NCBI RefSeq assembly: GCF_000422345.1
Contig: NZ_AULP01000006.1
Location: 62,001-126,000 of the forward strand
Source: Neomelitea salexigens DSM 19753
GTDB taxonomy: Bacteria > Pseudomonadota > Gammaproteobacteria > Pseudomonadales > Spongiibacteraceae
Length of the DNA: 64,000 bases
Direction: 5' to 3'
The notes below the pieces were generated by a model. That model searched no databases. It was given only the letters and a program-made list of their open reading frames with translations, and was not told the origin of the DNA. Position numbers and translations under genes: made by a program. Below, in pieces: positions 1 to 64,000 of this stretch (within the stretch, counting starts at the first letter, position 1; the number at the start of each line of letters is the position of its first letter).

Positions 1-2519
1 CTACCGGCATGGTGATTGTCGCCTGTGTGACCTTGTCGGTAATGGTGTGTAATGAATGGCTGGTGCCACTCTGGCAGCGCTTTCGTCAGGGGCACGAGAT
101 CAACGCCCGGTGGTTGCAGCAAGTGCGGCGTATTGCCATCGCCGCAGTACTGTTTGCCGCCTGGCTGCTGGAGCAACAGCTCAGTGCATACGGCGGCCTT
201 GCTTCACTTGGCTTGTTATCGTTCGCCGCCGCAGCGCAGCTGTTGCCCGGTATTATCGGCGCCTTGTACTGGAGTCGGGGGCATGCCAAGGGAGTAGTAG
301 TCGGCCTGCTAGCCGGTGGCTTTTTATGGGCCTACACGCTGCTACTGCCGGCGGTGCTGGGACAGGGCCACAGTGTGGTGAGCAGCGGCCCAATGGGCTG
401 GCAATGGCTGCGTCCGGAAGCACTGATGGGCTTTGATTTTGGTGACGCACTGAGTCACGGCGTGTTTTGGAGTCTGGCCGTTAACAGTTTGCTAATGGTG
501 CTGATTTCCAGGCGCTGCCGTTTTAGCAGCATCGATATGCGTCAGGCGCGCAGTTTTACCGAGGTGCGGGTCGAGCGCCGCCAATTACAAGCGGAGTTGG
601 AACTCACTGACATTGATGCCTGGCAGCTTCACCGCCTGTTAGTGCCGCTACTCGGAGACGGGCGCAGCGAGCGAATGTGGCAGCGCTTTGAGCAGCGACT
701 GGGCCATCGCCTATTGCCTAGTGACCGAGTGCCGCGCTTTGTTATTAAAGATGTCGAAGAGTCGCTAGCTTCGATTGTTGGGGCGGTGTCGGCGCACCGA
801 ACACTGGAACTGCTGGCCAAGCGCAAGCCGCTGGATATCGATGAATTTGTGTCGCTGATCGGTACGACCTCACGGCAAATTCAGTTTGGCCAGGATCTAC
901 TGCAAATCACGCTAGAGACTATCCCGCAAGGGGTTAGCGTGGTGGATGGGAACCTCAACCTGGTCGCCTGGAACCAGCGCTATGTCGATCTGTTTAATTT
1001 CCCTGAGCGCCTGCTCTATGTCGGTTGCCCAATTGCCAAGATCTACCAATACAATGCCGAGCGCGGTTATTTGCACGATGCCGATAGCGATGTTGATGCG
1101 GCGATTCGGCGGCGCCTGGGGCTGTTGCAGGGGGCAAAACCCTATCGCCTGGAGCGCCTGCTACCCAATGGCTTGGTCATTGAAATTTGCGGCACACCGA
1201 TGGCCAATGGTGGTTATGTAACCACCTATACCGATATTAGCGAGTACCGGCGAATCTTTAATGAGCTGGAAGCCGCCAAGTCGCAATTGGAGGAAAGGGT
1301 GGCTGCTCGAACCTCAGAGCTAGAGGCCGTGAATCAGTCCCTGGAAGAGGAAAATGCCACGCGAGCGCGCATTGAGCGGGAGTTGAATACTGTCTACGCC
1401 AGTAAAAATCGCTTTTTGGCATCGGCCAGTCACGACCTATTGCAACCCATCAATGCTGCCAGGCTCTTCACCGCCGCGCTGTCGGGAAAAGTGGAAGAGC
1501 AGGCGGCCGGGGCCAGTTCGCTAAGCAGCGATGTGAAACACATTGACGAAGCACTGGCCGGCGCGGAAACCCTGATCACCTCCCTGCGCGAAATTGCGCG
1601 CCTGGACTCCGGGAGAATGCAGCCCCAGCTCGAAAGCTTTGCCATACAGTCATTGCTCGACACGATGGGGCGTGAGTTTTCGGTGATAGCTCAGCGCAGC
1701 GGCCTGACATTGCGCGTTGCACCCTGTTCGCTTTGGGCCCGCAGTGACCGCCACTTACTGCGCCGGGTAGTGCAAAACCTGCTTAGTAACGCCCTGCGAT
1801 ACACCCCGCAGGGCACGGTGTTGTTGGGTTGCCGACGACAGGGAGAGCAACTGAGTATCCAGGTGCTCGATACCGGGCCGGGTATTGCCGAGCAGGACCA
1901 GCAACGTATCTTTGACGAGTTTGAGCGCGCAAACGACGCGGCTCACCGTGAAACGGAGGCCGGCCTGGGCCTTGGGCTATCGATTGTTCGCCGTATCAGT
2001 AGCCTGCTAGGGCATGACTTGAGCATGGTTTCTGTTCCGGGGCGCGGCACGGTTTTCTCTATAACGGTACCTATCGTCAATGCGGTTGCGGCGAGCGAAG
2101 CTGCTACGGTAGCCGAAGAGGCCCTGCAGTCAGAACTCGCGGGGCTAACGGTGCTGTGTGTGGACAATGAAGCGGCGATTCGCGCGGGAATGCAGAGCCT
2201 GCTCGCGCAGTGGCAGTGCCGCGTGTTTGCCGGTGCATCGCTCAGCGATGTGCTGAGTCAGTGGCCGCTGGATACACCGCCCGATATTGTGCTGGCAGAC
2301 TATCACTTGGACGGTGGCGAGACGGGGCTGGAGTTATTGCAAACCCTGAACTATCACTGGGGCACGTCGCTCCCGGCAATTGTTATCAGCGCCGACAACA
2401 GTGATGCGGTTCGCCGGTCGGTCATCGATGCAGGTTATCGCTTCCTTGCTAAGCCGGTTAAGCCGGCGGCGCTGCGTGGCTTAATGCGTAAAATGGCAAG
2501 GGGCTGGGGTAACGCATAA
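1..2519 (+). CDS. crbS: CrbS/MxtR-type sensor: symporter-PAS-histidine kinase-receiver (5' truncated)
   Basis: The frame is open to the window edge, so the N-terminus is missing; the Met at 9 is internal. What remains starts in the last transmembrane helices of a sodium:solute symporter (SSS) domain, then a cytoplasmic linker, a PAS domain (about residues 300-410 counted from base 9), a coiled coil, a HisKA domain with H-box SHDLLQP (His about 475), an HATPase with N-box LLSNALRYTP and G-box DTGPGI, and a C-terminal receiver whose phosphoacceptor is the Asp of LADYH (about 764). SSS-kinase-receiver fusions of this kind are CrbS (Vibrio) or MxtR (Pseudomonas). They phosphorylate a LuxR-type regulator that switches on acetyl-CoA synthetase. 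A CrbR-like regulator and acsA lie just downstream, which supports the name. The ligand and whether the symporter part transports are not shown by the sequence. Confidence 0.85.
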   Translation, partial: TGMVIVACVTLSVMVCNEWLVPLWQRFRQGHEINARWLQQVRRIAIAAVLFAAWLLEQQLSAYGGLASLGLLSFAAAAQLLPGIIGALYWSRGHAKGVVVGLLAGGFLWAYTLLLPAVLGQGHSVVSSGPMGWQWLRPEALMGFDFGDALSHGVFWSLAVNSLLMVLISRRCRFSSIDMRQARSFTEVRVERRQLQAELELTDIDAWQLHRLLVPLLGDGRSERMWQRFEQRLGHRLLPSDRVPRFVIKDVEESLASIVGAVSAHRTLELLAKRKPLDIDEFVSLIGTTSRQIQFGQDLLQITLETIPQGVSVVDGNLNLVAWNQRYVDLFNFPERLLYVGCPIAKIYQYNAERGYLHDADSDVDAAIRRRLGLLQGAKPYRLERLLPNGLVIEICGTPMANGGYVTTYTDISEYRRIFNELEAAKSQLEERVAARTSELEAVNQSLEEENATRARIERELNTVYASKNRFLASASHDLLQPINAARLFTAALSGKVEEQAAGASSLSSDVKHIDEALAGAETLITSLREIARLDSGRMQPQLESFAIQSLLDTMGREFSVIAQRSGLTLRVAPCSLWARSDRHLLRRVVQNLLSNALRYTPQGTVLLGCRRQGEQLSIQVLDTGPGIAEQDQQRIFDEFERANDAAHRETEAGLGLGLSIVRRISSLLGHDLSMVSVPGRGTVFSITVPIVNAVAASEAATVAEEALQSELAGLTVLCVDNEAAIRAGMQSLLAQWQCRVFAGASLSDVLSQWPLDTPPDIVLADYHLDGGETGLELLQTLNYHWGTSLPAIVISADNSDAVRRSVIDAGYRFLAKPVKPAALRGLMRKMARGWGNA

Positions 2520-2543
2520 AGGGTATTTGGCGACATAGTTGCT

Positions 2544-2612
2544 GTGTCATAAAAATGTCGTCAGAGTTTCATGGCCCTGCAATGGGGCTGTCACCATACG
2601 TAGGTCTAATGT
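2544..2612 (+). promoter_or_regulatory. Tandem Pho-box promoter of the phosphoesterase gene
   Basis: Five 7-mers resembling the PhoB half-site CTGTCAT are spaced exactly 11 bp apart: GTGTCAT (2544), ATGTCGT (2555), GTTTCAT (2566), CTGCAAT (2577) and CTGTCAC (2588). Together they match the consensus at 27 of 35 positions. A -10 hexamer TCTAAT (2605-2610) begins 10 nt after the last repeat, the usual geometry of PhoB-activated promoters, where the Pho box replaces the -35. PhoB binding is inferred; no phoB or phoR lies in the window. Confidence 0.75.
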
Positions 2613-2656
2613 CCGCTGTTTTTAAGGCAATTCACCAAAAACACCTCACAGCGGAC
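2611..2656 (+). promoter_or_regulatory. 5' UTR inverted repeat before the phosphoesterase start
   Basis: GTCCGCTGT (2611-2619) and ACAGCGGAC (2648-2656) are perfect 9-bp inverted arms with a 28-nt loop. The right arm ends 5 nt before the ATG at 2662, exactly where a Shine-Dalgarno sequence would sit, and no other ribosome binding site is visible. In the mRNA the hairpin could block translation initiation. Function is inferred. Confidence 0.5.
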
Positions 2657-2661
2657 TTACT

Positions 2662-4614
2662 ATGACTTTCTCAATTTCCCGCCGTTTGCTCGGCGGTCTT
2701 CTTCTTACCAGCGCGCTGACGGCCTGTAACTCAGGTAGCGACAGCTCCAGTAGCGGTGATTCCTCGCCGGTGCGTGCCGAGCCATTCAGCATTGGTTTAC
2801 TTCCGGATACCCAAGGCGGATCCGATGCGCAGGGTCAAGCGCACGTTGCGATGTACCCGATGCGGGAGGTGCTGAAACATCAGTCGGCCAAGGGCGTGGA
2901 TCTAGTCATTGCTGTCGGTGACCTCACCGACAAGGGCAGTACGATTGAATGGGGCGAGTGGACATCGGTCGCCGAAGACTTCAGAGAAGGCGGCATAGAA
3001 TTTTTGCCGGTGATGGGCAACCACGAAATGAACTATGCCTACACGACGGAGTGGATTGCCAATATGCGCAATTACATTCCCGAGGACGCGGTGCACATGC
3101 CCGGTTACGAATGGGTGAACTACTATGTTGTGCGCAGCAACGTACTCATTATTGGTCTGGCATACTACAACCTGCCTTTGGCGATCGACTGGATAAAAGA
3201 CGTGGTGGCTGACAACACCGATGTCGAGCACATTGTTGTCGCCAGTCACGACGGATTGATCGGCGCGAAATACGGCCAAACTCGCGAGCAAATTGTAGAA
3301 GGTACCAAGGGCGATGACTGGGTATACGGTGTTCAGAAAGATATTCGCGAGTTCTTTGCTGAGCACGATGTCATTTATGTGCAGGGTCATGAGCATCAAT
3401 ATCAGCGCTCGTTGATCTCCGCAACGACCATGCAAACAACCTTTCCTGCAAGCTCCACACCCTCGGGAGGCAATTATCAAATGGGGGTGTATACCCAGAT
3501 CATGGCGGGTAATGCCTCATACAAGGGCTATGAATTTCGCTATGGCGAGCGCGAGTTAGTACAAGCGATCGTGTCCCAGAAAAATGCCACGTACAGTGAA
3601 AGCAAAGGCTCAGATCACTTTGACGTGAATTCGTCGATATTGCGCTTTGATGGCGACCGCGTTGACTATCAGTCCTATTACGCGGAGCACCAGGCGCGCA
3701 GCAATGATCCAAGCCAGGACTTTGACGCGCAGTGGGTGTTGATGGATCAGTTCTCACGGGCCAAGAACCGCTGCGAAACCGTGGTCTATCCCAACTCGAT
3801 TCCCGACGGCACGCGCTCAGTGCTGGTGTTCCAGACCGAATATATTACCGATACCTGTGTTGCTGATGACGGCTCGTCAGCGCGTTTGGTGGGTGGCGAT
3901 AATGACACCTTTAACCGCACGGACACACGCACCCGCGATATGGAATATGTGCCCGGCTTCTCGCGCGCGGAATCCCTGATGGATTTAACGCGGCTCGCTT
4001 ATCAGTGGCTTTACCAATACCACGAGAGTTGGACGCCGAACCTGAATAACCGCTATCGCGCGGTGCCTGATGAAGCCGAGAATGTGCTGCTGATTCCTGA
4101 AACGACGATCGACCTTAAAGAACACGTGACGCTCAGCTGGCAAGGCAAGACCGCAGACACCTTGACGGATCGGTTGCTTATCAGCGGCATGCAAAACCAA
4201 ACAGGGGTTTACCAGGGGGCTTATGGTGGTGAGCGGGATATTGCCGCTGATACTGGCCTGCCACTGTCGCAACCAGATGGCACAGCCAAGGCGCCCACCG
4301 TGTTGCCCAGCAGCGCGACACAGAGCTGGGATATCAGCGCGGCCAAGGCCGACCCCTATGCGGTGGCTTTTACAGTGAATGAGTCTGTGCCCTTCGCCAG
4401 CAGTATTCTGGCGCAGAAAACTGCGCAAAGTTGGCAGGCCATCGCCACGCCGGAATGCGTCGTTGAAAGTGCCTGGCAGGAGGATTTTATCGGTGCCATG
4501 CCAAACCGCGCAGCGGCTTGTGAGAGTCAGCCCCTGCTGGGTTACGATGCCAACGCCAGACAGTGGTGGGCAGTTTTGGATGCCGATACCGAGATCGCGG
4601 TGATACGCCGCTAG
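2662..4614 (+). CDS. Exported calcineurin-like metallophosphoesterase lipoprotein
   Basis: 650 aa. The N-terminus is a lipoprotein signal peptide with lipobox LTAC followed by a Ser/Gly/Asp-rich linker. The metallophosphoesterase domain fills about residues 40-260, with the metal-binding series PDTQG (DxQ rather than the common DxH), GDLTDKG, GNHEMN, SHDG and GHEHQYQ. The C-terminal half has no domain I recognise; it resembles a beta-rich extension and is rich in acidic residues. The likely role is hydrolysis of extracellular or periplasmic phosphoesters for phosphate scavenging, supported by the tandem Pho repeats upstream. Substrate unknown. It is a single gene lying between crbS and the convergent crbR, and may have been inserted into an ancestral crbS-crbR neighbourhood. 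Confidence 0.85.
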   Translation: MTFSISRRLLGGLLLTSALTACNSGSDSSSSGDSSPVRAEPFSIGLLPDTQGGSDAQGQAHVAMYPMREVLKHQSAKGVDLVIAVGDLTDKGSTIEWGEWTSVAEDFREGGIEFLPVMGNHEMNYAYTTEWIANMRNYIPEDAVHMPGYEWVNYYVVRSNVLIIGLAYYNLPLAIDWIKDVVADNTDVEHIVVASHDGLIGAKYGQTREQIVEGTKGDDWVYGVQKDIREFFAEHDVIYVQGHEHQYQRSLISATTMQTTFPASSTPSGGNYQMGVYTQIMAGNASYKGYEFRYGERELVQAIVSQKNATYSESKGSDHFDVNSSILRFDGDRVDYQSYYAEHQARSNDPSQDFDAQWVLMDQFSRAKNRCETVVYPNSIPDGTRSVLVFQTEYITDTCVADDGSSARLVGGDNDTFNRTDTRTRDMEYVPGFSRAESLMDLTRLAYQWLYQYHESWTPNLNNRYRAVPDEAENVLLIPETTIDLKEHVTLSWQGKTADTLTDRLLISGMQNQTGVYQGAYGGERDIAADTGLPLSQPDGTAKAPTVLPSSATQSWDISAAKADPYAVAFTVNESVPFASSILAQKTAQSWQAIATPECVVESAWQEDFIGAMPNRAAACESQPLLGYDANARQWWAVLDADTEIAVIRR

Positions 4615-4626
4615 GTCGCCGACGGT

Positions 4627-4649
4627 GCGGAGCCGCCTTGCGGCTCCGC
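4627..4649. terminator. Stem-loop between convergent phosphoesterase and crbR genes
   Basis: GCGGAGCCGC, loop CTT, GCGGCTCCGC: a perfect 10-bp stem filling the gap between the two stop codons. There is no T-run on either side, so it is a non-canonical terminator at best, or an mRNA 3'-end stabiliser shared by both transcripts. Confidence 0.5.
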
Positions 4650-5300
4650 TTACTCTACGCTCGGCGTGTTCACGTCTAATTGGCTCAGCATCAGTACGGC
4701 CTGTGTTCGCGAATGCACACTGAGTTTGCGAAAAATTTCAGTGATATGGGCTTTGATCGTGGCCTCGGTGACATTCAGCTCCCAGGCAATCTGTTTGTTC
4801 AGCAGCCCCTGTACCAAATAACTGGCAACGCGAAACTGCTGGGGCGTCAAGCTTGCCACGACCTCGGCGATCGATTTTTCATCGCTGCTACTGGCCTGCT
4901 GATAGCGCACATTTTCCGGCAGCCAGCGCTCTCCTTGCAGCACTTGTGCAATGGCGGTACTGATCTGTTCTGGCGAACTACTCTTGGGCAAAAAACCGCT
5001 GGCGCCGTAATCAATGGCGCGGCACATCACTTCCTCGGTTTCAGAGGCAGACACCACCATAATCGGTATTTCCGGGTGCTGGGCCTCCAGGTGGACTAAG
5101 GCACTAAAGCCCTGTGCGCCGGGCATATGTAAGTCCAGCAACAGTAGATCGATGTCGCTGTCTTCGTCGATGGCCTGTTGAAGGCTGCCGATATCGCCGA
5201 CCTCGTCAATGCGTGCAGTCGGAAAGCTCGCGCTCAGGGCGCCGCGCATGGCCGAGCGGAAAAGCGGGTGATCGTCGGCGATCAGAAATCGCTGGGTCAT
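4650..5300 (-). CDS. crbR: LuxR/NarL-family response regulator, CrbR/ErdR type
   Basis: 216 aa. The N-terminal receiver carries the acidic pair in IADDHP, phosphoacceptor Asp56 in LLLLDLHMPG and the conserved Lys in FLPKS. The C-terminal LuxR-type helix-turn-helix includes GLLNKQIAWELNVTEATIK. Length and layout are normal for NarL-family regulators. Known orthologs (CrbR in Vibrio, ErdR in Pseudomonas) act with CrbS/MxtR to activate acs and acetate uptake genes. Here the gene lies between a CrbS-type kinase and acsA, in the same direction as acsA and about 150 bp beyond its terminator, so it probably has its own promoter. The symbol rests on family plus context. Confidence 0.82.
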   Translation of the reverse strand: MTQRFLIADDHPLFRSAMRGALSASFPTARIDEVGDIGSLQQAIDEDSDIDLLLLDLHMPGAQGFSALVHLEAQHPEIPIMVVSASETEEVMCRAIDYGASGFLPKSSSPEQISTAIAQVLQGERWLPENVRYQQASSSDEKSIAEVVASLTPQQFRVASYLVQGLLNKQIAWELNVTEATIKAHITEIFRKLSVHSRTQAVLMLSQLDVNTPSVE

Positions 5301-5343
5301 GGGGCCTCATTGTTCAGTTATTGTTTTTCGATTAGGCCAGTAT

Positions 5344-5366
5344 AAAAAAGCCCCGCAGTGCGGGGC
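5344..5366 (-). terminator. Rho-independent terminator after acsA
   Basis: On the minus strand GCCCCGC, loop ACT, GCGGGGC is followed by TTTTTTAT. The 7-bp GC stem and U-tract, about 85 bp past the acsA stop, form a canonical intrinsic terminator separating acsA from crbR. Confidence 0.88.
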
Positions 5367-5406
5367 AAGCGCTTAGGAAAAGCCTGTGGTAAAGACCCGG
5401 CTTCTC

Positions 5407-5432
5407 GGGGTGGAGGAGAGAGTCACCACCCC
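5407..5432. repeat. Inverted repeat in the acsA 3' untranslated region
   Basis: GGGGTGG (5407-5413) and CCACCCC (5426-5432) can pair around a 12-nt purine-rich loop, between the acsA stop and its terminator. Possibly a 3'-end stabilising structure; function unknown. Confidence 0.35.
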
Positions 5433-5449
5433 GCATCTGCACATTCAGT

Positions 5450-7411
5450 TTACGCAGCGTTTTCGTTGATGTGTTGATGTCCCTCAATAAGCCGTGCAAC
5501 AACTGAGGGGTCGGCAAGCGTGGAGATATCGCCCAGGGCGTCGTATTCGTTGGCCGCAATCTTGCGCAGAATTCGGCGCATGATCTTGCCGCTGCGCGTT
5601 TTAGGCAGGTCGTCGGCCCACTGAATCACGTCGGGAGAGGCAATCGGGCCGATTTCGCGGCGCAGCCACTGCTTCAACTCTTGCAACAGGGCGTCGTCGC
5701 CTTGCTCGCCCTGCTGCAGGCTAACGTAGATATAAATGCCTTCGCCTTTGATCTCGTGGGGGAAGCCAACCACGGCGGCCTCGGTCACTTTCGGGTGGGC
5801 AACCAATGCACTTTCCAGCTCGGCAGTTCCCATGCGGTGACCAGAGACATTGAGCACATCGTCCACGCGGCCGGTGATCCAGTAGTCGCCATCAGCATCG
5901 CGGCGGGCACCGTCGCTGCTGAAATAGTAGCCGTTGAAGGTGGAGAAATAGGTATCGATAAAGCGCTGGTGGTCGCCAAAGATGGTGCGCATTTGCCCGG
6001 GCCAGCTGTCGCAAATGACCAGGTTGCCATCGGTGGCGCCGTCCAAGACGTTTCCGTCGTTATCCAGCAGTGCTGGTTGCACACCGAAGAACGGCTGAGT
6101 GGCTGAGCCGGGCTTCAATTCTGTGGCGCCCGGCATCGGGGCAATCATCATGCCACCGGTTTCGGTCTGCCACCATGTGTCTAGGATAGGGCAGCGGCCC
6201 TCGCCAAAGACGTCGTGGAACCAGCCCCAGGCCTCTGGGTTGATCGGCTCTCCCGCGGTACCGAGCAGGCGCAAGGAGCTGCGGCTGCTGGTGGCCGTGG
6301 CTTCCTCGCTCTTGGCCATCAGCGCGCGGATCACGGTGGGCGCGGTGTACAGGGTATTCACCTGATATTTATCGATAATCCGGCCCAGTCGCCCGCAATC
6401 GGGGTAGTTGGGGACACCTTCATACATGATGCAGCTGGCGCCGTTACTGAGCGGGCCATATACCGCGTAGCTGTGCCCGGTGATCCAGCCGATATCGGCC
6501 ATACACCAGTAAACTTCATCCGCTTTGTAGTCGAACACCGTATGGTGGCTCAGAGAGGTGTACACCATATAGCCGCCAGTGGTGTGCACCGCCCCTTTGG
6601 GCTTGCCGGTTGAGCCAGAGGTGTACAACAGGAACAGCGGATCTTCGGCGTTCATCGGCTCGGGTGGGCAAACTGCAGACTGCTGCTCAACGAGGCTGTG
6701 GTATTCCACGTCGCGGTTGGCGCGCCAGTGAATATCGGCGCCGGTGTGCTTGAGCACCAGAACTTTTTCAACGCAGGCCGGAGAGCAGAGTTCTATGGCC
6801 TCGTCGACGTTTTGCTTCAGGGGAACCGTTTTACCGCCGCGACGACCCTCATCGGCGGTGATTACCAATGCCGATTGACCATCGCTAATGCGTCCTGCCA
6901 GCGCTTCTGGCGAGAAGCCGGCAAAAACCACCGAGTGCATGGCGCCAATGCGTGCGCAGGCTAGCATCGCGAAAACGGCTTCCGGAACCATTGGCATATA
7001 AAGAGTAACCACATCACCTTTTTTAACGCCCAGGCTCTTGAGGCCGTTGGCGAGTTTGCAGACTTCTTGATGAAGTTCGTTATAAGTGAATTGTCGTGAG
7101 GCCTGGCCCTCTTCATCCGGTTCCCATTGCAGCGCGAGTTTCTCGCCGCGCTCGCTGAGATGTCGGTCTAAACAGTTTTCAGAGGCGTTGAGTACGCCAT
7201 CTTCAAACCACTTAATATAAAGATCGTTTTTATCAAAACTGCAGTTCTTTATTTTACTAGGAGCCTGGTACCAGCTGATTCGTTCCGATACTTGCTTCCA
7301 GAACGCATCGGGGGCATTGACCGATTGTTCATACATTGCCTGGTAATCGTCTGCGGAGATGTAAGCATTCTCGCGAATCGACTCTTTGATGGGGTAGCGT
7401 TGTTCTGTCAT
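5450..7411 (-). CDS. acsA: Acetyl-coenzyme A synthetase (AMP-forming)
   Basis: 653 aa, the usual length. It makes acetyl-CoA from acetate, ATP and CoA through acetyl-AMP in the cytoplasm. Visible motifs are the ANL-superfamily P-loop [11 protein letters not shown] (about residue 265), the aromatic motif [10 protein letters not shown] (about 415) and, near the C-terminus, [11 protein letters not shown], whose Lys falls at residue 609, the catalytic lysine that is acetylated in Salmonella Acs. The ATG at 7411 is preceded by GAGGG. The gene is divergent from the porin gene; the 206-bp gap holds three copies of a dyad motif and a candidate -10 (see the regulatory entry). With crbS, crbR and the symporter genes it forms an acetate-scavenging module. 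Confidence 0.97.
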
Positions 7412-7455
7412 GGCTTTGCCCTCGGTTCAAGGTGTGCATTCTTGTTATGTCACAC

Positions 7456-7580
7456 AGTATTCTCCGCGAGTGCATTTTTCGCTATTAGACCTTGGTCGAG
7501 CGACTGAGCACTCCCGTCATAGACTTTCGTCGATATTTGACTAATGGCTAATACGCAGCTTTGCAAAGTCGGCCTATAAC
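7456..7580. promoter_or_regulatory. Divergent acsA/porin promoter region with three shared dyad motifs
   Basis: Three 16-bp sites share the core GACNAANGTC: 7485-7500 and 7519-7534 (both read best on minus) and 7536-7551 (plus, imperfect GGC half). The plus-strand -10 is TATAAC at 7575-7580 with no -35 match; site 3 is centred 31.5 bp upstream of its first base. The minus-strand -10 candidate is AATACT (7461-7456); site 1 is centred 31.5 bp upstream of it. That is the position expected for an activator next to the -35 region. CrbR is the obvious candidate, by inference. I chose the acsA -10 partly because of this spacing. Confidence 0.6.
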
Positions 7581-7617
7581 CTCCAGTGACAGATAAAAAC
7601 AACCGGGAGACACTCTT

Positions 7618-8913
7618 ATGCAAAGCAATAAAAGGCGCACTTTCGCATCTCGATACCTACCTGCTCTTGCGGCACTGCCACTGGCTGTTGCCGCGGGTTC
7701 CGTTTCCGCGGAGTCGCTGGAGCAGCGCGTGCAGCGCTTAGAAGCAGCGCTGGCTGAATCCACCGCCCAATCGACCAGCAACACGACGTATAAATTTGGT
7801 GGCTATATCAAGTTAGACGCGATGGTAAGTCAGTACAGTGGAGGCGAGCGTGCCTTGGCGGCGGTGGGCGACGATTTCCTGGTGCCCTCCGTTATTCCCG
7901 TGGGAGGCGAGTCCGGCGATGCTCACTTTGATATGCAGGCAAAATATTCGCGTATCTGGTTCAAAACCGCGACGCAGACCGATGCCGGTACCATTTCTAC
8001 CCACATTGAAATGGATTTTGGTGTCAACCAAATCGGCGATGAGCGACTCAGTAATTCTGCGGTATCGCGCATTCGTCATGCCTTTGTAAGCTGGCAGTAC
8101 GACAAAGACAGCTCCTTCCTTGCCGGTCAAACCTGGGGCACTTTCTTTAACGTGGCGAGCCTGCCAGAGACCCTCGACTTTGTTGGCCCGGTGGCCACAG
8201 TATTTGAGCGCCAGGCGCAGTTGCGTTGGACCCACGGTGTGGGGAATGGCAGTTCGTTGATGGTTGCTGTGGAAAACCCGTCCACTGGGCTCTATGGCGG
8301 TACTAGTGGCGCCGCAGGCGGCGGTGATTTTGACAACAATAGTCTGCCCGATGTCGTTGTTCGCTATAACGGTAAATCAGGCGATCTGAGCTATAGCGTG
8401 GCAACGGTGCTGCGTGAGATTGCTTACAAAGAAAACTTTAGCAATAACCTCGCGCAACCCATTGAAGGTGACGAGAGCGAGATGGGTTATGGATTGAGTT
8501 TTTCGGGTAAATGGCAGCTGGGTCAAGATGACCTCAAGTTCCAGCTGAACGCCGGTAATCTTGGCCGCTACTTGGGTTTGCAGAGCTTCCGCGATGGTTA
8601 CATTGAAAGCAATGGCGATATCGACCTGCTGGACACCGTGGGTGGCTTTATCGCCTACCGCCACTTTTGGGCACCCAAGTGGCGCAGCAGCTTTGTGTTG
8701 TCCGCTAGCGAAGCCGATCAGCCCAGCAACGCACCCGCTGGCACGCCAAGCGCTTACCGCAGTGCTCACGCCAACTTGCTGTATTCGCCGGTTAAGGCAC
8801 TTACCTTGGGTGCTGAGCTGATCCACGGCGAAAAACATATTGAAGGCAGCATTAACGGCGACGACAGCGGTGAGTTGGATCGCTTGCAGTTTAGTGTGAA
8901 GTACGTGTTCTGA
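7618..8913 (+). CDS. DcaP-like outer-membrane porin
   Basis: 431 aa. It has a cleavable signal peptide ending near SVSAES, then a short coiled coil (LEQRVQRLEAAL) typical of DcaP-family trimeric porins, then alternating hydrophobic/polar beta strands ending in the aromatic C-terminal residue expected for BAM-assembled barrels (FSVKYVF). DcaP-type porins pass small carboxylates and related solutes. The neighbours (acsA divergently, a symporter pair downstream) suggest a route for acetate or short organic acids across the outer membrane; this is inference. The ATG at 7618 has a GGGAG ribosome binding site 8 nt upstream. The promoter has a good -10 but no -35, with a dyad motif beside it. Confidence 0.85.
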   Translation: MQSNKRRTFASRYLPALAALPLAVAAGSVSAESLEQRVQRLEAALAESTAQSTSNTTYKFGGYIKLDAMVSQYSGGERALAAVGDDFLVPSVIPVGGESGDAHFDMQAKYSRIWFKTATQTDAGTISTHIEMDFGVNQIGDERLSNSAVSRIRHAFVSWQYDKDSSFLAGQTWGTFFNVASLPETLDFVGPVATVFERQAQLRWTHGVGNGSSLMVAVENPSTGLYGGTSGAAGGGDFDNNSLPDVVVRYNGKSGDLSYSVATVLREIAYKENFSNNLAQPIEGDESEMGYGLSFSGKWQLGQDDLKFQLNAGNLGRYLGLQSFRDGYIESNGDIDLLDTVGGFIAYRHFWAPKWRSSFVLSASEADQPSNAPAGTPSAYRSAHANLLYSPVKALTLGAELIHGEKHIEGSINGDDSGELDRLQFSVKYVF

Positions 8914-8923
8914 GCGTCCCGCT

Positions 8924-8980
8924 CTTGACTAAAGTCGAATGGATTGCGGCGACAACAAAGCGCATAAAGAGTATGTCGCC
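8924..8980 (+). promoter_or_regulatory. Symporter operon promoter: dyad motif, -10 and flanking inverted repeat
   Basis: CTTGACTAAAGTCGAA (8924-8939) carries a perfect GACTA/AAGTC-type dyad and matches the sites before acsA and the porin gene. The candidate -10 CATAAA (8963-8968) starts 31.5 bp from the motif centre, the same distance as in the other two promoters. A separate perfect inverted repeat, GGCGACA (8948-8954) and TGTCGCC (8974-8980), brackets this -10. No terminator is visible after the porin gene, so read-through is also possible. Confidence 0.5.
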
Positions 8981-9009
8981 GTGATTCAGACGAATAAAGG
9001 AGAATAACA

Positions 9010-9279
9010 ATGGCGTTTCAATCGAAAGAAATGGCGAAAGCATACTGGCGTGAAAACCTCACGTTAATGCTCTGGCTGTCAGTGATCTGGTTCATCGTGT
9101 CTTACGGATGCGGAATCCTGTTTGTAGAACAGCTCAATGCTATCAAGTTAGGTGGATTCAAATTGGGCTTTTGGTTTGCGCAACAGGGGTCTATTTACAC
9201 CTTTGTGGCACTGACATTTATCTACGCAAAAAAAATGGGCGATCTCGACCGTAAATACGGCGTAGATGACGACGCATAA
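9010..9279 (+). CDS. DUF4212 membrane protein, small partner of the symporter
   Basis: 89 aa with two predicted transmembrane helices (about residues 16-36 and 49-71) and a short charged tail. The DUF4212 family (putative solute:sodium symporter small subunit) is nearly always encoded directly before an SSS-family symporter, as YjcH is before ActP. Here the symporter starts 15 nt downstream. The ATG at 9010 is preceded by AAAGGAGAA. The role is presumably assembly or modulation of the transporter. Confidence 0.88.
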   Translation: MAFQSKEMAKAYWRENLTLMLWLSVIWFIVSYGCGILFVEQLNAIKLGGFKLGFWFAQQGSIYTFVALTFIYAKKMGDLDRKYGVDDDA

Positions 9280-9294
9280 TAAGAGGCAGCCATC

Positions 9295-11028
9295 ATGGAA
9301 CTTCAAACATTAACGTATATTGTGGTGGGGTTTACCTTCGCCATTTATATCGGCATCGCCATCTGGGCGCGCGCCGGTTCAACGAAAGACTTTTATGTAG
9401 CCGGCGGTGGAGTTCACCCCGTTGCTAATGGCATGGCGACTGCCGCTGACTGGATGAGCGCGGCGTCGTTTATCTCAATGGCTGGTCTGATCGCCTATAT
9501 GGGCTACGGCGGCTCAGTTTTCCTAATGGGTTGGACGGGTGGCTTCGTGCTGCTGGCCATGTTCCTGGCGCCATACTTGCGTAAATACGGCAAGTTCACG
9601 GTACCTGAGTTCATTGGCGACCGCTTCTACTCAAGGACTGCGCGTATCGTTGCCGTTGTCTGCTTGATTATCTGTTCGGTGACTTACGTTATCGGTCAGA
9701 TGAAAGGGGTAGGGGTGGCCTTCTCGCGCTTCTTAGAGGTCAGTTATGAAGTCGGTCTGCTGGTGGGTATGGCTATCGTCTTTGTCTACGCCGTTGTCGG
9801 TGGCATGAAGGGCATCACCTATACGCAGATCGCGCAGTACTGCGTGTTAATTTTGGCCTACACCATTCCCGCTTTTTTCATCTCCTTTAACTTAACCGGC
9901 AACCCCCTCCCGCAGCTTGGCTTGGGCAGCACGATCAGTGGTACCGACGTATACTTGCTCGACCGCCTGGACCAGGTGATTACCGAGTTGGGCTTTGCCG
10001 ACTACACCAACAATGTTCGTGGCAGCACCTTGAATATGTTTGTGTACACCCTGTCGCTAATGATCGGTACGGCGGGCTTGCCCCACGTCATTATCCGCTT
10101 CTTCACGGTGCCTAAAGTAAAAGATGCGCGTACCTCAGCGGGTTGGGCACTGGTGTTTATTGCCATTCTCTACACAACTGCGCCGGCAGTGGCAGCCATG
10201 GCACGTTTGAACCTGCACAACACCATTGCGCCGCCAAGTGCTGAACAAAACCTTGCTTACGAAGAGCGCCCACAGTGGTTTAAAAACTGGGAAAAAACCG
10301 GTCTTCTTGAGTTCGAAGATAAAAACGGTGATGGCCGCATTCAATACACCGCGAGTGCGGAGACCAATGAAATGGTCAAAGTCGATCGCGACATCATGGT
10401 GTTGGCAAACCCTGAGATAGCCAAGCTACCCAACTGGGTTATTGCACTCGTGGCAGCGGGTGGTCTCGCAGCAGCATTGTCTACTGCGGCGGGTCTGTTG
10501 CTGGCAATTGCATCGGCGATCTCCCACGACCTGTTGAAGGGCGTATTGATGCCTGACATCTCCGAAAAAGCAGAGCTGAGAGCCAGCCGAATTGCTATGG
10601 CAGGTGCGATCGGCTTTGCGGGCTACCTCGGTTTCAACCCACCTGATTTCGCGGCGGGTACGGTAGCACTGGCCTTTGGTTTGGCGGCCTCCTCGATCTT
10701 CCCCGTGTTGATGATGGGTATCTTTAATCGCCGCATCAACAAAGAAGGCGCCATTGCTGGGATGATTGCAGGTATCGGTGTCACCTTGTTCTACGTGTTC
10801 CAGCACAAAGGCATTATGTTCGTGGCCAGCACCGCCTTCTTGGGCGATATGCCAGCGAATTGGTTCTTTGGCATTGAACCCAACGCGTTTGGTGCAGTGG
10901 GTGCCGTGGTGAACTTTGCGGTTGCCTTTGCGGTGTCTGCAGTGACCAAAGCACCGCCAGCAGAAGTGCAGGAACTTGTTGAGCACATCCGCGTTCCTGT
11001 TGGTGTTAGTGCGGCGCAGGATCACTAA
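9295..11028 (+). CDS. Sodium:solute symporter (SSS family), cation/acetate-type
   Basis: 577 aa inner-membrane transporter with about 13 hydrophobic helices. Typical SSS features are the N-terminal YVAGGGVHPVANGMATAADW stretch and Na+-site residues in the MSAASF and SMAGLI region. Between helices (about residues 330-360) is a hydrophilic insert with DKNGDGRIQY starting at residue 342, close to an EF-hand loop but lacking the final acidic residue. It belongs to the group paired with DUF4212 (the VC_2705-like symporters), related to acetate permease ActP. The acs-associated location supports a short-chain carboxylate substrate, not proven. A strong terminator follows. Confidence 0.9.
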   Translation: MELQTLTYIVVGFTFAIYIGIAIWARAGSTKDFYVAGGGVHPVANGMATAADWMSAASFISMAGLIAYMGYGGSVFLMGWTGGFVLLAMFLAPYLRKYGKFTVPEFIGDRFYSRTARIVAVVCLIICSVTYVIGQMKGVGVAFSRFLEVSYEVGLLVGMAIVFVYAVVGGMKGITYTQIAQYCVLILAYTIPAFFISFNLTGNPLPQLGLGSTISGTDVYLLDRLDQVITELGFADYTNNVRGSTLNMFVYTLSLMIGTAGLPHVIIRFFTVPKVKDARTSAGWALVFIAILYTTAPAVAAMARLNLHNTIAPPSAEQNLAYEERPQWFKNWEKTGLLEFEDKNGDGRIQYTASAETNEMVKVDRDIMVLANPEIAKLPNWVIALVAAGGLAAALSTAAGLLLAIASAISHDLLKGVLMPDISEKAELRASRIAMAGAIGFAGYLGFNPPDFAAGTVALAFGLAASSIFPVLMMGIFNRRINKEGAIAGMIAGIGVTLFYVFQHKGIMFVASTAFLGDMPANWFFGIEPNAFGAVGAVVNFAVAFAVSAVTKAPPAEVQELVEHIRVPVGVSAAQDH

Positions 11029-11050
11029 GCCGACACTAGCGGTCGATACA

Positions 11051-11083
11051 AAGCAGGCACCGTCAGGGGCCTGCTTTTTTTTT
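11051..11083 (+). terminator. Rho-independent terminator after the symporter gene
   Basis: AAGCAGGC (11051-11058), a 10-nt loop and GCCTGCTT (11069-11076) form a perfect 8-bp stem running into nine T residues. It ends the DUF4212-symporter transcript. Confidence 0.92.
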
Positions 11084-11105
11084 CCTCGACGAGTATGGAA
11101 ATTCA

Positions 11106-11134
11106 TTCGACCAAGGATGATAGTAAAAGTCGAA
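11106..11134 (+). promoter_or_regulatory. Further copy of the acetate-module dyad motif
   Basis: TTCGACCAAGGATGAT (11106-11121) shares the nonamer CGACCAAGG with the acsA site read on minus (7485-7500), and AAAGTCGAAC at 11126 repeats the right half of the 8924 site. The spacing to a -10 does not follow the other three promoters, and the right half of the first dyad is degenerate, so this copy is the least certain. Confidence 0.35.
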
Positions 11135-11159
11135 CACACAATAACAAGGGATCTGCGCA

Positions 11160-11678
11160 ATGAGTGCGACATCAATTCTTACCAGCAAACACACGATTAC
11201 CGCATTAATTGTTACGCCGATTTTGGCGATCATCGCTTATTTTGGTGTCGATAGAATGGTGAGCGAGCGGCCCCATAAAGCCGAAGCAGGCGCTGTATAT
11301 AAATTGGCTGCGATGTCTAAATGCCGATATCAGAGTGGCGAATGCACCCTCAAGAACGGCAACTTTGCACTGACGCTGCGGCCGGAGTTTCGCAGTGAGC
11401 ACGTGATTAAGCTGCGTTTAGAATCTGCCTTCCCCTTGCAGGGCGCTAAAATTTCCATTGCCCCGGACAGTGCCGTGGATTACCCACCTATGGATATGGA
11501 AGCCGAATCCGCCGATGGCAAGGTCTGGTTAATTCGCACCTCAGTACCTGCGACCGAGGCGCCACAGCTGCGCGTCGTGGCGACCGCCGATGGCGCACAG
11601 TACTTTGGTCAAACAGGGTTGGAATTTACCGTCTACCAAACCAGCTTTGAGCGAGATTTTCGCGGCGGCCAGCAGTAA
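11160..11678 (+). CDS. Hypothetical membrane-anchored protein
   Basis: 172 aa; I do not recognise the family. One N-terminal transmembrane helix (about residues 13-32) anchors a roughly 140-residue, probably periplasmic, beta-rich domain. It contains two cysteines close together (CRYQSGEC) that could form a disulfide in the periplasm. Beta-sandwich folds of FixH or copper-chaperone type look superficially similar, but no metal motif is visible. The ATG at 11160 follows AGGGA. It ends 23 bp before the CBS/DUF294 gene and probably heads that operon; a copy of the acetate-module motif lies upstream. Confidence 0.7.
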   Translation: MSATSILTSKHTITALIVTPILAIIAYFGVDRMVSERPHKAEAGAVYKLAAMSKCRYQSGECTLKNGNFALTLRPEFRSEHVIKLRLESAFPLQGAKISIAPDSAVDYPPMDMEAESADGKVWLIRTSVPATEAPQLRVVATADGAQYFGQTGLEFTVYQTSFERDFRGGQQ

Positions 11679-11701
11679 CACTTTCGATCCAGGGGGCGCA
11701 A

Positions 11702-13552
11702 ATGAGTGATAAAGCAGAGCTGGCATTGGTGAGTGATTTTCTCGCCGAATGTTTGCCCTTTGATAGCCTTGACCCACAGACACTGGAAGACGTTGCTCGT
11801 CAGCTCCGTATCAAATATGTGCGACGCCATCACCGCTTTAGTGCGATGGATGGTGACGGCCTGTATATCCTGCGTAGCGGCGTTGTTGATGAACAGCAAG
11901 AGAGCGGCTTACTGCAGCGCTTTGAGAGTGGGGAAAGTTTTTCCCTGAATGGCCACAGTCGCGACGGCGAAGTCACACAGTCGCGCTATTTCGTTGCCAT
12001 AGAAGATTGCTTGATATACCGCCTGCCGGACGATGCGTTGCGCAGTTTGCGGCGCCAACATCGCCATATAGACCGCTTTTTCCATGCGCGCAGTGAGCGG
12101 CTATTGCGTCGCGCCGCGCGCTTTCGCGGCCAGCCGTCGTTTTTAATGCAGCCGGTTACCTCGGTAATGAGTCAACAGCCGCTCGAAGTTGGCCCCGAGA
12201 CTTCGATAGCGCAAACCGCGCAGGCAATGACCGAGCGCCGCGTGTCGTCGGCCTTTGTGACACGCGATGAAACCCTAATGGGCATCGTCACCGACCGCGA
12301 TTTGCGCAGCCGTGTATTGGCCCAGGGGCTATCGCCCGATCAAACCGTGGCCAGCATCATGACCGAGAACCCCTGCGCCCTGGCAAGTGATGCAACGCTT
12401 TTCGATGCTGTGTTGGAGATGACCAATCGCGGTGTTCATCACCTGCCGGTGTTGGATGAGGCGCAACAGCTGCTCGGTGTGCTGACCACCTCCGATGTCA
12501 ACGTGGCAAGGGAAGACGACCCGATCTACTTTGTGCAGCGGGTATCGCGGTTGAGCACTCTTACAGCGCTTCAGGAGCAACTAGCGCGCCTGCCGAACCT
12601 GTTCCGCCAATGGGTAGAGGCCGATACGCCGGTGACGCAGATTACGCAAATGACAACCGCGGTAAGTGATGCCTTGACGCGGCGGCTTATCGACCTTGCC
12701 GAACAATCGCTTGGCCCCGCTCCCTGCGACTACTGCTGGCTGGGCTTTGGCTCCCAGGCTCGGGGCGAGCAGTTACTTGGTGGTGACCAGGACAACGGTT
12801 TGCTGATTGATAATGCTGCAATCGACGACGACATGGCGTGGTTTGCGCAACTCGCCGACTTTGTCTGCGCTGGGCTTAATGACTGCGGCTATGACTACTG
12901 CCCGGGTGACGTGATGGCCAAGTCGGAAAAGTGGCGCAAGCGCGCCGCCGATTGGGAGGCGATGGTCGACGGATGGATGACCAGCCCCAGCGCCAGTGCA
13001 GTGATGCACATCAGTATTTTCTTCGACCTGCGTGCCATTGCCGGCAGCCGCAGCCTGGCTGAGGCCTTGCAGCAACATATGTTGGCTCACAGCCAGCGCA
13101 ATACCATTTTCCTTGCCGCGCTGGCAGAGAATGTTCTGGCAAGCTCGCCGCCGCTGAGCATGTTTGGCCGTTTTCTGCTGGAGCGCAGCGGCGAGCACCA
13201 ACACAGCCTCGACCTGAAAAAACGCGGTGTACTGCCGGTGATAGAGCTCGCCCGACTGCACTCGCTGGCCAATGGCATTCCCGCGGTAAATACCCATAAG
13301 CGCTTGCAGGCACTGGCGCGCGCTGGTCAGATGAGCTTGGCAGATAGTCGCAATCTTGAGGATGCATTTACATTGATCAATGGCATCCGTTTGCAACAGC
13401 AGGCCGCGCAAATTGCCGCTGGCGACGAGCCCGATAATTACTGCGATCCTCGCCAGCTTACCCGGTTGCAGCGCAGCCACTTAAAGCAGGCATTCAGGGT
13501 GGTCCATCAGGCCGAGGATATTATCAAGCTGCGCTATCGAGCGGGTAACTGA
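11702..13552 (+). CDS. cNMP-binding/CBS/DUF294 nucleotidyltransferase-like protein
   Basis: 616 aa, four modules: an N-terminal cyclic-nucleotide-binding-type domain (about 15-130), two CBS repeats (about 155-270; TDRDLRSRV and TTSDVNVAR), a DUF294 putative nucleotidyltransferase with GSQARGEQLLGGDQDNG (about 345-365), and a C-terminal DUF294 helical domain. Proteins of this layout occur next to symporters and DnaQ-like exonucleases in Pseudomonas and relatives. They are thought to sense nucleotides and regulate, perhaps by nucleotidylation; the target is unknown. The G-S and D-x-D residues of a Pol-beta-type active site are present. It is followed after 1 nt by the exonuclease gene. Confidence 0.88.
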   Translation: MSDKAELALVSDFLAECLPFDSLDPQTLEDVARQLRIKYVRRHHRFSAMDGDGLYILRSGVVDEQQESGLLQRFESGESFSLNGHSRDGEVTQSRYFVAIEDCLIYRLPDDALRSLRRQHRHIDRFFHARSERLLRRAARFRGQPSFLMQPVTSVMSQQPLEVGPETSIAQTAQAMTERRVSSAFVTRDETLMGIVTDRDLRSRVLAQGLSPDQTVASIMTENPCALASDATLFDAVLEMTNRGVHHLPVLDEAQQLLGVLTTSDVNVAREDDPIYFVQRVSRLSTLTALQEQLARLPNLFRQWVEADTPVTQITQMTTAVSDALTRRLIDLAEQSLGPAPCDYCWLGFGSQARGEQLLGGDQDNGLLIDNAAIDDDMAWFAQLADFVCAGLNDCGYDYCPGDVMAKSEKWRKRAADWEAMVDGWMTSPSASAVMHISIFFDLRAIAGSRSLAEALQQHMLAHSQRNTIFLAALAENVLASSPPLSMFGRFLLERSGEHQHSLDLKKRGVLPVIELARLHSLANGIPAVNTHKRLQALARAGQMSLADSRNLEDAFTLINGIRLQQQAAQIAAGDEPDNYCDPRQLTRLQRSHLKQAFRVVHQAEDIIKLRYRAGN

Positions 13553-13553
13553 C

Positions 13554-14198
13554 ATGTCGGTGTTCTGTCAGGCGCTGCGCCTGCAATTCAAACGCTATCA
13601 GTATCGCCGGCGTGCCGCGCGCGCGTTGCGCGACTGCTGGCAGTTGTCACCGCCCTGTTGGCAGTCGCCTGCCAGAGATGCCGCCTACCTCGCAATCGAT
13701 CTGGAAATGACCTCGCTGGACCCAAATACAGGGGAGGTCGTGAGTATCGGCTGGGTGCCGATTACTCATTGCGAGATCGACCTGTCGGCGGCGCGTCACC
13801 ACCTTTTACGCGCTGAGTCGCTGGTGGGCGAAAGTGCCGTTATCCACCAACTGCGCGATTGCGACCGAGTAGACGGTGAACCCCCGGCGGAGGTGTTGCA
13901 AGCGCTACTCAAGGCCGCCTCCGGCCGAGTGTTGCTGTTTCACTGCGCTGAGCTGGATATCGCTTTTCTCAACGCACTTTGCCAAACGCACTTGGCGGCG
14001 CCTTTGCTGCTGCCCTATGTCGACACCCTGCAAATTGAGCACGGCCGCCGTGAGCGCGCTCATCAACCGGTTCGCAACGGCGAGCTGCGTTTGGCTGACT
14101 GCCGCGAACACTACCATTTGCCCGCCTATCCCGCTCACAATGCACTCAGTGATGCCCTGGCAACGGCCGAGTTGTTTTTGGCGATTAAGTCTCGGTAA
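13554..14198 (+). CDS. DnaQ-like 3'-5' exonuclease (DEDDh)
   Basis: 214 aa. It has a basic N-terminal helix region (about 1-40), then a DEDDh exonuclease fold: DLEMTSLD (Exo I, Asp and Glu), HCAELDIAFLN (Exo II Asp) and HNALSDALAT (Exo III His and Asp). All catalytic acids are present. It is too small and too divergent to be the main Pol III epsilon subunit, so more likely an accessory nuclease acting on RNA or DNA ends. The start is 1 nt after the DUF294 stop, implying translational coupling. Confidence 0.85.
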   Translation: MSVFCQALRLQFKRYQYRRRAARALRDCWQLSPPCWQSPARDAAYLAIDLEMTSLDPNTGEVVSIGWVPITHCEIDLSAARHHLLRAESLVGESAVIHQLRDCDRVDGEPPAEVLQALLKAASGRVLLFHCAELDIAFLNALCQTHLAAPLLLPYVDTLQIEHGRRERAHQPVRNGELRLADCREHYHLPAYPAHNALSDALATAELFLAIKSR

Positions 14199-14229
14199 AC
14201 TGCCGCGCTGAATTGTAATGGGAGTTGGT

Positions 14230-14727
14230 ATGGCTCTGGACCTTCAAGAGTTACGTCGCTTTGTGGATGTGGTACTGCAGTCGAACCCCGGTGATCACTT
14301 CACGACCTTGGGTATCGCTGTCGAGGCCGTCGAGCACCACCACGTGCAAATGAGTATGCCCTATCGAGAATCGCTTATTGGAGACCCCGATACAGGAGTG
14401 CTTCACGGCGGCGCTATCACTGCGCTGTTAGACACCTGCTGCGGGTTTGCCGCGGCCACCGCCCTTGATGACCTAGGCATGACGCCCACGATTGACCTGC
14501 GCATCGATTACATGCGCGCGGCGACGCCGGGCAAAAGCGTGATTGCCGATGCCGAGGTGTACCGCGTTAGTGAGAGCGTGATATTTACCCGCGCTCTTGC
14601 CCATCACGGTGATGTTCAACACCCGATCGCCTCTGCGGTAGGTAATTTCTTCCGAATGGAGTCAGCGCTGTTTGAGGAGATGCGCCGAGAGTTTCGACGT
14701 GCCGAAGCGACAGAGGGAGGGGCGTAA
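14230..14727 (+). CDS. PaaI-type hotdog thioesterase (first of a tandem pair)
   Basis: 165 aa from the ATG at 14230, chosen over the ATG at 14218 because GGAG (14221-14224) sits 5 nt upstream. It is a single hotdog fold with GVLHGGAITALLDTCCG, the PaaI/4HBT signature helix, and ends in an acidic helix. The family hydrolyses acyl-CoA thioesters, often aryl- or medium-chain. It is immediately followed by a second thioesterase gene. Confidence 0.85.
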   Translation: MALDLQELRRFVDVVLQSNPGDHFTTLGIAVEAVEHHHVQMSMPYRESLIGDPDTGVLHGGAITALLDTCCGFAAATALDDLGMTPTIDLRIDYMRAATPGKSVIADAEVYRVSESVIFTRALAHHGDVQHPIASAVGNFFRMESALFEEMRREFRRAEATEGGA

Positions 14728-15123
14728 ATGACAGACGATTTTCAAGCGCGTATTGACCGCGTGCCCTATGCGCGAACGCTGGGCATCCAAATGATCAACG
14801 AAGACGGCTGTTTTTTACTGCCAGCGCGGAAAAGCAATATTGGTAACCCGACTCTGCCTGCCTTGCACGGCGGCGCCATCGCCGGGTTTATGGAACTGTC
14901 GGCGATGATTCATGTGTTGAGCCAGGGAGGTAGCGACAGTACGCCTAAAATCGTCGATTTTGCGGTGGACTTCGTGCGCGCCGGAAAATTTGAAGAAACC
15001 TTCTGCCGGTGCGAGTTGGTATTTTTTGGGCGCAAAATGATCAACGTGAGTATCACTGCCTGGCAGGATGACCCAGGTCGTCCCATTGCCAAGGCGCGGG
15101 CGCAGTTCTTAGTAAAAGACTAG
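14728..15123 (+). CDS. PaaI-type hotdog thioesterase (second of a tandem pair)
   Basis: 131 aa. Hotdog fold with PALHGGAIAGFMELSAM, the equivalent of the HGG helix in the preceding gene. The first gene's stop abuts this ATG, and GGGAGGGG lies just upstream, so the two are co-translated. The two proteins differ in length and sequence and may form a heteromer or act on different acyl-CoAs. No substrate can be read from the sequence. Confidence 0.83.
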   Translation: MTDDFQARIDRVPYARTLGIQMINEDGCFLLPARKSNIGNPTLPALHGGAIAGFMELSAMIHVLSQGGSDSTPKIVDFAVDFVRAGKFEETFCRCELVFFGRKMINVSITAWQDDPGRPIAKARAQFLVKD

Positions 15124-15194
15124 CGCGGGTGAGTTTGAGGCGAGCCGGGCAAAAGCCAGGCCGCCGTTACCCGTGCAGCGTGCTATCGGCGATG

Positions 15195-15473
15195 CTAGGC
15201 AACCTCATTCAGGTCCCGGCTGACGTTGGCAATATCCCGGTGCAGGCTTTCCAGTGCGGCACCGTCGGTGGTGCTAAAAGACAGGGTATTGTGGAAATTA
15301 ACGGTAACCGATGCGCGGCGGTTTTCCAGCGTAATGGTGTAGCCATCGATCCCTGAACTCACCTTGATGGGGCCGTACTCCCGCCCCCAGCCATCACTGC
15401 TCGCCACGCCGTATTGCTGAACCAGTTCAAAGCTGCGTAACAGCTCGGCTGGCCTGAACTTGCGTTTTTCCAT
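15195..15473 (-). CDS. Small hypothetical protein
   Basis: 92 aa; not recognised. Soluble, with no signal peptide or transmembrane segment. A basic N-terminus (MEKRKFRPAE) is followed by a stretch with alternating beta pattern (GYTITLENRRASVTVNFHN) and an acidic helical tail. Composition looks like a real protein and it has no competing real gene on the other strand. It lies 130 bp beyond the RND permease stop in the same direction, with only a weak ribosome binding site (AAGGG). Confidence 0.55.
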   Translation of the reverse strand: MEKRKFRPAELLRSFELVQQYGVASSDGWGREYGPIKVSSGIDGYTITLENRRASVTVNFHNTLSFSTTDGAALESLHRDIANVSRDLNEVA

Positions 15474-15603
15474 GGGAGGTCGCCCTTTCGTCGTTCAGTA
15501 TTACTACGTCGCGAAGCGAAGGGCCGGATGTTACCGCCTTTGCCGCCCATCAGGCCGTGCCGGATCGCGTTGCTGGCGAGCAAACGCGGCGTCTGGCGTA
15601 GCA

Positions 15604-18600
15604 CTACTGGGCGGCACTGCTGCGCCGCTGGCGCTGGCTTTGCCACCAGAGGCGGATATCGCTGTCGATGGCCAGCATCAGCGGCACGGTATACAGGGTG
15701 GTGATCGCGCCGACAATCCCGCCCCAGAACATCACCATGATCATCGGCGTCTGGGTGGGGTGCGCACCGGCAATACCGTAGGCTGCAGGGCCGAGTCCGG
15801 CGCTGGTGGTAAGGGCGGTAATTAAAATGGGGCGCAGCCGTACGGCGGCGGCTTCGGCAATGGCGCTGCGCTCAACAATCGCACCTGGCTGCCCACTTTG
15901 GTGGTGGAGCTTATTCACTTTATCCACCAGAACCAGTGAGCTGTTCACCAGCACGCCGGCCAGGCCAAGGAAGCCGACAATGGCCGAAACGCCCAGCACG
16001 AAACCGTGCAGGGTCAGCACGATCAGCACGGCGACAAAGGCCAGCGGGATGACCGCCATAATAATCAAAGGCTGACTGAGGGAATTGAACAGCAACACCA
16101 TCAGGAAAAAGATGCTGACCAGTACAATCATCAGGCCGGTGCCCATCGACTCAGCGGTTTCGGCCTGTGCGACCAGTTCGCCGCCCAACTCAACCCGGAC
16201 TCCCGGGTATTTCGCTGCAAATTGTTTTTCATCTAACCAGGCTTGTAGGCGGTGATTGATGTCCACCACCGACAGTTGGTCGCGGTTCACCTCCGCGCGG
16301 ATGGTTTCAGCGCGGCGACCGCCGTAGTGTGCGATAACCGCTTGGCCCTGGCGCACCTGGAATTGGGCAATATTGCGCAGTGGCACTTGCTCGCCACTTG
16401 GGCTCAATACGGTGAGTGAGCGCAGTGCATTGATGTCGTTGCGGTACTTGTCCTGTAGCTCCAGGCGATAGCGAATGCGCTCCTCGACGGTTTGCAACTC
16501 TTCGACCAGCAGACCGTCGTAGGCAATGCGCAGTGCGCGGGTGACATCCGCGACTGCGATACCGGCATTGGCGGTTGCGGCATAATCCAGTTTGAGTTCG
16601 ATCAGGTTTTTGCCGGGGGTGTAGCTGGTCCATACCTCGGTAACACCGCGCTGTTCGCTCAGCCAGGTCATCAGCGCGTCGGCAATTTCGCCGCGCACTT
16701 CGTCGGAGTGGGCAATCACCCGCGCTTCAACCGGCGTACCCACCGGCGGTTGCTCGTTTTCAATGTCGACGACAAAGCGTATCGCCTGTGTAAACTCCGG
16801 CCGCAGTTGCTTGAGGCGGTCGCGAATCTCGGCGGCGCTAAGCTCCCGGTGTCGCCCGGACACCAGGGTGAGTTGCACTTTACCCAGCGACGGAGATTTT
16901 ACTTGGATCATATCGTCGCTATTTGGATCGTTCCATTCACCAACAACAGAGAAGTGGCCGGTGATAATGCCATCGGGAATGGTCTCCAGCGCGCGTTGCT
17001 CAATGCGGTTGATCACGGCGGCCGTGGTATCGATAGTCGTGCCTGCGGGCATCTCGATACCAATGGTGATGTCGGTGGCATCGGTGTCGGGGTAGCTTTC
17101 AAACTGCAGGTAATGCGAGAGCATGACGATGGACAGGAAAAAGAGTGCCAGCCCACCCGACATAGCGATCATAGGTCGCCTCAGCATGGGCGTCAGGGTG
17201 GCGGCATAGAAGTGTTGCACATGGCGAAACCAGCTTGCCTTGTCGCGCCCGGCCTCGGCGCGTTTCAGCGATTCGGCGATGTGGGAGGGCAGTAAAATCA
17301 AACATTCGAAAAGCGAGGCGAGAATAATCAGCACGACGGTTGCCGGGATCACCCACATAAACTTGGCGTCTTCCCCGCCGATCAGGAGCAGGGGCATCAT
17401 GGCAAACACGGTGGTTAAGGCACCGGTAATAACCGGGCTGGAAACACTGTTTACCCCATTCACGGCAGCGTCTCGAATCGACATGCCTGACTCAAAATGG
17501 CTGTAGATGCTCTCGCTGGTGACAATGGCGTCATCCACGAGCAGGCCGAGCATTAGAATGATGGCGACGAAGGCGACGGTGTTGTAGGTCACGCCAAAGA
17601 TCGGCATTAGCGCGATGCCGAGCAGCACGGCGACGGGTATGCCGACGACAACCCAGAAGGTCGAGCGCCAGGGGAAGAAGAACAACAGCACCAGGGTGAT
17701 CAGGATCGCGCCCAGCATGGCGTTGTCCAGCAGGGTAGAGATCACCACCTTGGTGATATCGGCGCCGTCGTCGACGACCGATAACTGCACGGTGCTGGGC
17801 AGGTTTTTCCTAAATGTATTGAGCAGGCTTTTAATATCTTCCGACAGCGTCAGGTCGTTGCTGTCTGCCTGCGCGCGAACGGTGAGCACAATGCCCTGCA
17901 AGCCGCCCTTGTAATAGGAGACGGTGGCTTCGGAAAAGCCCTCGGTCACTTTTGCCAGATCTTTTATTCGCAGGTGGTTGCCGTAGCCGTCGCTTCGCAC
18001 GATCACCGAGGCGACTTCTTTGGGCTCGCTAAACTCGCCCACCGCAACGATGTCTTGCTCCCCGACAAAGGAGGCCAGCGAGCCGCCCGTTTCAGTGACA
18101 TTGCGGCTTTTGATGGCGCGTTCTATTTCTGCGTAGGACACGCCAAGGCGGTCCAGTTTCAGCGGGTCGAGTTGAATATGTATTTCGCGGTCGCGATAGC
18201 CCAGGCGGTCGACACCGCGAACTCCGCGAAGCGAGCGCAATTGATCTTGCAGCGAGCGCGCCAGTTTGCGCAGTGTGGCTTCCGGTGCTTGGCCGTACAG
18301 CATCACGATGGCCACAGGGAAGTCTGCTGACTTGGCTTCCACCAGCAAGGGTTTTTCCAGCAGGTCTGTCGGCAGGCGGGATTGGGCGCGGTCTATGGCG
18401 CGCTGCAGGTCTCTGGCCATTTCGGCCAGCTGCGCCTTATCTGCCTCGGGGTCGGCGTTGACCTGAATCAGCGACATGCCTTCGGCGCTATTCGAGCGCA
18501 GTTCGCGAATACCGTCGACAGACTCCAGCTCTTCCTCCAGCGGCACGGTAACGCTGAGCTCCATTTTCTCGGCGCTGGCGCCGGGCCGCAGCGTGGTGAT

Positions 18601-18741
18601 GGAAAAGCGGCCGTTGGACAGGTCGGGGGCGCTTTTAATGGCGCCGGTTTGCAGGCTGTAAAAACCCAGCAAAATGCCCATGATCATCACCAGATTGACG
18701 ATCAGGGGGCGGTCGATAAACCAAGCGTAAAAGGACTTCAT
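15604..18741 (-). CDS. RND efflux pump permease (HAE1-like)
   Basis: 1045 aa, the normal size for a tripartite-pump inner-membrane subunit. Twelve helices are arranged as 1+5 and 1+5 around two large periplasmic loops. TM4 carries the proton-relay pair in GLLVDDAIVTSE. It exports hydrophobic compounds with energy from the proton gradient, together with the adaptor encoded just upstream (start codon overlaps the adaptor stop, ATGA) and an outer-membrane channel not encoded here. Substrate unknown. Confidence 0.93.
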   Translation of the reverse strand: MKSFYAWFIDRPLIVNLVMIMGILLGFYSLQTGAIKSAPDLSNGRFSITTLRPGASAEKMELSVTVPLEEELESVDGIRELRSNSAEGMSLIQVNADPEADKAQLAEMARDLQRAIDRAQSRLPTDLLEKPLLVEAKSADFPVAIVMLYGQAPEATLRKLARSLQDQLRSLRGVRGVDRLGYRDREIHIQLDPLKLDRLGVSYAEIERAIKSRNVTETGGSLASFVGEQDIVAVGEFSEPKEVASVIVRSDGYGNHLRIKDLAKVTEGFSEATVSYYKGGLQGIVLTVRAQADSNDLTLSEDIKSLLNTFRKNLPSTVQLSVVDDGADITKVVISTLLDNAMLGAILITLVLLFFFPWRSTFWVVVGIPVAVLLGIALMPIFGVTYNTVAFVAIILMLGLLVDDAIVTSESIYSHFESGMSIRDAAVNGVNSVSSPVITGALTTVFAMMPLLLIGGEDAKFMWVIPATVVLIILASLFECLILLPSHIAESLKRAEAGRDKASWFRHVQHFYAATLTPMLRRPMIAMSGGLALFFLSIVMLSHYLQFESYPDTDATDITIGIEMPAGTTIDTTAAVINRIEQRALETIPDGIITGHFSVVGEWNDPNSDDMIQVKSPSLGKVQLTLVSGRHRELSAAEIRDRLKQLRPEFTQAIRFVVDIENEQPPVGTPVEARVIAHSDEVRGEIADALMTWLSEQRGVTEVWTSYTPGKNLIELKLDYAATANAGIAVADVTRALRIAYDGLLVEELQTVEERIRYRLELQDKYRNDINALRSLTVLSPSGEQVPLRNIAQFQVRQGQAVIAHYGGRRAETIRAEVNRDQLSVVDINHRLQAWLDEKQFAAKYPGVRVELGGELVAQAETAESMGTGLMIVLVSIFFLMVLLFNSLSQPLIIMAVIPLAFVAVLIVLTLHGFVLGVSAIVGFLGLAGVLVNSSLVLVDKVNKLHHQSGQPGAIVERSAIAEAAAVRLRPILITALTTSAGLGPAAYGIAGAHPTQTPMIMVMFWGGIVGAITTLYTVPLMLAIDSDIRLWWQSQRQRRSSAAQ

Positions 18742-19811
18742 GGCTGAGTCTCGACAGTAACGGCTAGCCCGTCGGTAATCAGTTCCAGGGGAGAAAGGAT
18801 CAGCATTTCATCGGACTCGAGGCCAGACAACACCGGAATCTCGTCGCCACTGGGTAGGCCAAAGCGCGGCTCGCGACGCTCGGCGATTCCTTGGTTGACC
18901 ACAAAAACAACCGCCTTACGGTGTCTGTCGACCACGGCTGTGCGAGGAATAAAGAGCACTTTACGGTTGCTTTCAACGTCTATGCGCACACTGGCTGACA
19001 TGCCCTCTCTAAGCAGTACATCGGCGTCGGACAGGCGACACTTTACTTCAAAGTTTCCCGTGCGGGGGTGGGCTGACTGGGCAATCGCCTCTACTCTGGC
19101 GCGGTACACCTTATTGCTGGCATCGCTGCGCACCTCCACGGGGGTGCCCAACTTTAGCTGATTCACTTCGGCCTGGTTGACCCATGTGGTGACTTGCAGG
19201 GCTTCCTGAGCCTGAATTTCGATCAGTGCCTGCCCCGGTTGTACGCGCTCGCCTTGCTCTATGGGCTCACCGTCAACCACACCGGCGATCGGGCTGCGTA
19301 TGTCTCGGTCGGCGAGTTCACGCTGCGCCAGCTCTAACTCCGCTTGCGCAGATTGGAAGCGCGCTTTCAGCGCGTCGTAGTGGGAGCGCGCATTGTCCAA
19401 CTGGTCATCAGAGACCGCGCCGGTTTCGCGTAATTGGCTGAATTTTTGCCATTGCCGCTGCGCCTGATCCATATCGGCTTCACTGCTGGCGCGAATGGCA
19501 CGGGCGCGCTCGACACGCAAATTTTGCTTCTCGTTGTCCAGGCGCATGAGCAGCTGGCCTTGCTGAACCGCTTGGCCTTCTTTGACGAGCACTTTTGTTA
19601 CCACGCCGGCAGCCTCTGCAGCAATATCGACCGTTTCCGCCGACTGCAGTACTCCGGAGGTTTCCAGTGGGTAAGACCAGGGGACGGCGGGGAAGCGTTT
19701 TACGTTGACGGATAGCTGCTCAACGGCAGCCTCGGGCACGGGCGGTGGTGGCTCGGAACAGGCGGATAGAAAATTGACGATTGCCAGCAGCAGCCACGGT
19801 TTTATATTCAT
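18738..19811 (-). CDS. RND efflux periplasmic adaptor lipoprotein
   Basis: 357 aa. Lipoprotein signal with lipobox LSAC, then a membrane-fusion-protein layout: beta-barrel, lipoyl half-motifs (AAGVVTKVLVKEGQAVQQG and SPIAGVVDGEPIEQG) flanking a coiled-coil hairpin (about 100-165), then a membrane-proximal domain. It links the permease to an outer-membrane channel. First gene of the pump operon. No regulator gene is adjacent, but two palindromes lie upstream. Confidence 0.93.
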   Translation of the reverse strand: MNIKPWLLLAIVNFLSACSEPPPPVPEAAVEQLSVNVKRFPAVPWSYPLETSGVLQSAETVDIAAEAAGVVTKVLVKEGQAVQQGQLLMRLDNEKQNLRVERARAIRASSEADMDQAQRQWQKFSQLRETGAVSDDQLDNARSHYDALKARFQSAQAELELAQRELADRDIRSPIAGVVDGEPIEQGERVQPGQALIEIQAQEALQVTTWVNQAEVNQLKLGTPVEVRSDASNKVYRARVEAIAQSAHPRTGNFEVKCRLSDADVLLREGMSASVRIDVESNRKVLFIPRTAVVDRHRKAVVFVVNQGIAERREPRFGLPSGDEIPVLSGLESDEMLILSPLELITDGLAVTVETQP

Positions 19812-19852
19812 TGTTCGTCCTCTTCCTCAAGGGGGAGAGGATACCTGTTTAC

Positions 19853-19898
19853 TTCACAATATAAATTACCAGTGAATTAATTATCCGTTTGCAAACGG
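19853..19898. promoter_or_regulatory. Palindromes upstream of the RND operon
   Basis: Two inverted repeats lie 42-87 bp before the adaptor start: TTCAC (19853-19857) N14 GTGAA (19872-19876), and the perfect 14-bp palindrome CCGTTTGCAAACGG (19885-19898). The first surrounds an AT-rich stretch with a TATATT hexamer on the minus strand (19863-19858) that could be the -10. Size and placement suit a TetR- or LacI-type repressor operator; the regulator is not encoded nearby. Confidence 0.45.
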
Positions 19899-19970
19899 GG
19901 GCCATAAGGCCGGAAGGGGTGGCGGGAAGCCGGAGAGCGGTTTCCGGCTATAGGGAATCTCTGTGCTTGA

Positions 19971-20002
19971 GCTGCCGCCAACGACCGGGCATTGGCGGCA
20001 GC
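19971..20002 (-). terminator. Stem-loop after the beta-propeller gene
   Basis: GCTGCCGCCAA (19971-19981) and TTGGCGGCAGC (19992-20002) form a perfect 11-bp stem with a 10-nt loop, 4 bp past the stop codon of the upstream minus-strand gene. There is no clear U-tract, so either a Rho-independent terminator with a weak tail or a 3'-end stabiliser. Confidence 0.55.
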
Positions 20003-20006
20003 GGCG

Positions 20007-21290
20007 TTATTGTGGGTTGGCGAGCAGTAGCTGGCCGGTGCGAATGCGCTGGGGATGGTTGCCGACGGGCACACTGGCGACCTGTTCGGCGGTTTCGAAG
20101 TCGATGACGACCACGCGATCCTGCTCGCTACTGGATACATAGCAGTGTCGGCCGTCTTCGCTTTCTGTAGACCAATACGGCTTGGAGCCAAGCGGCTGCT
20201 CTGACAGGGTAACGGTTTTGTATTCGAAGGTTTCCCGGTCAACGATCGCGGCATAACCGGACATGGTGGCCGCGACGCATAGCTTGGTGCCAGCGTGATT
20301 CAGCGCCAGCCCGTGGTGGGCGGAATTAAGCTGGTATTTGCGCAGTGGCAGGGCGGCAATTTGCGGCGGCACTGGCAGGTCGATGTGACGGGTGATGCGG
20401 TGCGCTTTCAGGTCGTATTCGAAGAAGCCATGAAAGAAGGAGATTTGCAGGTAGGCAAAGCTCTCATCGGGCATTACCGCCATCGGCCGCACTGCTGAGT
20501 CCACCCAGTCCATGCCGTACTCTTCGAGCTTTTCGCGCATATCAATGGTGTTGAGCACTTCGTAGCTGTTGGCGTCGGCTATCACAAAGCGTCGCTCGCC
20601 CTTCAGCCAATCCAGCCAGTCAGAAGTGGTGGGGACGAACACTCGGCCAATCGAGGCGTGATAAATGCGCTGGCCGTCTTTGGAGTAGTTGCTTTCATGG
20701 GGCTGATCACCGGGATAGAAATTGTCGACGATCTCACCGGTGGCGGTATCAATGGCATGTACAACGCCCCCTGTTGAGGCGGAAATCAGGAAAATACTGC
20801 CATCCGGCGACAGCGCTGCGTGATCGGAACGCACACCTTTCACTTTGGTGCGCCAGGCAATTTTCCCGGTCAGCACATCCAGGGCGATGGCATCGGCAAG
20901 GCTGGGGCGCGACACATAGAGGTAGCGGCCATCTTTAGATGGAAACAAGTCGTCGACCAACTGGTCGTTGCCTTCACCAATGACGTGGCGAATAAAACGA
21001 GCGGCAATTCGGCGGTACAGGCTGTCATTAATCTCGGCGAAGCGCTCGTCGATATCCGGCACTAAGTTAAAACGCGCCAGCACATCAAAGGTCTCCGGGT
21101 CGAAAACTTCGGCCGTTCCATCCCAGTTGCTGCCGACAACAACGGCGTTGCGCAGCGTGGTTGTGTCGGGGTTGATCGGCGTGTTTGCCGCCAGCTGCGG
21201 GCCTACGGGGCTCAACGGCCGGGAGAGAAGAAACAGTGCGATGGCAACCACCACCAGCAGTGACAGCAGCAAAGTCTTAAACAGTCGCAT
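20007..21290 (-). CDS. YncE-like beta-propeller protein, membrane-anchored
   Basis: 427 aa. An N-terminal hydrophobic helix (about residues 5-23) acts as signal or anchor. The rest is a chain of WD40/YVTN-like blades with recurring elements such as [16 protein letters not shown] and DGRHCYVS, giving a periplasmic beta-propeller. Such proteins often accompany dehydrogenases or serve as ligand-binding scaffolds. Here it stands alone between the efflux operon and a DUF2939 gene, so no pathway can be assigned. Confidence 0.75.
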
Positions 21291-21510
21291 GATGAAACCC
21301 TTTAGTTATTAGTCGGGCGCAGCAATCGCGCTTTCGGGCTGAATCATATCAAAAGGGGCGGTGTGTAATTGTCGCCTTGGTGACAGTTCGCGGGGTGTCG
21401 CTAGGGCAAGCCTCTAACGCAGAGGGTACCCGCTTGCTTGATTGGTGGCTTCGGGACGAGAACCGGGTCGGTGCAGTTAATGTGGTGTAGGCTTAGCAAG
21501 TTATTGGGCA

Positions 21511-22026
21511 TTAAAAGTTCATTATAATATTTGTCAGTTTCCAGCCAAAGTCGCGCCGGCTTAATACGAAAATACTTTGCTCTGCAGTGCCCTCATGCAG
21601 CGTGATATGAAAAGTGTCCCAGGCGGCGTATGCCAATTTAGCGTCTTTGAAATTTTCTCTGAATTCTGCTTTTTGCGCTTCTTGTTGTTCGCGGCTTTTG
21701 GCTTGCTGGCCCTCGTTGGTGTCGAGCATGCGGCCAATCGCTTCAGGGGTGACGAACGCATCCACCATGGAGTTGACGACCACCGAGCCAAATGCGGCGC
21801 CCATGGCGGCAAAGGGGTTGTCATTACCCGCGCTGGCGAGCTGCTGCGAAAGGGAGGCGTTTAACTGGCTTTTTACGTTTTCCCGCAGGATCGGGAATTC
21901 GATGTTTTCGGCCAGCGCCTCGGCATCCTTGTTTTCTGCAGACGTGAACAGTTGGTATGCGGTGAGGTAGGGCGATGCGGCGACATACGCAGCGAACACT
22001 ATCGCGATGACGATAACTTTCTTCAT
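21511..22026 (-). CDS. DUF2939 family protein
   Basis: 171 aa from the ATG at 22026, preferred over the ATG at 22044 because GGAG lies 5 nt upstream and the protein then begins MKKVIVIA. It has an N-terminal signal peptide or anchor, then a DUF2939-type domain with YLTAYQLFTSAENKDAEAL and LRENVKSQLN, a Gln/Lys-rich helix (about 115-135) and a C-terminal beta region. Exported, function unknown. The pattern resembles small periplasmic proteins that regulate or monitor envelope processes. Confidence 0.7.
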   Translation of the reverse strand: MKKVIVIAIVFAAYVAASPYLTAYQLFTSAENKDAEALAENIEFPILRENVKSQLNASLSQQLASAGNDNPFAAMGAAFGSVVVNSMVDAFVTPEAIGRMLDTNEGQQAKSREQQEAQKAEFRENFKDAKLAYAAWDTFHITLHEGTAEQSIFVLSRRDFGWKLTNIIMNF

Positions 22027-22205
22027 GGGGGCTCCAATAAACATGCGGCGCTCGCATCAGTGCCTAGCCACTTCCTGCCTGGCTGATTTGCGCACGGGGG
22101 CGCATTGTAAACAAAGATGCGTTGCTGCACGACTCCAGCCAGTTCCCGGCAATGCCGTGAGAGTCGCGAAGAGGGCGGTGGCTGAACAGCCGTTGGGGAG
22201 GCGCC

Positions 22206-22647
22206 CTAGTCGTTTACCGGGCTGAGCAAGCGATAGCCCACGCCGCGCCGGGTCTCAATGATGGGCGTCGCGACTATTGGCCGAGCTGCCGCGAAAAAAC
22301 CGGTCAAAGATATAGGGCAATTCCTGAGGGTCGATGCCCGGCCCCTGTTCTTCAACGGTGATCACAACGTTTTGGTCTTCGCGTTTTGTTTGCAGGTGAA
22401 TGCGTCCCTGTGAGGAGCTAAAGCGTCGGGCATTGTCGATGAGTATTATTAATAGCTGACGAATTCTTGCCGGGTCGAGTAGTAAGTTGGGAATGGCAGG
22501 ATCAAATTCGGTGTGTATCGCGACGTGGTTGTCGGCCGTTAGCACACTCGACGCTTTGACCGCGCTCTCCAGCAGCGTATTCAGCGCCACGTTTTCGCGC
22601 ATTAAGCGAATTCGCTCGGCGCCTGTTCGGGCGATTTGATGGGAGCG
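22206..22647 (-). pseudogene. Remnant of a two-component system: kinase fragment joined to regulator tail
   Basis: On the minus strand, an open frame (22647 to 22255) encodes the end of a DHp region and most of an HATPase domain: N-box LIILIDNARRF, G1-like EEQGPGI and F-box YIFDRFFRG. It then stops without the G2 box. In the +1 frame, starting at the very point of the break, follows IIETRRGVGYRLLSPVND and a stop (22208-22206): the winged-helix C-terminus of an OmpR-family response regulator (the GVGYRL motif). The catalytic His, the rest of the kinase, and the receiver and most of the DNA-binding domain are absent. The simplest reading is a large internal deletion in a kinase-regulator operon. 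Nothing functional is expected from it. Confidence 0.75.
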
Positions 22648-22763
22648 TCAGACGCTGCGGATCAACACAACTGTCGCCTACATGTGTCCAGAGCAATTCC
22701 CTAGTGTATTTGGATAAGTTGCAAGCTTTAAGAGGGCGCTCGCCTAAAGAGATTGGGTGTGGA

Positions 22764-22840
22764 TGGTGGGCCCGGACAGACTTGAACTGTCGACCTGCCG
22801 ATTATGAGTCGGATGCTCTAACCAACTGAGCTACGGGCCC
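22764..22840 (-). tRNA. tRNA-Ile(CAU), tRNA-Ile2 type
   Basis: A 77-nt cloverleaf with encoded CCA: acceptor GGGCCCG/CGGGCCC, D-arm GCTC/GAGC, anticodon loop CTCATAA and a T-arm with TTCAAGT. The CAT anticodon fits elongator Met or Ile2. C4-G69 and C5-G68 in the acceptor stem are the identity pairs by which TilS recognises E. coli tRNA-Ile2, while E. coli tRNA-Met has U4 and A5. I therefore call Ile2, whose C34 is modified to lysidine to read AUA. A 27-43 T/C mismatch closes the anticodon stem weakly. Confidence 0.85.
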
Positions 22841-23009
22841 CGAGAGGGTGGTTGCCAAGCCGTCATTGATGCCAGCTTTTGACCAAGCGCGCATTATAAA
22901 GATGCCTTGTCTGCAATGCCAGCGACAGTCGAGCGCTGGCGTTATTCTCTGTGTAATTTTACAGCGGTGCTGCCATAATTGGCCTAACCACGCTGGCGCG
23001 GAGTCTATT

Positions 23010-24878
23010 TTGAAAGATCAACAACGCATAGAGAAGGCGTACTTGGACGATGTTCGCCAAAGCTTGTATGCCTCTTTGGCGGCGATGCGCAGCCGCTTGT
23101 CTTCGGTGGTCGCTGAGTTGCAGGGCCAGCCCGATGTGCTGGCGGATCTGGAGCGCGTGGTCGGTGCTCTGCAAGCGCTGGAGGCTTCCCTTAGCGCCGC
23201 TGGCGAACACGATGACGACACTGCATTGGCAAGGCTTCGCCATGACCAGCGCAATCATATTGGCGTGGTCGAAGGCTACCTGGAAATTGTATTGGATGAC
23301 TTGGCCGACGATGCACCGCAGGCAGGGGCATTGCGAGAAATTGCTGACTTATCCCGACAATTCCACGTAGCGCTGGAAAAATTTCGCCGCCCCAACCAGC
23401 AAAGCGATGATACGGATCCGGTATCGGCAATTTTTAAGAGCTTTCGCCGAGGTTTGTCGTCGGGGCCGCGCAGCGCCGAGCCGGCGACTATTTTAGTGGT
23501 TGATGATAACGACAGTGGACGAGAGCTTATCGCGCAGCAATTGCAGCGCCAGGATTATCTGGTAGTGGAGGCGGCGAGTGGCGAGCGCTGCCTGGAGGTT
23601 ATGCGCAGCGCCCGGCCGGATCTCGTGTTGTTGGACCTGGTGATGCCGGGGTTGAATGGCTACGAGGTACTGCAGGCTATTCGTGATGATGAGGAACTGC
23701 GACGCATTCCAGTGGTGGTGATCAGTGGTGTGCAGGATGAAGTTGGCGCGATTCATTGCATCGATGCTGGCGCCAGTGATTACTTGATCAAGCCCGTTAA
23801 TGCCACGCTGCTGAACGCCAGGGTGTCGGCACTGCTGGAGCGCAAGGCCTGGCAGGATCGCGAACGGGAGTATCTCGCCGAGCTGGAGAAGAGCCAGCGG
23901 TTTATCCGCAAAGTCTTTGGCCGCTATTTATCTGATGAGATTGTTCAGCGCCTGCTGGATGACAACGATGGGCTGACGCTGGGCGGCGAGCTGCGCCGTG
24001 TGACGGTGTTGATGGCCGATATTCGCGACTTTTCCACCATTAGTTTGCAGTTAGAACCTGAGCGCTGTGTAAGCCTATTGAACAACTATCTGGCGGTGAT
24101 GACTGAGGTGATCCAAGCATATCGCGGCACGGTGGATGAGTTTGTCGGCGATGGCATTTTGGCCGTTTTCGGTGCGCCGCTGCGGGAAGATGATGACGCC
24201 GACCGAGCGCTGGCCTGCGCAGTGGCCATGCAGCAGGGCATGGCTAAGGTGAATGCGCGCAATGTGGCCGAGGGCCTGCCAGCGATTGAAATTGGCATCG
24301 GCTTGAATACCGGCGATGTTATTGCGGGCAATATCGGTTCCGAGTTGCGCAGCAAGTACGGTGTGGTGGGGCACAACGTGAACCTAACCTCGCGCATTGA
24401 GTCGTGCACCGCTGCTGGCCAGATCCTCGTATCGCCCAGCACCCTGGCATTTAGCCGTGTTGAAGTACTGTGCGGCAAGCGTATTAGCGTATCGGTGAAG
24501 GGACTCGACGAGCCGTTGGAACTCAGTGAAGTGCTGGGTGTTGGCCTGCCTTACGACCTGTTACTGGAGGGCAGAGACGAGTCCTGGCACCAGTATGCGC
24601 AACCGATAGCAATGCATATGAGCGTGCTGGTGGATAAGCGTTTGGGGGCTGAGCGCCTCCCGGTAACCCTGCACGCATGTCGCGATAATGCGCTGCTGGT
24701 GGCCTGCGACACAGCGCTGCAATTGCCGGTCGACGTCTGCTTGTTTTCGTCCGACGGTGCGCTTTCTTTGTACGGCAAGATTGTCGGTAAAGAGGCGGGA
24801 AACTACGAATTGAGAATGACGGTTAACCCCAGTTTACACGCGCAGTTGTTGGCGCTGGATAGCCGCAATGCTAAGTAA
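23010..24878 (+). CDS. DHp-like/receiver/class III nucleotide cyclase protein
   Basis: 622 aa from a TTG at 23010 (GGAG 6 nt upstream); the longer frame from 22848 would abut the tRNA. N-terminal helices (about 1-120) contain LRHDQRNHIGVVEG with His at 78, resembling the HDxxN phosphorylation helix of Spo0B/CitA-type kinases, but no ATPase domain follows. A receiver comes next (about 155-275; Asp209 in LVLLDLVMPG, Lys in LIKPV), then a coiled linker with the FGRYLSDEIV motif, then a class III adenylate/guanylate cyclase domain (about 325-500; metal Asp337 in MADIRDFS, FVGDGILAVFG, GLNTGDVIAGNIG). A C-terminal region of about 100 residues is unrecognised. It is first in a cluster with a receiver and a hybrid kinase. 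Product cAMP or cGMP not determined. Confidence 0.85.
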   Translation: MKDQQRIEKAYLDDVRQSLYASLAAMRSRLSSVVAELQGQPDVLADLERVVGALQALEASLSAAGEHDDDTALARLRHDQRNHIGVVEGYLEIVLDDLADDAPQAGALREIADLSRQFHVALEKFRRPNQQSDDTDPVSAIFKSFRRGLSSGPRSAEPATILVVDDNDSGRELIAQQLQRQDYLVVEAASGERCLEVMRSARPDLVLLDLVMPGLNGYEVLQAIRDDEELRRIPVVVISGVQDEVGAIHCIDAGASDYLIKPVNATLLNARVSALLERKAWQDREREYLAELEKSQRFIRKVFGRYLSDEIVQRLLDDNDGLTLGGELRRVTVLMADIRDFSTISLQLEPERCVSLLNNYLAVMTEVIQAYRGTVDEFVGDGILAVFGAPLREDDDADRALACAVAMQQGMAKVNARNVAEGLPAIEIGIGLNTGDVIAGNIGSELRSKYGVVGHNVNLTSRIESCTAAGQILVSPSTLAFSRVEVLCGKRISVSVKGLDEPLELSEVLGVGLPYDLLLEGRDESWHQYAQPIAMHMSVLVDKRLGAERLPVTLHACRDNALLVACDTALQLPVDVCLFSSDGALSLYGKIVGKEAGNYELRMTVNPSLHAQLLALDSRNAK

Positions 24879-24898
24879 GCCTATTAAAGAGATGTGAT

Positions 24899-25270
24899 AT
24901 GGCCACCCTGTTGTTGGTAGAAGACAATGAAATGAACCGGGATATGCTGAGCCGGCGTTTGCAGCGTCGCGGTTACGATGTATTGCTTGCGGTAGATGGC
25001 CAGCAAGGTATTGATATGAGCCGGGAGCATGGGCCAGACCTGTTGCTATTGGATATGAGCTTGCCGGTAAAAGATGGCTGGCAGGTGGCCAGAGAAATGA
25101 AGGCCGATCCGGCGCTGCAGGGCATTCCATTAATAGCGCTCACAGCTCATGCCATGGCCGACGACCGGATGCGGGCAATGGAGGCCGGTTGTGACGACTA
25201 CGATACTAAGCCGGTTGATCTGCCTCGCTTACTCTCGAAGATCGATGCCTTACTCGAGTCCGGCGAATGA
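24899..25270 (+). CDS. Single-domain response regulator
   Basis: 123 aa consisting only of a receiver: acidic pocket VEDNEMN, phosphoacceptor Asp52 in LLLLDMSLP, the conserved Thr in IALTAHAM and Lys in DTKPVDL. CheY/DivK-like, with no output domain, so it relays a signal by protein contact or phosphotransfer. It overlaps the following hybrid kinase gene by 4 bases (ATGA), implying that they work together. Confidence 0.9.
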
Positions 25271-27495
25271 GTTTTACACGCCGCCTGACCTTTTCATTCG
25301 TCGCAATTTTGCTGCTATCGCTCGGCAGTGTGCTCGTGCAGGTATGGGGCAACGATAGCCGCCGCCGCAATGTCTGGCTGCTGCAAAGCGTGATCAATAC
25401 CCAGGCAGAAATGAATGCCTTCAGCCAGCAGCTCTACGGCCTGCAGCGAAAAATGCGCGTGGTCGAAGCGCTTAATCAGTCCGCGGCCAACCAGCAATTG
25501 AGCGAAGATGAGCGCAACGAGATCTTGCAGGCCCTTGAGCAATTGCGCGCTCTGCAGCGCCAGCTTAGCCGCGACCTGAAGGAGTTTATGCGGCCTGAGG
25601 ATTTCGCGCCGCTGCGCGTGGATACGCTGCTGGATGGGTGGCAGCGCTATGTGATGGCGACGGAGCGGGGTGACGGCGATGCCGAGGCCCTGCAGGCCCC
25701 CAGTGAGTTGGCGGAGTATTACCTGCGCATCAGCCGTCAGCTGAGCGAAAACGAACTCCTGCTCCTTATTCGCTCCGATGAAATTAATGCCAAACTGAAG
25801 GACATTGTTAGCCTCACCAACAAGGTGGCACTGGCGGTGTTTTTACTGGCACTGATTGTGACCTTCGTACTCGGGTATTACATGACGCGCTATACCCGTC
25901 GCTCTATCCGCCAATTGCAGAAAGGCACCGCTGAGTGGGGTAGCGGCAACTTTAACTACCGCATTGCGGATATGGGGCATGACGAATTCGGCCAGTTGGC
26001 AACCTCCTTTAACGAGATGGCGTCCAACCTGCGCAATGCCATGGCGCGGGTGCGCGAGGCCAGCCGCCGCGCCGATGCCGCAAACCAGGCGAAAAGCGGT
26101 TTTCTGGCGAATATGAGTCACGAGCTTCGCACGCCGATGAACGCGATTATTGGCTATTCGGAGATGTTGCTTGAGGAGATCGAGGACGACCCCCAGCTCC
26201 CGGCCGAACAGCTTCAAGCGGACTTAGAGAAGGTGCAGCTCGCCGGTAAGCACTTACTTACGTTGATCAACGATGTACTGGATATATCCAAGATCGAGTC
26301 CGGGCGCATGGCGGTGTTCTGGGAGACGGTGGAACTCACCTCGGTGCTGCGCGATGTTGAGGTAACCGCTCAGCCATTGGTCGCAAAAAATAATAACCGC
26401 CTTCACTGCAGTTATCACGTGGAAGAAACGCCGCTGCGCACTGACGTTACGCGCCTGCGCCAGGTGTTGCTGAATTTGCTGAGTAACGCTGCCAAGTTCA
26501 CCCGCGGTGGCGATATTCGCTTGAAAGTCTGGGCGGAGCAAGAGGCGCCCGACGAGCTGTGCTTTGAAGTCTCTGACAGCGGCATTGGTATGAGCCAGGA
26601 GCAGTTGGAAAAAGTCTTCGACGCGTTTGTACAGGCCGACTTGTCGACAACGAAACAATATGGCGGCTCAGGCCTGGGCTTAACCATTTCGCGCAAGTTT
26701 GCCGAGCTGCTGGGCGGCAGCCTGAGCGCGGAGAGTCGCGAGGGGGAGGGCAGCCGCTTTTTGCTTAAATTGCCTGTTAACGGCGAGCAAAGCAGCGCGA
26801 TGCAGGCTGCGGTGGTCGGTGAGGAATTGGCCGATGTGCTGGTTATTGATGACGACAGTAATACTCAGGAGATTGTTCGCCGCCACCTGCAGCGAGAGGG
26901 CTACGGTGTGCGCCTCGCTAGCTCCGGTGCAGATGGCTTGGCGCAGGCTCGCCAGCAGCGCCCAGACCTGATTGTGCTCGATGTGATGATGCCGGTTATG
27001 GATGGCTGGCAAGTGCTGCATGCGCTGCGCAGCGACGCAGAGCTGAGCTCGGTGCCGGTGCTCATGCAGTCGATGTTGAACGAGCGCGACCTCGGCCTGT
27101 TGCTGGGCGCCAATGAGTATCTGGTGAAGCCTGTGGAGCGCGAAGAGCTGACGGCGGCAGTGCGCGAGCTAATTCCTGCGGGCGCGGCCGGGAACCTAAT
27201 GCTGTTGGAGCAGGGCGGAGTGCTGGCGAAGGTGATCGCCAAGTCGCCGGGTGCGCAATATTGGCGAGTGTATCAAGCGGAGTCGGTTGAACAGGCGCGC
27301 AGTATGCTGGCGGAGCGACCGTGGCAGTTATTTGTGGTGGGGCCACATGCCGACGAGCAAGGCGTTGGTGAGTTCTTGTCAGAGCTGCGAGGCGGTCAGT
27401 GGCGGTCTGTGCCGATCATGCTTGCACGAACCGAAGAAGACACCAGTGTACTTGAGCAGCAGTTGGCGCTTTATTTACGGCGGGCGGGGCAGTAG
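25267..27495 (+). CDS. Hybrid sensor histidine kinase with two C-terminal receiver-like domains
   Basis: 742 aa inner-membrane kinase. TM1 (about 8-28), a helical periplasmic sensor, TM2 (about 187-208), HAMP ([13 protein letters not shown] on), HisKA with His285 in [10 protein letters not shown], and HATPase with [18 protein letters not shown] and [10 protein letters not shown] canonical receiver follows (about 522-640; Asp572 in LIVLDVMMP). The last 100 residues look like a second receiver fold ([17 protein letters not shown]) lacking the phosphoacceptor in its usual context. Last gene of the cyclase-receiver-kinase cluster; its stop lies 4 bp from the convergent lipoprotein gene. Confidence 0.9.
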
Positions 27496-27499
27496 GGCG

Positions 27500-28030
27500 T
27501 TATTGCAGCGACAGCTGGCGGAGCTTGTCTAAGGCCAGTTGTAGGGCTTGAACTTCTTGCTCAAGCTGTTGCTGGCGCTGCTGAGAAATGTCTGCCTGGC
27601 GCTGGGCTTGCTCAAGCAGAACGCGGGCTTCAAGGGCATAGCCCAGTGCTTCAAACAATACGGTCTGTTCGTTCTGACGGCCGTTATGCAACACATTGAG
27701 CTGATCCAGGCTGCGGGTGGCGCGCGCGGTGCTGGCCCGTGGGTTGTCTTTGTTCAGGTAAAGCAGGGTTAGATAACTGAGCGCTTGCTGGCGGATGCGG
27801 GTGGCGTTACGCGGCTCGTGTGCGAGTGTGCTGAGTTGGTCTTCGGCCACGTAAAAGTGACCTTTGTTGACGAAGTTGATCGCAGTTTGCAAGGCCTCTT
27901 CCAGCTGCTTTGCTTGCACTGCATGCTCATCCATAACTGGTGGAGCGGGTGCCTCTTCCGGCGTTGATCCGCAAGCGGTAATAGCGAGCGTCAGGCAAAC
28001 AGTAACATGGCGTAATGTGCGAGCTAACAA
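27500..28030 (-). CDS. Coiled-coil lipoprotein
   Basis: 176 aa from a TTG start (GGAAG upstream; no ATG or GTG is available before the lipobox). Signal peptide with lipobox ITACGS and Cys20. The mature part has helical TPR-like segments (about 40-130; FVNKGHFYVAEDQL, ALSYLTLLYL) and ends in a Gln-rich coiled coil. It resembles the small lipoproteins that accompany sensor kinases (QseG-like), but that is a guess from shape. It lies convergent to the hybrid kinase gene and 64 bp past rpoD in the same direction. Confidence 0.65.
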   Translation of the reverse strand: MLARTLRHVTVCLTLAITACGSTPEEAPAPPVMDEHAVQAKQLEEALQTAINFVNKGHFYVAEDQLSTLAHEPRNATRIRQQALSYLTLLYLNKDNPRASTARATRSLDQLNVLHNGRQNEQTVLFEALGYALEARVLLEQAQRQADISQQRQQQLEQEVQALQLALDKLRQLSLQ

Positions 28031-28063
28031 GGTCGTTCTTCCGCTGTTTTCGGGGCTGACAAG

Positions 28064-28083
28064 GGCGGCTCGCAGGAGCCGCC
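28064..28083 (-). terminator. Stem-loop after rpoD
   Basis: GGCGGCTC (28064-28071), loop GCAG, GAGCCGCC (28076-28083): a perfect 8-bp GC-rich stem 11 bp beyond the rpoD stop. On the minus strand it is followed by CTTG rather than a clean U-run, so termination is likely but not textbook. Confidence 0.55.
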
Positions 28084-28094
28084 GCTACAGAGGT

Positions 28095-29882
28095 TTACTC
28101 GTCGAGGAAGCTGCGCAGATGATCTGAGCGCGTAGGGTGACGCAGTTTACGCAGCGCCTTGGCTTCAATCTGACGAATCCGCTCACGGGTAACATCGAAT
28201 TGTTTGCCGACCTCTTCGAGGGTGTGGTCGGTGTTCATATCGATACCGAAACGCATGCGCAGCACTTTGGCTTCGCGGGCGGTAAGCCCTGCCAATACAT
28301 CTTTGGTTGCTTCGCGTAGGCCTTCACCCGTGGCTGAGTCTACCGGCGAGGAGATCGTGGTGTCCTCAATGAAGTCGCCCAGGTGCGAGTCTTCATCGTC
28401 GCCAATTGGCGTTTCCATGGAGATCGGCTCTTTGGCGATCTTCAGCACTTTGCGAACTTTATCTTCAGGCATTTCCATGCGCTCGCCCAGTTCTTCTGGG
28501 GTCGGCTCACGGCCCATCTCTTGCAGCATCTGCCGAGAAATACGGTTTAGCTTGTTGATGGTTTCGATCATGTGCACGGGAATACGGATAGTGCGCGCTT
28601 GGTCGGCGATTGAACGGGTAATCGCCTGACGAATCCACCAGGTGGCATAAGTTGAGAACTTATAGCCGCGGCGGTATTCGAATTTATCTACGGCCTTCAT
28701 CAAGCCGATATTGCCTTCCTGAATCAGATCCAGGAATTGAAGTCCGCGGTTGGTGTATTTCTTCGCGATAGAGATAACCAAACGCAGGTTCGCCTCAACC
28801 ATCTCTTTCTTCGCGCGACGCGCTCGCGCCTCGCCGATAGAGATGCGACGGTTGATTTCTTTAATGTCGGAAATCGTCAGATCCTGGCGCTCTTCAATGG
28901 CCGCAATGCGCGACTGGATTCGCGCCAGCGTCGGCTTGTAGTCGGCCAGTGCCGGGTATTTGCTGCTGTGCTCGTCCACCCAGTCAGCATTGGCTTCGTT
29001 GCCCTGGAAGCTGCGGATAAACTCTTTGCGATCCATACCGACGTTTTTCACGCAGATCAGCATAATTTCTTTTTCGAGCGCGCGAATTGAGCTGAGCGTG
29101 GTGCGCACTTCTTCAATCAGCGGATCGAACATGGAGGGCGTCAGTTTGAAGAACTTAAACAGTTCGCCCAGTGCCGCCAGCTCTTTCGCGGTTTGCTTGC
29201 TGTAGCGACCGTTCTTGGCGATGCTCTTCTCGACTTTGTCTTGCTGTTTTTGCAAGGCAGTAAAGCGGACGCGCGCCTCTTCTGGATCGGGGCCAGAGCT
29301 GGTTTCTTCATCGTCGTCGCTGGACTCCGCTGCGGCAGCGGCCTGCGCCTGTGGCGAGGGCACGTTGTCGGCGGGGTCGAGGTAGCCGCTCATGATATCG
29401 CCCAAGCGGCGCTCTTCGGCGGCAACTTTGTCGTACTCGGCCAGTACGCTTGGGACGATGCCTGGGTAGTAGGCCAGTGCGGCCATCACATCGCGGATGC
29501 CTTCTTCGATGCGCTTGGCGATAACGATCTCGCCTTCGCGCGTCAGCAGCTCGACGGTGCCCATTTCACGCATGTACATGCGAACAGGGTCGGTGGTGCG
29601 ACCTGTTTCGGTTTCCACTGCGGCCAGTGCGGCGGCAGCTTCGGCGGCGGCGATGTCGTCAGAGGAGTCGCCGCCGGTCATGATCAGTGTGTCTTCATCC
29701 GGTGCATGCTCAAAGACCTGGATGCCCATGTCGTTGATCATCTGGATGATTTCTTCAACCTGATCCGGATCGGAGATGTCCTCGGGAAGGTGGTCATTAA
29801 CCTCGGAATAGGTCAGGTATCCCTGCTCCTTGCCTTTGGCAATGAGTTGTTTGAGGCGCGATTGATGAGTGGAATCATTCAT
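28095..29882 (-). CDS. rpoD: RNA polymerase primary sigma factor (sigma-70)
   Basis: 595 aa. Region 1.1 at the N-terminus, an acidic non-conserved insert (about 175-260), region 2 ([21 protein letters not shown], then [17 protein letters not shown]), region 3 and region 4 ([30 protein letters not shown] spans the -35-binding HTH). It directs housekeeping transcription. Third in the classical macromolecular-synthesis order rpsU, dnaG, rpoD (here with yqeY after rpsU). The start [11 protein letters not shown] is normal. Confidence 0.98.
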
Positions 29883-30005
29883 TCTTGCAAAATACTCGTA
29901 GGTGCAGGTGAAAAAACAGCCGCGTATTATACCCCAGCTGTATGGTCTACGACCAGCAAAAACAGGCTCTGTTCAGAATTGCCTATCTATTTCTACCGCC
30001 GTCGC

Positions 30006-31895
30006 TTAGCGCTGGTGTTTATTGGCCAGCAGTTGCTGTACGTGTTTGAGCTGAGCTTTGGTGTCATCACTGAGTTCAGCGTAGTTGCCGTCGGGGCCTT
30101 TGTCGACTTCGTCGCGCTCGCGAAGGCTCTCCAGGCGGACTTCTAGGTCGCGATCGCGCTGGCGCTCCTCGAAGTAGTTGAGGGTGTCAAAAAAAGCCGT
30201 TTTGGCGCGCTGGTCATCCAGGGTGGCGCCCAGCAGTTCAATGGTTTTTAGTGCTTCGGTCAGCAGTAAATATTGCGGCTGGCCGTGCCAGTGCCCGAGC
30301 AGCATGGCTGTGGAGGACTCCGGGCGTTTTTGCAGCAGGGATAATATTTCTTCCAACAGCTCGCTCGTGCGCGAGGGCGGCGCGGCCTTCAGTGCGGTGG
30401 TGGAGGCGGCGATGGTCCCTGGGGCGTACAGCAACATAGCTAGTGCAAACAGTGCCGGGTCGCGCTTGTTGTCCGGCAGGCTGCCGAGCAGGCGCTCAGT
30501 GTCCGTGTTTTTAGGTTTGCGTTGTTCTGGTGATGGCGTTTCGTCAGCGGCACCCGGTTGCGCAGCGGTTTGGGCCTCTGCCTCGCTGCGCTCGCGCAGC
30601 TTGTCGAGTGCGGCGCGGCTCAGGCCGCTGCGTTTGGCCAGCTCATCGAACATAAGCTCGCGAAACACGCCGTCCGGCAATTGAACTAGCAGCGGTGTGG
30701 CGAGTTTGGCGAGTGCCGCTTTGCCCTCGAGGGTGGCTGGGTCAAGGCGGTCGTTGAAGGCGTCGAAGAAGTACTCCTCCAGCGGTGCGGCGCGGGCGAC
30801 CAGTGCTTCAAAGCCGGGGCCGCCGACGCGTCTGACGGTGTCGTCGGGGTCTTCGCCCTCGGCGAGGAATAAAAAGCGAATGCGGCGGCCGTCTTCCATA
30901 GTGGGCAGCGCATTTTCCAGTGCTCGCGACGCCGCTCGGCGGCCGGCGTCGTCGCCGTCGAAGCAAAACACGATTTCACTGCAGTAGCGAAAGGCGGTGC
31001 GCAAATGGTCGCTATTGCTGGCAGTGCCCAGGGTCGCCACGCCGCAGCGAATGCCGTACTGCGCGAGGGCGACCACATCCATATAGCCCTCGACAATGAT
31101 CACCCGCTCGAGCTGGCGGTTGTACTGCCTGGCTTCATAGAGGCCGTATAGCTCGCGGCCTTTGTGGAAGATGTCGGTTTCCGGGGAGTTTAGGTATTTG
31201 GGCTTGTCGTCGCCCAGTACGCGACCACCGAAGGCGACGACGCGGCCCCGGTTGTCGCGGATAGGAAACATAATGCGGTCGCGGAAGCGGTCGTAGACTT
31301 TATCGCTGTCCTCTTTTTCTACCAGCATGCCGGCATCCAGCAGTTGCTGGCGTGACTCGTCGTTGCTGCCAAAGCTCTTTAGTACATTGTCCCAGCCCGG
31401 CGGTGCGAAGCCGATGCCGAAGTCGCGGGCGATTTGTCCGCTGAGGCCGCGTTGTTTCAGGTAGTCGACGGCGCGTTGGGCTTGAGGGTGCTGGCGCAGC
31501 TGGTTTTGGTAGAACGCGGCCAGTTGTTCCATGGCGTCGTAAATCGTTTTGCGGCGCTGCTGGCGCTGTGCTTGCTGGGGGCTGAGCTCTTCGCGAGGAA
31601 CTTCCAGGCCGGCACTATGGGCGAGGCTATCGATCGCCGAGGGAAAGTCCTGGCGGTCGTAGTCCATGATAAAACCAATGGCGTTGCCGGCTGCGCCGCA
31701 ACCAAAGCAGTAGTAGAACTGCTTGTCGGGATTAACGCTGAAAGAGGGGGTTTTCTCTTCGTGAAACGGGCAGCGGGCAGTGTAGTTGCGGCCTGTCTTT
31801 TTTAGCGACACGCGCCGGTTAATAACATCGACAATATCCACCCGCGACAACAGGTCGTCGATAAAAGATTGCGGGATGCGTCCTTTTGCGGCCAC
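30006..31895 (-). CDS. dnaG: DNA primase
   Basis: 629 aa. Zinc-binding CHC2 domain (CPFHEEKTPSF ... YYCFGCGAAGN, about 40-65), RNA polymerase domain with the TOPRIM motif VIVEGYMDVVALAQ (about 263-276) and DGDDAGRRA, and a C-terminal helicase-binding domain. It synthesises RNA primers at the fork. It lies between yqeY and rpoD, with 123 bp before rpoD that probably hold an internal rpoD promoter. Confidence 0.98.
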   Translation of the reverse strand: MAAKGRIPQSFIDDLLSRVDIVDVINRRVSLKKTGRNYTARCPFHEEKTPSFSVNPDKQFYYCFGCGAAGNAIGFIMDYDRQDFPSAIDSLAHSAGLEVPREELSPQQAQRQQRRKTIYDAMEQLAAFYQNQLRQHPQAQRAVDYLKQRGLSGQIARDFGIGFAPPGWDNVLKSFGSNDESRQQLLDAGMLVEKEDSDKVYDRFRDRIMFPIRDNRGRVVAFGGRVLGDDKPKYLNSPETDIFHKGRELYGLYEARQYNRQLERVIIVEGYMDVVALAQYGIRCGVATLGTASNSDHLRTAFRYCSEIVFCFDGDDAGRRAASRALENALPTMEDGRRIRFLFLAEGEDPDDTVRRVGGPGFEALVARAAPLEEYFFDAFNDRLDPATLEGKAALAKLATPLLVQLPDGVFRELMFDELAKRSGLSRAALDKLRERSEAEAQTAAQPGAADETPSPEQRKPKNTDTERLLGSLPDNKRDPALFALAMLLYAPGTIAASTTALKAAPPSRTSELLEEILSLLQKRPESSTAMLLGHWHGQPQYLLLTEALKTIELLGATLDDQRAKTAFFDTLNYFEERQRDRDLEVRLESLRERDEVDKGPDGNYAELSDDTKAQLKHVQQLLANKHQR

Positions 31896-31959
31896 TGGCG
31901 TTATTCCGAAGGCGGAATGGCTAGCCTAGCAGGCACGTGCTTGGCTAGCCAGCTGGCGA

Positions 31960-32406
31960 TTATTGGCTGAGTCGCTCTTTGATTTTGCGGCTCACACTGC
32001 CCATGTCCGCGCGGCCTTGGGCGGCGGGTTTGACCAGTGCGACCACCTGCCCCATGGCTTTTACGGAGTCTGCACCGCTGTCGGCAATAGCCTTATCAAT
32101 CAGTGCGTCTAGCTCCTCGTCGCTGAGCGGCGCGGGCATGAATTCCTGGATAATGGCCATTTCAAAGCGCTCTTGCTCGGCAAGCTCTGTGCGCCCGGCT
32201 TCTTCATACTGACTAATGGAGTCGCGACGCTGTTTGCACATTTTGTCGAGGACGGCCAGGCCGCGCGCGTCTTCGACCTCTATGCGTTCATCCACCTCGA
32301 TACGCTTGAATTCAGCGAGTACCAAACGAATGGCGCCCAGGCGCTCTTTCTCTTTCGCCCGCATAGCCGCTTTCATGGCGTCAGTCAGCGATTGCTTAAG
32401 GCTCAT
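31960..32406 (-). CDS. yqeY: YqeY/GatB-like domain protein
   Basis: 148 aa from the ATG at 32406 (MSLKQSLTDAMKAAMRAKEK), preferred over 32454 because GAGG lies about 9 nt upstream and this is the usual N-terminus. An all-helical YqeY domain related to the GatB tail and proposed to bind tRNA; function not settled. Stands between rpsU and dnaG as in Pseudomonas. Confidence 0.93.
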   Translation of the reverse strand: MSLKQSLTDAMKAAMRAKEKERLGAIRLVLAEFKRIEVDERIEVEDARGLAVLDKMCKQRRDSISQYEEAGRTELAEQERFEMAIIQEFMPAPLSDEELDALIDKAIADSGADSVKAMGQVVALVKPAAQGRADMGSVSRKIKERLSQ

Positions 32407-32453
32407 GGTGTCTGTCCTCTGCAGTAGGGCGGAAAAGATAAATGTGTCAGGCA

Positions 32454-32479
32454 CAAAAACGGGCGGCTTTTAGCCGCCC
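32454..32479 (-). terminator. Terminator/attenuator between rpsU and yqeY-dnaG
   Basis: On the minus strand GGGCGGCT, loop AAA, AGCCGCCC runs into GTTTTTG. The 8-bp stem and U-tract form an intrinsic terminator 58 bp past rpsU. As with the rpsU-dnaG terminator known in E. coli, it would reduce dnaG and rpoD expression relative to S21. Confidence 0.85.
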
Positions 32480-32537
32480 ATTTATGGTAGCGCGTTGTCG
32501 CACTGAAAGCAGGTGCTGGTCGCACCCGCTGAGCAAC

Positions 32538-32753
32538 TTAGTAGAGACGTTGCTGCTTTTTCATTTCGCGAGAGACTTTCTTCGCGTGGCGTTTAACCGC
32601 CGCCGCAGCCTGACGCTTACGAACCGCTGTGGGCTTCTCGTAGAATTCGCGACGGCGAACCTCAGCGAGTACACCGGCTTTTTCGCAAGAGCGCTTGAAG
32701 CGGCGCAGAGCGATATCAAAGGGCTCGTTTTCTTTGATCTTGACTGAAGGCAT
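32538..32753 (-). CDS. rpsU: 30S ribosomal protein S21
   Basis: 71 aa, the family length: [21 protein letters not shown] start, basic KKPxAxRKR-like middle and an Arg/Lys-rich tail. Part of the 30S subunit, needed for mRNA binding. First gene of the rpsU-yqeY-dnaG-rpoD order, divergent from tsaD. Confidence 0.98.
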
Positions 32754-32947
32754 TCGTTAAACCTGTCCTGATAAAATTTGGCAATGAATTCTAATCGGTC
32801 CACCCAATTAACTAAAGGTGGCACTCCAAGGGCGCAGAATTCTAAACGCTCATTTGTGAAAATGCAAAGTAAAAAGCGCCTTATCTGGTGCCATTGTGTG
32901 GAAATCAGTATCATGCGCGCTCAATCGGTGGAGCAAATAGGTAGGCT

Positions 32948-33979
32948 GTGCGGGTACTGGGACTAGAAAGCTCCTGTGACGAAACAGGTGTGGCGATTTA
33001 CGACAGTGAGCGGGGCTTGTTGGCCGATGCGCTCTATAGTCAGATTGCGCTGCATGCGGAATTTGGTGGTGTCGTCCCCGAATTGGCGTCCCGAGACCAT
33101 GTTCGCAAATTGCTACCGCTGGTGCGCCAGGTGCTGGATAGCGCCAATTTGCGTGGCAGCGATATCGATGCCGTAGCGTATACCGCTGGTCCAGGGCTTG
33201 CTGGCGCGCTGATGGTGGGGGCCTGCGCCGGGCGCGCAATGGCATACGCCTGGGGCGTGCCGGCATTGGCGGTACACCATATGGAAGGGCATTTATTGGC
33301 GCCCATGTTAGAGGACACCGCGCCGGAGTTTCCTTTCATTGCGTTATTGGTGTCTGGTGGTCACACACAACTTGTTCGTGTGGATGGCATTGGTAACTAT
33401 CGCTTGTTAGGCGAGTCGCTGGACGATGCCGCCGGCGAAGCATTCGACAAGGCCGCGAAGATGCTCGGCCTTCCCTATCCCGGTGGCCCCCAGTTGGCGA
33501 AGGCCGCTGCTCAGGGTGATGTGTCCCGCTTTACCTTCCCTCGGCCGATGGTTAATCGCCCCGGCTTAGACTTCAGCTTTAGTGGCCTGAAAACCTACAC
33601 CTTAAATACCGTGGCCGAGTGTCGGGTCGATGGGCAGTTGAGTGACGGCGATCGCAACGATATTGCCGCCGCTTTTCAGGAAGCGGTGGTCGACACGCTG
33701 ACTATTAAATGCCTGCGCGCACTGAAGCAGGAGGGCTTGAAGCGGCTGGTGATTGCCGGAGGGGTGAGCGCCAACACAGCACTGCGTGAGCGTTTGGAAG
33801 GGCGGCTGGCGACAATTGGCGCAGCTGTGTATTATCCGCGCCCTGCTTACTGTACCGATAACGGTGCAATGATCGCTTACGCCGGTTGTTGTCGCCTGTT
33901 GGCGGGGCAGAGCGAAACGCTGGCGGTGCAGGTTAAGCCGCGTTGGCCAATGAATGAATTGCCGGGTTTGGAGCGCTAG
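32948..33979 (+). CDS. tsaD: tRNA N6-threonylcarbamoyladenosine synthase subunit
   Basis: 343 aa from a GTG. N-terminal [11 protein letters not shown] and the metal-binding HMEGH (about residue 110) followed by SGGHTQLV, with the ASKHA fold; C-terminal [10 protein letters not shown] and [13 protein letters not shown]. It transfers the threonylcarbamoyl group to A37 of ANN-decoding tRNAs together with TsaB and TsaE (not in this window). Divergent from rpsU as usual, and followed after 5 bp by folB. Confidence 0.98.
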
Positions 33980-33984
33980 TCGTC

Positions 33985-34341
33985 ATGGATACTGTGTATG
34001 TGCGTGGGTTGCAGGTGGATACCATTATCGGCATCCACGACTACGAGCGCGCGCATCGTCAGACCGTGATTCTGGACCTGGAGCTGGGCTATGACATCCG
34101 TGCTGCCGCGGCCTCCGAAGATATTGCCTTGACGCTGGACTATCAGGCCATAAGCGAGCGTCTGTGCGGGTTTATTCGCGGCAGTGAATTCAAGCTGGTG
34201 GAAACGCTCGCTGAGCGCTGCGCGATGCTTGTTCGTGAAGAGTTCGGTGTACCGTGGTTGCGCTTGCGGTTAGCCAAGCCCGACGCGCTGCACTATGCCG
34301 AGGAAGTTGGCATTGTGATTGAGCGCGGCGATCGCGTCTGA
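33985..34341 (+). CDS. folB: Dihydroneopterin aldolase
   Basis: 118 aa. The T-fold enzyme of tetrahydrofolate synthesis, converting 7,8-dihydroneopterin to 6-hydroxymethyl-dihydropterin. Motifs include RGLQVDTIIGIHDYER and, near the end, LAKPDALHYAEEVGI. It follows tsaD directly; the plsY gene that separates them in Pseudomonas is absent. Its stop codon abuts the stop of the convergent cca gene. Confidence 0.95.
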   Translation: MDTVYVRGLQVDTIIGIHDYERAHRQTVILDLELGYDIRAAAASEDIALTLDYQAISERLCGFIRGSEFKLVETLAERCAMLVREEFGVPWLRLRLAKPDALHYAEEVGIVIERGDRV

Positions 34342-35448
34342 TTAAGCTGCATTGATAAACTGCTGCAACTGCTCCAGTCGGGCGTTTCTCAGGGCTTTGC
34401 CCAATGCGGCGCCGGTTATCCCCTTGGCGATAAAGTCTTGAGCGTTAATCTTCGCTAAGGTATCAGCCGCTTGGGTCAGTAAATTCAGGTAGTCACCACT
34501 TTCGCCGCGCAAGTCGGCAAGCTGGCAAAATTCCGTCAATATCTGTGGGCGTCGCAGATAGTCTAGCTTCTCCAGTATCGCTAACACACACTCCGCGCTG
34601 GGCTGGCTGCCCAGTGCTGTAGAGAGCGGCAGCAAGCTCGCGCCGAGCTGCGCTAGCTGGCTAGCCGCTTTGCTGGCGTGGAGTTGTTTGCACAATTTTA
34701 GGCTAGCGGTGGTGTCGAGCTTGCTGCAGCTCAGTGCAAAGCGGACCTCAGGGCCTTGGAGTGGGGCGTTGGCAGAAGTGTCCAGCGCACCGAGCAAGTC
34801 GCTGTCCAGGCTGGAAGCCCATTGCGGATACAAGGTGGGCAGTGCCTGGCAGTCCAGTAAGGCGTTAAAGAAGGCAGTGGGTGTGCGTTCACTGAGCGCT
34901 TTGTTGATCTCTACCAATATGCGTTCCGGGCTTAAGGCCTGCAGCTCTTGCGGCGTCGACATTTCGCGCATCAGCGCGCGGGTTTCATCGGCGATTGTGA
35001 AGCCCAGGTGGGCGTAGCGGGCGGTAAAGCGCGCCACGCGAAAGATACGCAAGGGGTCTTCTTTGAAGGCGGGTGAAACGTGGCGAAGCAGGCGACGCTC
35101 AATATCCCTGCGGCCATTGTAGGGGTCGATAATGTCGCCGGCAGCGCTTTTGGCGATGGCATTGATGGTCAGGTCGCGGCGCAGTAGGTCATCTTCAAGG
35201 GAGACTTCCGGGCCAAATTCACACTGAAAGCCGTGATAGCCTGCGGCGGTTTTGCGTTCTCTGCGCGCCAGCGCATACTCTTCTTTTGTTTCGGGGTGCA
35301 AAAACACCGGAAAGTCTTTGCCAACTTGCTCATAGCCCTGTTTGAGCAAGGTCTCTGGCGTCGCACCGACCACCAGCCAGTCGCGTTCATGGAAGGGGTA
35401 GCCCAGCAGTTCATCGCGGACTGCACCGCCGACTAAATAGATGTCCAT
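34342..35448 (-). CDS. cca: CCA-adding tRNA nucleotidyltransferase
   Basis: 368 aa. Class II nucleotidyltransferase: [13 protein letters not shown] at the N-terminus, [12 protein letters not shown] (about 90-101) and the [11 protein letters not shown] region (about 180). It adds or repairs the 3' CCA of tRNAs. The C-terminal half is shorter than in E. coli (412 aa) and no HD phosphohydrolase motif is visible, so this is an HD-less form. Confidence 0.95.
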
Positions 35449-35493
35449 AGGGTGGCATACTCCGCTATTTCTTGGTTGCTGGGAAGTGGGGGC

Positions 35494-36309
35494 TTAATGG
35501 CTGGGGCAGTCGCAGCGGTGATGCTCGCCGCTCTCCATATTTAGCAGCGTCATGTGCCGCCCCCAGACGCAACCGCTGTCTAAGGCAATGATGTTCGGGT
35601 TTTCGGTGCGGCCTTCCAGCGCGGCCCAGTGGCCGAATAGTTGTATTTCGCTGCGCGCCGGTTGTGGCCATTCAAACCAGGGGCGGTAGGGCGGCGGGAT
35701 GTCCTGCCTCGCGCCTTTGAATGTCAGTTCCAACTCACCCTGCTCGCTACAAATTCGCATGCGGGTCAGGTAATTGGTAATACAGCGCCGTCTGTCATGG
35801 CCCTGTAGGTCGTCGTGCCAGAGGGCGGGCGCGTTACCGTACATGTGGCGAAAAAACTGGGCCGCTTCAGTGGGGTTGCGCAAGGTGCTTTCCAGCTCTG
35901 CCGACAGCGCAAGTGCCTGCTGTGTGGTCCATAGCGGCGGTATCCCGGCATGGCTCATGACATAGCGCCCGTCATCGCTGCGGAGCACCAGCGCCTGCTG
36001 TTGTAGCCAGTCCATCAGCGTGGCGAGCTCTGGAGCCTTGAGTAAGGCCTCCAGGCTGGGGTGGCGCCCTTTTTGAGTGAAGCCACGGGCCAGCGCCAGG
36101 CAGTGGAGGTCGTGATTCCCCAGGGTGATCTTTACGCTGTCTTGAATACGGTACAGATAGCGCAGGGTGTCTAGCGAGTCGGGGCCACGGTTGACCAGAT
36201 CGCCAACGAGCCAAAGTTCGTCGCGGGCAGGATTAAAGGCAACTTCATCGAGCAGGCACAGCAGTGGCTGTAGGCAACCCTGCAAGTCTCCAACTGCGTA
36301 GCGCGCCAC
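35494..36309 (-). CDS. apaH: Symmetrical bis(5'-nucleosyl)-tetraphosphatase
   Basis: 271 aa. Calcineurin-like phosphoesterase with VGDLQGCLQPL, GDLVNRGPDSL, GNHDLH and SHAGIPPLW. It splits Ap4A to two ADP and can decap Np4-capped RNA. Last of the lptD-surA-pdxA-rsmA-apaG-apaH operon, 7 bp after apaG. Confidence 0.97.
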   Translation of the reverse strand: MARYAVGDLQGCLQPLLCLLDEVAFNPARDELWLVGDLVNRGPDSLDTLRYLYRIQDSVKITLGNHDLHCLALARGFTQKGRHPSLEALLKAPELATLMDWLQQQALVLRSDDGRYVMSHAGIPPLWTTQQALALSAELESTLRNPTEAAQFFRHMYGNAPALWHDDLQGHDRRRCITNYLTRMRICSEQGELELTFKGARQDIPPPYRPWFEWPQPARSEIQLFGHWAALEGRTENPNIIALDSGCVWGRHMTLLNMESGEHHRCDCPSH

Positions 36310-36316
36310 GGGGCTC

Positions 36317-36694
36317 TTAGTGCAGCGCCGAGCGCTGGGCGAGTGAGAAGATACCGATGGGGGCGATAAAACGCCGACCAGAGGCGCTGATCATCTCGTA
36401 ACTGCCCTCCATCGTGCCGACAGCGGTGTCGATAACGGCGCCCGAGGTATAGCTGAAGGACTCGCCTGGCTCGATGAGTGGTTGTTTACCGACAACGCCC
36501 TCGCCCTGCACTTCCTGAACCTGATTGTCGCCATCGGTAATGATCCAGTGGCGGTTGAGCAGGCGCACGGCCTCGTCGCCAGTATTGTTGATGGTAATGG
36601 TATAGGCGAAGGCGTAGCGCGATTCTTCCGGTGCGGATTGGTCGGCGAGAAACTCGCTTTCAACCTGAATGTGTACGGGGTTGCTGTCTGGCAT
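36317..36694 (-). CDS. apaG: ApaG protein (DUF525, Co2+/Mg2+ efflux-associated)
   Basis: 125 aa, the family length. A beta-sandwich fold with RYAFAYTITINNTG, LLNRHWIITDG, GVVGKQPLI and the glycine-rich MEGSYEM. Linked to divalent-cation resistance in Salmonella; the biochemical role is not settled. Sits between rsmA and apaH as in E. coli. Confidence 0.96.
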   Translation of the reverse strand: MPDSNPVHIQVESEFLADQSAPEESRYAFAYTITINNTGDEAVRLLNRHWIITDGDNQVQEVQGEGVVGKQPLIEPGESFSYTSGAVIDTAVGTMEGSYEMISASGRRFIAPIGIFSLAQRSALH

Positions 36695-36705
36695 GCGGGT
36701 CCTGA

Positions 36706-37494
36706 TTAAACGGGGTTGCGACTAATATAATTGGCAATGGCGACGAAGTCTGCCAACTGGAGTGTCTCGGGGCGAGCGCCGGGGTTGAGGCCCAGCGCCT
36801 GCAGTTGTTCATCGTTGAGGGTGTTCTTTAGGTTGTTGCGCAGCGTCTTGCGGCGCATGGTAAAGGCCTCTCTGAGTACGCGCTGCAAGACGTTAACATC
36901 GTCTGCGGGGCAGGGCAGGGTCTTGTGTGGGGTGAGCCGAACAATAGAGGACATTACCTTGGGGCGCGGCGAAAACGACTCGGGGGGTACATCAAACAGG
37001 GCCTCTACCTCGCAGTAATACTGCGCCATGATACCTAGTCGTCCGTAGGCCTTGCTGCCCGGCTGCGCGGCCAGGCGGTCAACAACTTCCTTTTGCAGCA
37101 TGAAGTGCATGTCGGTAATGCGGTGCTGGGCGCTGAGCAAGTGAAAGATCAGCGGCGTTGAAATATTGTAGGGGAGGTTGCCGACCACCCGTAGTGGTGC
37201 ATCGCCAGCCAGCGCGGCAATATCAAATTTGAGCGCGTCGCCTTCGTGCAGATGGAAGTTGTCGCGGGTCGCGAATTTCTCTTCCAGGATCGGGATCAAA
37301 TCGCGGTCCAGCTCAATCACATGCAGTTGGCAGCCGCTGGCCAGCAATTCGGCGGTGATGGCGCCCTGACCGGGGCCGATTTCCAGTAAGCGATGATTTT
37401 CTCGCGGTGTAACTGCACGCACGATCCCTTGAATAATGCCGCGGTCGTGCAGGAAGTTTTGGCCAAAGCGCTTGCGGGCGCGATGAGTACTCAT
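36706..37494 (-). CDS. rsmA: 16S rRNA m6(2)A1518/A1519 dimethyltransferase
   Basis: 262 aa Rossmann-fold methyltransferase: [11 protein letters not shown] start, SAM motif [12 protein letters not shown] (about 38-48) and catalytic NLPYNIS (about 106-112). It dimethylates two adjacent adenines late in 30S assembly. The start overlaps the pdxA stop (ATGA). Confidence 0.98.
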
Positions 37495-38483
37495 AGTGTG
37501 TTGCTCGCTGCGTGGCCGGCCATATCAATAGCATAGCGCATGGCTGTTGCCATGCTGCCCGGGTCTGCGCGCCCGCTGCCGGCAAGGTCAAGTGCCGTGC
37601 CGTGGTCGACAGAGGTGCGAATAATGGGCAGGCCCAGGGTGATATTAACGGCTTGGCCGAAACTCTGATATTTCAGTACCGGCAGCCCTTGGTCGTGATA
37701 CATCGCCAATACCGCGTCACACTGCTCTAAGTGGCGGGGTGTGAAGGCTGTGTCGGCGGGAAGCGGGCCAATCAATTGCCAGCCTTTGGCGCGATAGCTC
37801 GCCAATACCGGTTCTATCGTCTCTATTTCTTCCCGTCCCATGTGGCCGCCTTCGCCAGCGTGGGGGTTTAAGCCCAACACTAACACTCTCGGTTGTTGGC
37901 AGCCAAAGCGTTCACGCAACTCGCGGTGAAGAATATCGAGGGTACGCTCCAGTTCAAGGGAGGTGATCGCCGCTGGCACGGCGCTTAGCGGCAGATGGGT
38001 TGTCACCAGCGCCACGCGCATTGCAGCGCTGGCCAGCATCATCACCACTTTTTCTACCTGGCAGCGCTCGGCGAGAAACTCTGTGTGGCCGCTGAAGGCG
38101 ATGCCGGCGTCGTTAATGACCGATTTTTGCACGGGCCCCGTCATCATGGCCTGGCACTCGCCGTGTAAACAGGCGTCGGTTGCCGCGCGCAGACAGGCTA
38201 AAACATAGTCGGCGTTGGCCGTATTCAATACCCCCTGTTGCGCCGGTGCAGCTAACGCAACCGGGGCAATGCTGATGCGTCCCGGCTGATGGGGGCGGGG
38301 TGACGCGGCGTCGAAGGGGCTGAGCGAGATGGGCAAGCCGAGCGCCGAGGCGCGCTCAGTGAGCAGCGCCGGGTCGGCGTAGGCCACCAACTCTGCGGGC
38401 CACTCTTGCTGAGCAATTTGAATAAGTAGCTCCGGGCCAACCCCTGCGGGCTCGCCCGGCGTAATGGCGATACGCGGCAACAT
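37491..38483 (-). CDS. pdxA: 4-hydroxythreonine-4-phosphate dehydrogenase
   Basis: 330 aa, usual length. Pyridoxal-phosphate synthesis enzyme: [35 protein letters not shown] with metal-binding His, and [15 protein letters not shown]-dependent and metal-dependent. Its ATG overlaps the surA stop and its own stop overlaps rsmA, showing a tightly coupled operon. Confidence 0.97.
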
Positions 38484-39748
38484 TAGAGCTTGATATCGAC
38501 GTAAGCTTCAGCGCGGATTTTACGCAGCCAGATATCCAGTTCGTCTTGGTATTTACGCTCGTGCAAGACATTGCGAGCCATGCGCTTGCGCAAGTCTTGG
38601 CTGACGTTTTGCTGGCGTCTATCCACCACTTTAATAATGTGCCAGCCAAAGTTACTTTTCACTGGCTCACTGATATCGCCGATGGCGGTGTCTTCCATGG
38701 CTTGCTGAAACTCGGGAACCAATTGCCCCGGCGACGTCCAGCCAAGGTCACCTCCTTCCTGGGCGGAGCCGATGTCTTCGGAGTATTCCTTGGCAAGGTC
38801 GCGGAAGGAGTCGCCATTGAGCACTCGCTGGCGCAGTTCTTTCGCCAAGCTGAGGGTTTGTGCCTCGCTGCGAATCGCCGATGGTTTTAACAAGATGTGG
38901 CTGGCGCGAGTTTGTGCGACGGTCTCGTTAAGGCCACGGCTCTCCAGCAGCTGAATAACGTGGTAGCCACTGGCACTTTGCAGGGGCTCTGATACGCCGC
39001 CATCGCTCATATTTGGGGCTACGCTGGCAAACAGCGAGGGCAGATCGGTCTCACGCCGCCAGCCGAGGTCGCTGGCGTTGACACTGCCTTGGGCGAGGCT
39101 GTTGTAGTCAGCGCCCTTACGCAGTTTGGCCGCTAGTTGCTGGGCTTGTTGACGTGCGCGCTCGCGATCGGCGTCGCTGGCATCAGACGCTACCGGCACC
39201 AATAAGTGTGCCAGGCGATACTCGGGCGATGTACGGGCGCGGCCTTCTTCGGAGTTTAAGTAGTTGGTGACTTCCTGGTCGGTAATTTGAATACGCTGGT
39301 TAACGTTGCCCATCTGCACGCGTTGCAAAAGCATTTCGCGGCGTATTTGCTCGCGCACATCGCGGTACGATGCGCCGCTGTCGAGCAGGGCCTGACGGAA
39401 CTGCTCAAGCGTCATATTGTTTTTGGCGGCCACGCGGCCAACGGCAGCGGTGAGTTGCTCGTCGTCAATGCGCAGACCGACGCGGTCGGCCATTTGTAGC
39501 TGGATATTCTCCAGGATCAGCAGGTCGAGAATTTCACGGCGCAGCTGATCTTCCGGTGGCCCTTGCTGGCCGGAGCGGGCAATGTTTTGCTGGACGCTGG
39601 TGAGCCGCTCATCCACTTCGCTGGCGAGAATAATATCCTCGTCGACAATAGCGACGATGCGGTCCAGCCACTGGGTTTCGGCATGGCTAGCCACGCTAAA
39701 CAGCAGCATGCACAGGGAAGCGAGCAGGGGTGTTTTCAGTTTATTCAT
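38483..39748 (-). CDS. surA: Periplasmic chaperone and peptidyl-prolyl isomerase SurA
   Basis: 421 aa from the ATG at 39748 ([23 protein letters not shown]), which gives a clean signal peptide; the longer frame from 39832 lies inside lptD. SurA N-terminal domain, then two parvulin domains (about 165-270 and 280-375; [21 protein letters not shown]) and a C-terminal helix. It escorts outer-membrane proteins, LptD among them, to the BAM complex. Its start overlaps the lptD end. Confidence 0.96.
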
Positions 39749-42131
39749 TCGATTGGTAACCAAGGATGCTTTCTTTAAGTACGCTGGTAACGGCCGTGCC
39801 CAGACCACCCAGCCCTTTGAGCTGAAATTCAACTAAGATGGCAGAATTTGTTTCAGTGTCACTGGTATTAGACCTGCTATTGTCATCGGGTTCCAGTGCC
39901 TGCTGATAGACAATCCGCGTTAGCCAGCAGCAGTTTTGATACTCCGCGCCAATCAGGTTCTCGACCGAGCGGTTATCTTCCAAATCATATTGGGTTTTTG
40001 CAAATAGCTTCCACTGGTTGTTCAGCGGCATGGCGATTGAGGCGTCTACCTGCCGTACATCATTTTCCAGGCCGCCAAATTGGTTGCCTTCGCGGCGGAT
40101 GCTGTAGCCGAGGTTGATGACGCTGCCGTCGTCATTGCGTCGATGGTAGCGCAGGTTGCTTTGATTGAGTGTGCCTTGGCGGGCGTCGTAAAGCAGGTCG
40201 GCATTGACGCTATGGCGATTGCTCGGCGACCAGCGCAACTGGCTGGCAATGTCGGAGTTACTGCTTTTGCGTTCGGGGTCGCCGGGTAGCTGAACGCGGC
40301 CTTCTTCAAAATAGTAGAGCTGGCCGAGGCTAAAACTGAGAAATTCTCTGCCGAGATTGTTATCGATAAAGCGGCTGCTCACGCCAATCGCCAATTGATC
40401 GGCATCACCAAGGCGGTCGTGGCCGGTAAAGCGGGTATCGCGAAACAGTTGCTGGTAGGTAAAGGTTAACGCGGCGCTGTCAAAGTCCGGCTGATCGCTC
40501 TGGTCTTCGTATTCTGCATTGCGGTAGTAAATGCGTGGCTCTAGCGTTTGGGTAAGCGCCTTGTCCGCTAGCTGGAGTTCGCGCTCAAAAAATAAGCCGG
40601 CGTCGACACTCAACTGATTAGAGCTGGCGCTGGGGTTGTCGTTGACGCCGATCTTGTCGGCGTCTTCCAGTTCGTAAGCGACGTGGCGGCTTTTCAGCGC
40701 CGGCTCGATAAAGCCCCAGCGCCAGCGCATGGGGAGGCTAACCCCAGCCGCCCCGTATACGCGCTGGCCGGTAATTTTATTTCCGCCGTCGCTCACCGCA
40801 TCTCGGTGATCAAAGCGCGAATATTCAAATTCCAGCGAGGGCTCTAGCTGAAAGTTTCGCGCCGGTGATTGATAGTTGAGGGTGAGCTGCGGAAGTTTTT
40901 GGTAGGGGTCGTCAACGGCGGCGATGGTTTGGTAGCGCTGCACTTCCAAATGCCCGCTCCAATTGTCGCCGAGATAGCCCAGTTCCGCTTTTTGGTTGAG
41001 GTGGGTGCTGCGCTTAACGGCGAGGTTAGCGAGACCGAGGTCGTCGAAATAGCTGTCGTCGCTTACCCGCGTGTAATCGACCTTGCTATACCAGCTCTCA
41101 CCCATAAAACCCTGCTCGGCAATACCGAGCAGCCAGCGATCATCCTTCTTGGTTTGGTCGTCTGGCAAATAGCTGCCATTGATGGACCACTCGGAGTATT
41201 TATTCAGGTAGCGAAACTCCCCCTCTAAGGCTTCGCCGCGGGTCTCGATATAGCGCGGTGCCAGGGTGAGGTCATAATTTGGCGCGAGGTTGAGGTAGTA
41301 GGGGGTCGAAATATCCAGGCTATTGTTGGAGAAGCCCAGCGTCGGAAACAAAAAGCCGGTGCTGCGGCGGTCGTCAACGGGAAAGTTTAAATACGGGGTG
41401 TAGAACACCGGTACATCATAGATACGCACGGTTGCGCCGCGCGCTACCCCCCGGCCGCTGTCGTAGTCCAGCTCAATGCTTTTGGCATGTAGTGACCAGG
41501 TCTCGTTGTCGGGTGTGCACTGGGTATAGCTGGCCGCTTCCAGTTCAAAGCGGTCGAAGGCGGGGCGTGCTATGCGCCCGGCGCTGCCTCGTGCGCCGGT
41601 TTGATAGCTGAGAATTTCTGCTTCGAGCAGTTCGCCCAGGCCTTGATTGGTATCTAGCTCGGCACTTTGGCCGCGCAGCATAAAGCCGGGCTGTCGCAGC
41701 ACTACGCTGTCTCGCAGCATCACGCTGCTGTCGCTGCGTCGGTAGCGAGCATAGCCGGCGTCCAGGCTGAGATTGCCTTTGCGCAGTTGTACGTCGCCGG
41801 ACATGGTGGCGCGGTCACCCACCGACTCGATGGTATCGGCAGAGACGACTAATGGCGCCTCAGTGGGGCTTAACTGCGAACCGCTCCAGTCGCGAGCGGG
41901 TTCCACAAAGCGACCGGCGCAGCCCGGCGCCATATTACAGCGCACCGATTCGGGCAGGTATTCCTGAGGTAGCCAGTTCCAGTGCTGGTAGTAGGCGGGC
42001 AGCTGGGAGATGTCAGCGTCCAGTTGTTCGCTACTGATCGGCCCACAGCGTTGTTCTGCCGCGCCTTGCGCGAGGCTGGCGGCGCCGTAGCTGCTGATCA
42101 TCAGCAGTATGAGAGTGCGGAACACGGGCAT
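39741..42131 (-). CDS. lptD: LPS-assembly outer-membrane protein LptD
   Basis: 796 aa. Signal peptide, N-terminal OstA/LptA-like jellyroll (about 100-220; VSADTIESVGDRATMSGDVQL), then a large beta-barrel. Cysteines that could form the inter-domain disulfides are present: RCGP and RCNMAPGC near the N-terminus and an adjacent Cys pair in QNCCW near the C-terminus. Together with LptE it inserts LPS in the outer leaflet. First gene of the operon and divergent from amgK, as in Pseudomonas. Confidence 0.97.
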   Translation of the reverse strand: MPVFRTLILLMISSYGAASLAQGAAEQRCGPISSEQLDADISQLPAYYQHWNWLPQEYLPESVRCNMAPGCAGRFVEPARDWSGSQLSPTEAPLVVSADTIESVGDRATMSGDVQLRKGNLSLDAGYARYRRSDSSVMLRDSVVLRQPGFMLRGQSAELDTNQGLGELLEAEILSYQTGARGSAGRIARPAFDRFELEAASYTQCTPDNETWSLHAKSIELDYDSGRGVARGATVRIYDVPVFYTPYLNFPVDDRRSTGFLFPTLGFSNNSLDISTPYYLNLAPNYDLTLAPRYIETRGEALEGEFRYLNKYSEWSINGSYLPDDQTKKDDRWLLGIAEQGFMGESWYSKVDYTRVSDDSYFDDLGLANLAVKRSTHLNQKAELGYLGDNWSGHLEVQRYQTIAAVDDPYQKLPQLTLNYQSPARNFQLEPSLEFEYSRFDHRDAVSDGGNKITGQRVYGAAGVSLPMRWRWGFIEPALKSRHVAYELEDADKIGVNDNPSASSNQLSVDAGLFFERELQLADKALTQTLEPRIYYRNAEYEDQSDQPDFDSAALTFTYQQLFRDTRFTGHDRLGDADQLAIGVSSRFIDNNLGREFLSFSLGQLYYFEEGRVQLPGDPERKSSNSDIASQLRWSPSNRHSVNADLLYDARQGTLNQSNLRYHRRNDDGSVINLGYSIRREGNQFGGLENDVRQVDASIAMPLNNQWKLFAKTQYDLEDNRSVENLIGAEYQNCCWLTRIVYQQALEPDDNSRSNTSDTETNSAILVEFQLKGLGGLGTAVTSVLKESILGYQSNE

Positions 42132-42247
42132 GCGATACTGGCTTTAATATTTATTGCTGTAGGCCTGAATTGGCGAAGGCGAATAATAAAGCATTCTCTG
42201 CTAGGATGCCCGTTTCACAGCGATATTGACGAAAATTCTCGCCCTTG

Positions 42248-43288
42248 ATGACAGCAGATAAGACACAGATAGCTGACGAGCTGAAACGTTGGAGCCTGCA
42301 GCAGCTAGGCCTACCCCCTGAAGAGCCCGCGACGCTGTCGGTGGTGTCGGGGGATGCGAGCTTCCGCTGTTACTACCGCCTGAGCTTGCCTGGCGACATG
42401 CATTTTATTGCCGTGCACGCGCCGCCAGAGAAAGAAGACAATCCGGCATTTATCGCGGTTCAGCAGCGTATGATGGCCGCCAACTTGCGGGTTCCTGGAA
42501 TGCTGGGCTGGGATTTGGAGCGCGGTTTTCTCTTGCAGGAAGACTTTGGCGACCAGCTATTGTTGCCGTGCCTGGACTCCATAGATGCTGCCGATCGCTA
42601 CTATCGCGAGGCCTTTACCTGCCTGCTAAATATGCAGTCGATGCCACTGGCCGACGGCGATCTGCCGGACTACGATCGCGCGCGCCTTCTGGAAGAGATG
42701 GCACTGTTTCCCCACTGGTTTGTCGAGCAATTGCTGGGCCACTCACTGAGCGATGCCGAATGGCAGATGCTGGCGCGTTTGTTTGATCGCCTTGCCGCGC
42801 GCGCCGAGGCGCAGCCGCAGGGCTTTGTCCATCGCGACTTTCACAGCCGCAATATTATGCTGTTGAACGATGGCGAGTTAGGGCTGATTGATTTTCAAGA
42901 TGCGGTGCGCGGTCCACTCACCTATGACGTCATGTCCTTGCTGCGCGACTGCTACGTGCACTGGCCGCCGGCTTCTGTAAAAACCTGGTTGCTGGCGTAC
43001 CGCCAACAATTGGTGGCGGCGGGGATCGCGGTGCCTGACGAAGACGCCTTTTTGTGGGACGCCGACTGGATGGGCTTGCAACGCCACATCAAGGTGTTGG
43101 GCATCTTTGCTCGCCTCAAATTACGGGACGGCAAGTCGGCGTACCTGGATGACCTTCCCCTGGTGATGGCTTATACCCTTAGCGTGGCGGAGCAATACGA
43201 GGACTGCCGCGAATTTGTCACGTGGTTTAGCGACACCCTGTTGCCGCTGGCGCGCCAGCAGTCGTGGTTCCGCGAGGTTATCTTGTGA
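42248..43288 (+). CDS. amgK: Cell-wall amino sugar kinase AmgK
   Basis: 346 aa from the ATG at 42248. Aminoglycoside phosphotransferase fold: SGDASFRCYYRL glycine loop, catalytic loop GFVHRDFHSRNIML and metal motif GLIDFQDAVRGP. In Pseudomonas the ortholog phosphorylates the anomeric carbon of MurNAc and GlcNAc in the peptidoglycan recycling path that bypasses de novo UDP-MurNAc synthesis and gives fosfomycin tolerance. The next gene, murU, overlaps by GTGA and supplies the next step. Confidence 0.93.
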   Translation: MTADKTQIADELKRWSLQQLGLPPEEPATLSVVSGDASFRCYYRLSLPGDMHFIAVHAPPEKEDNPAFIAVQQRMMAANLRVPGMLGWDLERGFLLQEDFGDQLLLPCLDSIDAADRYYREAFTCLLNMQSMPLADGDLPDYDRARLLEEMALFPHWFVEQLLGHSLSDAEWQMLARLFDRLAARAEAQPQGFVHRDFHSRNIMLLNDGELGLIDFQDAVRGPLTYDVMSLLRDCYVHWPPASVKTWLLAYRQQLVAAGIAVPDEDAFLWDADWMGLQRHIKVLGIFARLKLRDGKSAYLDDLPLVMAYTLSVAEQYEDCREFVTWFSDTLLPLARQQSWFREVIL

Positions 43289-43950
43289 AGGCAATGATCC
43301 TGGCCGCGGGGCTGGGGGAGCGAATGCGGCCGTTGACGGACCACTGCCCCAAGCCCTTGCTGACCGCCGCCGACAAACCGCTGATCGACTATCACTTAGA
43401 GAAACTGGCCGCCGCCGGCTTTGCCGATGTTGTGGTGAATAGTGCCTGGCTGTCTGAACAACTATGCGACTACCTCGGGCGCGGCGAGCGCTACGGTTTG
43501 CAGATCAGCCACTCAGTGGAAAGTGAGCCGCTGGAGACCGCCGGGGGTATCATTAACGCTTTACCGCTGTTGGGCTCGGAGCCTTTCTTGCTGATCAATG
43601 GTGACGTGTTCTGTGATGTCGACTTTGGGGATTTTTTGTCATGCCGGCCACAGAGTGCGGAGCTGCTAATGGTCGAGAATCCGCCCCATCATCCCGACGG
43701 CGACTTTTCCCTGAGTGCCGATGGCAAACTGAGTGAATCGGGCTCGCCGCGCTATACCTTTGCGGGAATCAGTGTCTGGCAGCCTGCGTGTTTTGCCGGG
43801 CTCGCGGCGGGTCGACGGCCGCTAAAGCCGATTATGCAAAATCTTATGTCACAGGGCAGCCTGCGAGGTAGGCTGCACAGCGGGCGCTGGTGGGATATTG
43901 GAACGCCGCAACGGCTCGCTGAACTGGATGCCTACCTGCGCTCTGCGTAA
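43285..43950 (+). CDS. murU: N-acetylmuramate alpha-1-phosphate uridylyltransferase
   Basis: 221 aa from a GTG at 43285 that overlaps the amgK stop, with GAGG 7 nt upstream. Nucleotidyltransferase of the RmlA/GlmU type: MILAAGLGERMRPLTDHCPKP (substrate loop), LINGDVFCDVDF (metal Asp) and WWDIGTPQRL near the end. It makes UDP-MurNAc from MurNAc-1-P and UTP in peptidoglycan recycling. The pairing with amgK supports murU over a sugar nucleotidyltransferase of another path. Confidence 0.92.
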   Translation: MKAMILAAGLGERMRPLTDHCPKPLLTAADKPLIDYHLEKLAAAGFADVVVNSAWLSEQLCDYLGRGERYGLQISHSVESEPLETAGGIINALPLLGSEPFLLINGDVFCDVDFGDFLSCRPQSAELLMVENPPHHPDGDFSLSADGKLSESGSPRYTFAGISVWQPACFAGLAAGRRPLKPIMQNLMSQGSLRGRLHSGRWWDIGTPQRLAELDAYLRSA

Positions 43951-43989
43951 ACTAGGACACGATATTTCCCTAAAGCTAATGGAATTTTT

Positions 43990-44658
43990 ATGGCCGATTA
44001 CTGGATAGCTCCTTCAATTCTCTCTGCTGATTTTGCCCGCCTGGGCGAAGAGGTCGACACGGTACTCGAGGCTGGCGCAGACGTCGTGCATTTCGATGTC
44101 ATGGATAACCACTACGTCCCCAATCTGACTATCGGCCCGATGGTCTGCAAAGCCCTGCGCAATCACGGTATTAAGGCGCCGATTGATGTGCACCTGATGG
44201 TGTCTCCAGTGGATCGCTTGATCGGTGATTTTGCCGAGGCGGGCGCCAGTATTATCACCTTCCATCCGGATGCCTCCACCCACGTTGACCGGTCGCTGCA
44301 AATGATTCGCGATGCGGGCTGTAAAGCCGGCTTGGTGTTGAACCCGGCGGTAGGCCCAGAGGTATTGAAATACGTGATGGACAAGCTCGACATGGTGTTG
44401 CTGATGTCGGTGAACCCAGGGTTCGGTGGGCAGAAATTTATTCCCTCTACCCTGGATAAAGTTCGCGAAGTGCGGGCGCTAATCGACGCCAGTGGTCGCG
44501 ACATTCGCCTTGAGGTAGACGGTGGAATTTCCGCTAAGAATATTGCCGAGATTGCTGCCGCAGGTGCCGATACATTCGTTGCGGGCTCGGCGATCTTTAA
44601 TGCAGACGACTACACCGCAGTGATCGACAATATGCGCAGCGAGCTGGCCGGCGTATGA
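43990..44658 (+). CDS. rpe: Ribulose-phosphate 3-epimerase
   Basis: 222 aa TIM barrel: [17 protein letters not shown] at the N-terminus, [17 protein letters not shown] (metal His and Asp), [21 protein letters not shown] and EVDGGIS. It interconverts ribulose-5-P and xylulose-5-P in the pentose phosphate path. Overlaps gph by 4 bases. Confidence 0.97.
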
Positions 44659-45341
44659 AGCTTCAGCAGTTGCTCGGCGAGGCGCCGCTGAAGGCTATTT
44701 TATTCGACCTCGATGGCACCTTGGTGGACTCGGTGCCCGATCTCGCTGCGGCAATGGATGCCGCCTTGATTCACTGTGGCTATCCCGGCGCAGGGGAAGA
44801 GCGGGTACGAACATGGGTGGGCAACGGCGCTGCCAAACTGGTCGAGCGCGCGCTCGATTGGGCGGAGGGTACATCCCAGCGCTCGGGGCCGCCAGTGCCG
44901 CACGGTGTTTTGTTAGATGCATTTTATCTGGCCTACGCCGAGGACAGCAGCTCCCGCAGTCAGCTGTTTCCGGGCGTGATAGCGGCGCTGGAATACTGGC
45001 AGCAAGCCGGTATCAAACTGGCGTGCGTCACGAATAAGCCCGAGCGTTTTACGCACCCAATTCTTGCGGAATTTGGTCTGCAGTCGTTACTGCCGGTGGT
45101 GGTGGGGGGCGATACACTTGCCGAGCGAAAGCCCGCCCCCGCGCCTTTGCTGCACGCCTGTGAGCGGTTGGGCGTAGCTGCTGGCAATACCGTAATGGTG
45201 GGCGATTCCTCTAACGATATAGACGCTGCCCACGCCGCTGGCATGCCCGCTGCCTGTGTTAGCTACGGCTATAACCACGGCGCCCCGATTGCCGAGGCTG
45301 GAGCCGATCTGTTGGTGGATGATTTTGGGTCGCTGCGTTAA
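44655..45341 (+). CDS. gph: Phosphoglycolate phosphatase
   Basis: 228 aa HAD-family hydrolase: motif [15 protein letters not shown], motif II CVTNKP, and motif III/IV K in ERKPAPAP plus [11 protein letters not shown]. It removes phosphoglycolate formed during DNA repair or oxygenation. Coupled to rpe, as in E. coli and Pseudomonas. In Pseudomonas trpE follows; here the trpE found nearby is on the other strand with trpR. Confidence 0.95.
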
Positions 45342-45928
45342 TTTTGCGGCTTGATATAGGCGTAGCGCCGGCACTGAGCCTGCCACGCCAATGATCGGCA
45401 TTCACACGCTGGGGTGAGCATATCAGCCTGAATGCCGTTGAGCTCAATTAGCCTGTTTTCCAACTCATCCTCGCTCTCCAGTTCGCCGTCGTGGCTAAGG
45501 TGCAGGGTGTCCACAGTGTGCTGATGGAGAAGGTGGTGGCCAATTAACAGGCTGCGATGGCAGCTTGCCGGGTCTTTTTCTGCACACATCAGTGCAATCC
45601 GCAAAGGCTTGTTCAGGCCGTTAAATACTCGTTCGATACCGCGCTGGAAAAGCGCCGCTGTTTGCAGGCGGCTGAATTGCACCTGACCGTGCTCGTTGTA
45701 GTGCGCGGGGTCTTTTGAGCGCGGCCCCAGCTCCTCGCCCAAATAGACATAGGCAATGCCTGCCTCTCGCAAACGCTTTGCCAGTGGTTCGCGGTGGTAG
45801 TCATGGAAGGCGCGGCTGTAGGGAACAGAGCGAACATCGGCAATGGCATCAATGCGGTGTTGCTGCAGTTGGCGCAAAAATTCCTCTAGCGGTTTTGTTG
45901 CGTAGCCAATGGAGTAGAGGGCGTGCAT
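45338..45928 (-). CDS. DUF488 family protein
   Basis: 196 aa. Starts YSIGYATKPLEEFLRQL with the DVRSVPYSR motif (about 33-41), YLGEELGP and, near the C-terminal half, MCAEKDPASCHRSLL (conserved Cys residues and CHR). Family function is unknown; the arginines and cysteines suggest a nucleic-acid or nucleotide ligand. Its stop codon overlaps the gph stop from the opposite strand. Confidence 0.88.
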   Translation of the reverse strand: MHALYSIGYATKPLEEFLRQLQQHRIDAIADVRSVPYSRAFHDYHREPLAKRLREAGIAYVYLGEELGPRSKDPAHYNEHGQVQFSRLQTAALFQRGIERVFNGLNKPLRIALMCAEKDPASCHRSLLIGHHLLHQHTVDTLHLSHDGELESEDELENRLIELNGIQADMLTPACECRSLAWQAQCRRYAYIKPQN

Positions 45929-45973
45929 AGCGTGCTCAAAGCCACCAGTTTACACGCCCACTTGGGCTTGGCT

Positions 45974-47368
45974 CTAGCGGAAGTTTTCCGGAATGGTCAG
46001 CTCGTAGGTTGTGCCAAACCACGGTATGCCGAAATTTACCGGGCCGCGTTGAGAGCTGAAGTACAGCCGGCTGCCGTCGGCGGTAAATGCCGGGCCAGTG
46101 AGTTCGCTTTTACCGCCGGGGACTTGCAGCAAAATCTTCGCATTGGCATTGGGGACCATTACCATCAAGCGCATCGCATCGCCATCTTCGGCGACGATAA
46201 CGTCGCCGGCGGGGCTGACAACCAGGTTGTCGACATCGTCATAGGGGGTTTCGTCAACGGCGGTGAGCTGTTCGTTGTCGAACACCACTTCGATAAGATC
46301 GTTGTCGATATCCAAGGCATATACCCGGTTGTCGCCTTTACAGGCAAAGAACACCACAGCCCGCAAAGGGTGGCTACTGCCTGCAACGGTGCGACCGTCG
46401 GTAAAGCTTTGTATCCATATTCCCTCTCCGCCTTTGAAGACGGTTCCCGGTGCACCGGCGCCGGTTGATGCAATATCGGCGCGAACGTCAGCCTGGGGGC
46501 GTTCGGGAGATTGGACTTCCACCCATTTCACTTTGTGTAGCTGTCGTGCATCGCTGAGTGCGTCCTGATAACCGCCATTTTCGAAGCCCTCGATTTCCAG
46601 CACTTCGAGCAGGCCGTTATTCAGGTTGAGCCCCTGCCGCCCATTTATCGATGGGGCATCCCCTAAGGCGGTGTAGCAATAGAGCCGACCATCGCCGGCA
46701 TCCTCGGTGAGATACACGGTGCGAGTGGGCAGGTCTACGGCCACTGCCTCATGGTTGAAAATCCCCAGCGCTGGCCGGGCCACGGCGCTGTCTGCATCGC
46801 CAAAGGGGTCGCATTCGTACACCAGGCCATCCCGGACTTCCTCGCAGGACAGCCAGGTTTGCCAGGGCGTGGCGCCGCCTGCGCAGTTGTTGCGGGTATC
46901 TTTGAGAATACGGTAGTTGTCGGTAATGCTGCCGTTGGCATCAAAGCGCAGAGCGCCCACCCCGCCGGGCGTGGACTCACTGTTGGATACGTAAACCCAG
47001 CCGCCGTCGTCGCTTTGGAATACCGCCCCGCCATCGGGGTTGCTGTGCCAGAGCGTGAAGTTGAGTGATGGCGAGAAGCCGGCGCGGGCCACGCGGCGTA
47101 TGGAGAAGCCTTCGGGAATCAATATGTCGTCAACGTCAGAGGTGAATAAGTCGCCGATATTGGCTAGCGGGCCCGGTGACAGCGGCAGCTCGGTTGCCGG
47201 GGAAGCGGGGGGGTGTGGTGGCTGGGGCGTGTCGCCGTTATCTGGCGTGGTGTTGCTTGTGCCGCGACTCGAGCCTCCCCCGCACGCGGCGAGGCCAACG
47301 GCAGCGGCGCCGAGAAACATTGCGCGCAGCACGTCGCGGCGGTTCTTGATAAGGGGTGGCTGTGTCAC
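45974..47368 (-). CDS. PhoX-family (DUF839) exported protein, putative alkaline phosphatase
   Basis: 464 aa. Twin-arginine signal (KNRRDVLRAMFLG) that also carries a lipobox (LAAC), then a Gly/Ser/Pro-rich linker and the DUF839/PhoX beta-propeller. Motifs such as WVYVSNSES, CAGGATPWQTWLSCEE and FNHEAVAVD occur in the order seen in PhoX, where residues of this kind bind Fe3+/Ca2+. PhoX enzymes are Tat-exported phosphomonoesterases of the phosphate-starvation response. It is shorter than many PhoX proteins (464 versus about 600). A Pho box upstream supports phosphate control. The actual substrate is not shown by the sequence. Confidence 0.82.
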   Translation of the reverse strand: MTQPPLIKNRRDVLRAMFLGAAAVGLAACGGGSSRGTSNTTPDNGDTPQPPHPPASPATELPLSPGPLANIGDLFTSDVDDILIPEGFSIRRVARAGFSPSLNFTLWHSNPDGGAVFQSDDGGWVYVSNSESTPGGVGALRFDANGSITDNYRILKDTRNNCAGGATPWQTWLSCEEVRDGLVYECDPFGDADSAVARPALGIFNHEAVAVDLPTRTVYLTEDAGDGRLYCYTALGDAPSINGRQGLNLNNGLLEVLEIEGFENGGYQDALSDARQLHKVKWVEVQSPERPQADVRADIASTGAGAPGTVFKGGEGIWIQSFTDGRTVAGSSHPLRAVVFFACKGDNRVYALDIDNDLIEVVFDNEQLTAVDETPYDDVDNLVVSPAGDVIVAEDGDAMRLMVMVPNANAKILLQVPGGKSELTGPAFTADGSRLYFSSQRGPVNFGIPWFGTTYELTIPENFR

Positions 47369-47439
47369 CTGTCTACTCCTCTCACTGGCGCGTCTGCCTG
47401 GGGGCAGCAGGCCTTAGGCAAAGATTCACTAGGCCGCGA

Positions 47440-47473
47440 AAGGTAGAGCAAAACTGTGGCAGTTTAATGACAC
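47440..47473 (-). promoter_or_regulatory. Pho-box promoter of the PhoX-family gene
   Basis: On the minus strand GTGTCAT-TAAA-CTGCCAC (47473-47456) matches the PhoB site layout (7-mer, A/T-rich 4-nt spacer, 7-mer) and is close to the E. coli phoA box. The -10 candidate TACCTT (47445-47440) starts 10 nt after the box, the spacing known for PhoB promoters. The ATG at 47368 is about 65 nt from the expected start of transcription. Confidence 0.68.
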
Positions 47474-47595
47474 GGAGGGCGCGTTTGTGTCGCAGATAAC
47501 GGCGTAGGTACTTTGCAGAAGGCGTGACAGGGTGGGGCTATTGAAGGGGCGGCTGAAGGGCCAATACTAGCCCGCAGCCGCCGTGCTCGCTTGGA

Positions 47596-48261
47596 CTAGT
47601 GGTCGCCAAACAGAAAATTACGAATCAGCTCTTTGCCGCCCTCGGTCGCAAAGGACTCGGGGTGAAACTGGATGCCATGGATAGGGTGTTCGCGGTGCTG
47701 AACCCCCATAATTTCGAACTCACCGCCGCGCCGAACCTGGCTGGGGTCGCTAAAGGCATTGGGCGGGATGTCGCCGACTAGCGCAGTGACTTGCAGGCAA
47801 TCGGGCAGAGACTCTGCCTCGGCGATCAGCGAATGGTAGCGCATGACTTCCAGTTGGTCCGGGACATTGGCAAACATGCCTTGGTCATTGTGGGTAATCG
47901 GGCTGATTTTGCCATGCATGGGCAGTGGCGCTTTGACCACCTTGCCGCCGAATACGTGGACGATGCCCTGCATGCCCAAGCAGACGCCAAGTAGGGGGGT
48001 GTGCTTGCCGAGCTCGGCGATCACCTGTGAGCACACGCCAAAGTAGTGTTCGTCATCCGGCGAGCCCGGGCCGGGTGAAACGATAATGCGGTCGGCATCG
48101 AGCTGGCGGATCTCGTCCAAACTTAATTCGTCGTTGCGTTTAACGACAATACTAAAGTCGACGAGCTGCCCGCGACTTTTTTCGCTGCTCAATATCTCGC
48201 CAATATATTGGTAGAGGTTGTAGGTGAAGGAATCGTAGTTATCAATGATGAGGACTTTCAC
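47596..48261 (-). CDS. trpG: Anthranilate synthase glutaminase subunit (trpR-linked copy)
   Basis: 221 aa from a GTG that overlaps the trpE stop (GTGA). Class I glutamine amidotransferase: [19 protein letters not shown], catalytic Cys94 in LLGVCLGMQG, and the His-Glu pair in GIQFHPESFATEGG. It releases ammonia from glutamine for the TrpE partner. Compared with the second trpG at 50081 it has an extra segment after helix 1 (about residues 22-38) and differs in many positions, so the two are not recent duplicates. PabA-like use in folate synthesis cannot be excluded. Confidence 0.9.
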   Translation of the reverse strand: MKVLIIDNYDSFTYNLYQYIGEILSSEKSRGQLVDFSIVVKRNDELSLDEIRQLDADRIIVSPGPGSPDDEHYFGVCSQVIAELGKHTPLLGVCLGMQGIVHVFGGKVVKAPLPMHGKISPITHNDQGMFANVPDQLEVMRYHSLIAEAESLPDCLQVTALVGDIPPNAFSDPSQVRRGGEFEIMGVQHREHPIHGIQFHPESFATEGGKELIRNFLFGDH

Positions 48262-49661
48262 GATTCGCCTCCTTTGCAGTCATCGACCATAAACTTATCC
48301 AGGACCTTTTTGGTGCCGGCAAACTTGCGCCGAATTTCCTCGTATTCATCGTCGGGGTTGGAGTCGTACACATTGCCGCCGCAGGTTTGCACATAAGCTT
48401 CTTCGCCATTGGCGAATACCGTTCGGATGGGGATGGCAAAGGTGCAGTCACCATTGAATGAAAAGTGCCCAACAGCGCCGCCATAGGGACCGCGTCCGTC
48501 GCCTTCCAGTTCGTTGATGATCCGCATAGCCTCGATTTTGGGGGCGCCGGTTAGCGTTCCCGCCGGGAAGTTGCTGGGCAGGGCCGAGAACATGTCTTCG
48601 CCCTCGGCGATAATGCCGACAATTTCGCTCGAAATATGCTGCACGTGGCTGAAGCGCTTAATGTCCATCAGACTGCGCACCTTCACCGTGCCAAACTGGG
48701 CCACACGACCAATATCATTGCGATGCAGGTCGACAATCATATTGTGCTCGGCGATTTCTTTGGGGTCGTTGAGCAGTGCACGGGCCAGTGCGGTATCCTC
48801 TTGTGGGTCGGCGCCGCGCCGGGTGGTGCCCGCCAGCGGGAAGGTTTCCATCTCGCCCTGGCGCAATCTAAACAACAACTCGGGACTGGCACCGATCAGT
48901 TTTTGCTCGCCGAATTTTACGTAGTACATCTGCGGCGAGGGGTTAATCTCACGCATTTCCTCGTAGATATTGATGGTGTCGCCTTCGAGGCGAAAGCGCT
49001 TTTTGAAACCCACCTCCGTCTGAAAAATCTTGCCGTCGATAATGTCCTGCTTCACCTTCATGACCGCGGCGCGGTGATCGTCGCGGCTCATGGTTTCGCC
49101 ACAGGAGACTATTTTCAAGGGGCCGTTTACGACATCGTCTTCGGCGAGCAGGGCTTCAACATCATCCAGGCGGCTGTCGTGGTAGTAAAAATAAATGAGT
49201 TCCCCGGTCATCTTGTCGAGGATCAAGCCGTCTTTAAAGAGCCCAAATCGAAAGGCATCAAACAGCTCGCTACTCTGGATGCTGAGGCTGGGCTCAAAAT
49301 AGTTCATCGCGTCGTAGCCGAGATAGCCGGTGAGGCCGCCGGCGTATTTCCGCGAAATAATGTCCTGCGGGACGATTTCCCGGAGCAGGGAGTAGGGGTT
49401 GTCGCTGGGGTAGTCGGCTTTGCTGCCGTCGCGCTCCTCAATAGTGAGCGTGTTGCCATTGGCGTAGAGCAGCTGCTCGGGGTCGAAACCGATAATGGAG
49501 TGGCGGGCCATATGGCTGTCCTCGCCGAGCGACTCCAGATAGAAGCAGTTGTCGTAGCGCTTCTCGATTTTCTTAAACAGTTTAAAAAAATCGCAGTCAG
49601 CGCTGATGGTAATGTAATGCGGCTTGCGGGGCAGGCGCAGTCGAGGGGGTAGTTGGCTCAT
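48258..49661 (-). CDS. trpE: Anthranilate synthase component I (trpR-linked)
   Basis: 467 aa from the ATG at 49661 (MSQLPPRLRLP); the longer frame to 49775 would overlap trpR. N-terminal domain with YLESLG (equivalent of the LLES Trp-binding motif), then the chorismate-binding domain with PLAGTTRRG, DLHRNDIGRVA, FPAGTLTGAPKIEAM and YGGAVG. Makes anthranilate from chorismate with TrpG. The start follows the trpR stop by 13 bases and the stop overlaps trpG, so trpR-trpE-trpG is one transcript. It is shorter than enteric TrpE (about 520). Confidence 0.92.
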   Translation of the reverse strand: MSQLPPRLRLPRKPHYITISADCDFFKLFKKIEKRYDNCFYLESLGEDSHMARHSIIGFDPEQLLYANGNTLTIEERDGSKADYPSDNPYSLLREIVPQDIISRKYAGGLTGYLGYDAMNYFEPSLSIQSSELFDAFRFGLFKDGLILDKMTGELIYFYYHDSRLDDVEALLAEDDVVNGPLKIVSCGETMSRDDHRAAVMKVKQDIIDGKIFQTEVGFKKRFRLEGDTINIYEEMREINPSPQMYYVKFGEQKLIGASPELLFRLRQGEMETFPLAGTTRRGADPQEDTALARALLNDPKEIAEHNMIVDLHRNDIGRVAQFGTVKVRSLMDIKRFSHVQHISSEIVGIIAEGEDMFSALPSNFPAGTLTGAPKIEAMRIINELEGDGRGPYGGAVGHFSFNGDCTFAIPIRTVFANGEEAYVQTCGGNVYDSNPDDEYEEIRRKFAGTKKVLDKFMVDDCKGGES

Positions 49662-49674
49662 AGGACGTCGGTGC

Positions 49675-49941
49675 TTAGCCTCGGGAGTGTTGTTTGCGGG
49701 CGCGTGAGCCACGGGTGACGGTGGCAATGCCAACACCCAGTTGCTCGGCGATTTGGCGCTGAGGTATTCCGGCATCGAGCAGCTTGAAAATTTGTAGCCG
49801 CTTGCTTACCTCGCTGAACTCCGACGGTGTGAGCAGATCGTTTAAGCGCTGATCTAACTCACTTTCGGATGTTGCGGCAAAGAGGTGTTCCAGCAGTTCC
49901 TGCCGATGACGGTCATCTTGTGTCTTGCGCGTCGTATTCAT
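49675..49941 (-). CDS. trpR: Trp operon repressor
   Basis: 88 aa. All-helical TrpR fold: LFAATSESELDQRLNDLLTPSE, then LGVGIATVTRGSR in the helix-turn-helix region (about 66-78). Dimeric, binds L-Trp and represses trp genes. The ATG at 49941 has no Shine-Dalgarno sequence, and an in-frame TAG lies two codons upstream, so no earlier start exists; the message may be leaderless or nearly so. A 12-bp CTAG-centred palindrome overlaps this start codon. Confidence 0.93.
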   Translation of the reverse strand: MNTTRKTQDDRHRQELLEHLFAATSESELDQRLNDLLTPSEFSEVSKRLQIFKLLDAGIPQRQIAEQLGVGIATVTRGSRARKQHSRG

Positions 49942-49978
49942 GTACTAGTACACTATCACAAAATGCTGTTGGGTCAAA
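49941..49978 (-). promoter_or_regulatory. trpR-trpE-trpG promoter with putative TrpR operator
   Basis: TGTACTAGTACA (49941-49952) is a perfect 12-bp palindrome with the CTAG core of TrpR half-sites (ACTAGT). It overlaps the trpR start codon. Upstream on the minus strand are a -35 TTGACC (49978-49973), a 16-bp spacer and a weak -10 TAGTGT (49956-49951) that shares bases with the palindrome. TrpR binding here would block its own operon. The placement close to the start codon is unusual. Confidence 0.65.
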
Positions 49979-50080
49979 GCATTCGGTCTAGGTGTTTTAG
50001 GTAGCGGCCTTGCGTACAATGCCCTGCTCAGTAGGCCCTGCCTACAGCCAATCACGAACTGTTTGAGGTGCGCTGCTGTT

Positions 50081-50665
50081 GTGGTGTTAATGATCGACAA
50101 CTACGATTCCTTCACCTACAACTTGGTGCAATATCTCAGCGAGTTGGGGGCTGAGGTGGCAGTGTATCGCAATGATGAGTTGAGCATTGAGCGCCTGGCA
50201 GAAATGTCGCCGAGTCATCTGGTGATTTCTCCCGGGCCGTGTACGCCGAATGAGGCGGGCATTTCGATGGCGGCGATCCAACATTTTTCAGGGAAGTGCC
50301 CGGTGTTGGGCGTCTGCCTTGGGCACCAGAGTATCGCCCAGGTATTTGGTGCCAGGGTGGTGCGTGCGCGACAAGTCATGCACGGCAAAACCTCTGCGGT
50401 TTACCACCGCAGTGAAGGGGTTTTCTCAGACCTGAATATGCCGTTAGTTGCTACGCGATATCATTCTCTGGTGGTCGAAAAGCACAGCTTGCCGACTTGT
50501 CTGGAGATGACCGCGTGGACCGAGGACGGACTGGGGAATGTCGACGAAATTATGGGTTTGCGGCACCGCAGTATGGATGTAGAAGGGGTACAGTTTCACC
50601 CGGAGGCCATCCTGAGCGCACAGGGGCGTGAACTTTTGAACAATTTTTTGGAGCGCAAGGCATGA
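50081..50665 (+). CDS. trpG: Anthranilate synthase glutaminase subunit (trpGDC operon)
   Basis: 194 aa from a GTG at 50081 ([15 protein letters not shown]), matching Pseudomonas TrpG; an ATG at 50090 or the TTG at 50063 are alternatives. Catalytic Cys79 in [10 protein letters not shown], and GVQFHPEAI with the His/Glu pair. Leads the trpG-trpD-trpC operon. No trpE is adjacent in the same direction, so its partner may be the trpE at 48258 or one elsewhere; PabA function with a distant pabB is also possible. trpD overlaps its end by 4 bases. Confidence 0.93.
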
Positions 50666-51711
50666 GTGAAAAAATGGACATTAAGGCGGCACTGGCGAGA
50701 GTGGTTAAACAGCTTGATCTGACCACGGATGAGATGGCTGATGTGATGCGCGCAGTGATGACCGGGCAGTGCAGCGATGCGCAGATTGGCGCCTTCCTGA
50801 TGGGCTTGCGGATGAAAAGCGAAAGCCTCGACGAAATAGAAGGTGCTGCACGCGTGATGCGAGAGCTGGCGACGCCAGTCGATATCGAGGGAGTGGAGCA
50901 CGCAGTCGATATTGTTGGCACCGGCGGTGACGGTGCCAACTTGTTCAACGTGTCGTCTGCCAGTAGTTTTGTGGTGGCTGCTGCCGGGGCGCATGTGGCT
51001 AAGCACGGTAACCGCTCTGTGTCGTCAAACAGTGGCAGTGCCGACCTGCTGGAGAAAGCGGGTATCGTGCTTGACCTGACACCCGAACAGGTCGCGCGCT
51101 GCATACGCGAAGTGGGGGTCGGCTTTATGTTTGCCGTAAACCATCACAGCGCGATGCGACACGCCATTGGCCCGCGCAAGGAACTGGCCCAGCGCACGAT
51201 TTTTAATATTCTTGGCCCACTGACCAACCCGGCAGGAGTTAAGCGCTTGTTGCTGGGTGTGTTTAGCGCCGACTTGTGCCGCCCTCTAGCCGAGGTGATG
51301 GGGCGCTTGGGTGCTGAGCACGTAATGGTGGTGCACTCAGGCGACGGCCTGGATGAGATCAGTTTGGCAACGTCAACGCAGGTGGCGGAGCTGAAAAACG
51401 GTGAGATTCTCGAATACCGTCTACAGCCGGAAGATGTGGGTATTGCCAGCCAGAGCTTGATTGGTCTCGATGTGGACGACAGTGAAGCGTCGTTGGCATT
51501 GATCCGCAATGCGCTTGGCAAGCGGGATACTGCCGCTGCAGAGAAAGCCGCGGATATGATCGCGCTAAATGCGGGGGCGGCGCTGTATGTCGCCGGTGTT
51601 ACCGGCGATTTGAAGGCGGGGGTGGCCCTCGCTGAAGATGTGATTCACGGCGGTCGAGCGCTGGAAAAAATGCAAGAGTTAGCGGCCTTCACACAGGGTA
51701 TGACGCAATGA
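50662..51711 (+). CDS. trpD: Anthranilate phosphoribosyltransferase
   Basis: 349 aa, usual length. PRPP-binding [15 protein letters not shown] (about 91-105), [18 protein letters not shown], and anthranilate-site residues in [20 protein letters not shown]. Transfers phosphoribosyl to anthranilate. Overlaps trpG and trpC by 4 bases each. Confidence 0.98.
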
Positions 51712-52505
51712 CAACACCAACGGTTTTGAACCGTATCATTGATCGAAAATTTGAAGAAGTGGCCGAGCGCAGTGCGCGGCGCCCTATCAACCAGCTGCAA
51801 GCGGAGATAGCCAGCGCATCGCAGCCACGAGGTTTTGTTGCCGCCATGGAGGCGAAGTTAGCGGCGGGTCAGTCAGCGGTTATCGCAGAGATCAAAAAAG
51901 CGTCGCCCTCCAAAGGCGTGATCCGCGAAGACTTCCATCCGGCGGAAATTGCCCGAAGCTATGAACAGGGCGGCGCTGCCTGTTTGTCGGTGCTGACCGA
52001 TGCCGATTTTTTTCAAGGTAGCGAGGCATATTTACAGCAGGCGCGTGAGGCTTGCTCGCTGCCGGTGATCCGCAAGGATTTTATTGTCGACCCTTATCAG
52101 GTATACGAAGCGCGGGCGATTGAAGCTGATTGTATCTTGCTAATAGCAGCCGCATTGGACGATGCGCAGCTTGCGCAGCTCAATGCCCTGGCCCACGAGT
52201 TGGGAATGGATGTGTTGATCGAGGTGCATAACGCTGAGGAACTTCAGCGTATTTTGCCGCTCGGTAACCGCCTGGTCGGCATCAATAACCGCAACCTGCA
52301 CAATTTTGAGACCAGCCTGGACAATACTTTCTCGCTGCTGGCACAAATTGACGAGAACCGCATTGTGGTTACCGAGAGCGGTATTCACAGCGCTGACGAT
52401 GTTGCGGCAATGCGCCAGCACAACGTCGATGCCTTTCTCGTTGGCGAGGCCTTTATGCGCGCGGCAGAGCCCGGGGAAAAATTAGCAGAACTGTTTGCTA
52501 AATAG
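51708..52505 (+). CDS. trpC: Indole-3-glycerol phosphate synthase
   Basis: 265 aa TIM barrel: [16 protein letters not shown] with catalytic Lys, [39 protein letters not shown] and VTESGIH. Closes the indole ring of the Trp path. Monofunctional form, with no TrpF fusion. The operon ends here; trpF, trpB and trpA are not in the window. Confidence 0.98.
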
Positions 52506-52538
52506 GGGACTACGGGTCGGGGTATCGGCAGCCGCTGC

Positions 52539-53177
52539 TTAGCGGGTGCCGTACACCACCATCGTTTTGCCTTTTACGTGGACCAGCCCCTGTTCTTCCA
52601 GCGTTTTGAGTACGCGACCAACCATCTCACGGGAGCAGCCAACAATCCTGCCAATTTCCTGACGGGTAATTTTGATCTGCATACCATCCGGGTGAGTCAT
52701 GGCATCTGGCTGTTTGCACAGGTCGAGGAGCGTTCGCGCGACGCGGCCAGTAACATCCAAAAAGGCCAGATCGCCAACTTTGCGAGTAGTGAGACGTAAA
52801 CGTTTTGCCATTTGCTTGCCGAGGGCTAGCAGGATGTCCGGGTATTGATCCTGGAGTTCGCGAAACTTGCTGTAGCTAATCTCGGCAATCTCACAGTCGG
52901 TTCGGCTTTTTACCCAGGCGCTACGAGTAGGCGGGATGTCTTCGTCGAACACGCCCATTTCACCAAAGAAGTCGCCCTTGTTTAAATAGGCGACAATCAT
53001 TTCACGGCCGTCGTCGTCTTCGATAATTACTGTCACCGAGCCGTCGATAATATAATAGAGCGCGTCGCTGTCGTCTCCAGCGTAGATCAGCGTGCTCTTG
53101 CTAGGGTGTCGGCGCCGATGGCAGTGCGCGAGAAAGTCGTCGAGATTTGGTATGTCGGGTTTCGGTGCCTGGAACAC
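52539..53177 (-). CDS. vfr: Cyclic AMP receptor-like regulator (Crp/Vfr)
   Basis: 212 aa. cNMP-binding beta-roll (about 25-120; [43 protein letters not shown]), dimer helix, then [23 protein letters not shown] (about 170-190). It matches Vfr of Pseudomonas in length and place, convergent to trpC and divergent from osmC. cAMP-responsive global regulator; it could respond to the cyclase at 23010 if that makes cAMP. Confidence 0.93.
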
Positions 53178-53322
53178 GGGCCACTCTCTTTTTTAGTTTG
53201 GTTATGGGCAAAGCGCTGTTTCATTCGCGTGTATTAGTATGCCGCGCTTTGCCGGCAATGGCGAGCCTGGATGCAGGTGCTGTGATAAGCTTAGCGGATT
53301 GACAAATTCTATCGGGGTAATG

Positions 53323-53745
53323 ATGAAAGCAACGGTAAAGTGGGTTGACGGTGCAATGTTTTTGGGTGAATCCGGAAGCGGCCACAGTGTGGTTATGGAT
53401 GGTCCAGAAGACCACGGCGGCCGTAATATGGGCGTTCGGCCTATGGAAATGTTGCTGCTGGGTATGGGTGGTTGCGCCTCATTCGATGTGATGAGTATGC
53501 TGAAGAAGTCGCGCCAGCAAGTGAAAGATTGCCGGTGCGAGCTGGTGGCCGAACGTGTGGATGCGGTGCCCGCCGTTTTTGAAAAAATACGCCTTCACTT
53601 TGTCGTTACCGGCTCTGCCTTGAAGGAGAGTCACGTGAAGCGCGCGGTTGAGCTGTCGGCTGAAAAATACTGTTCGGCGTCCATTATGATGGAAAAAGCC
53701 GGCGTGGTGATCGAGCATAGTCACGAGATTATTGAAGCGGAGTAG
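53323..53745 (+). CDS. OsmC-family protein
   Basis: 140 aa from the second ATG at 53323 (MKATVKWVDGAMFLG), with GGGG 5 nt upstream; the frame to 53239 is an upstream extension without family match. Peroxiredoxin-like fold with MEMLLLGMGGCASFDVMSML (first conserved Cys) and VELSAEKYCSASIMM (second Cys). OsmC/Ohr relatives reduce organic hydroperoxides, but this YhfA-like branch has no proven substrate. Divergent from vfr as in Pseudomonas. Confidence 0.9.
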   Translation: MKATVKWVDGAMFLGESGSGHSVVMDGPEDHGGRNMGVRPMEMLLLGMGGCASFDVMSMLKKSRQQVKDCRCELVAERVDAVPAVFEKIRLHFVVTGSALKESHVKRAVELSAEKYCSASIMMEKAGVVIEHSHEIIEAE

Positions 53746-53750
53746 GATAT

Positions 53751-54152
53751 ATGCAGCGCCCCAATCCCCATGCGGGCATGCGCCACTTGGCGTTATTTGT
53801 AGAAAAGCTGGAGGAGACCGTACAGTTTTATACCGACCTGCTGGGTATGGCGGTCGAGTGGCAGCCCGACGAGGATAATTACTACCTTTGCTCGGGTAGC
53901 GATAACCTGGCCATTCACCGTTATCACGGTGCTGAGCGACCGGTTGCAGGTCAGCGCTTAGACCACTTGGGTTTTATCGTTCGGGAAGCTGACGATGTCG
54001 ATGCCTGGCACGAGTTCCTCGTTGCGAATGGGGTTAGCATTAAAGCCGCACCGAGAACCCATCGAGATGGTGCGCGCAGCTTCTATTGCCTCGATCCCGA
54101 TGGCAATCTTGTACAGATCATTCACCACCCACCTATCGCCAGCGCTGTATAG
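53751..54152 (+). CDS. VOC-family (glyoxalase/bleomycin-resistance fold) protein
   Basis: 133 aa, a single VOC module: MRHLALFVEKLEETVQFYTDLLGM, LDHLGFIVREADDVD and FYCLDPDGNLVQIIHHP. Metal-ligand type His and Glu/Gln positions are partly present. Function not identifiable. Starts 5 bp after the OsmC gene and is probably co-transcribed. Confidence 0.85.
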   Translation: MQRPNPHAGMRHLALFVEKLEETVQFYTDLLGMAVEWQPDEDNYYLCSGSDNLAIHRYHGAERPVAGQRLDHLGFIVREADDVDAWHEFLVANGVSIKAAPRTHRDGARSFYCLDPDGNLVQIIHHPPIASAV

Positions 54153-54172
54153 CGTCGCTGGCTGGCGCGCCT

Positions 54173-54808
54173 TTACACGTAGTAGGTCGTTCGGGTCATG
54201 ACTTTTGAGAGAAGGGTCATGGCCTTCTTAACCGGTTTTGGAAAAACGCTACCGCCGGCTTCTATCGCTGCGGTGGCGTGAGCCGCTTCGTCTTCCAGCA
54301 TTTGTTCCAAAATGGCTCGCGATTTTTCGTCGTCGTTGGGCAGGGAGTCCAAGTGGCTGCGCAAGTGCTCACATACCTGGTCCTCGGTGGCGGCAACAAA
54401 CCCTAGGCTGATTTTGTCGCTAATCGCTCCCGCTGTCGCGCCGATAGCAAAGGAGCCGGCATAGAACAGGGGGTTGAGCAGGCTGGTGTGACTACCTAGC
54501 TCCTTCAGGCGTTGCTCACACCACGCTAGGTGATCAATTTCTTCGTCGGCGGCGTGGCTCATGGCTTGTTTAATATCGGGGCGCTTGGCTGTCAGCGCCT
54601 GCCCTTGGTACAAAGCTTGGGCACATACTTCGCCAGTGTGGTTGATGCGCATAAGGCCCGCTGTGTGACGAGCGTCCTGATGCTGGCTGTCGCGGCGGCC
54701 GCTGGCGGGGTTTTCGCGTTGCGGTGTGGCACTGCCGCGAACTAGGGTTTTCAGGCTGCGGTCTGCGCCAATCAGTAGTCGGTCCAAGGCGGAAAAGCTT
54801 CTGGTCAT
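54173..54808 (-). CDS. coq7: Ubiquinone-biosynthesis monooxygenase Coq7 (demethoxyubiquinol hydroxylase)
   Basis: 211 aa from the ATG at 54808; GGAGG lies 5 nt before it, while the ATG at 54811 is too near. Ferritin-like di-iron carboxylate fold: [19 protein letters not shown] (first E...ExxH set), [13 protein letters not shown], and [12 protein letters not shown] and [10 protein letters not shown] for the second half. It hydroxylates C6 of the quinone ring in the last steps of ubiquinone synthesis. The gene is a short form of usual size. Confidence 0.95.
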
Positions 54809-54843
54809 CATATCCTCCAATCTCGCCTTATTGTACGGCAAAC

Positions 54844-57627
54844 TCAGTCTTTCTGATGCTGGTAGCCCGTCCAGCGCTGTATCGACTCGGCCAGCTCCCA
54901 CAGGCGGATCGGTTTCACCAAGTGAAGGTCCATGCCGGCGTTGAGGTAGCTGTCGCGCTGCTCGTCCAGAGCGTTTGCCGTCAGCCCGAAAATCGGTGTG
55001 CGCTCGCGCTCCTCTTCCTGTTCAAATTGCCGAATTTGGCGCGCCGCTTCAATGCCGTCCATCACCGGCATTTCCACATCGAGTATAACTAAGTCGTAGT
55101 GGTCGCGAATAAAAAAGTTCAGGGCTTGCTGGCCGTTTTCCGCATGTTGAACAGTGATTCCCAGGCTTTTGAGCATGCGCGACAGCACCAGCGCGTTACT
55201 GGGGTTGTCCTCGGCGATCAGACAGCGCAGAGAATGATAATTCAAGGCGTCGCTGCTGTATTGATCTATGTCGTGACCGCGCTCGGCAACACGCGATTCG
55301 CCCAGTAGTGCGCTGCGCAGGGCAATATTGCCCAGCGGTTTACTCAGTACCCGCTGCACCCCTGCCGCTTGCAGCTCTTCTCTGCTATACGAAATATTCG
55401 CATGGGCAAGCAGTAGCACGCTGGGTTGATGGTCGGCGTTGGCGAATTCTTCTTTTACCCGGCGTGCCAGCAGCAGGCCGTTATCGCTTTGTCGGTGGTC
55501 GATCAATACAAAATCGACGGGGGCATTGATCAGGCGTTGGTTGCGCATGATGGCCAGCGCAGCCTGCTCATTGGTGGCGGAGAAGACACCCACCCCCCAA
55601 GGCGAGCATTGTTTATTGACCACCTCGCAAAAGGTGCGGTTGCTGTCCACCACCAGAAGGCGTTTATTGTTCAGCAGGTCGGTTGCTTCGGGGCTTGGCA
55701 GCTTATTGCTGATCACTCCCAGTTGCAGTGTCATACACAGGGTGTGTACGTCGCGACTGGCACTGCTACGCAAGCTAATTTGCCCGCCCATGAGGCTGAC
55801 GAGACGAGCGATAATGGCAAATCGCGTGCTCATTGCGCTGTCTTTTTTATCAACCTTGGGGCGCTGAAGCGCCTGCCGCTCATCGCCAGTGAAATTGCTG
55901 CCACGGTGGGAGACTTCCACCTGAAGGTGGCCGGGGCGAGGGGAGGCCGGGCCAATTTTTAACAGGATAAAGCTGCCTTCGGCGTGTTCGAAGGCGCTGT
56001 TCAGGCTGTGAATAAGCAATTGGCGCAGCCGCGACAGGTCCCCAAGCAGCTGCATTGGCAGGGTGTTTGATAAGTCGCTGATCAACTCCAGGTCGCGTTC
56101 TGCAGCCATGTTTCGGAAACTGGACAGGGCGTCGCTGACCAATTCAGGTAGTGCGATGAGTTGGCTGTTGAGGTCGATATCGCTGTCGCTAAATCGTGCG
56201 GCTTGCCCCGCTTCTTCGAGCAGCTGCAGTAACTCATGGCTGGAGCGTTGCAGGCTGCGCAAATAATCTTCCTGGCTGGCGGTCAGTTGGGTCTCTTGAA
56301 GCAGTTCTGTCACGCCCAGCATTGCGCTGATGGGGGTGCGGATATCGTGCGTGATGCGCGCCAGCACTTCATTTTTTGCACGGTTTACCTCATCGACCAC
56401 GGCGATGCGCTGAGCATCCTTGTGCTGCATGCGCCAGCGCTTACGGGTGCGGGTAATGAGCAGTATGGCGTGAGCGAGAGCAACGATCACAGCGGCCAGC
56501 GAGAGCAGGGCATTCATGTCGTAGATATCGAGAACGCCAAGCAAGTAGCTGAGGTGGGCCAACAGATAAATGACCAGGGTGAGACTTTTACCTAGCAGGT
56601 AAAACAACAGGAGCTGGCTGTAGCTGATAAAGTAGCCATTCAAGCCCGCAAACAGCGTCGACGCGGCGGTGAGTGGCACCAAAATGCTCAACAGAATGCC
56701 GCTGTAGTGGGCGTCGGTGATAATGCTGAAGGGCAGCGCTGCGACGAGCAGGAAAAGGATTCCGCGCAAGATGTTTGGCCAATGGCCTGGACGCTGCTTG
56801 GGGTACACGGGGAAGCCTAGCGCAAAGATCACTTCGGTCAGCAAGATGCCGATCGCTGAAATGAACATAATTGGGCTGTCCCAGGGGGGCAGCATACCGC
56901 GGGGTTGGCCAAGGTAGCCCCAGGCCATTAGCTGCGAGCCCATCACCAAGACGCCAAATATGCACAAATTGGCAAATAGCGGTTCCCTGTATACCAGGAA
57001 GGCAACCAGGCAGTAGATGCTGACGGTGCTGAGCACGCCAAGCAGAAAGAAATTCCCAATATCGCGTTGGCTGCTTTCTGAAATAAACGCGATATCGCTA
57101 AAGAGTTTGGCAGACACTCGGATATCGGCGTGCTTGTCGATGCGCACATAAATATTGGTAGCGCTGCCGGCGGGCAGGTTTAAGCGGTAGATTCGCTGGG
57201 GTCGCAGCATATCTTGCGGAGGGAAAACCGTGGCCCGCTCTTCGGCGGGCGTGCCGCTGCGATGGGCGTAGACGGTTACCTCGCCCAAATGCGCCGGGCG
57301 CAATTCCAGTATGCGGCGCAGGGTTTCGTTGTGGGTGTTGCGAAAGCGAAACAGCAGCCAGTAGGTTTGGGTGCTGCCATCGAGCATTAAATCGCCATTT
57401 TCAAGTGGCCGAAAGCTGCGCTGAAAGGTCGGCTGAAGCAGGTCGTCGATGGACAACTGACCGCTGCGATCCTCGTATATTTCGCCGGATTGACTGATGT
57501 CGACCCGCGCCACGGCCGGATCCAGGATGACGGCGGCGTGGCCAATGTGGCTTGTGGCAAGAAACAGTAGCAGGCTGCTGAGCAGCAGCCTCAAATCAAG
57601 GCGTATCGCGATGGGCATCCTGCACAT
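54844..57627 (-). CDS. retS: RetS-like hybrid sensor (7TMR-DISM, kinase, two receivers)
   Basis: 927 aa from the ATG at 57627 (the ATG at 57618 is an alternative; no strong ribosome binding site). Signal peptide, periplasmic DISMED2 sugar-binding-like domain (about 40-180), seven transmembrane helices (about 190-390), HisKA with [12 protein letters not shown], and an HATPase whose N-box ([14 protein letters not shown]) and G1 box (SHRGSNFTG) are degenerate. A divergent receiver (VLIDHRQSD) and a canonical one (LVILDVEMP) follow. Pseudomonas RetS has the same domain order, size and place directly after purD, and restrains the GacS kinase. The ortholog call rests on architecture and synteny, and no GacS or GacA is in this window. 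Confidence 0.75.
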
Positions 57628-57640
57628 AATCAACTGACCG

Positions 57641-58918
57641 CTATTCCCGAGCGATGGCGCGATAGGCGATGTCACTGCGGAAGAATACACCTTGCCAGTC
57701 GATCTGTTTGGCGACGTCGTAGGCCAGTGCCTGGGCTTCGCTAACGCTATTGCCCATGGCGGTAGCGCACAGTACTCGCCCGCCGTTGGTTGTCAGCTTG
57801 TCGCCGTCTAATTGCGTGCCGGCGTGGAAGACCTTGGTGCTGCCGGTTTCTGTGGGGATGCCGGTAATTTCATCGCCCTTGTTGTAGCTGCCGGGGTAGC
57901 CGCCGGCGGCGAGTACAACACCGACAGCAGGGCGTGGGTCCCATTGCGCCTCAGCATTGGCCAGCGTGCCACCGAGCGCCGCCTGACACAGGGCGACAAG
58001 GTCAGACTGCAAGCGCAGCATGATGGGTTGTGTTTCTGGGTCGCCAAACCGGCAGTTGTATTCAATAACTTTTGGTTCACCCTCGGGGCTGATCATCAAA
58101 CCGGCATACAGAAAGCCCGTGTAGCGGTTGCCTTCTTCTGCCATGCCGCGAACGGTTGGCATAATAACCTGTTCCATAATGCGCTGATGAACCTCTGGCG
58201 TTACCACTGGCGCGGGTGAGTAAGCGCCCATGCCACCGGTGTTAGGGCCGGTGTCGCCATCGCCAACACGTTTGTGATCCTGGCTTGTTGCCATCGGCAA
58301 AACGTCTTCACCGTCGACCATCACGATGAAGCTGGCCTCTTCGCCGACTAAGAATTCTTCAATCACTACGCGGCAGCCAGCGTCGCCGAATGCGTTGCCG
58401 GACAGCATGTCGCGCACGGCCTCTTCAGCGTGTTCCAGTGTCTCTGCAACAATAACGCCTTTGCCCGCCGCCAGGCCGTCGGCCTTTACGACAATCGGTG
58501 CGCCTTGCTCGCGAAGGTAGGCAAGCGCTGGCTCGAGTTCGGTGAAGTTGCCATAGGCCGCAGTGGGGATGTTGTGTCGGGCAAGGAAGTCCTTGGTAAA
58601 GGCTTTGGAGCCTTCCAGTTGTGCAGCGCCCTGACTGGGGCCAAAGCATGGCAGGCCGCGTTTGGCGAAGAAATCCACCACACCGTCAACCAATGGCGCT
58701 TCGGGGCCGACGATGGTCAGCGCGATATCGTTGCTCTCGGCAAAGTTTGCCAGTGCTTCGAAATCACCTACGCCTATCTCGACATTTTCTATGCCCTGGT
58801 CCAGCGCAGTGCCGGCGTTGCCTGGTGCGACATAAACGGTTTCAACATTGGCAGACTGGGCCGCCTTCCAAGCCAGAGCATGCTCACGGCCACCGGAGCC
58901 AATAATCAATACGTTCAT
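57641..58918 (-). CDS. purD: Phosphoribosylamine-glycine ligase
   Basis: 425 aa ATP-grasp enzyme: MNVLIIGSGGREHALAWK, GPEAPLVDG, ADGLAAGKGVIVAETLEHA, NTGGMGAYSPAPV and EYNCRFGDPETQ. Second step of purine synthesis. Runs after purH in the same direction and is followed by the RetS-like kinase. Confidence 0.98.
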   Translation of the reverse strand: MNVLIIGSGGREHALAWKAAQSANVETVYVAPGNAGTALDQGIENVEIGVGDFEALANFAESNDIALTIVGPEAPLVDGVVDFFAKRGLPCFGPSQGAAQLEGSKAFTKDFLARHNIPTAAYGNFTELEPALAYLREQGAPIVVKADGLAAGKGVIVAETLEHAEEAVRDMLSGNAFGDAGCRVVIEEFLVGEEASFIVMVDGEDVLPMATSQDHKRVGDGDTGPNTGGMGAYSPAPVVTPEVHQRIMEQVIMPTVRGMAEEGNRYTGFLYAGLMISPEGEPKVIEYNCRFGDPETQPIMLRLQSDLVALCQAALGGTLANAEAQWDPRPAVGVVLAAGGYPGSYNKGDEITGIPTETGSTKVFHAGTQLDGDKLTTNGGRVLCATAMGNSVSEAQALAYDVAKQIDWQGVFFRSDIAYRAIARE

Positions 58919-58971
58919 TTCAACTGCGTCCTATTTCTCTACGGCCATCACGGCTGCGTGATTTAGCTAAA

Positions 58972-59062
58972 CGGCCTTGAGCAATGGTTGCTTCAAGGCC
59001 GAAGAAATTATCTTTTTTCTATCGATTCGGTGCTGGCGTCGCCGGCAGACAGCTGCCGGCGA
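58972..59062. repeat. Two hairpins between purH and purD
   Basis: CGGCCTTGA (58972-58980) pairs with TCAAGGCCG (58993-59001), with an inner GCAA/TTGC extension. TCGCCGGCAG (59039-59048) pairs with CTGCCGGCGA (59053-59062) around ACAG. Both stems are perfect apart from one bulge. Neither has a convincing U-tract; they may attenuate or stabilise the purH-purD message. Confidence 0.5.
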
Positions 59063-59072
59063 TATTTCAGCG

Positions 59073-60653
59073 TTAGTGGCGGAAGTGGCGCATGCCAGTG
59101 AATACCATTGCCATGTTGTGCTCATCGGCGGCGGCAATGACTTCTTCGTCACGAATTGAACCGCCCGGCTGAATGATGCAGCTAATGCCAACTTTCGCCG
59201 CATTGTCGATGCCATCGCGGAAGGGGAAGAAGGCGTCGGATGCCATCACGGCGCCCTCAACTTGCAGGCCCGCGTGCTCGGCCTTAATAGCGGCGATGCG
59301 CGCGGAGTTCACTCGGCTCATCTGCCCGGCGCCGACACCGATCGTCTGGCGATTTTTGGCGTAGACAATCGCGTTCGACTTGACGAATTTGGCGACTTTC
59401 CAGGCGAAGATCAAATCGTTGATCTCGTCTTCACTGGGCTGGCGCTTGCTCACCACTTTCAGCTCACCGGCAGTAATCATGCCGAGGTCGCGGTCTTGTA
59501 CCAGCAGGCCGCCGTTGACGCGTTTATAGTCAAAGGCAGCTTGTGGGCTATCCCACTCTCCGCAGCTCAGCAGGCGCACGTTTTTCTTGGCGGCCACAAC
59601 GGCGCGCGCGTCTTCGCTGACGCTTGGGGCGATAATCACTTCGACGAACTGGCGCTCGCAAATGGCTTGCGCCGTAGCGGCATCGAGCTCGCGGTTAAAG
59701 GCGATAATGCCGCCAAAGGCCGATTCAGGGTCGGTGGCGAAGGCCAGGTCATAGGCTTCGCCAATCCCGTTGAGCGACACCGAGACACCACAGGGGTTGG
59801 CGTGTTTAACAATCACGCAGGCGGGCTTGGTAAAGCTCTTCACACACTCAAGTGCGGCATCGGTGTCGGCAATATTGTTGTATGACAGCTCCTTGCCCTG
59901 CAGCTGCGTGGCGGTGGCAATGCAGGCTTCGCTGGGGTGGCGCTCAACATAAAACGCTGAGTCTTGATGGGGGTTTTCGCCGTAGCGCATTTCCTGGGCT
60001 TTAACGAACTGGCTGTTAAAGGTACGAGGGAATTTGTCGCTGCCGCCGGGAACGAGTCTGCCGAAGTAATTGGCGATGGCGCCGTCGTACGATGCCGTAT
60101 GCTCGTAGGCTTTGATGGCGAGGTCGAAACGGGTGCTGTGCATGGTTGCTCCGTCGTTGGCACGCATTTCCTCGATAATGGCGTCATAGTCGCCCGCGTT
60201 TACCACAATGGCAACGTCGCGGTGGTTCTTCGCCGCTGCGCGAACCATGGTCGGGCCGCCGATATCGATATTCTCGATCGCATCTTCCAGGCTGCAATCT
60301 GGCTTGGCAACGGTGGCTTCAAAGGGGTAGAGGTTAACAACTACCATATCGATAGCGTCAATGCCGTGTTCGCTCATAACAGCATCGTCGGTGCCACGGC
60401 GGCCGAGAATGCCGCCGTGAACTTTCGGGTGGAGGGTTTTCACCCGACCATCCATCATTTCAGGAAAGCCCGTGTAGTCCGCAACTTCCGTGACGCTAAT
60501 GCCGTTGTCTTGCAGTAGGCGGTAGGTGCCTCCGGTGGAGAGGAGTTCTACCCCCATCTCGGTAAGCTGGCGGCCAAAATCGACGATGCCAGATTTGTCG
60601 GATACGCTGATTAGCGCGCGTTTAACGGGGCGTGAAGTCGTCTCGGTAGTCAT
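59073..60653 (-). CDS. purH: Bifunctional AICAR transformylase / IMP cyclohydrolase
   Basis: 526 aa. N-terminal MGS-like IMP cyclohydrolase ([35 protein letters not shown]), C-terminal AICAR transformylase ([17 protein letters not shown]). Carries out the last two steps to IMP. Precedes purD and follows fis with its own gap of 33 bp. Confidence 0.98.
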
Positions 60654-60686
60654 CCGGGCGGTGTTCCTCTGGGTGCGATGGCGGGT

Positions 60687-60986
60687 TTATAGCAGGTCGT
60701 ATTGTTTCAATTTTTTGCGCAGCGTACCGCGGTTGAGACCGAGCATTTGCGAAGCGCGGGTTTGGTTGTTGCGGGTGTACTTCATTACCTCTTCGAGCAG
60801 TGGCGCTTCTATCTCAGACAACACCATATTGTAGACGTCGCTGACATCTTGGCCGTCGAGGTTTGAGAAGTAATTGTTCAGGGCGATAGCGACACTGTCG
60901 CGCAGAGTTTTGGCTTGCGAAATATCATCGGCCGGAGCGGTGCTGACTGGGCTGCTCTCGGCAGCGCTTAATGGGCTGAGGTTCAT
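60687..60986 (-). CDS. fis: DNA-binding nucleoid protein Fis
   Basis: 99 aa. N-terminal beta-hairpin arm, then the helical core and C-terminal HTH ([21 protein letters not shown]). Growth-phase nucleoid protein bending DNA at rRNA and other promoters. The ATG overlaps the dusB stop (ATGA), the usual dusB-fis operon. Confidence 0.97.
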
Positions 60987-61972
60987 GCTGCTGCATCCTG
61001 TAATTTGTCGCTGTGCTGTTCAAAAAAGCTCTGTACAGCATCTAGTTGTGCACTCGCGTCTTCCAGGCGGTTGAAGTGGCGCCTGAAATCCACGTTGTTA
61101 AAGCCCTGCAAATACCACGCGCAGTGTTTGCGCGCGATGCGCAGGCCCTGATGTTCACCGTAAAAGTGATGTAATGCTTTGATATGCGAGAGCATGACCT
61201 CGCGCATTTCCGCAGTTTGAACGGGAGTGTATTCACCCCCTTCCAATGCTGCATTGATCTCCCGGAACAGCCAGGGTTTGCCCTGAACAGCGCGTCCCAG
61301 CATGACGCCGTCGGCGCCGGTATGCTGTAGGACCGCGAGTGCCTTTTCAGGGCTGTCGATATCGCCATTGGCCAGTACTGGCATTGATACGGCCTGCTTG
61401 ATCGCCGCTATCGTGTCGTACTCGGCATTGCCGTTGAAGCGGCAGGCGCGCGTGCGGCCATGTACGGCCAGCGCAGCAATGCCACAGTCTTCTGCCAGGC
61501 GGGCTATATCGACGCCATTGCGTTGCTCGGGCGACCAGCCAGTGCGAATCTTCAACGTTACCGGTACCGAGACAGCAGCGGTGACTTCGCGAAGAATCGC
61601 CTCGACAAGTTCGGGTTCGCGTAGCAGGGCGGATCCCGCCGCGCGTTTGCAAACTTTCTTTGCCGGGCAGCCCATATTGATATCGATAATATGGGCGCCA
61701 TCGTCCGCACAGCGACGTGCGGCGTCAGCCATCATGGCCGGCTCGGCGCCGGCGATTTGAACCGAGCGCAGAGCATCGTCGTCCTTAGCGAGGCGCAGGT
61801 GGCTTTTGCGTGTGTGCCACAAGTCGCTATTGCTAATCAGCATTTCCGATACGGTCAAGCCGGCGCCAAACTGCAGACACAGTTGCCGGAAGGGGAGGTC
61901 GGTAATGCCCGCCATCGGCGCCAAAACAGCGCGAGCGGGGAGCTTGTGAGGACCAATCCGGATCATCGCCAT
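60983..61972 (-). CDS. dusB: tRNA-dihydrouridine synthase B
   Basis: 329 aa flavin TIM barrel: [33 protein letters not shown] with catalytic Cys (about residue 101), [18 protein letters not shown] and [10 protein letters not shown]. Reduces uridines in the tRNA D-loop (E. coli DusB: U17). Directly upstream of fis and translationally coupled to it. Confidence 0.97.
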
Positions 61973-62077
61973 GCCCCGTTAAAGGAGAGACCGTGGGAAA
62001 ACAGGGCAGCTATTCTACTCGCTAGATTTTGCTTTCGGTAGTCTTGCGCTCAGAAAATAACCAGTGTAACGACCCCG

Positions 62078-62941
62078 CTAAGGTCGACTGAAAAGGCGGA
62101 GTTCGTAGTTGACTGCATCGGCCGCCGGGGCGGCGATTTCCAAGGCAATATGCACGGGCTGGCCGCTTTCGAGCTGGGACAGGGCGTTCAGCTCGCCGGC
62201 CAGGTACTCGCTTGGATAGAACAGGCGGCTGGCTAACTCAATACCGTGAATATTACTGAAACGCAGTTGTAGCAGGGGGAAGTCGCGTGCGCCATCTGCC
62301 TTGTTGAGCAGAATGGCATCTACCTTGAAGGCATCGGCAACGTCGGGGTGGGGGCGAACAAGGAGCTTTTGGCTAATAATGTCGCGACTTGGCTGCGGTC
62401 CGGGTGTAGGTTGATTTGGCAGGCAGGTCAGCGCCAGCTGTGCACACTGGGATAACGCAAACGCTTTAATCTCTGGTGGCAGGTTTGGGTGGCTGAGTAA
62501 GTAGCTCCTTTGCCAGTACGTCCACTGAGCCAGTAGGGCTATCAGCGCCAGGCTATTTACTAGTAGCCAAGGCCAGCGACGTCGCGCTCGCGGTTGATGA
62601 AATTCAAAGCCGTGGTCGTTGGTGGACAAGCCTTCAAGCAGTTCGGGGCCGAGCTGCTTGTCGCTGCCAGCTGCGGTGGTTTCGTCCGAATTGTTTGAGT
62701 CCGGTTCGGGTGAGTCTTTTGCGGGTGCGGGGCTGGTCGTCGGCGCCACTAGCGCGTCAAAGGCCTCGCGCTGAGCGGGGGTTAGCTGCTCGGTGGCATT
62801 GAACACGTGTTGGCAGACGCCGCAGCGAAGCAGGCCATTGGCGATGGCAAGGTCGGAAAATTGACAGCGAAAGCGGGTGTCGCAGGCTGGGCAACACACG
62901 CTGTCGAGCAAGTTGTCGTTTGCGTTATGGGCGTCTGGCAT
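62078..62941 (-). CDS. Zinc-ribbon and DUF3426 membrane protein
   Basis: 287 aa. N-terminal MJ0042-type zinc ribbon (CCPACDTRF ... LLRCGVCQHVFN, four Cys), acidic disordered linker (about 55-115), one transmembrane helix (about 121-140) and the DUF3426 domain outside the cytoplasm. Regularly found between prmA and dusB in Pseudomonas and relatives. Function unknown; the layout suggests a membrane-bound sensor or assembly factor. Confidence 0.88.
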   Translation of the reverse strand: MPDAHNANDNLLDSVCCPACDTRFRCQFSDLAIANGLLRCGVCQHVFNATEQLTPAQREAFDALVAPTTSPAPAKDSPEPDSNNSDETTAAGSDKQLGPELLEGLSTNDHGFEFHQPRARRRWPWLLVNSLALIALLAQWTYWQRSYLLSHPNLPPEIKAFALSQCAQLALTCLPNQPTPGPQPSRDIISQKLLVRPHPDVADAFKVDAILLNKADGARDFPLLQLRFSNIHGIELASRLFYPSEYLAGELNALSQLESGQPVHIALEIAAPAADAVNYELRLFSRP

Positions 62942-63015
62942 ATCTGTGGTGCCGGGGCTGGGCAGTCCTCACTGCGATTCGTGGAGCAGAGTATAGGGGC
63001 TGTCTTCAGTCGATG

Positions 63016-63909
63016 CTACTTGGCCGGCTCGCTGTTGCGCTTGCCGCTGATACGGAGCCATTCTTCCCGCTGTTCGCTAGCCAGGCCGACAAACCAGCGC
63101 TGGTAGCATTGCTTAATCGTGTCGCCTTGGCTGTCCAGTATGCCCGACAGGCAAATGGGCGCGCCAGGGTCCAGGCAGCCGGCAAGGGTCGGCGCCAACT
63201 CCATCAGCGGCCCGGCTAAAATATTGGCGAGCAACACGTCGCCGTGAAGGCCCGGTGGAACCTCCTCGGGGAGATAACACGCCAGTTTGTCGGGGTCGAT
63301 ATTATTGCGCGTGGCATTTTCGCTGGTGGCCTGCAGCGCTTGTGGATCGGTGTCGACGGCAATCAGTTTTTCTGCGCCCAGTAGCAGCGCGGCAATCCCG
63401 AGAATACCTGAGCCGCAGCCGTAGTCGACGACGGTTTTGCCGGTCAGGGGTTGGCTGTCTAGCCAGGCGAGGCACAGCCAGGTCGTCGGGTGGGTGCCGG
63501 TTCCGAAAGCCAGGCCGGGGTCCAGCAGTATATTTACTGCCGTTGGATCGACGGGTTCGCGCCAACTTGGGCAAATCCATAGTTGCTTGCCGCATTGAAG
63601 TGGTTGGTAGCTGTCCATCCACTCGCGAATCCAGTCTCGATCTTCAAGAATCTCGATGCGATGCTTGGGGAGCTCGCCTACGAGAGCGTTCAATTGTGCC
63701 AGGACCGTGACCATGTCTGTGTCGGCTTGGAACATACCGGTGACGCGGGTGTGCTGCCAGATTGGGGTGTGGCCGATGGGAGGCTCAAAAAGCGGTTGAT
63801 CGGCATTGTCTTCAAGGGTCACCGATGCGGCGCCGCAGTCCAGTAGGGCATCCTCAAGGGCAGAGGCGGAGTCGGGGTTGGCGTCGAGGCGGATCTGTAG
63901 CCAGCTCAT
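63016..63909 (-). CDS. prmA: Ribosomal protein L11 methyltransferase
   Basis: 297 aa from the ATG at 63909 (MSWLQIRLDA); the longer frame to 63966 would include the terminator. SAM-binding GCGSGILGIAALLLGA after GTGTHPTT, and NILAGPLMELAPTL with the NIL(A/S) motif. Trimethylates L11 on Lys and the N-terminus. Stands next to accC as usual, but a terminator separates them. Confidence 0.97.
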   Translation of the reverse strand: MSWLQIRLDANPDSASALEDALLDCGAASVTLEDNADQPLFEPPIGHTPIWQHTRVTGMFQADTDMVTVLAQLNALVGELPKHRIEILEDRDWIREWMDSYQPLQCGKQLWICPSWREPVDPTAVNILLDPGLAFGTGTHPTTWLCLAWLDSQPLTGKTVVDYGCGSGILGIAALLLGAEKLIAVDTDPQALQATSENATRNNIDPDKLACYLPEEVPPGLHGDVLLANILAGPLMELAPTLAGCLDPGAPICLSGILDSQGDTIKQCYQRWFVGLASEQREEWLRISGKRNSEPAK

Positions 63910-63931
63910 GTCAGGTCTCGGTAGCAAAAAT

Positions 63932-63955
63932 AAAAAAGGGGCCTGTTGGCCCCTT
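63932..63955 (-). terminator. Rho-independent terminator upstream of prmA
   Basis: On the minus strand AAGGGGCC, loop AACA, GGCCCCTT runs into TTTT (six T in all). Perfect 8-bp stem. It ends the upstream (probably accBC) transcript 28 bp after its stop codon, 23 bp before the prmA start. Confidence 0.9.
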
Positions 63956-63982
63956 GTCGGTGTCAATGAAAACCGGAGTAAA

Positions 63983-64000
63983 TCAGATTTTCAGTTTCTT
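63983..64000 (-). CDS. accC: C-terminal end of an upstream gene, probably biotin carboxylase accC (partial)
   Basis: The last five codons (K K L K I) and a TGA in frame with the window edge, before a terminator. In Pseudomonas and relatives accC precedes prmA in this orientation, and a Lys-rich end of the KKL type fits AccC. Too short for a sequence-based identification. Confidence 0.45.
   Translation of the reverse strand, partial: KKLKI

Follow-up and report, generated by a model that had tools for sequence, protein, structure and literature searches.

ACTU-type sites in an acetate gene cluster of Neomelitea salexigens and a conserved half-site variant at the promoter of its DcaP-like porin gene

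The closest described counterpart of the locus analysed here is the ACTU regulon of P. fluorescens. According to the sections of PMC5715377 on this element, Sepulveda and Lupas gave the name ACTU to an imperfect inverted repeat located at -52 to -36 of acs, and CrbR-dependent activation in P. fluorescens SBW25 requires it, on the evidence of reporter mutants and of CrbR-dependent activation in E. coli. The same sections place ACTU also at actP, pflu5625, and pflu0110, and in 91 of 112 promoters examined; among the predicted sites of Table 4 are some weak ones with a mirror-image GCC in the left half. Similarly, for ErdR of P. putida KT2440, gel shifts of the PP_0354, scpC, and actP-I operon promoters are described in the part of PMC8402216 that deals with these promoters. 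There, P. putida acsA-I lacks the motif and gives no shift, whereas in the DNA analysed here the best site is that of acsA.

This DNA, referred to below as the window, is a stretch of 64,000 nucleotides from N. salexigens DSM 19753 (contig NZ_AULP01000006.1, positions 62,001 to 126,000). Judged by sequence comparison, four dyads in its acetate gene cluster are the already published ACTU motif, and motif, spacing, and regulator were all known before. The locus shares with the P. fluorescens regulon the inverted repeat, its placement beside the -35 region, and the kinds of target genes (acs, an acetate symporter operon, and a CBS/nucleotidyltransferase protein). Unlike the regulon of that paper, it includes a porin promoter with a conserved GGC half-site, and this promoter with its conserved altered ACTU appears to be the new part of the finding. 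A term search of PMC5715377 yields no porin target, its sections on ACTU describe no two-site promoter, and the open-licence literature searched yielded neither a report that connects CrbR with a DcaP-like porin nor a description of the two-site element. A match for CrbR in PMC4364456 was discarded, as it is a carbenicillin-resistance label.

The acetate gene cluster and its four dyads

The genes of the cluster are as follows.

Positions 9 to 2519, plus strand: C-terminal part of crbS (Pfam PAS_7, HisKA, HATPase_c, and Response_reg)
Positions 4650 to 5300, minus strand: crbR (erdR-like) response regulator gene, the best match to the ErdR model in the genome
Positions 5450 to 7411, minus strand: acsA, acetate--CoA ligase (TIGR02188, 972.5 bits, cut-off 724.95)
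Positions 7618 to 8913, plus strand: DcaP-like porin gene (Pfam PF19577 DcaP, 54.2 bits, above the gathering cut-off of 27)
Positions 9010 to 9279, plus strand: DUF4212 small symporter subunit (TIGR03647, 113 bits, cut-off 26.05; PF13937)
Positions 9295 to 11028, plus strand: VC_2705-family sodium/solute symporter (TIGR03648, 846.3 bits, cut-off 320.75)
Positions 11702 to 13552, plus strand: CBS/DUF294 nucleotidyltransferase protein (Pfam CBS, DUF294, and DUF294_C), 3' of the symporter

The acsA and porin genes are divergent, and the intergenic region between them holds three of the dyads; the fourth precedes the DUF4212-symporter operon. The CrbR-like regulator gene and the end of crbS adjoin the cluster. 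A profile built from 11 such porins retrieved PDB 6eus_A, a DcaP-like protein, as its sole PDB match at E 0.001. For the symporter, the ActP models stayed below their own cut-offs. The protein encoded at 11702 to 13552 has domains of the same kind as those described for PFLU5625 of P. fluorescens, with cNMP_binding below the Pfam cut-off. Complete crbS has 1185 codons and starts 1039 bp ahead of the window. CrbS proteins are characterized by an SLC5 symporter domain joined via STAC to PAS, kinase, and receiver domains; in the protein encoded here, the N-terminal half (640 residues) gave no SSF match even at E 10. A 650-codon gene (window 2662-4614) separates crbS and crbR here; in Zhongshania antarctica (L178), the crbS and crbR matches are separated by about 30 bp.

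The four dyads and three -10 hexamers named in an earlier sequence-only reading were all found where it had placed them.

Positions 7485 to 7500, minus strand: ACTU site of acsA, CTCGACCAAGGTCTAA on the minus strand (matrix rank 1 of 127,968)
Positions 7519 to 7534, minus strand: distal ACTU of the porin promoter, ATCGACGAAAGTCTAT on the minus strand (separated by 17 bp from its proximal partner in 15 of 16 family genomes)
Positions 7536 to 7551, plus strand: proximal porin site, an ACTU variant whose downstream half has GGC, TTTGACTAATGGCTAA (GGC in 16 of 16 family genomes)
Positions 8924 to 8939, plus strand: ACTU site of the DUF4212-symporter operon, CTTGACTAAAGTCGAA (matrix rank 2 of 127,968)
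Positions 7575 to 7580, plus strand: candidate porin -10, TATAAC (TATAAC or TATAAA at this distance in all 14 de-duplicated family promoters)
Positions 7456 to 7461, minus strand: candidate acsA -10, AATACT (offset 27 has the best mean of 10 promoters and is the single best hexamer in 2 of the 10)
Positions 8963 to 8968, plus strand: candidate DUF4212 -10, CATAAA, weak (offset 27 scores highest on average over 13 promoters)

Only two sites match the full 14-mer YGACNAANGTCKAA exactly, those of acsA (7485-7500, minus) and DUF4212 (8924-8939, plus). A single mismatch is present in both the 7519 and the 7536 site; the earlier reading had noted the GGC mismatch at 7536 and overlooked the one at 7519. 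The looser core has three exact copies in the window, each inside one of the two acetate intergenic regions; when one mismatch is tolerated, this core is not enriched in the window (33 found against 33.08 expected). The 3.44 Mb genome has just two copies of the exact 14-mer, one at acsA and the other at the DUF4212 operon; the form with one mismatch is not enriched, being no commoner than a reversed control (35 versus 80). As the pattern was read off these very sites, the independent tests are the published motif and conservation in relatives.

For the first of these tests, an outside matrix was built from 20 of the 23 Table 4 sequences in PMC5715377 and scored over the 127,968 positions and strands of the window. 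The acsA and DUF4212 sites took ranks 1 and 2, with the 7519 site at rank 11 and the 7536 site at rank 21. A matrix of the four verified promoters kept ranks 1 and 2 and dropped the porin sites to 28 and 40. The dyads are thus imperfect inverted repeats of the published type, the porin sites being weaker matches than those of acs and DUF4212. A further matrix match at 48147-48163 was set aside as background, since it lies inside the coding sequence 47596-48261. In relatives, the sites of the acs, porin, and DUF4212 promoters are conserved: all 12 cluster-type acs promoters of the family have the site at the same place (one being TACCAAGGTC), and 15 of 19 family homologues of DUF4212 have an exact core within 260 bp upstream.

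Spacing to the -10 hexamer and the candidate regulator

The distance from dyad centre to -10 hexamer is 31.5 bp in all three promoters, in agreement with the earlier reading. A -10 hexamer usually begins at -12. With the centre of the published -52/-36 placement at -44, the expected distance is about 32 bp, and the observed spacing therefore reproduces that placement. Promoters from 21 family genomes were collected by protein search and oriented, and every offset after the core was scored with a -10 matrix. De-duplication left 14 porin promoters (from 16), 10 acs promoters (from 12), and 13 DUF4212 promoters (from 15). Offset 27, which equals 31.5 bp, had the top mean score in all three sets, with near ties at offset 29 in the porin set and at offset 24 in the DUF4212 set (-0.53 versus -0.71). 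Taken singly, the DUF4212 promoters have their best hexamer at offset 27 or 28 in 5 of 13 cases, and the window's own best hexamer is at offset 36, which bears out the caution already voiced that this -10 is weak. A rotation null of the offset scan is too generous, as it takes related sequences as independent; weight is therefore put on the agreement among the three promoter sets.

The proposal that an activator site lies beside the -35 region, with CrbR as its regulator, is supported, this arrangement having been demonstrated experimentally for the same motif in P. fluorescens. The conserved sites and spacing fit with it, as does the co-occurrence of CrbR with the porin and with the core at the DUF4212 promoter. 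The window's regulator has a receiver domain (PF00072) and a LuxR-type HTH (PF00196), and its gene lies near crbS and acs; nearness is no requirement, as the crbS, crbR, and acs genes lie apart in P. fluorescens (PMC5715377). Against the ErdR model (NF041830) the regulator scores 251.3 bits, compared with 75.5 bits for the next best protein of the genome, and misses the curated cut-off of 390 bits; it is therefore called CrbR-like rather than a certified ErdR. All 64 aligned CrbR hits, in which some genomes are represented twice, agree at recognition-helix residues E179, T181, K183, A184, H185, and T187. CrbR is present in 16 of the 21 family genomes, and these are exactly the 16 that have the porin; because both genes belong to one cluster, this co-occurrence may equal a single loss of the block. 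The core at the DUF4212 promoter is found in 15 of 16 CrbR-positive and in none of three CrbR-negative homologues, which are small numbers. In one family genome (G020, L056), the DUF4212 promoter has no ACTU core within 260 bp, despite the presence of CrbR, the porin, and the acs sites. Additionally, six family genomes (L119-L124) have a second CrbR-like regulator with 40-43% identity.

An ACTU-like site is also located ahead of crbS, about 1.1 kb before the start of the window (G000:C6:60882-60895; L030, L210). Sixteen crbS promoter stretches were taken, one without crbS and one without its start, leaving 14. In 12 of these 14, the window's genome included, TAGACT lies at offset 26 from the ACTU-like core; it is at offset 27 in one, and one has no core. 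The spacing is thus almost that of the other three promoters. This arrangement suggests that CrbR may drive its own kinase gene crbS (autoregulation). Among the predicted sites listed in PMC5715377, crbS is present too, though it is not significant there (q 0.6).

The two-site porin promoter within and beyond the family

Within the Spongiibacteraceae, all 16 family genomes with the porin have GAC-NAAN-GGC-TAAT as the porin-side site, with GGC invariant, and in 15 of the 16 a canonical core in the opposite orientation lies exactly 17 bp upstream. The distal site of the pair is 27 to 68 bp from the acs site in the 11 genomes that have both. Since the distance within the pair is fixed and that to acs is variable, the pair belongs to the porin. 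The 7536 site had been regarded as a flawed copy of the motif; this view does not hold, as the site instead forms a conserved two-site porin element together with the 7519 site.

The GGC form recurs outside the family. In an order-wide, protein-led set, the porin was present in 84 of 390 genomes, and 55 loci outside the family with at least 330 bits were taken. Among 71 porin upstream regions, 44 have GGC, eight have GTC (all in family f40), six have GGT and two ATC (f16), one has AGC (f47), and ten have no site by the rules used. The site rule had missed 17 of the 71, seven of which have a TT-centred GGC site (five in f28 and two in f38), leaving the ten. Families with the GGC form include f46, f31, f38, f28, f43, f35, f25, and f11. 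The canonical GTC is found in 8 of 9 porin promoters of f40; among the ten regions with no site by these rules, those of f41 and f45 either have GTC-type cores that lack the NAAT flank or have no core.

Both strands were compared by one rule in 44 divergent acs-porin regions from 18 genera. On the acs side, 16 genera have GTC and two have GGC (g74 and g26). On the porin side, 13 genera have GGC, one has GTG, and four have none, one of these last having GTC at 2 of its 5 loci; GTC is the majority form in none of the genera. The contrast between GTC on the acs side and GGC on the porin side has a Fisher p of 5e-7, where the GTG genus counts as non-GTC, the four genera without a site are omitted, and genera are treated as independent, which they are not. 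This nearest-hit rule reads some loci differently from the other scan: three g77 loci scored as GTG have GACTATTGGCTAAT in the other scan, g17 of f16 is scored as none at three loci and GTC at two but as GGT at 5 of 5, and f47 is scored as none but as AGC. In the 17 genera with a canonical site upstream, the nearest one lies at 17-18 bp in seven, at 27-29 bp in three, and at scattered distances in seven; at the longer distances, the nearest distal site can be the acs site itself.

In a class-wide set of 29 loci (from 31 places, of which one had no locus and one was the window), 5 of 7 divergent acs-porin loci have the GGC form. GACNAANGGCNAA is present on the porin strand in 6 of the 29 loci, and many others have no acetate neighbour. 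A pattern scan of the genome collection returned 29 stretches, 25 of them with a porin downstream (for instance in Zhongshania, Wenzhouxiangella, Rheinheimera, and Aliikangiella); as GGC was built into the pattern, this count is uninformative on GGC frequency, for which the protein-led searches are informative. Reinekea marinisedimentorum (L153) is an exception to the porin link, having the two-site element beside DUF4212 and no porin match in the stretch.

A proposed order of activation and its alternatives

CrbR probably acts through these sites as ACTU operators of the CrbS/CrbR acetate switch. Phosphorylated CrbR would bind the inverted repeat, whose centre is some 44 bp ahead of the transcription start and about 31.5 bp away from the -10. 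Bound CrbR would compensate for the missing -35 and bring RNA polymerase to acsA and the DUF4212-symporter operon, both of which have a single canonical site at the activating position. At the porin promoter, the canonical ACTU 17 bp upstream would serve as an anchor, and the off-consensus GACTAAWGGCTAATA at the activating position would be filled beside it. The porin would then have a higher CrbR~P requirement than acs and the symporter and would respond later. We infer CrbR binding in this organism, as well as the weaker binding of the GGC site, the cooperativity of the two sites, and the ordered induction. The anchor-and-weak-site model of the porin promoter is offered tentatively, at slightly less than even chances.

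Several other explanations of the dyads were weighed. Matches arising by chance and picked with the spacing in mind would be compatible with a loose core that is unenriched in window and genome, and with the weak -10 of the window's own DUF4212 promoter, but a chance origin is ruled out by the top two ranks under the outside matrix and by conservation across genera, so that its probability is negligible. Alternatively, only the acs and DUF4212 sites could be functional, with both porin-side dyads acting as upstream helpers of acs. These dyads do lie upstream of acs as well, the distal one in the acs direction; however, their spacing is fixed to the porin -10, and they persist in four genomes (G004, G007, G013, and G018) where only the other type of acs, about 60% identical, was found. 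A helper role was rejected on the ground that spacing to acs varies, and it is very unlikely.

The remaining two alternatives, both improbable in our judgement, concern the GGC half-site itself. One assigns the proximal element to a second regulator, as its operator, and leaves only the distal site to CrbR, which would suit a GGC that is off consensus at a core position and yet kept across genera. However, the left half, the AT-rich centre, and the NAAT flank are all ACTU-like, the distance to the -10 is the same as for canonical sites, and f40 has porin promoters with a canonical GTC site. According to the other, the half-site change sets direction, so that CrbR bound on the porin side does not fire the divergent acs promoter backwards, and has no dose-response role. 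In its favour are the near symmetry of ACTU and the frequent occurrence of the variant between divergent acs and porin genes, but the variant is also present where crbR rather than acs diverges (L267, L274, L276, L302, and L303), and at L188, where a search of the 1.5 kb upstream gave no reference gene.

The layout proposed in the anchor-and-weak-site model has an analogue in BvgA, a response regulator of the same LuxR-type class. At the promoters of fha and ptx, as described in the portion of PMC7250471 on their architecture, an upstream nucleating site is followed by further dimers down to the -35 region. The analogy is one of layout only and implies no homology of sites, the BvgA dimer centres being 22 bp apart in that description, compared with 17 bp here. 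More broadly, it is possible, although the balance lies somewhat against it, that an off-consensus CrbR half-site (GGC for GTC) is purposely kept across many gammaproteobacterial families at the porin of the acetate cluster, often with a canonical anchor 17 or 27-29 bp (about one helical turn further) upstream, as a built-in affinity step delaying the opening of the outer membrane until the symporter of the inner membrane and the acetate-activating enzyme have been induced. An outer-membrane porin would thereby be placed in the acetate switch, with a conserved one-base difference between two promoters that have a common regulator and a common intergenic region, and the induction order within a two-component regulon would become testable via one half-site.

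Two further sites were observed in the genome of the window. A second acs gene (60% identical; L014/L097, G000:C2:32474-32487) has an ACTU immediately ahead of a TTCAAC-17-TATGCT promoter, its distance to the -10 being 6 bp longer than in the acsA promoter. Of the 18 family copies of this gene that were considered, 8 have exact cores, and all eight are in CrbR-positive genomes. Additionally, a 22-base inverted repeat, GGATTAGACC-TT-GGTCTAATCC, lies before an isochorismatase-family gene (L037, G000:C12:68147-68160) and resembles a perfect ACTU or a terminator stem.
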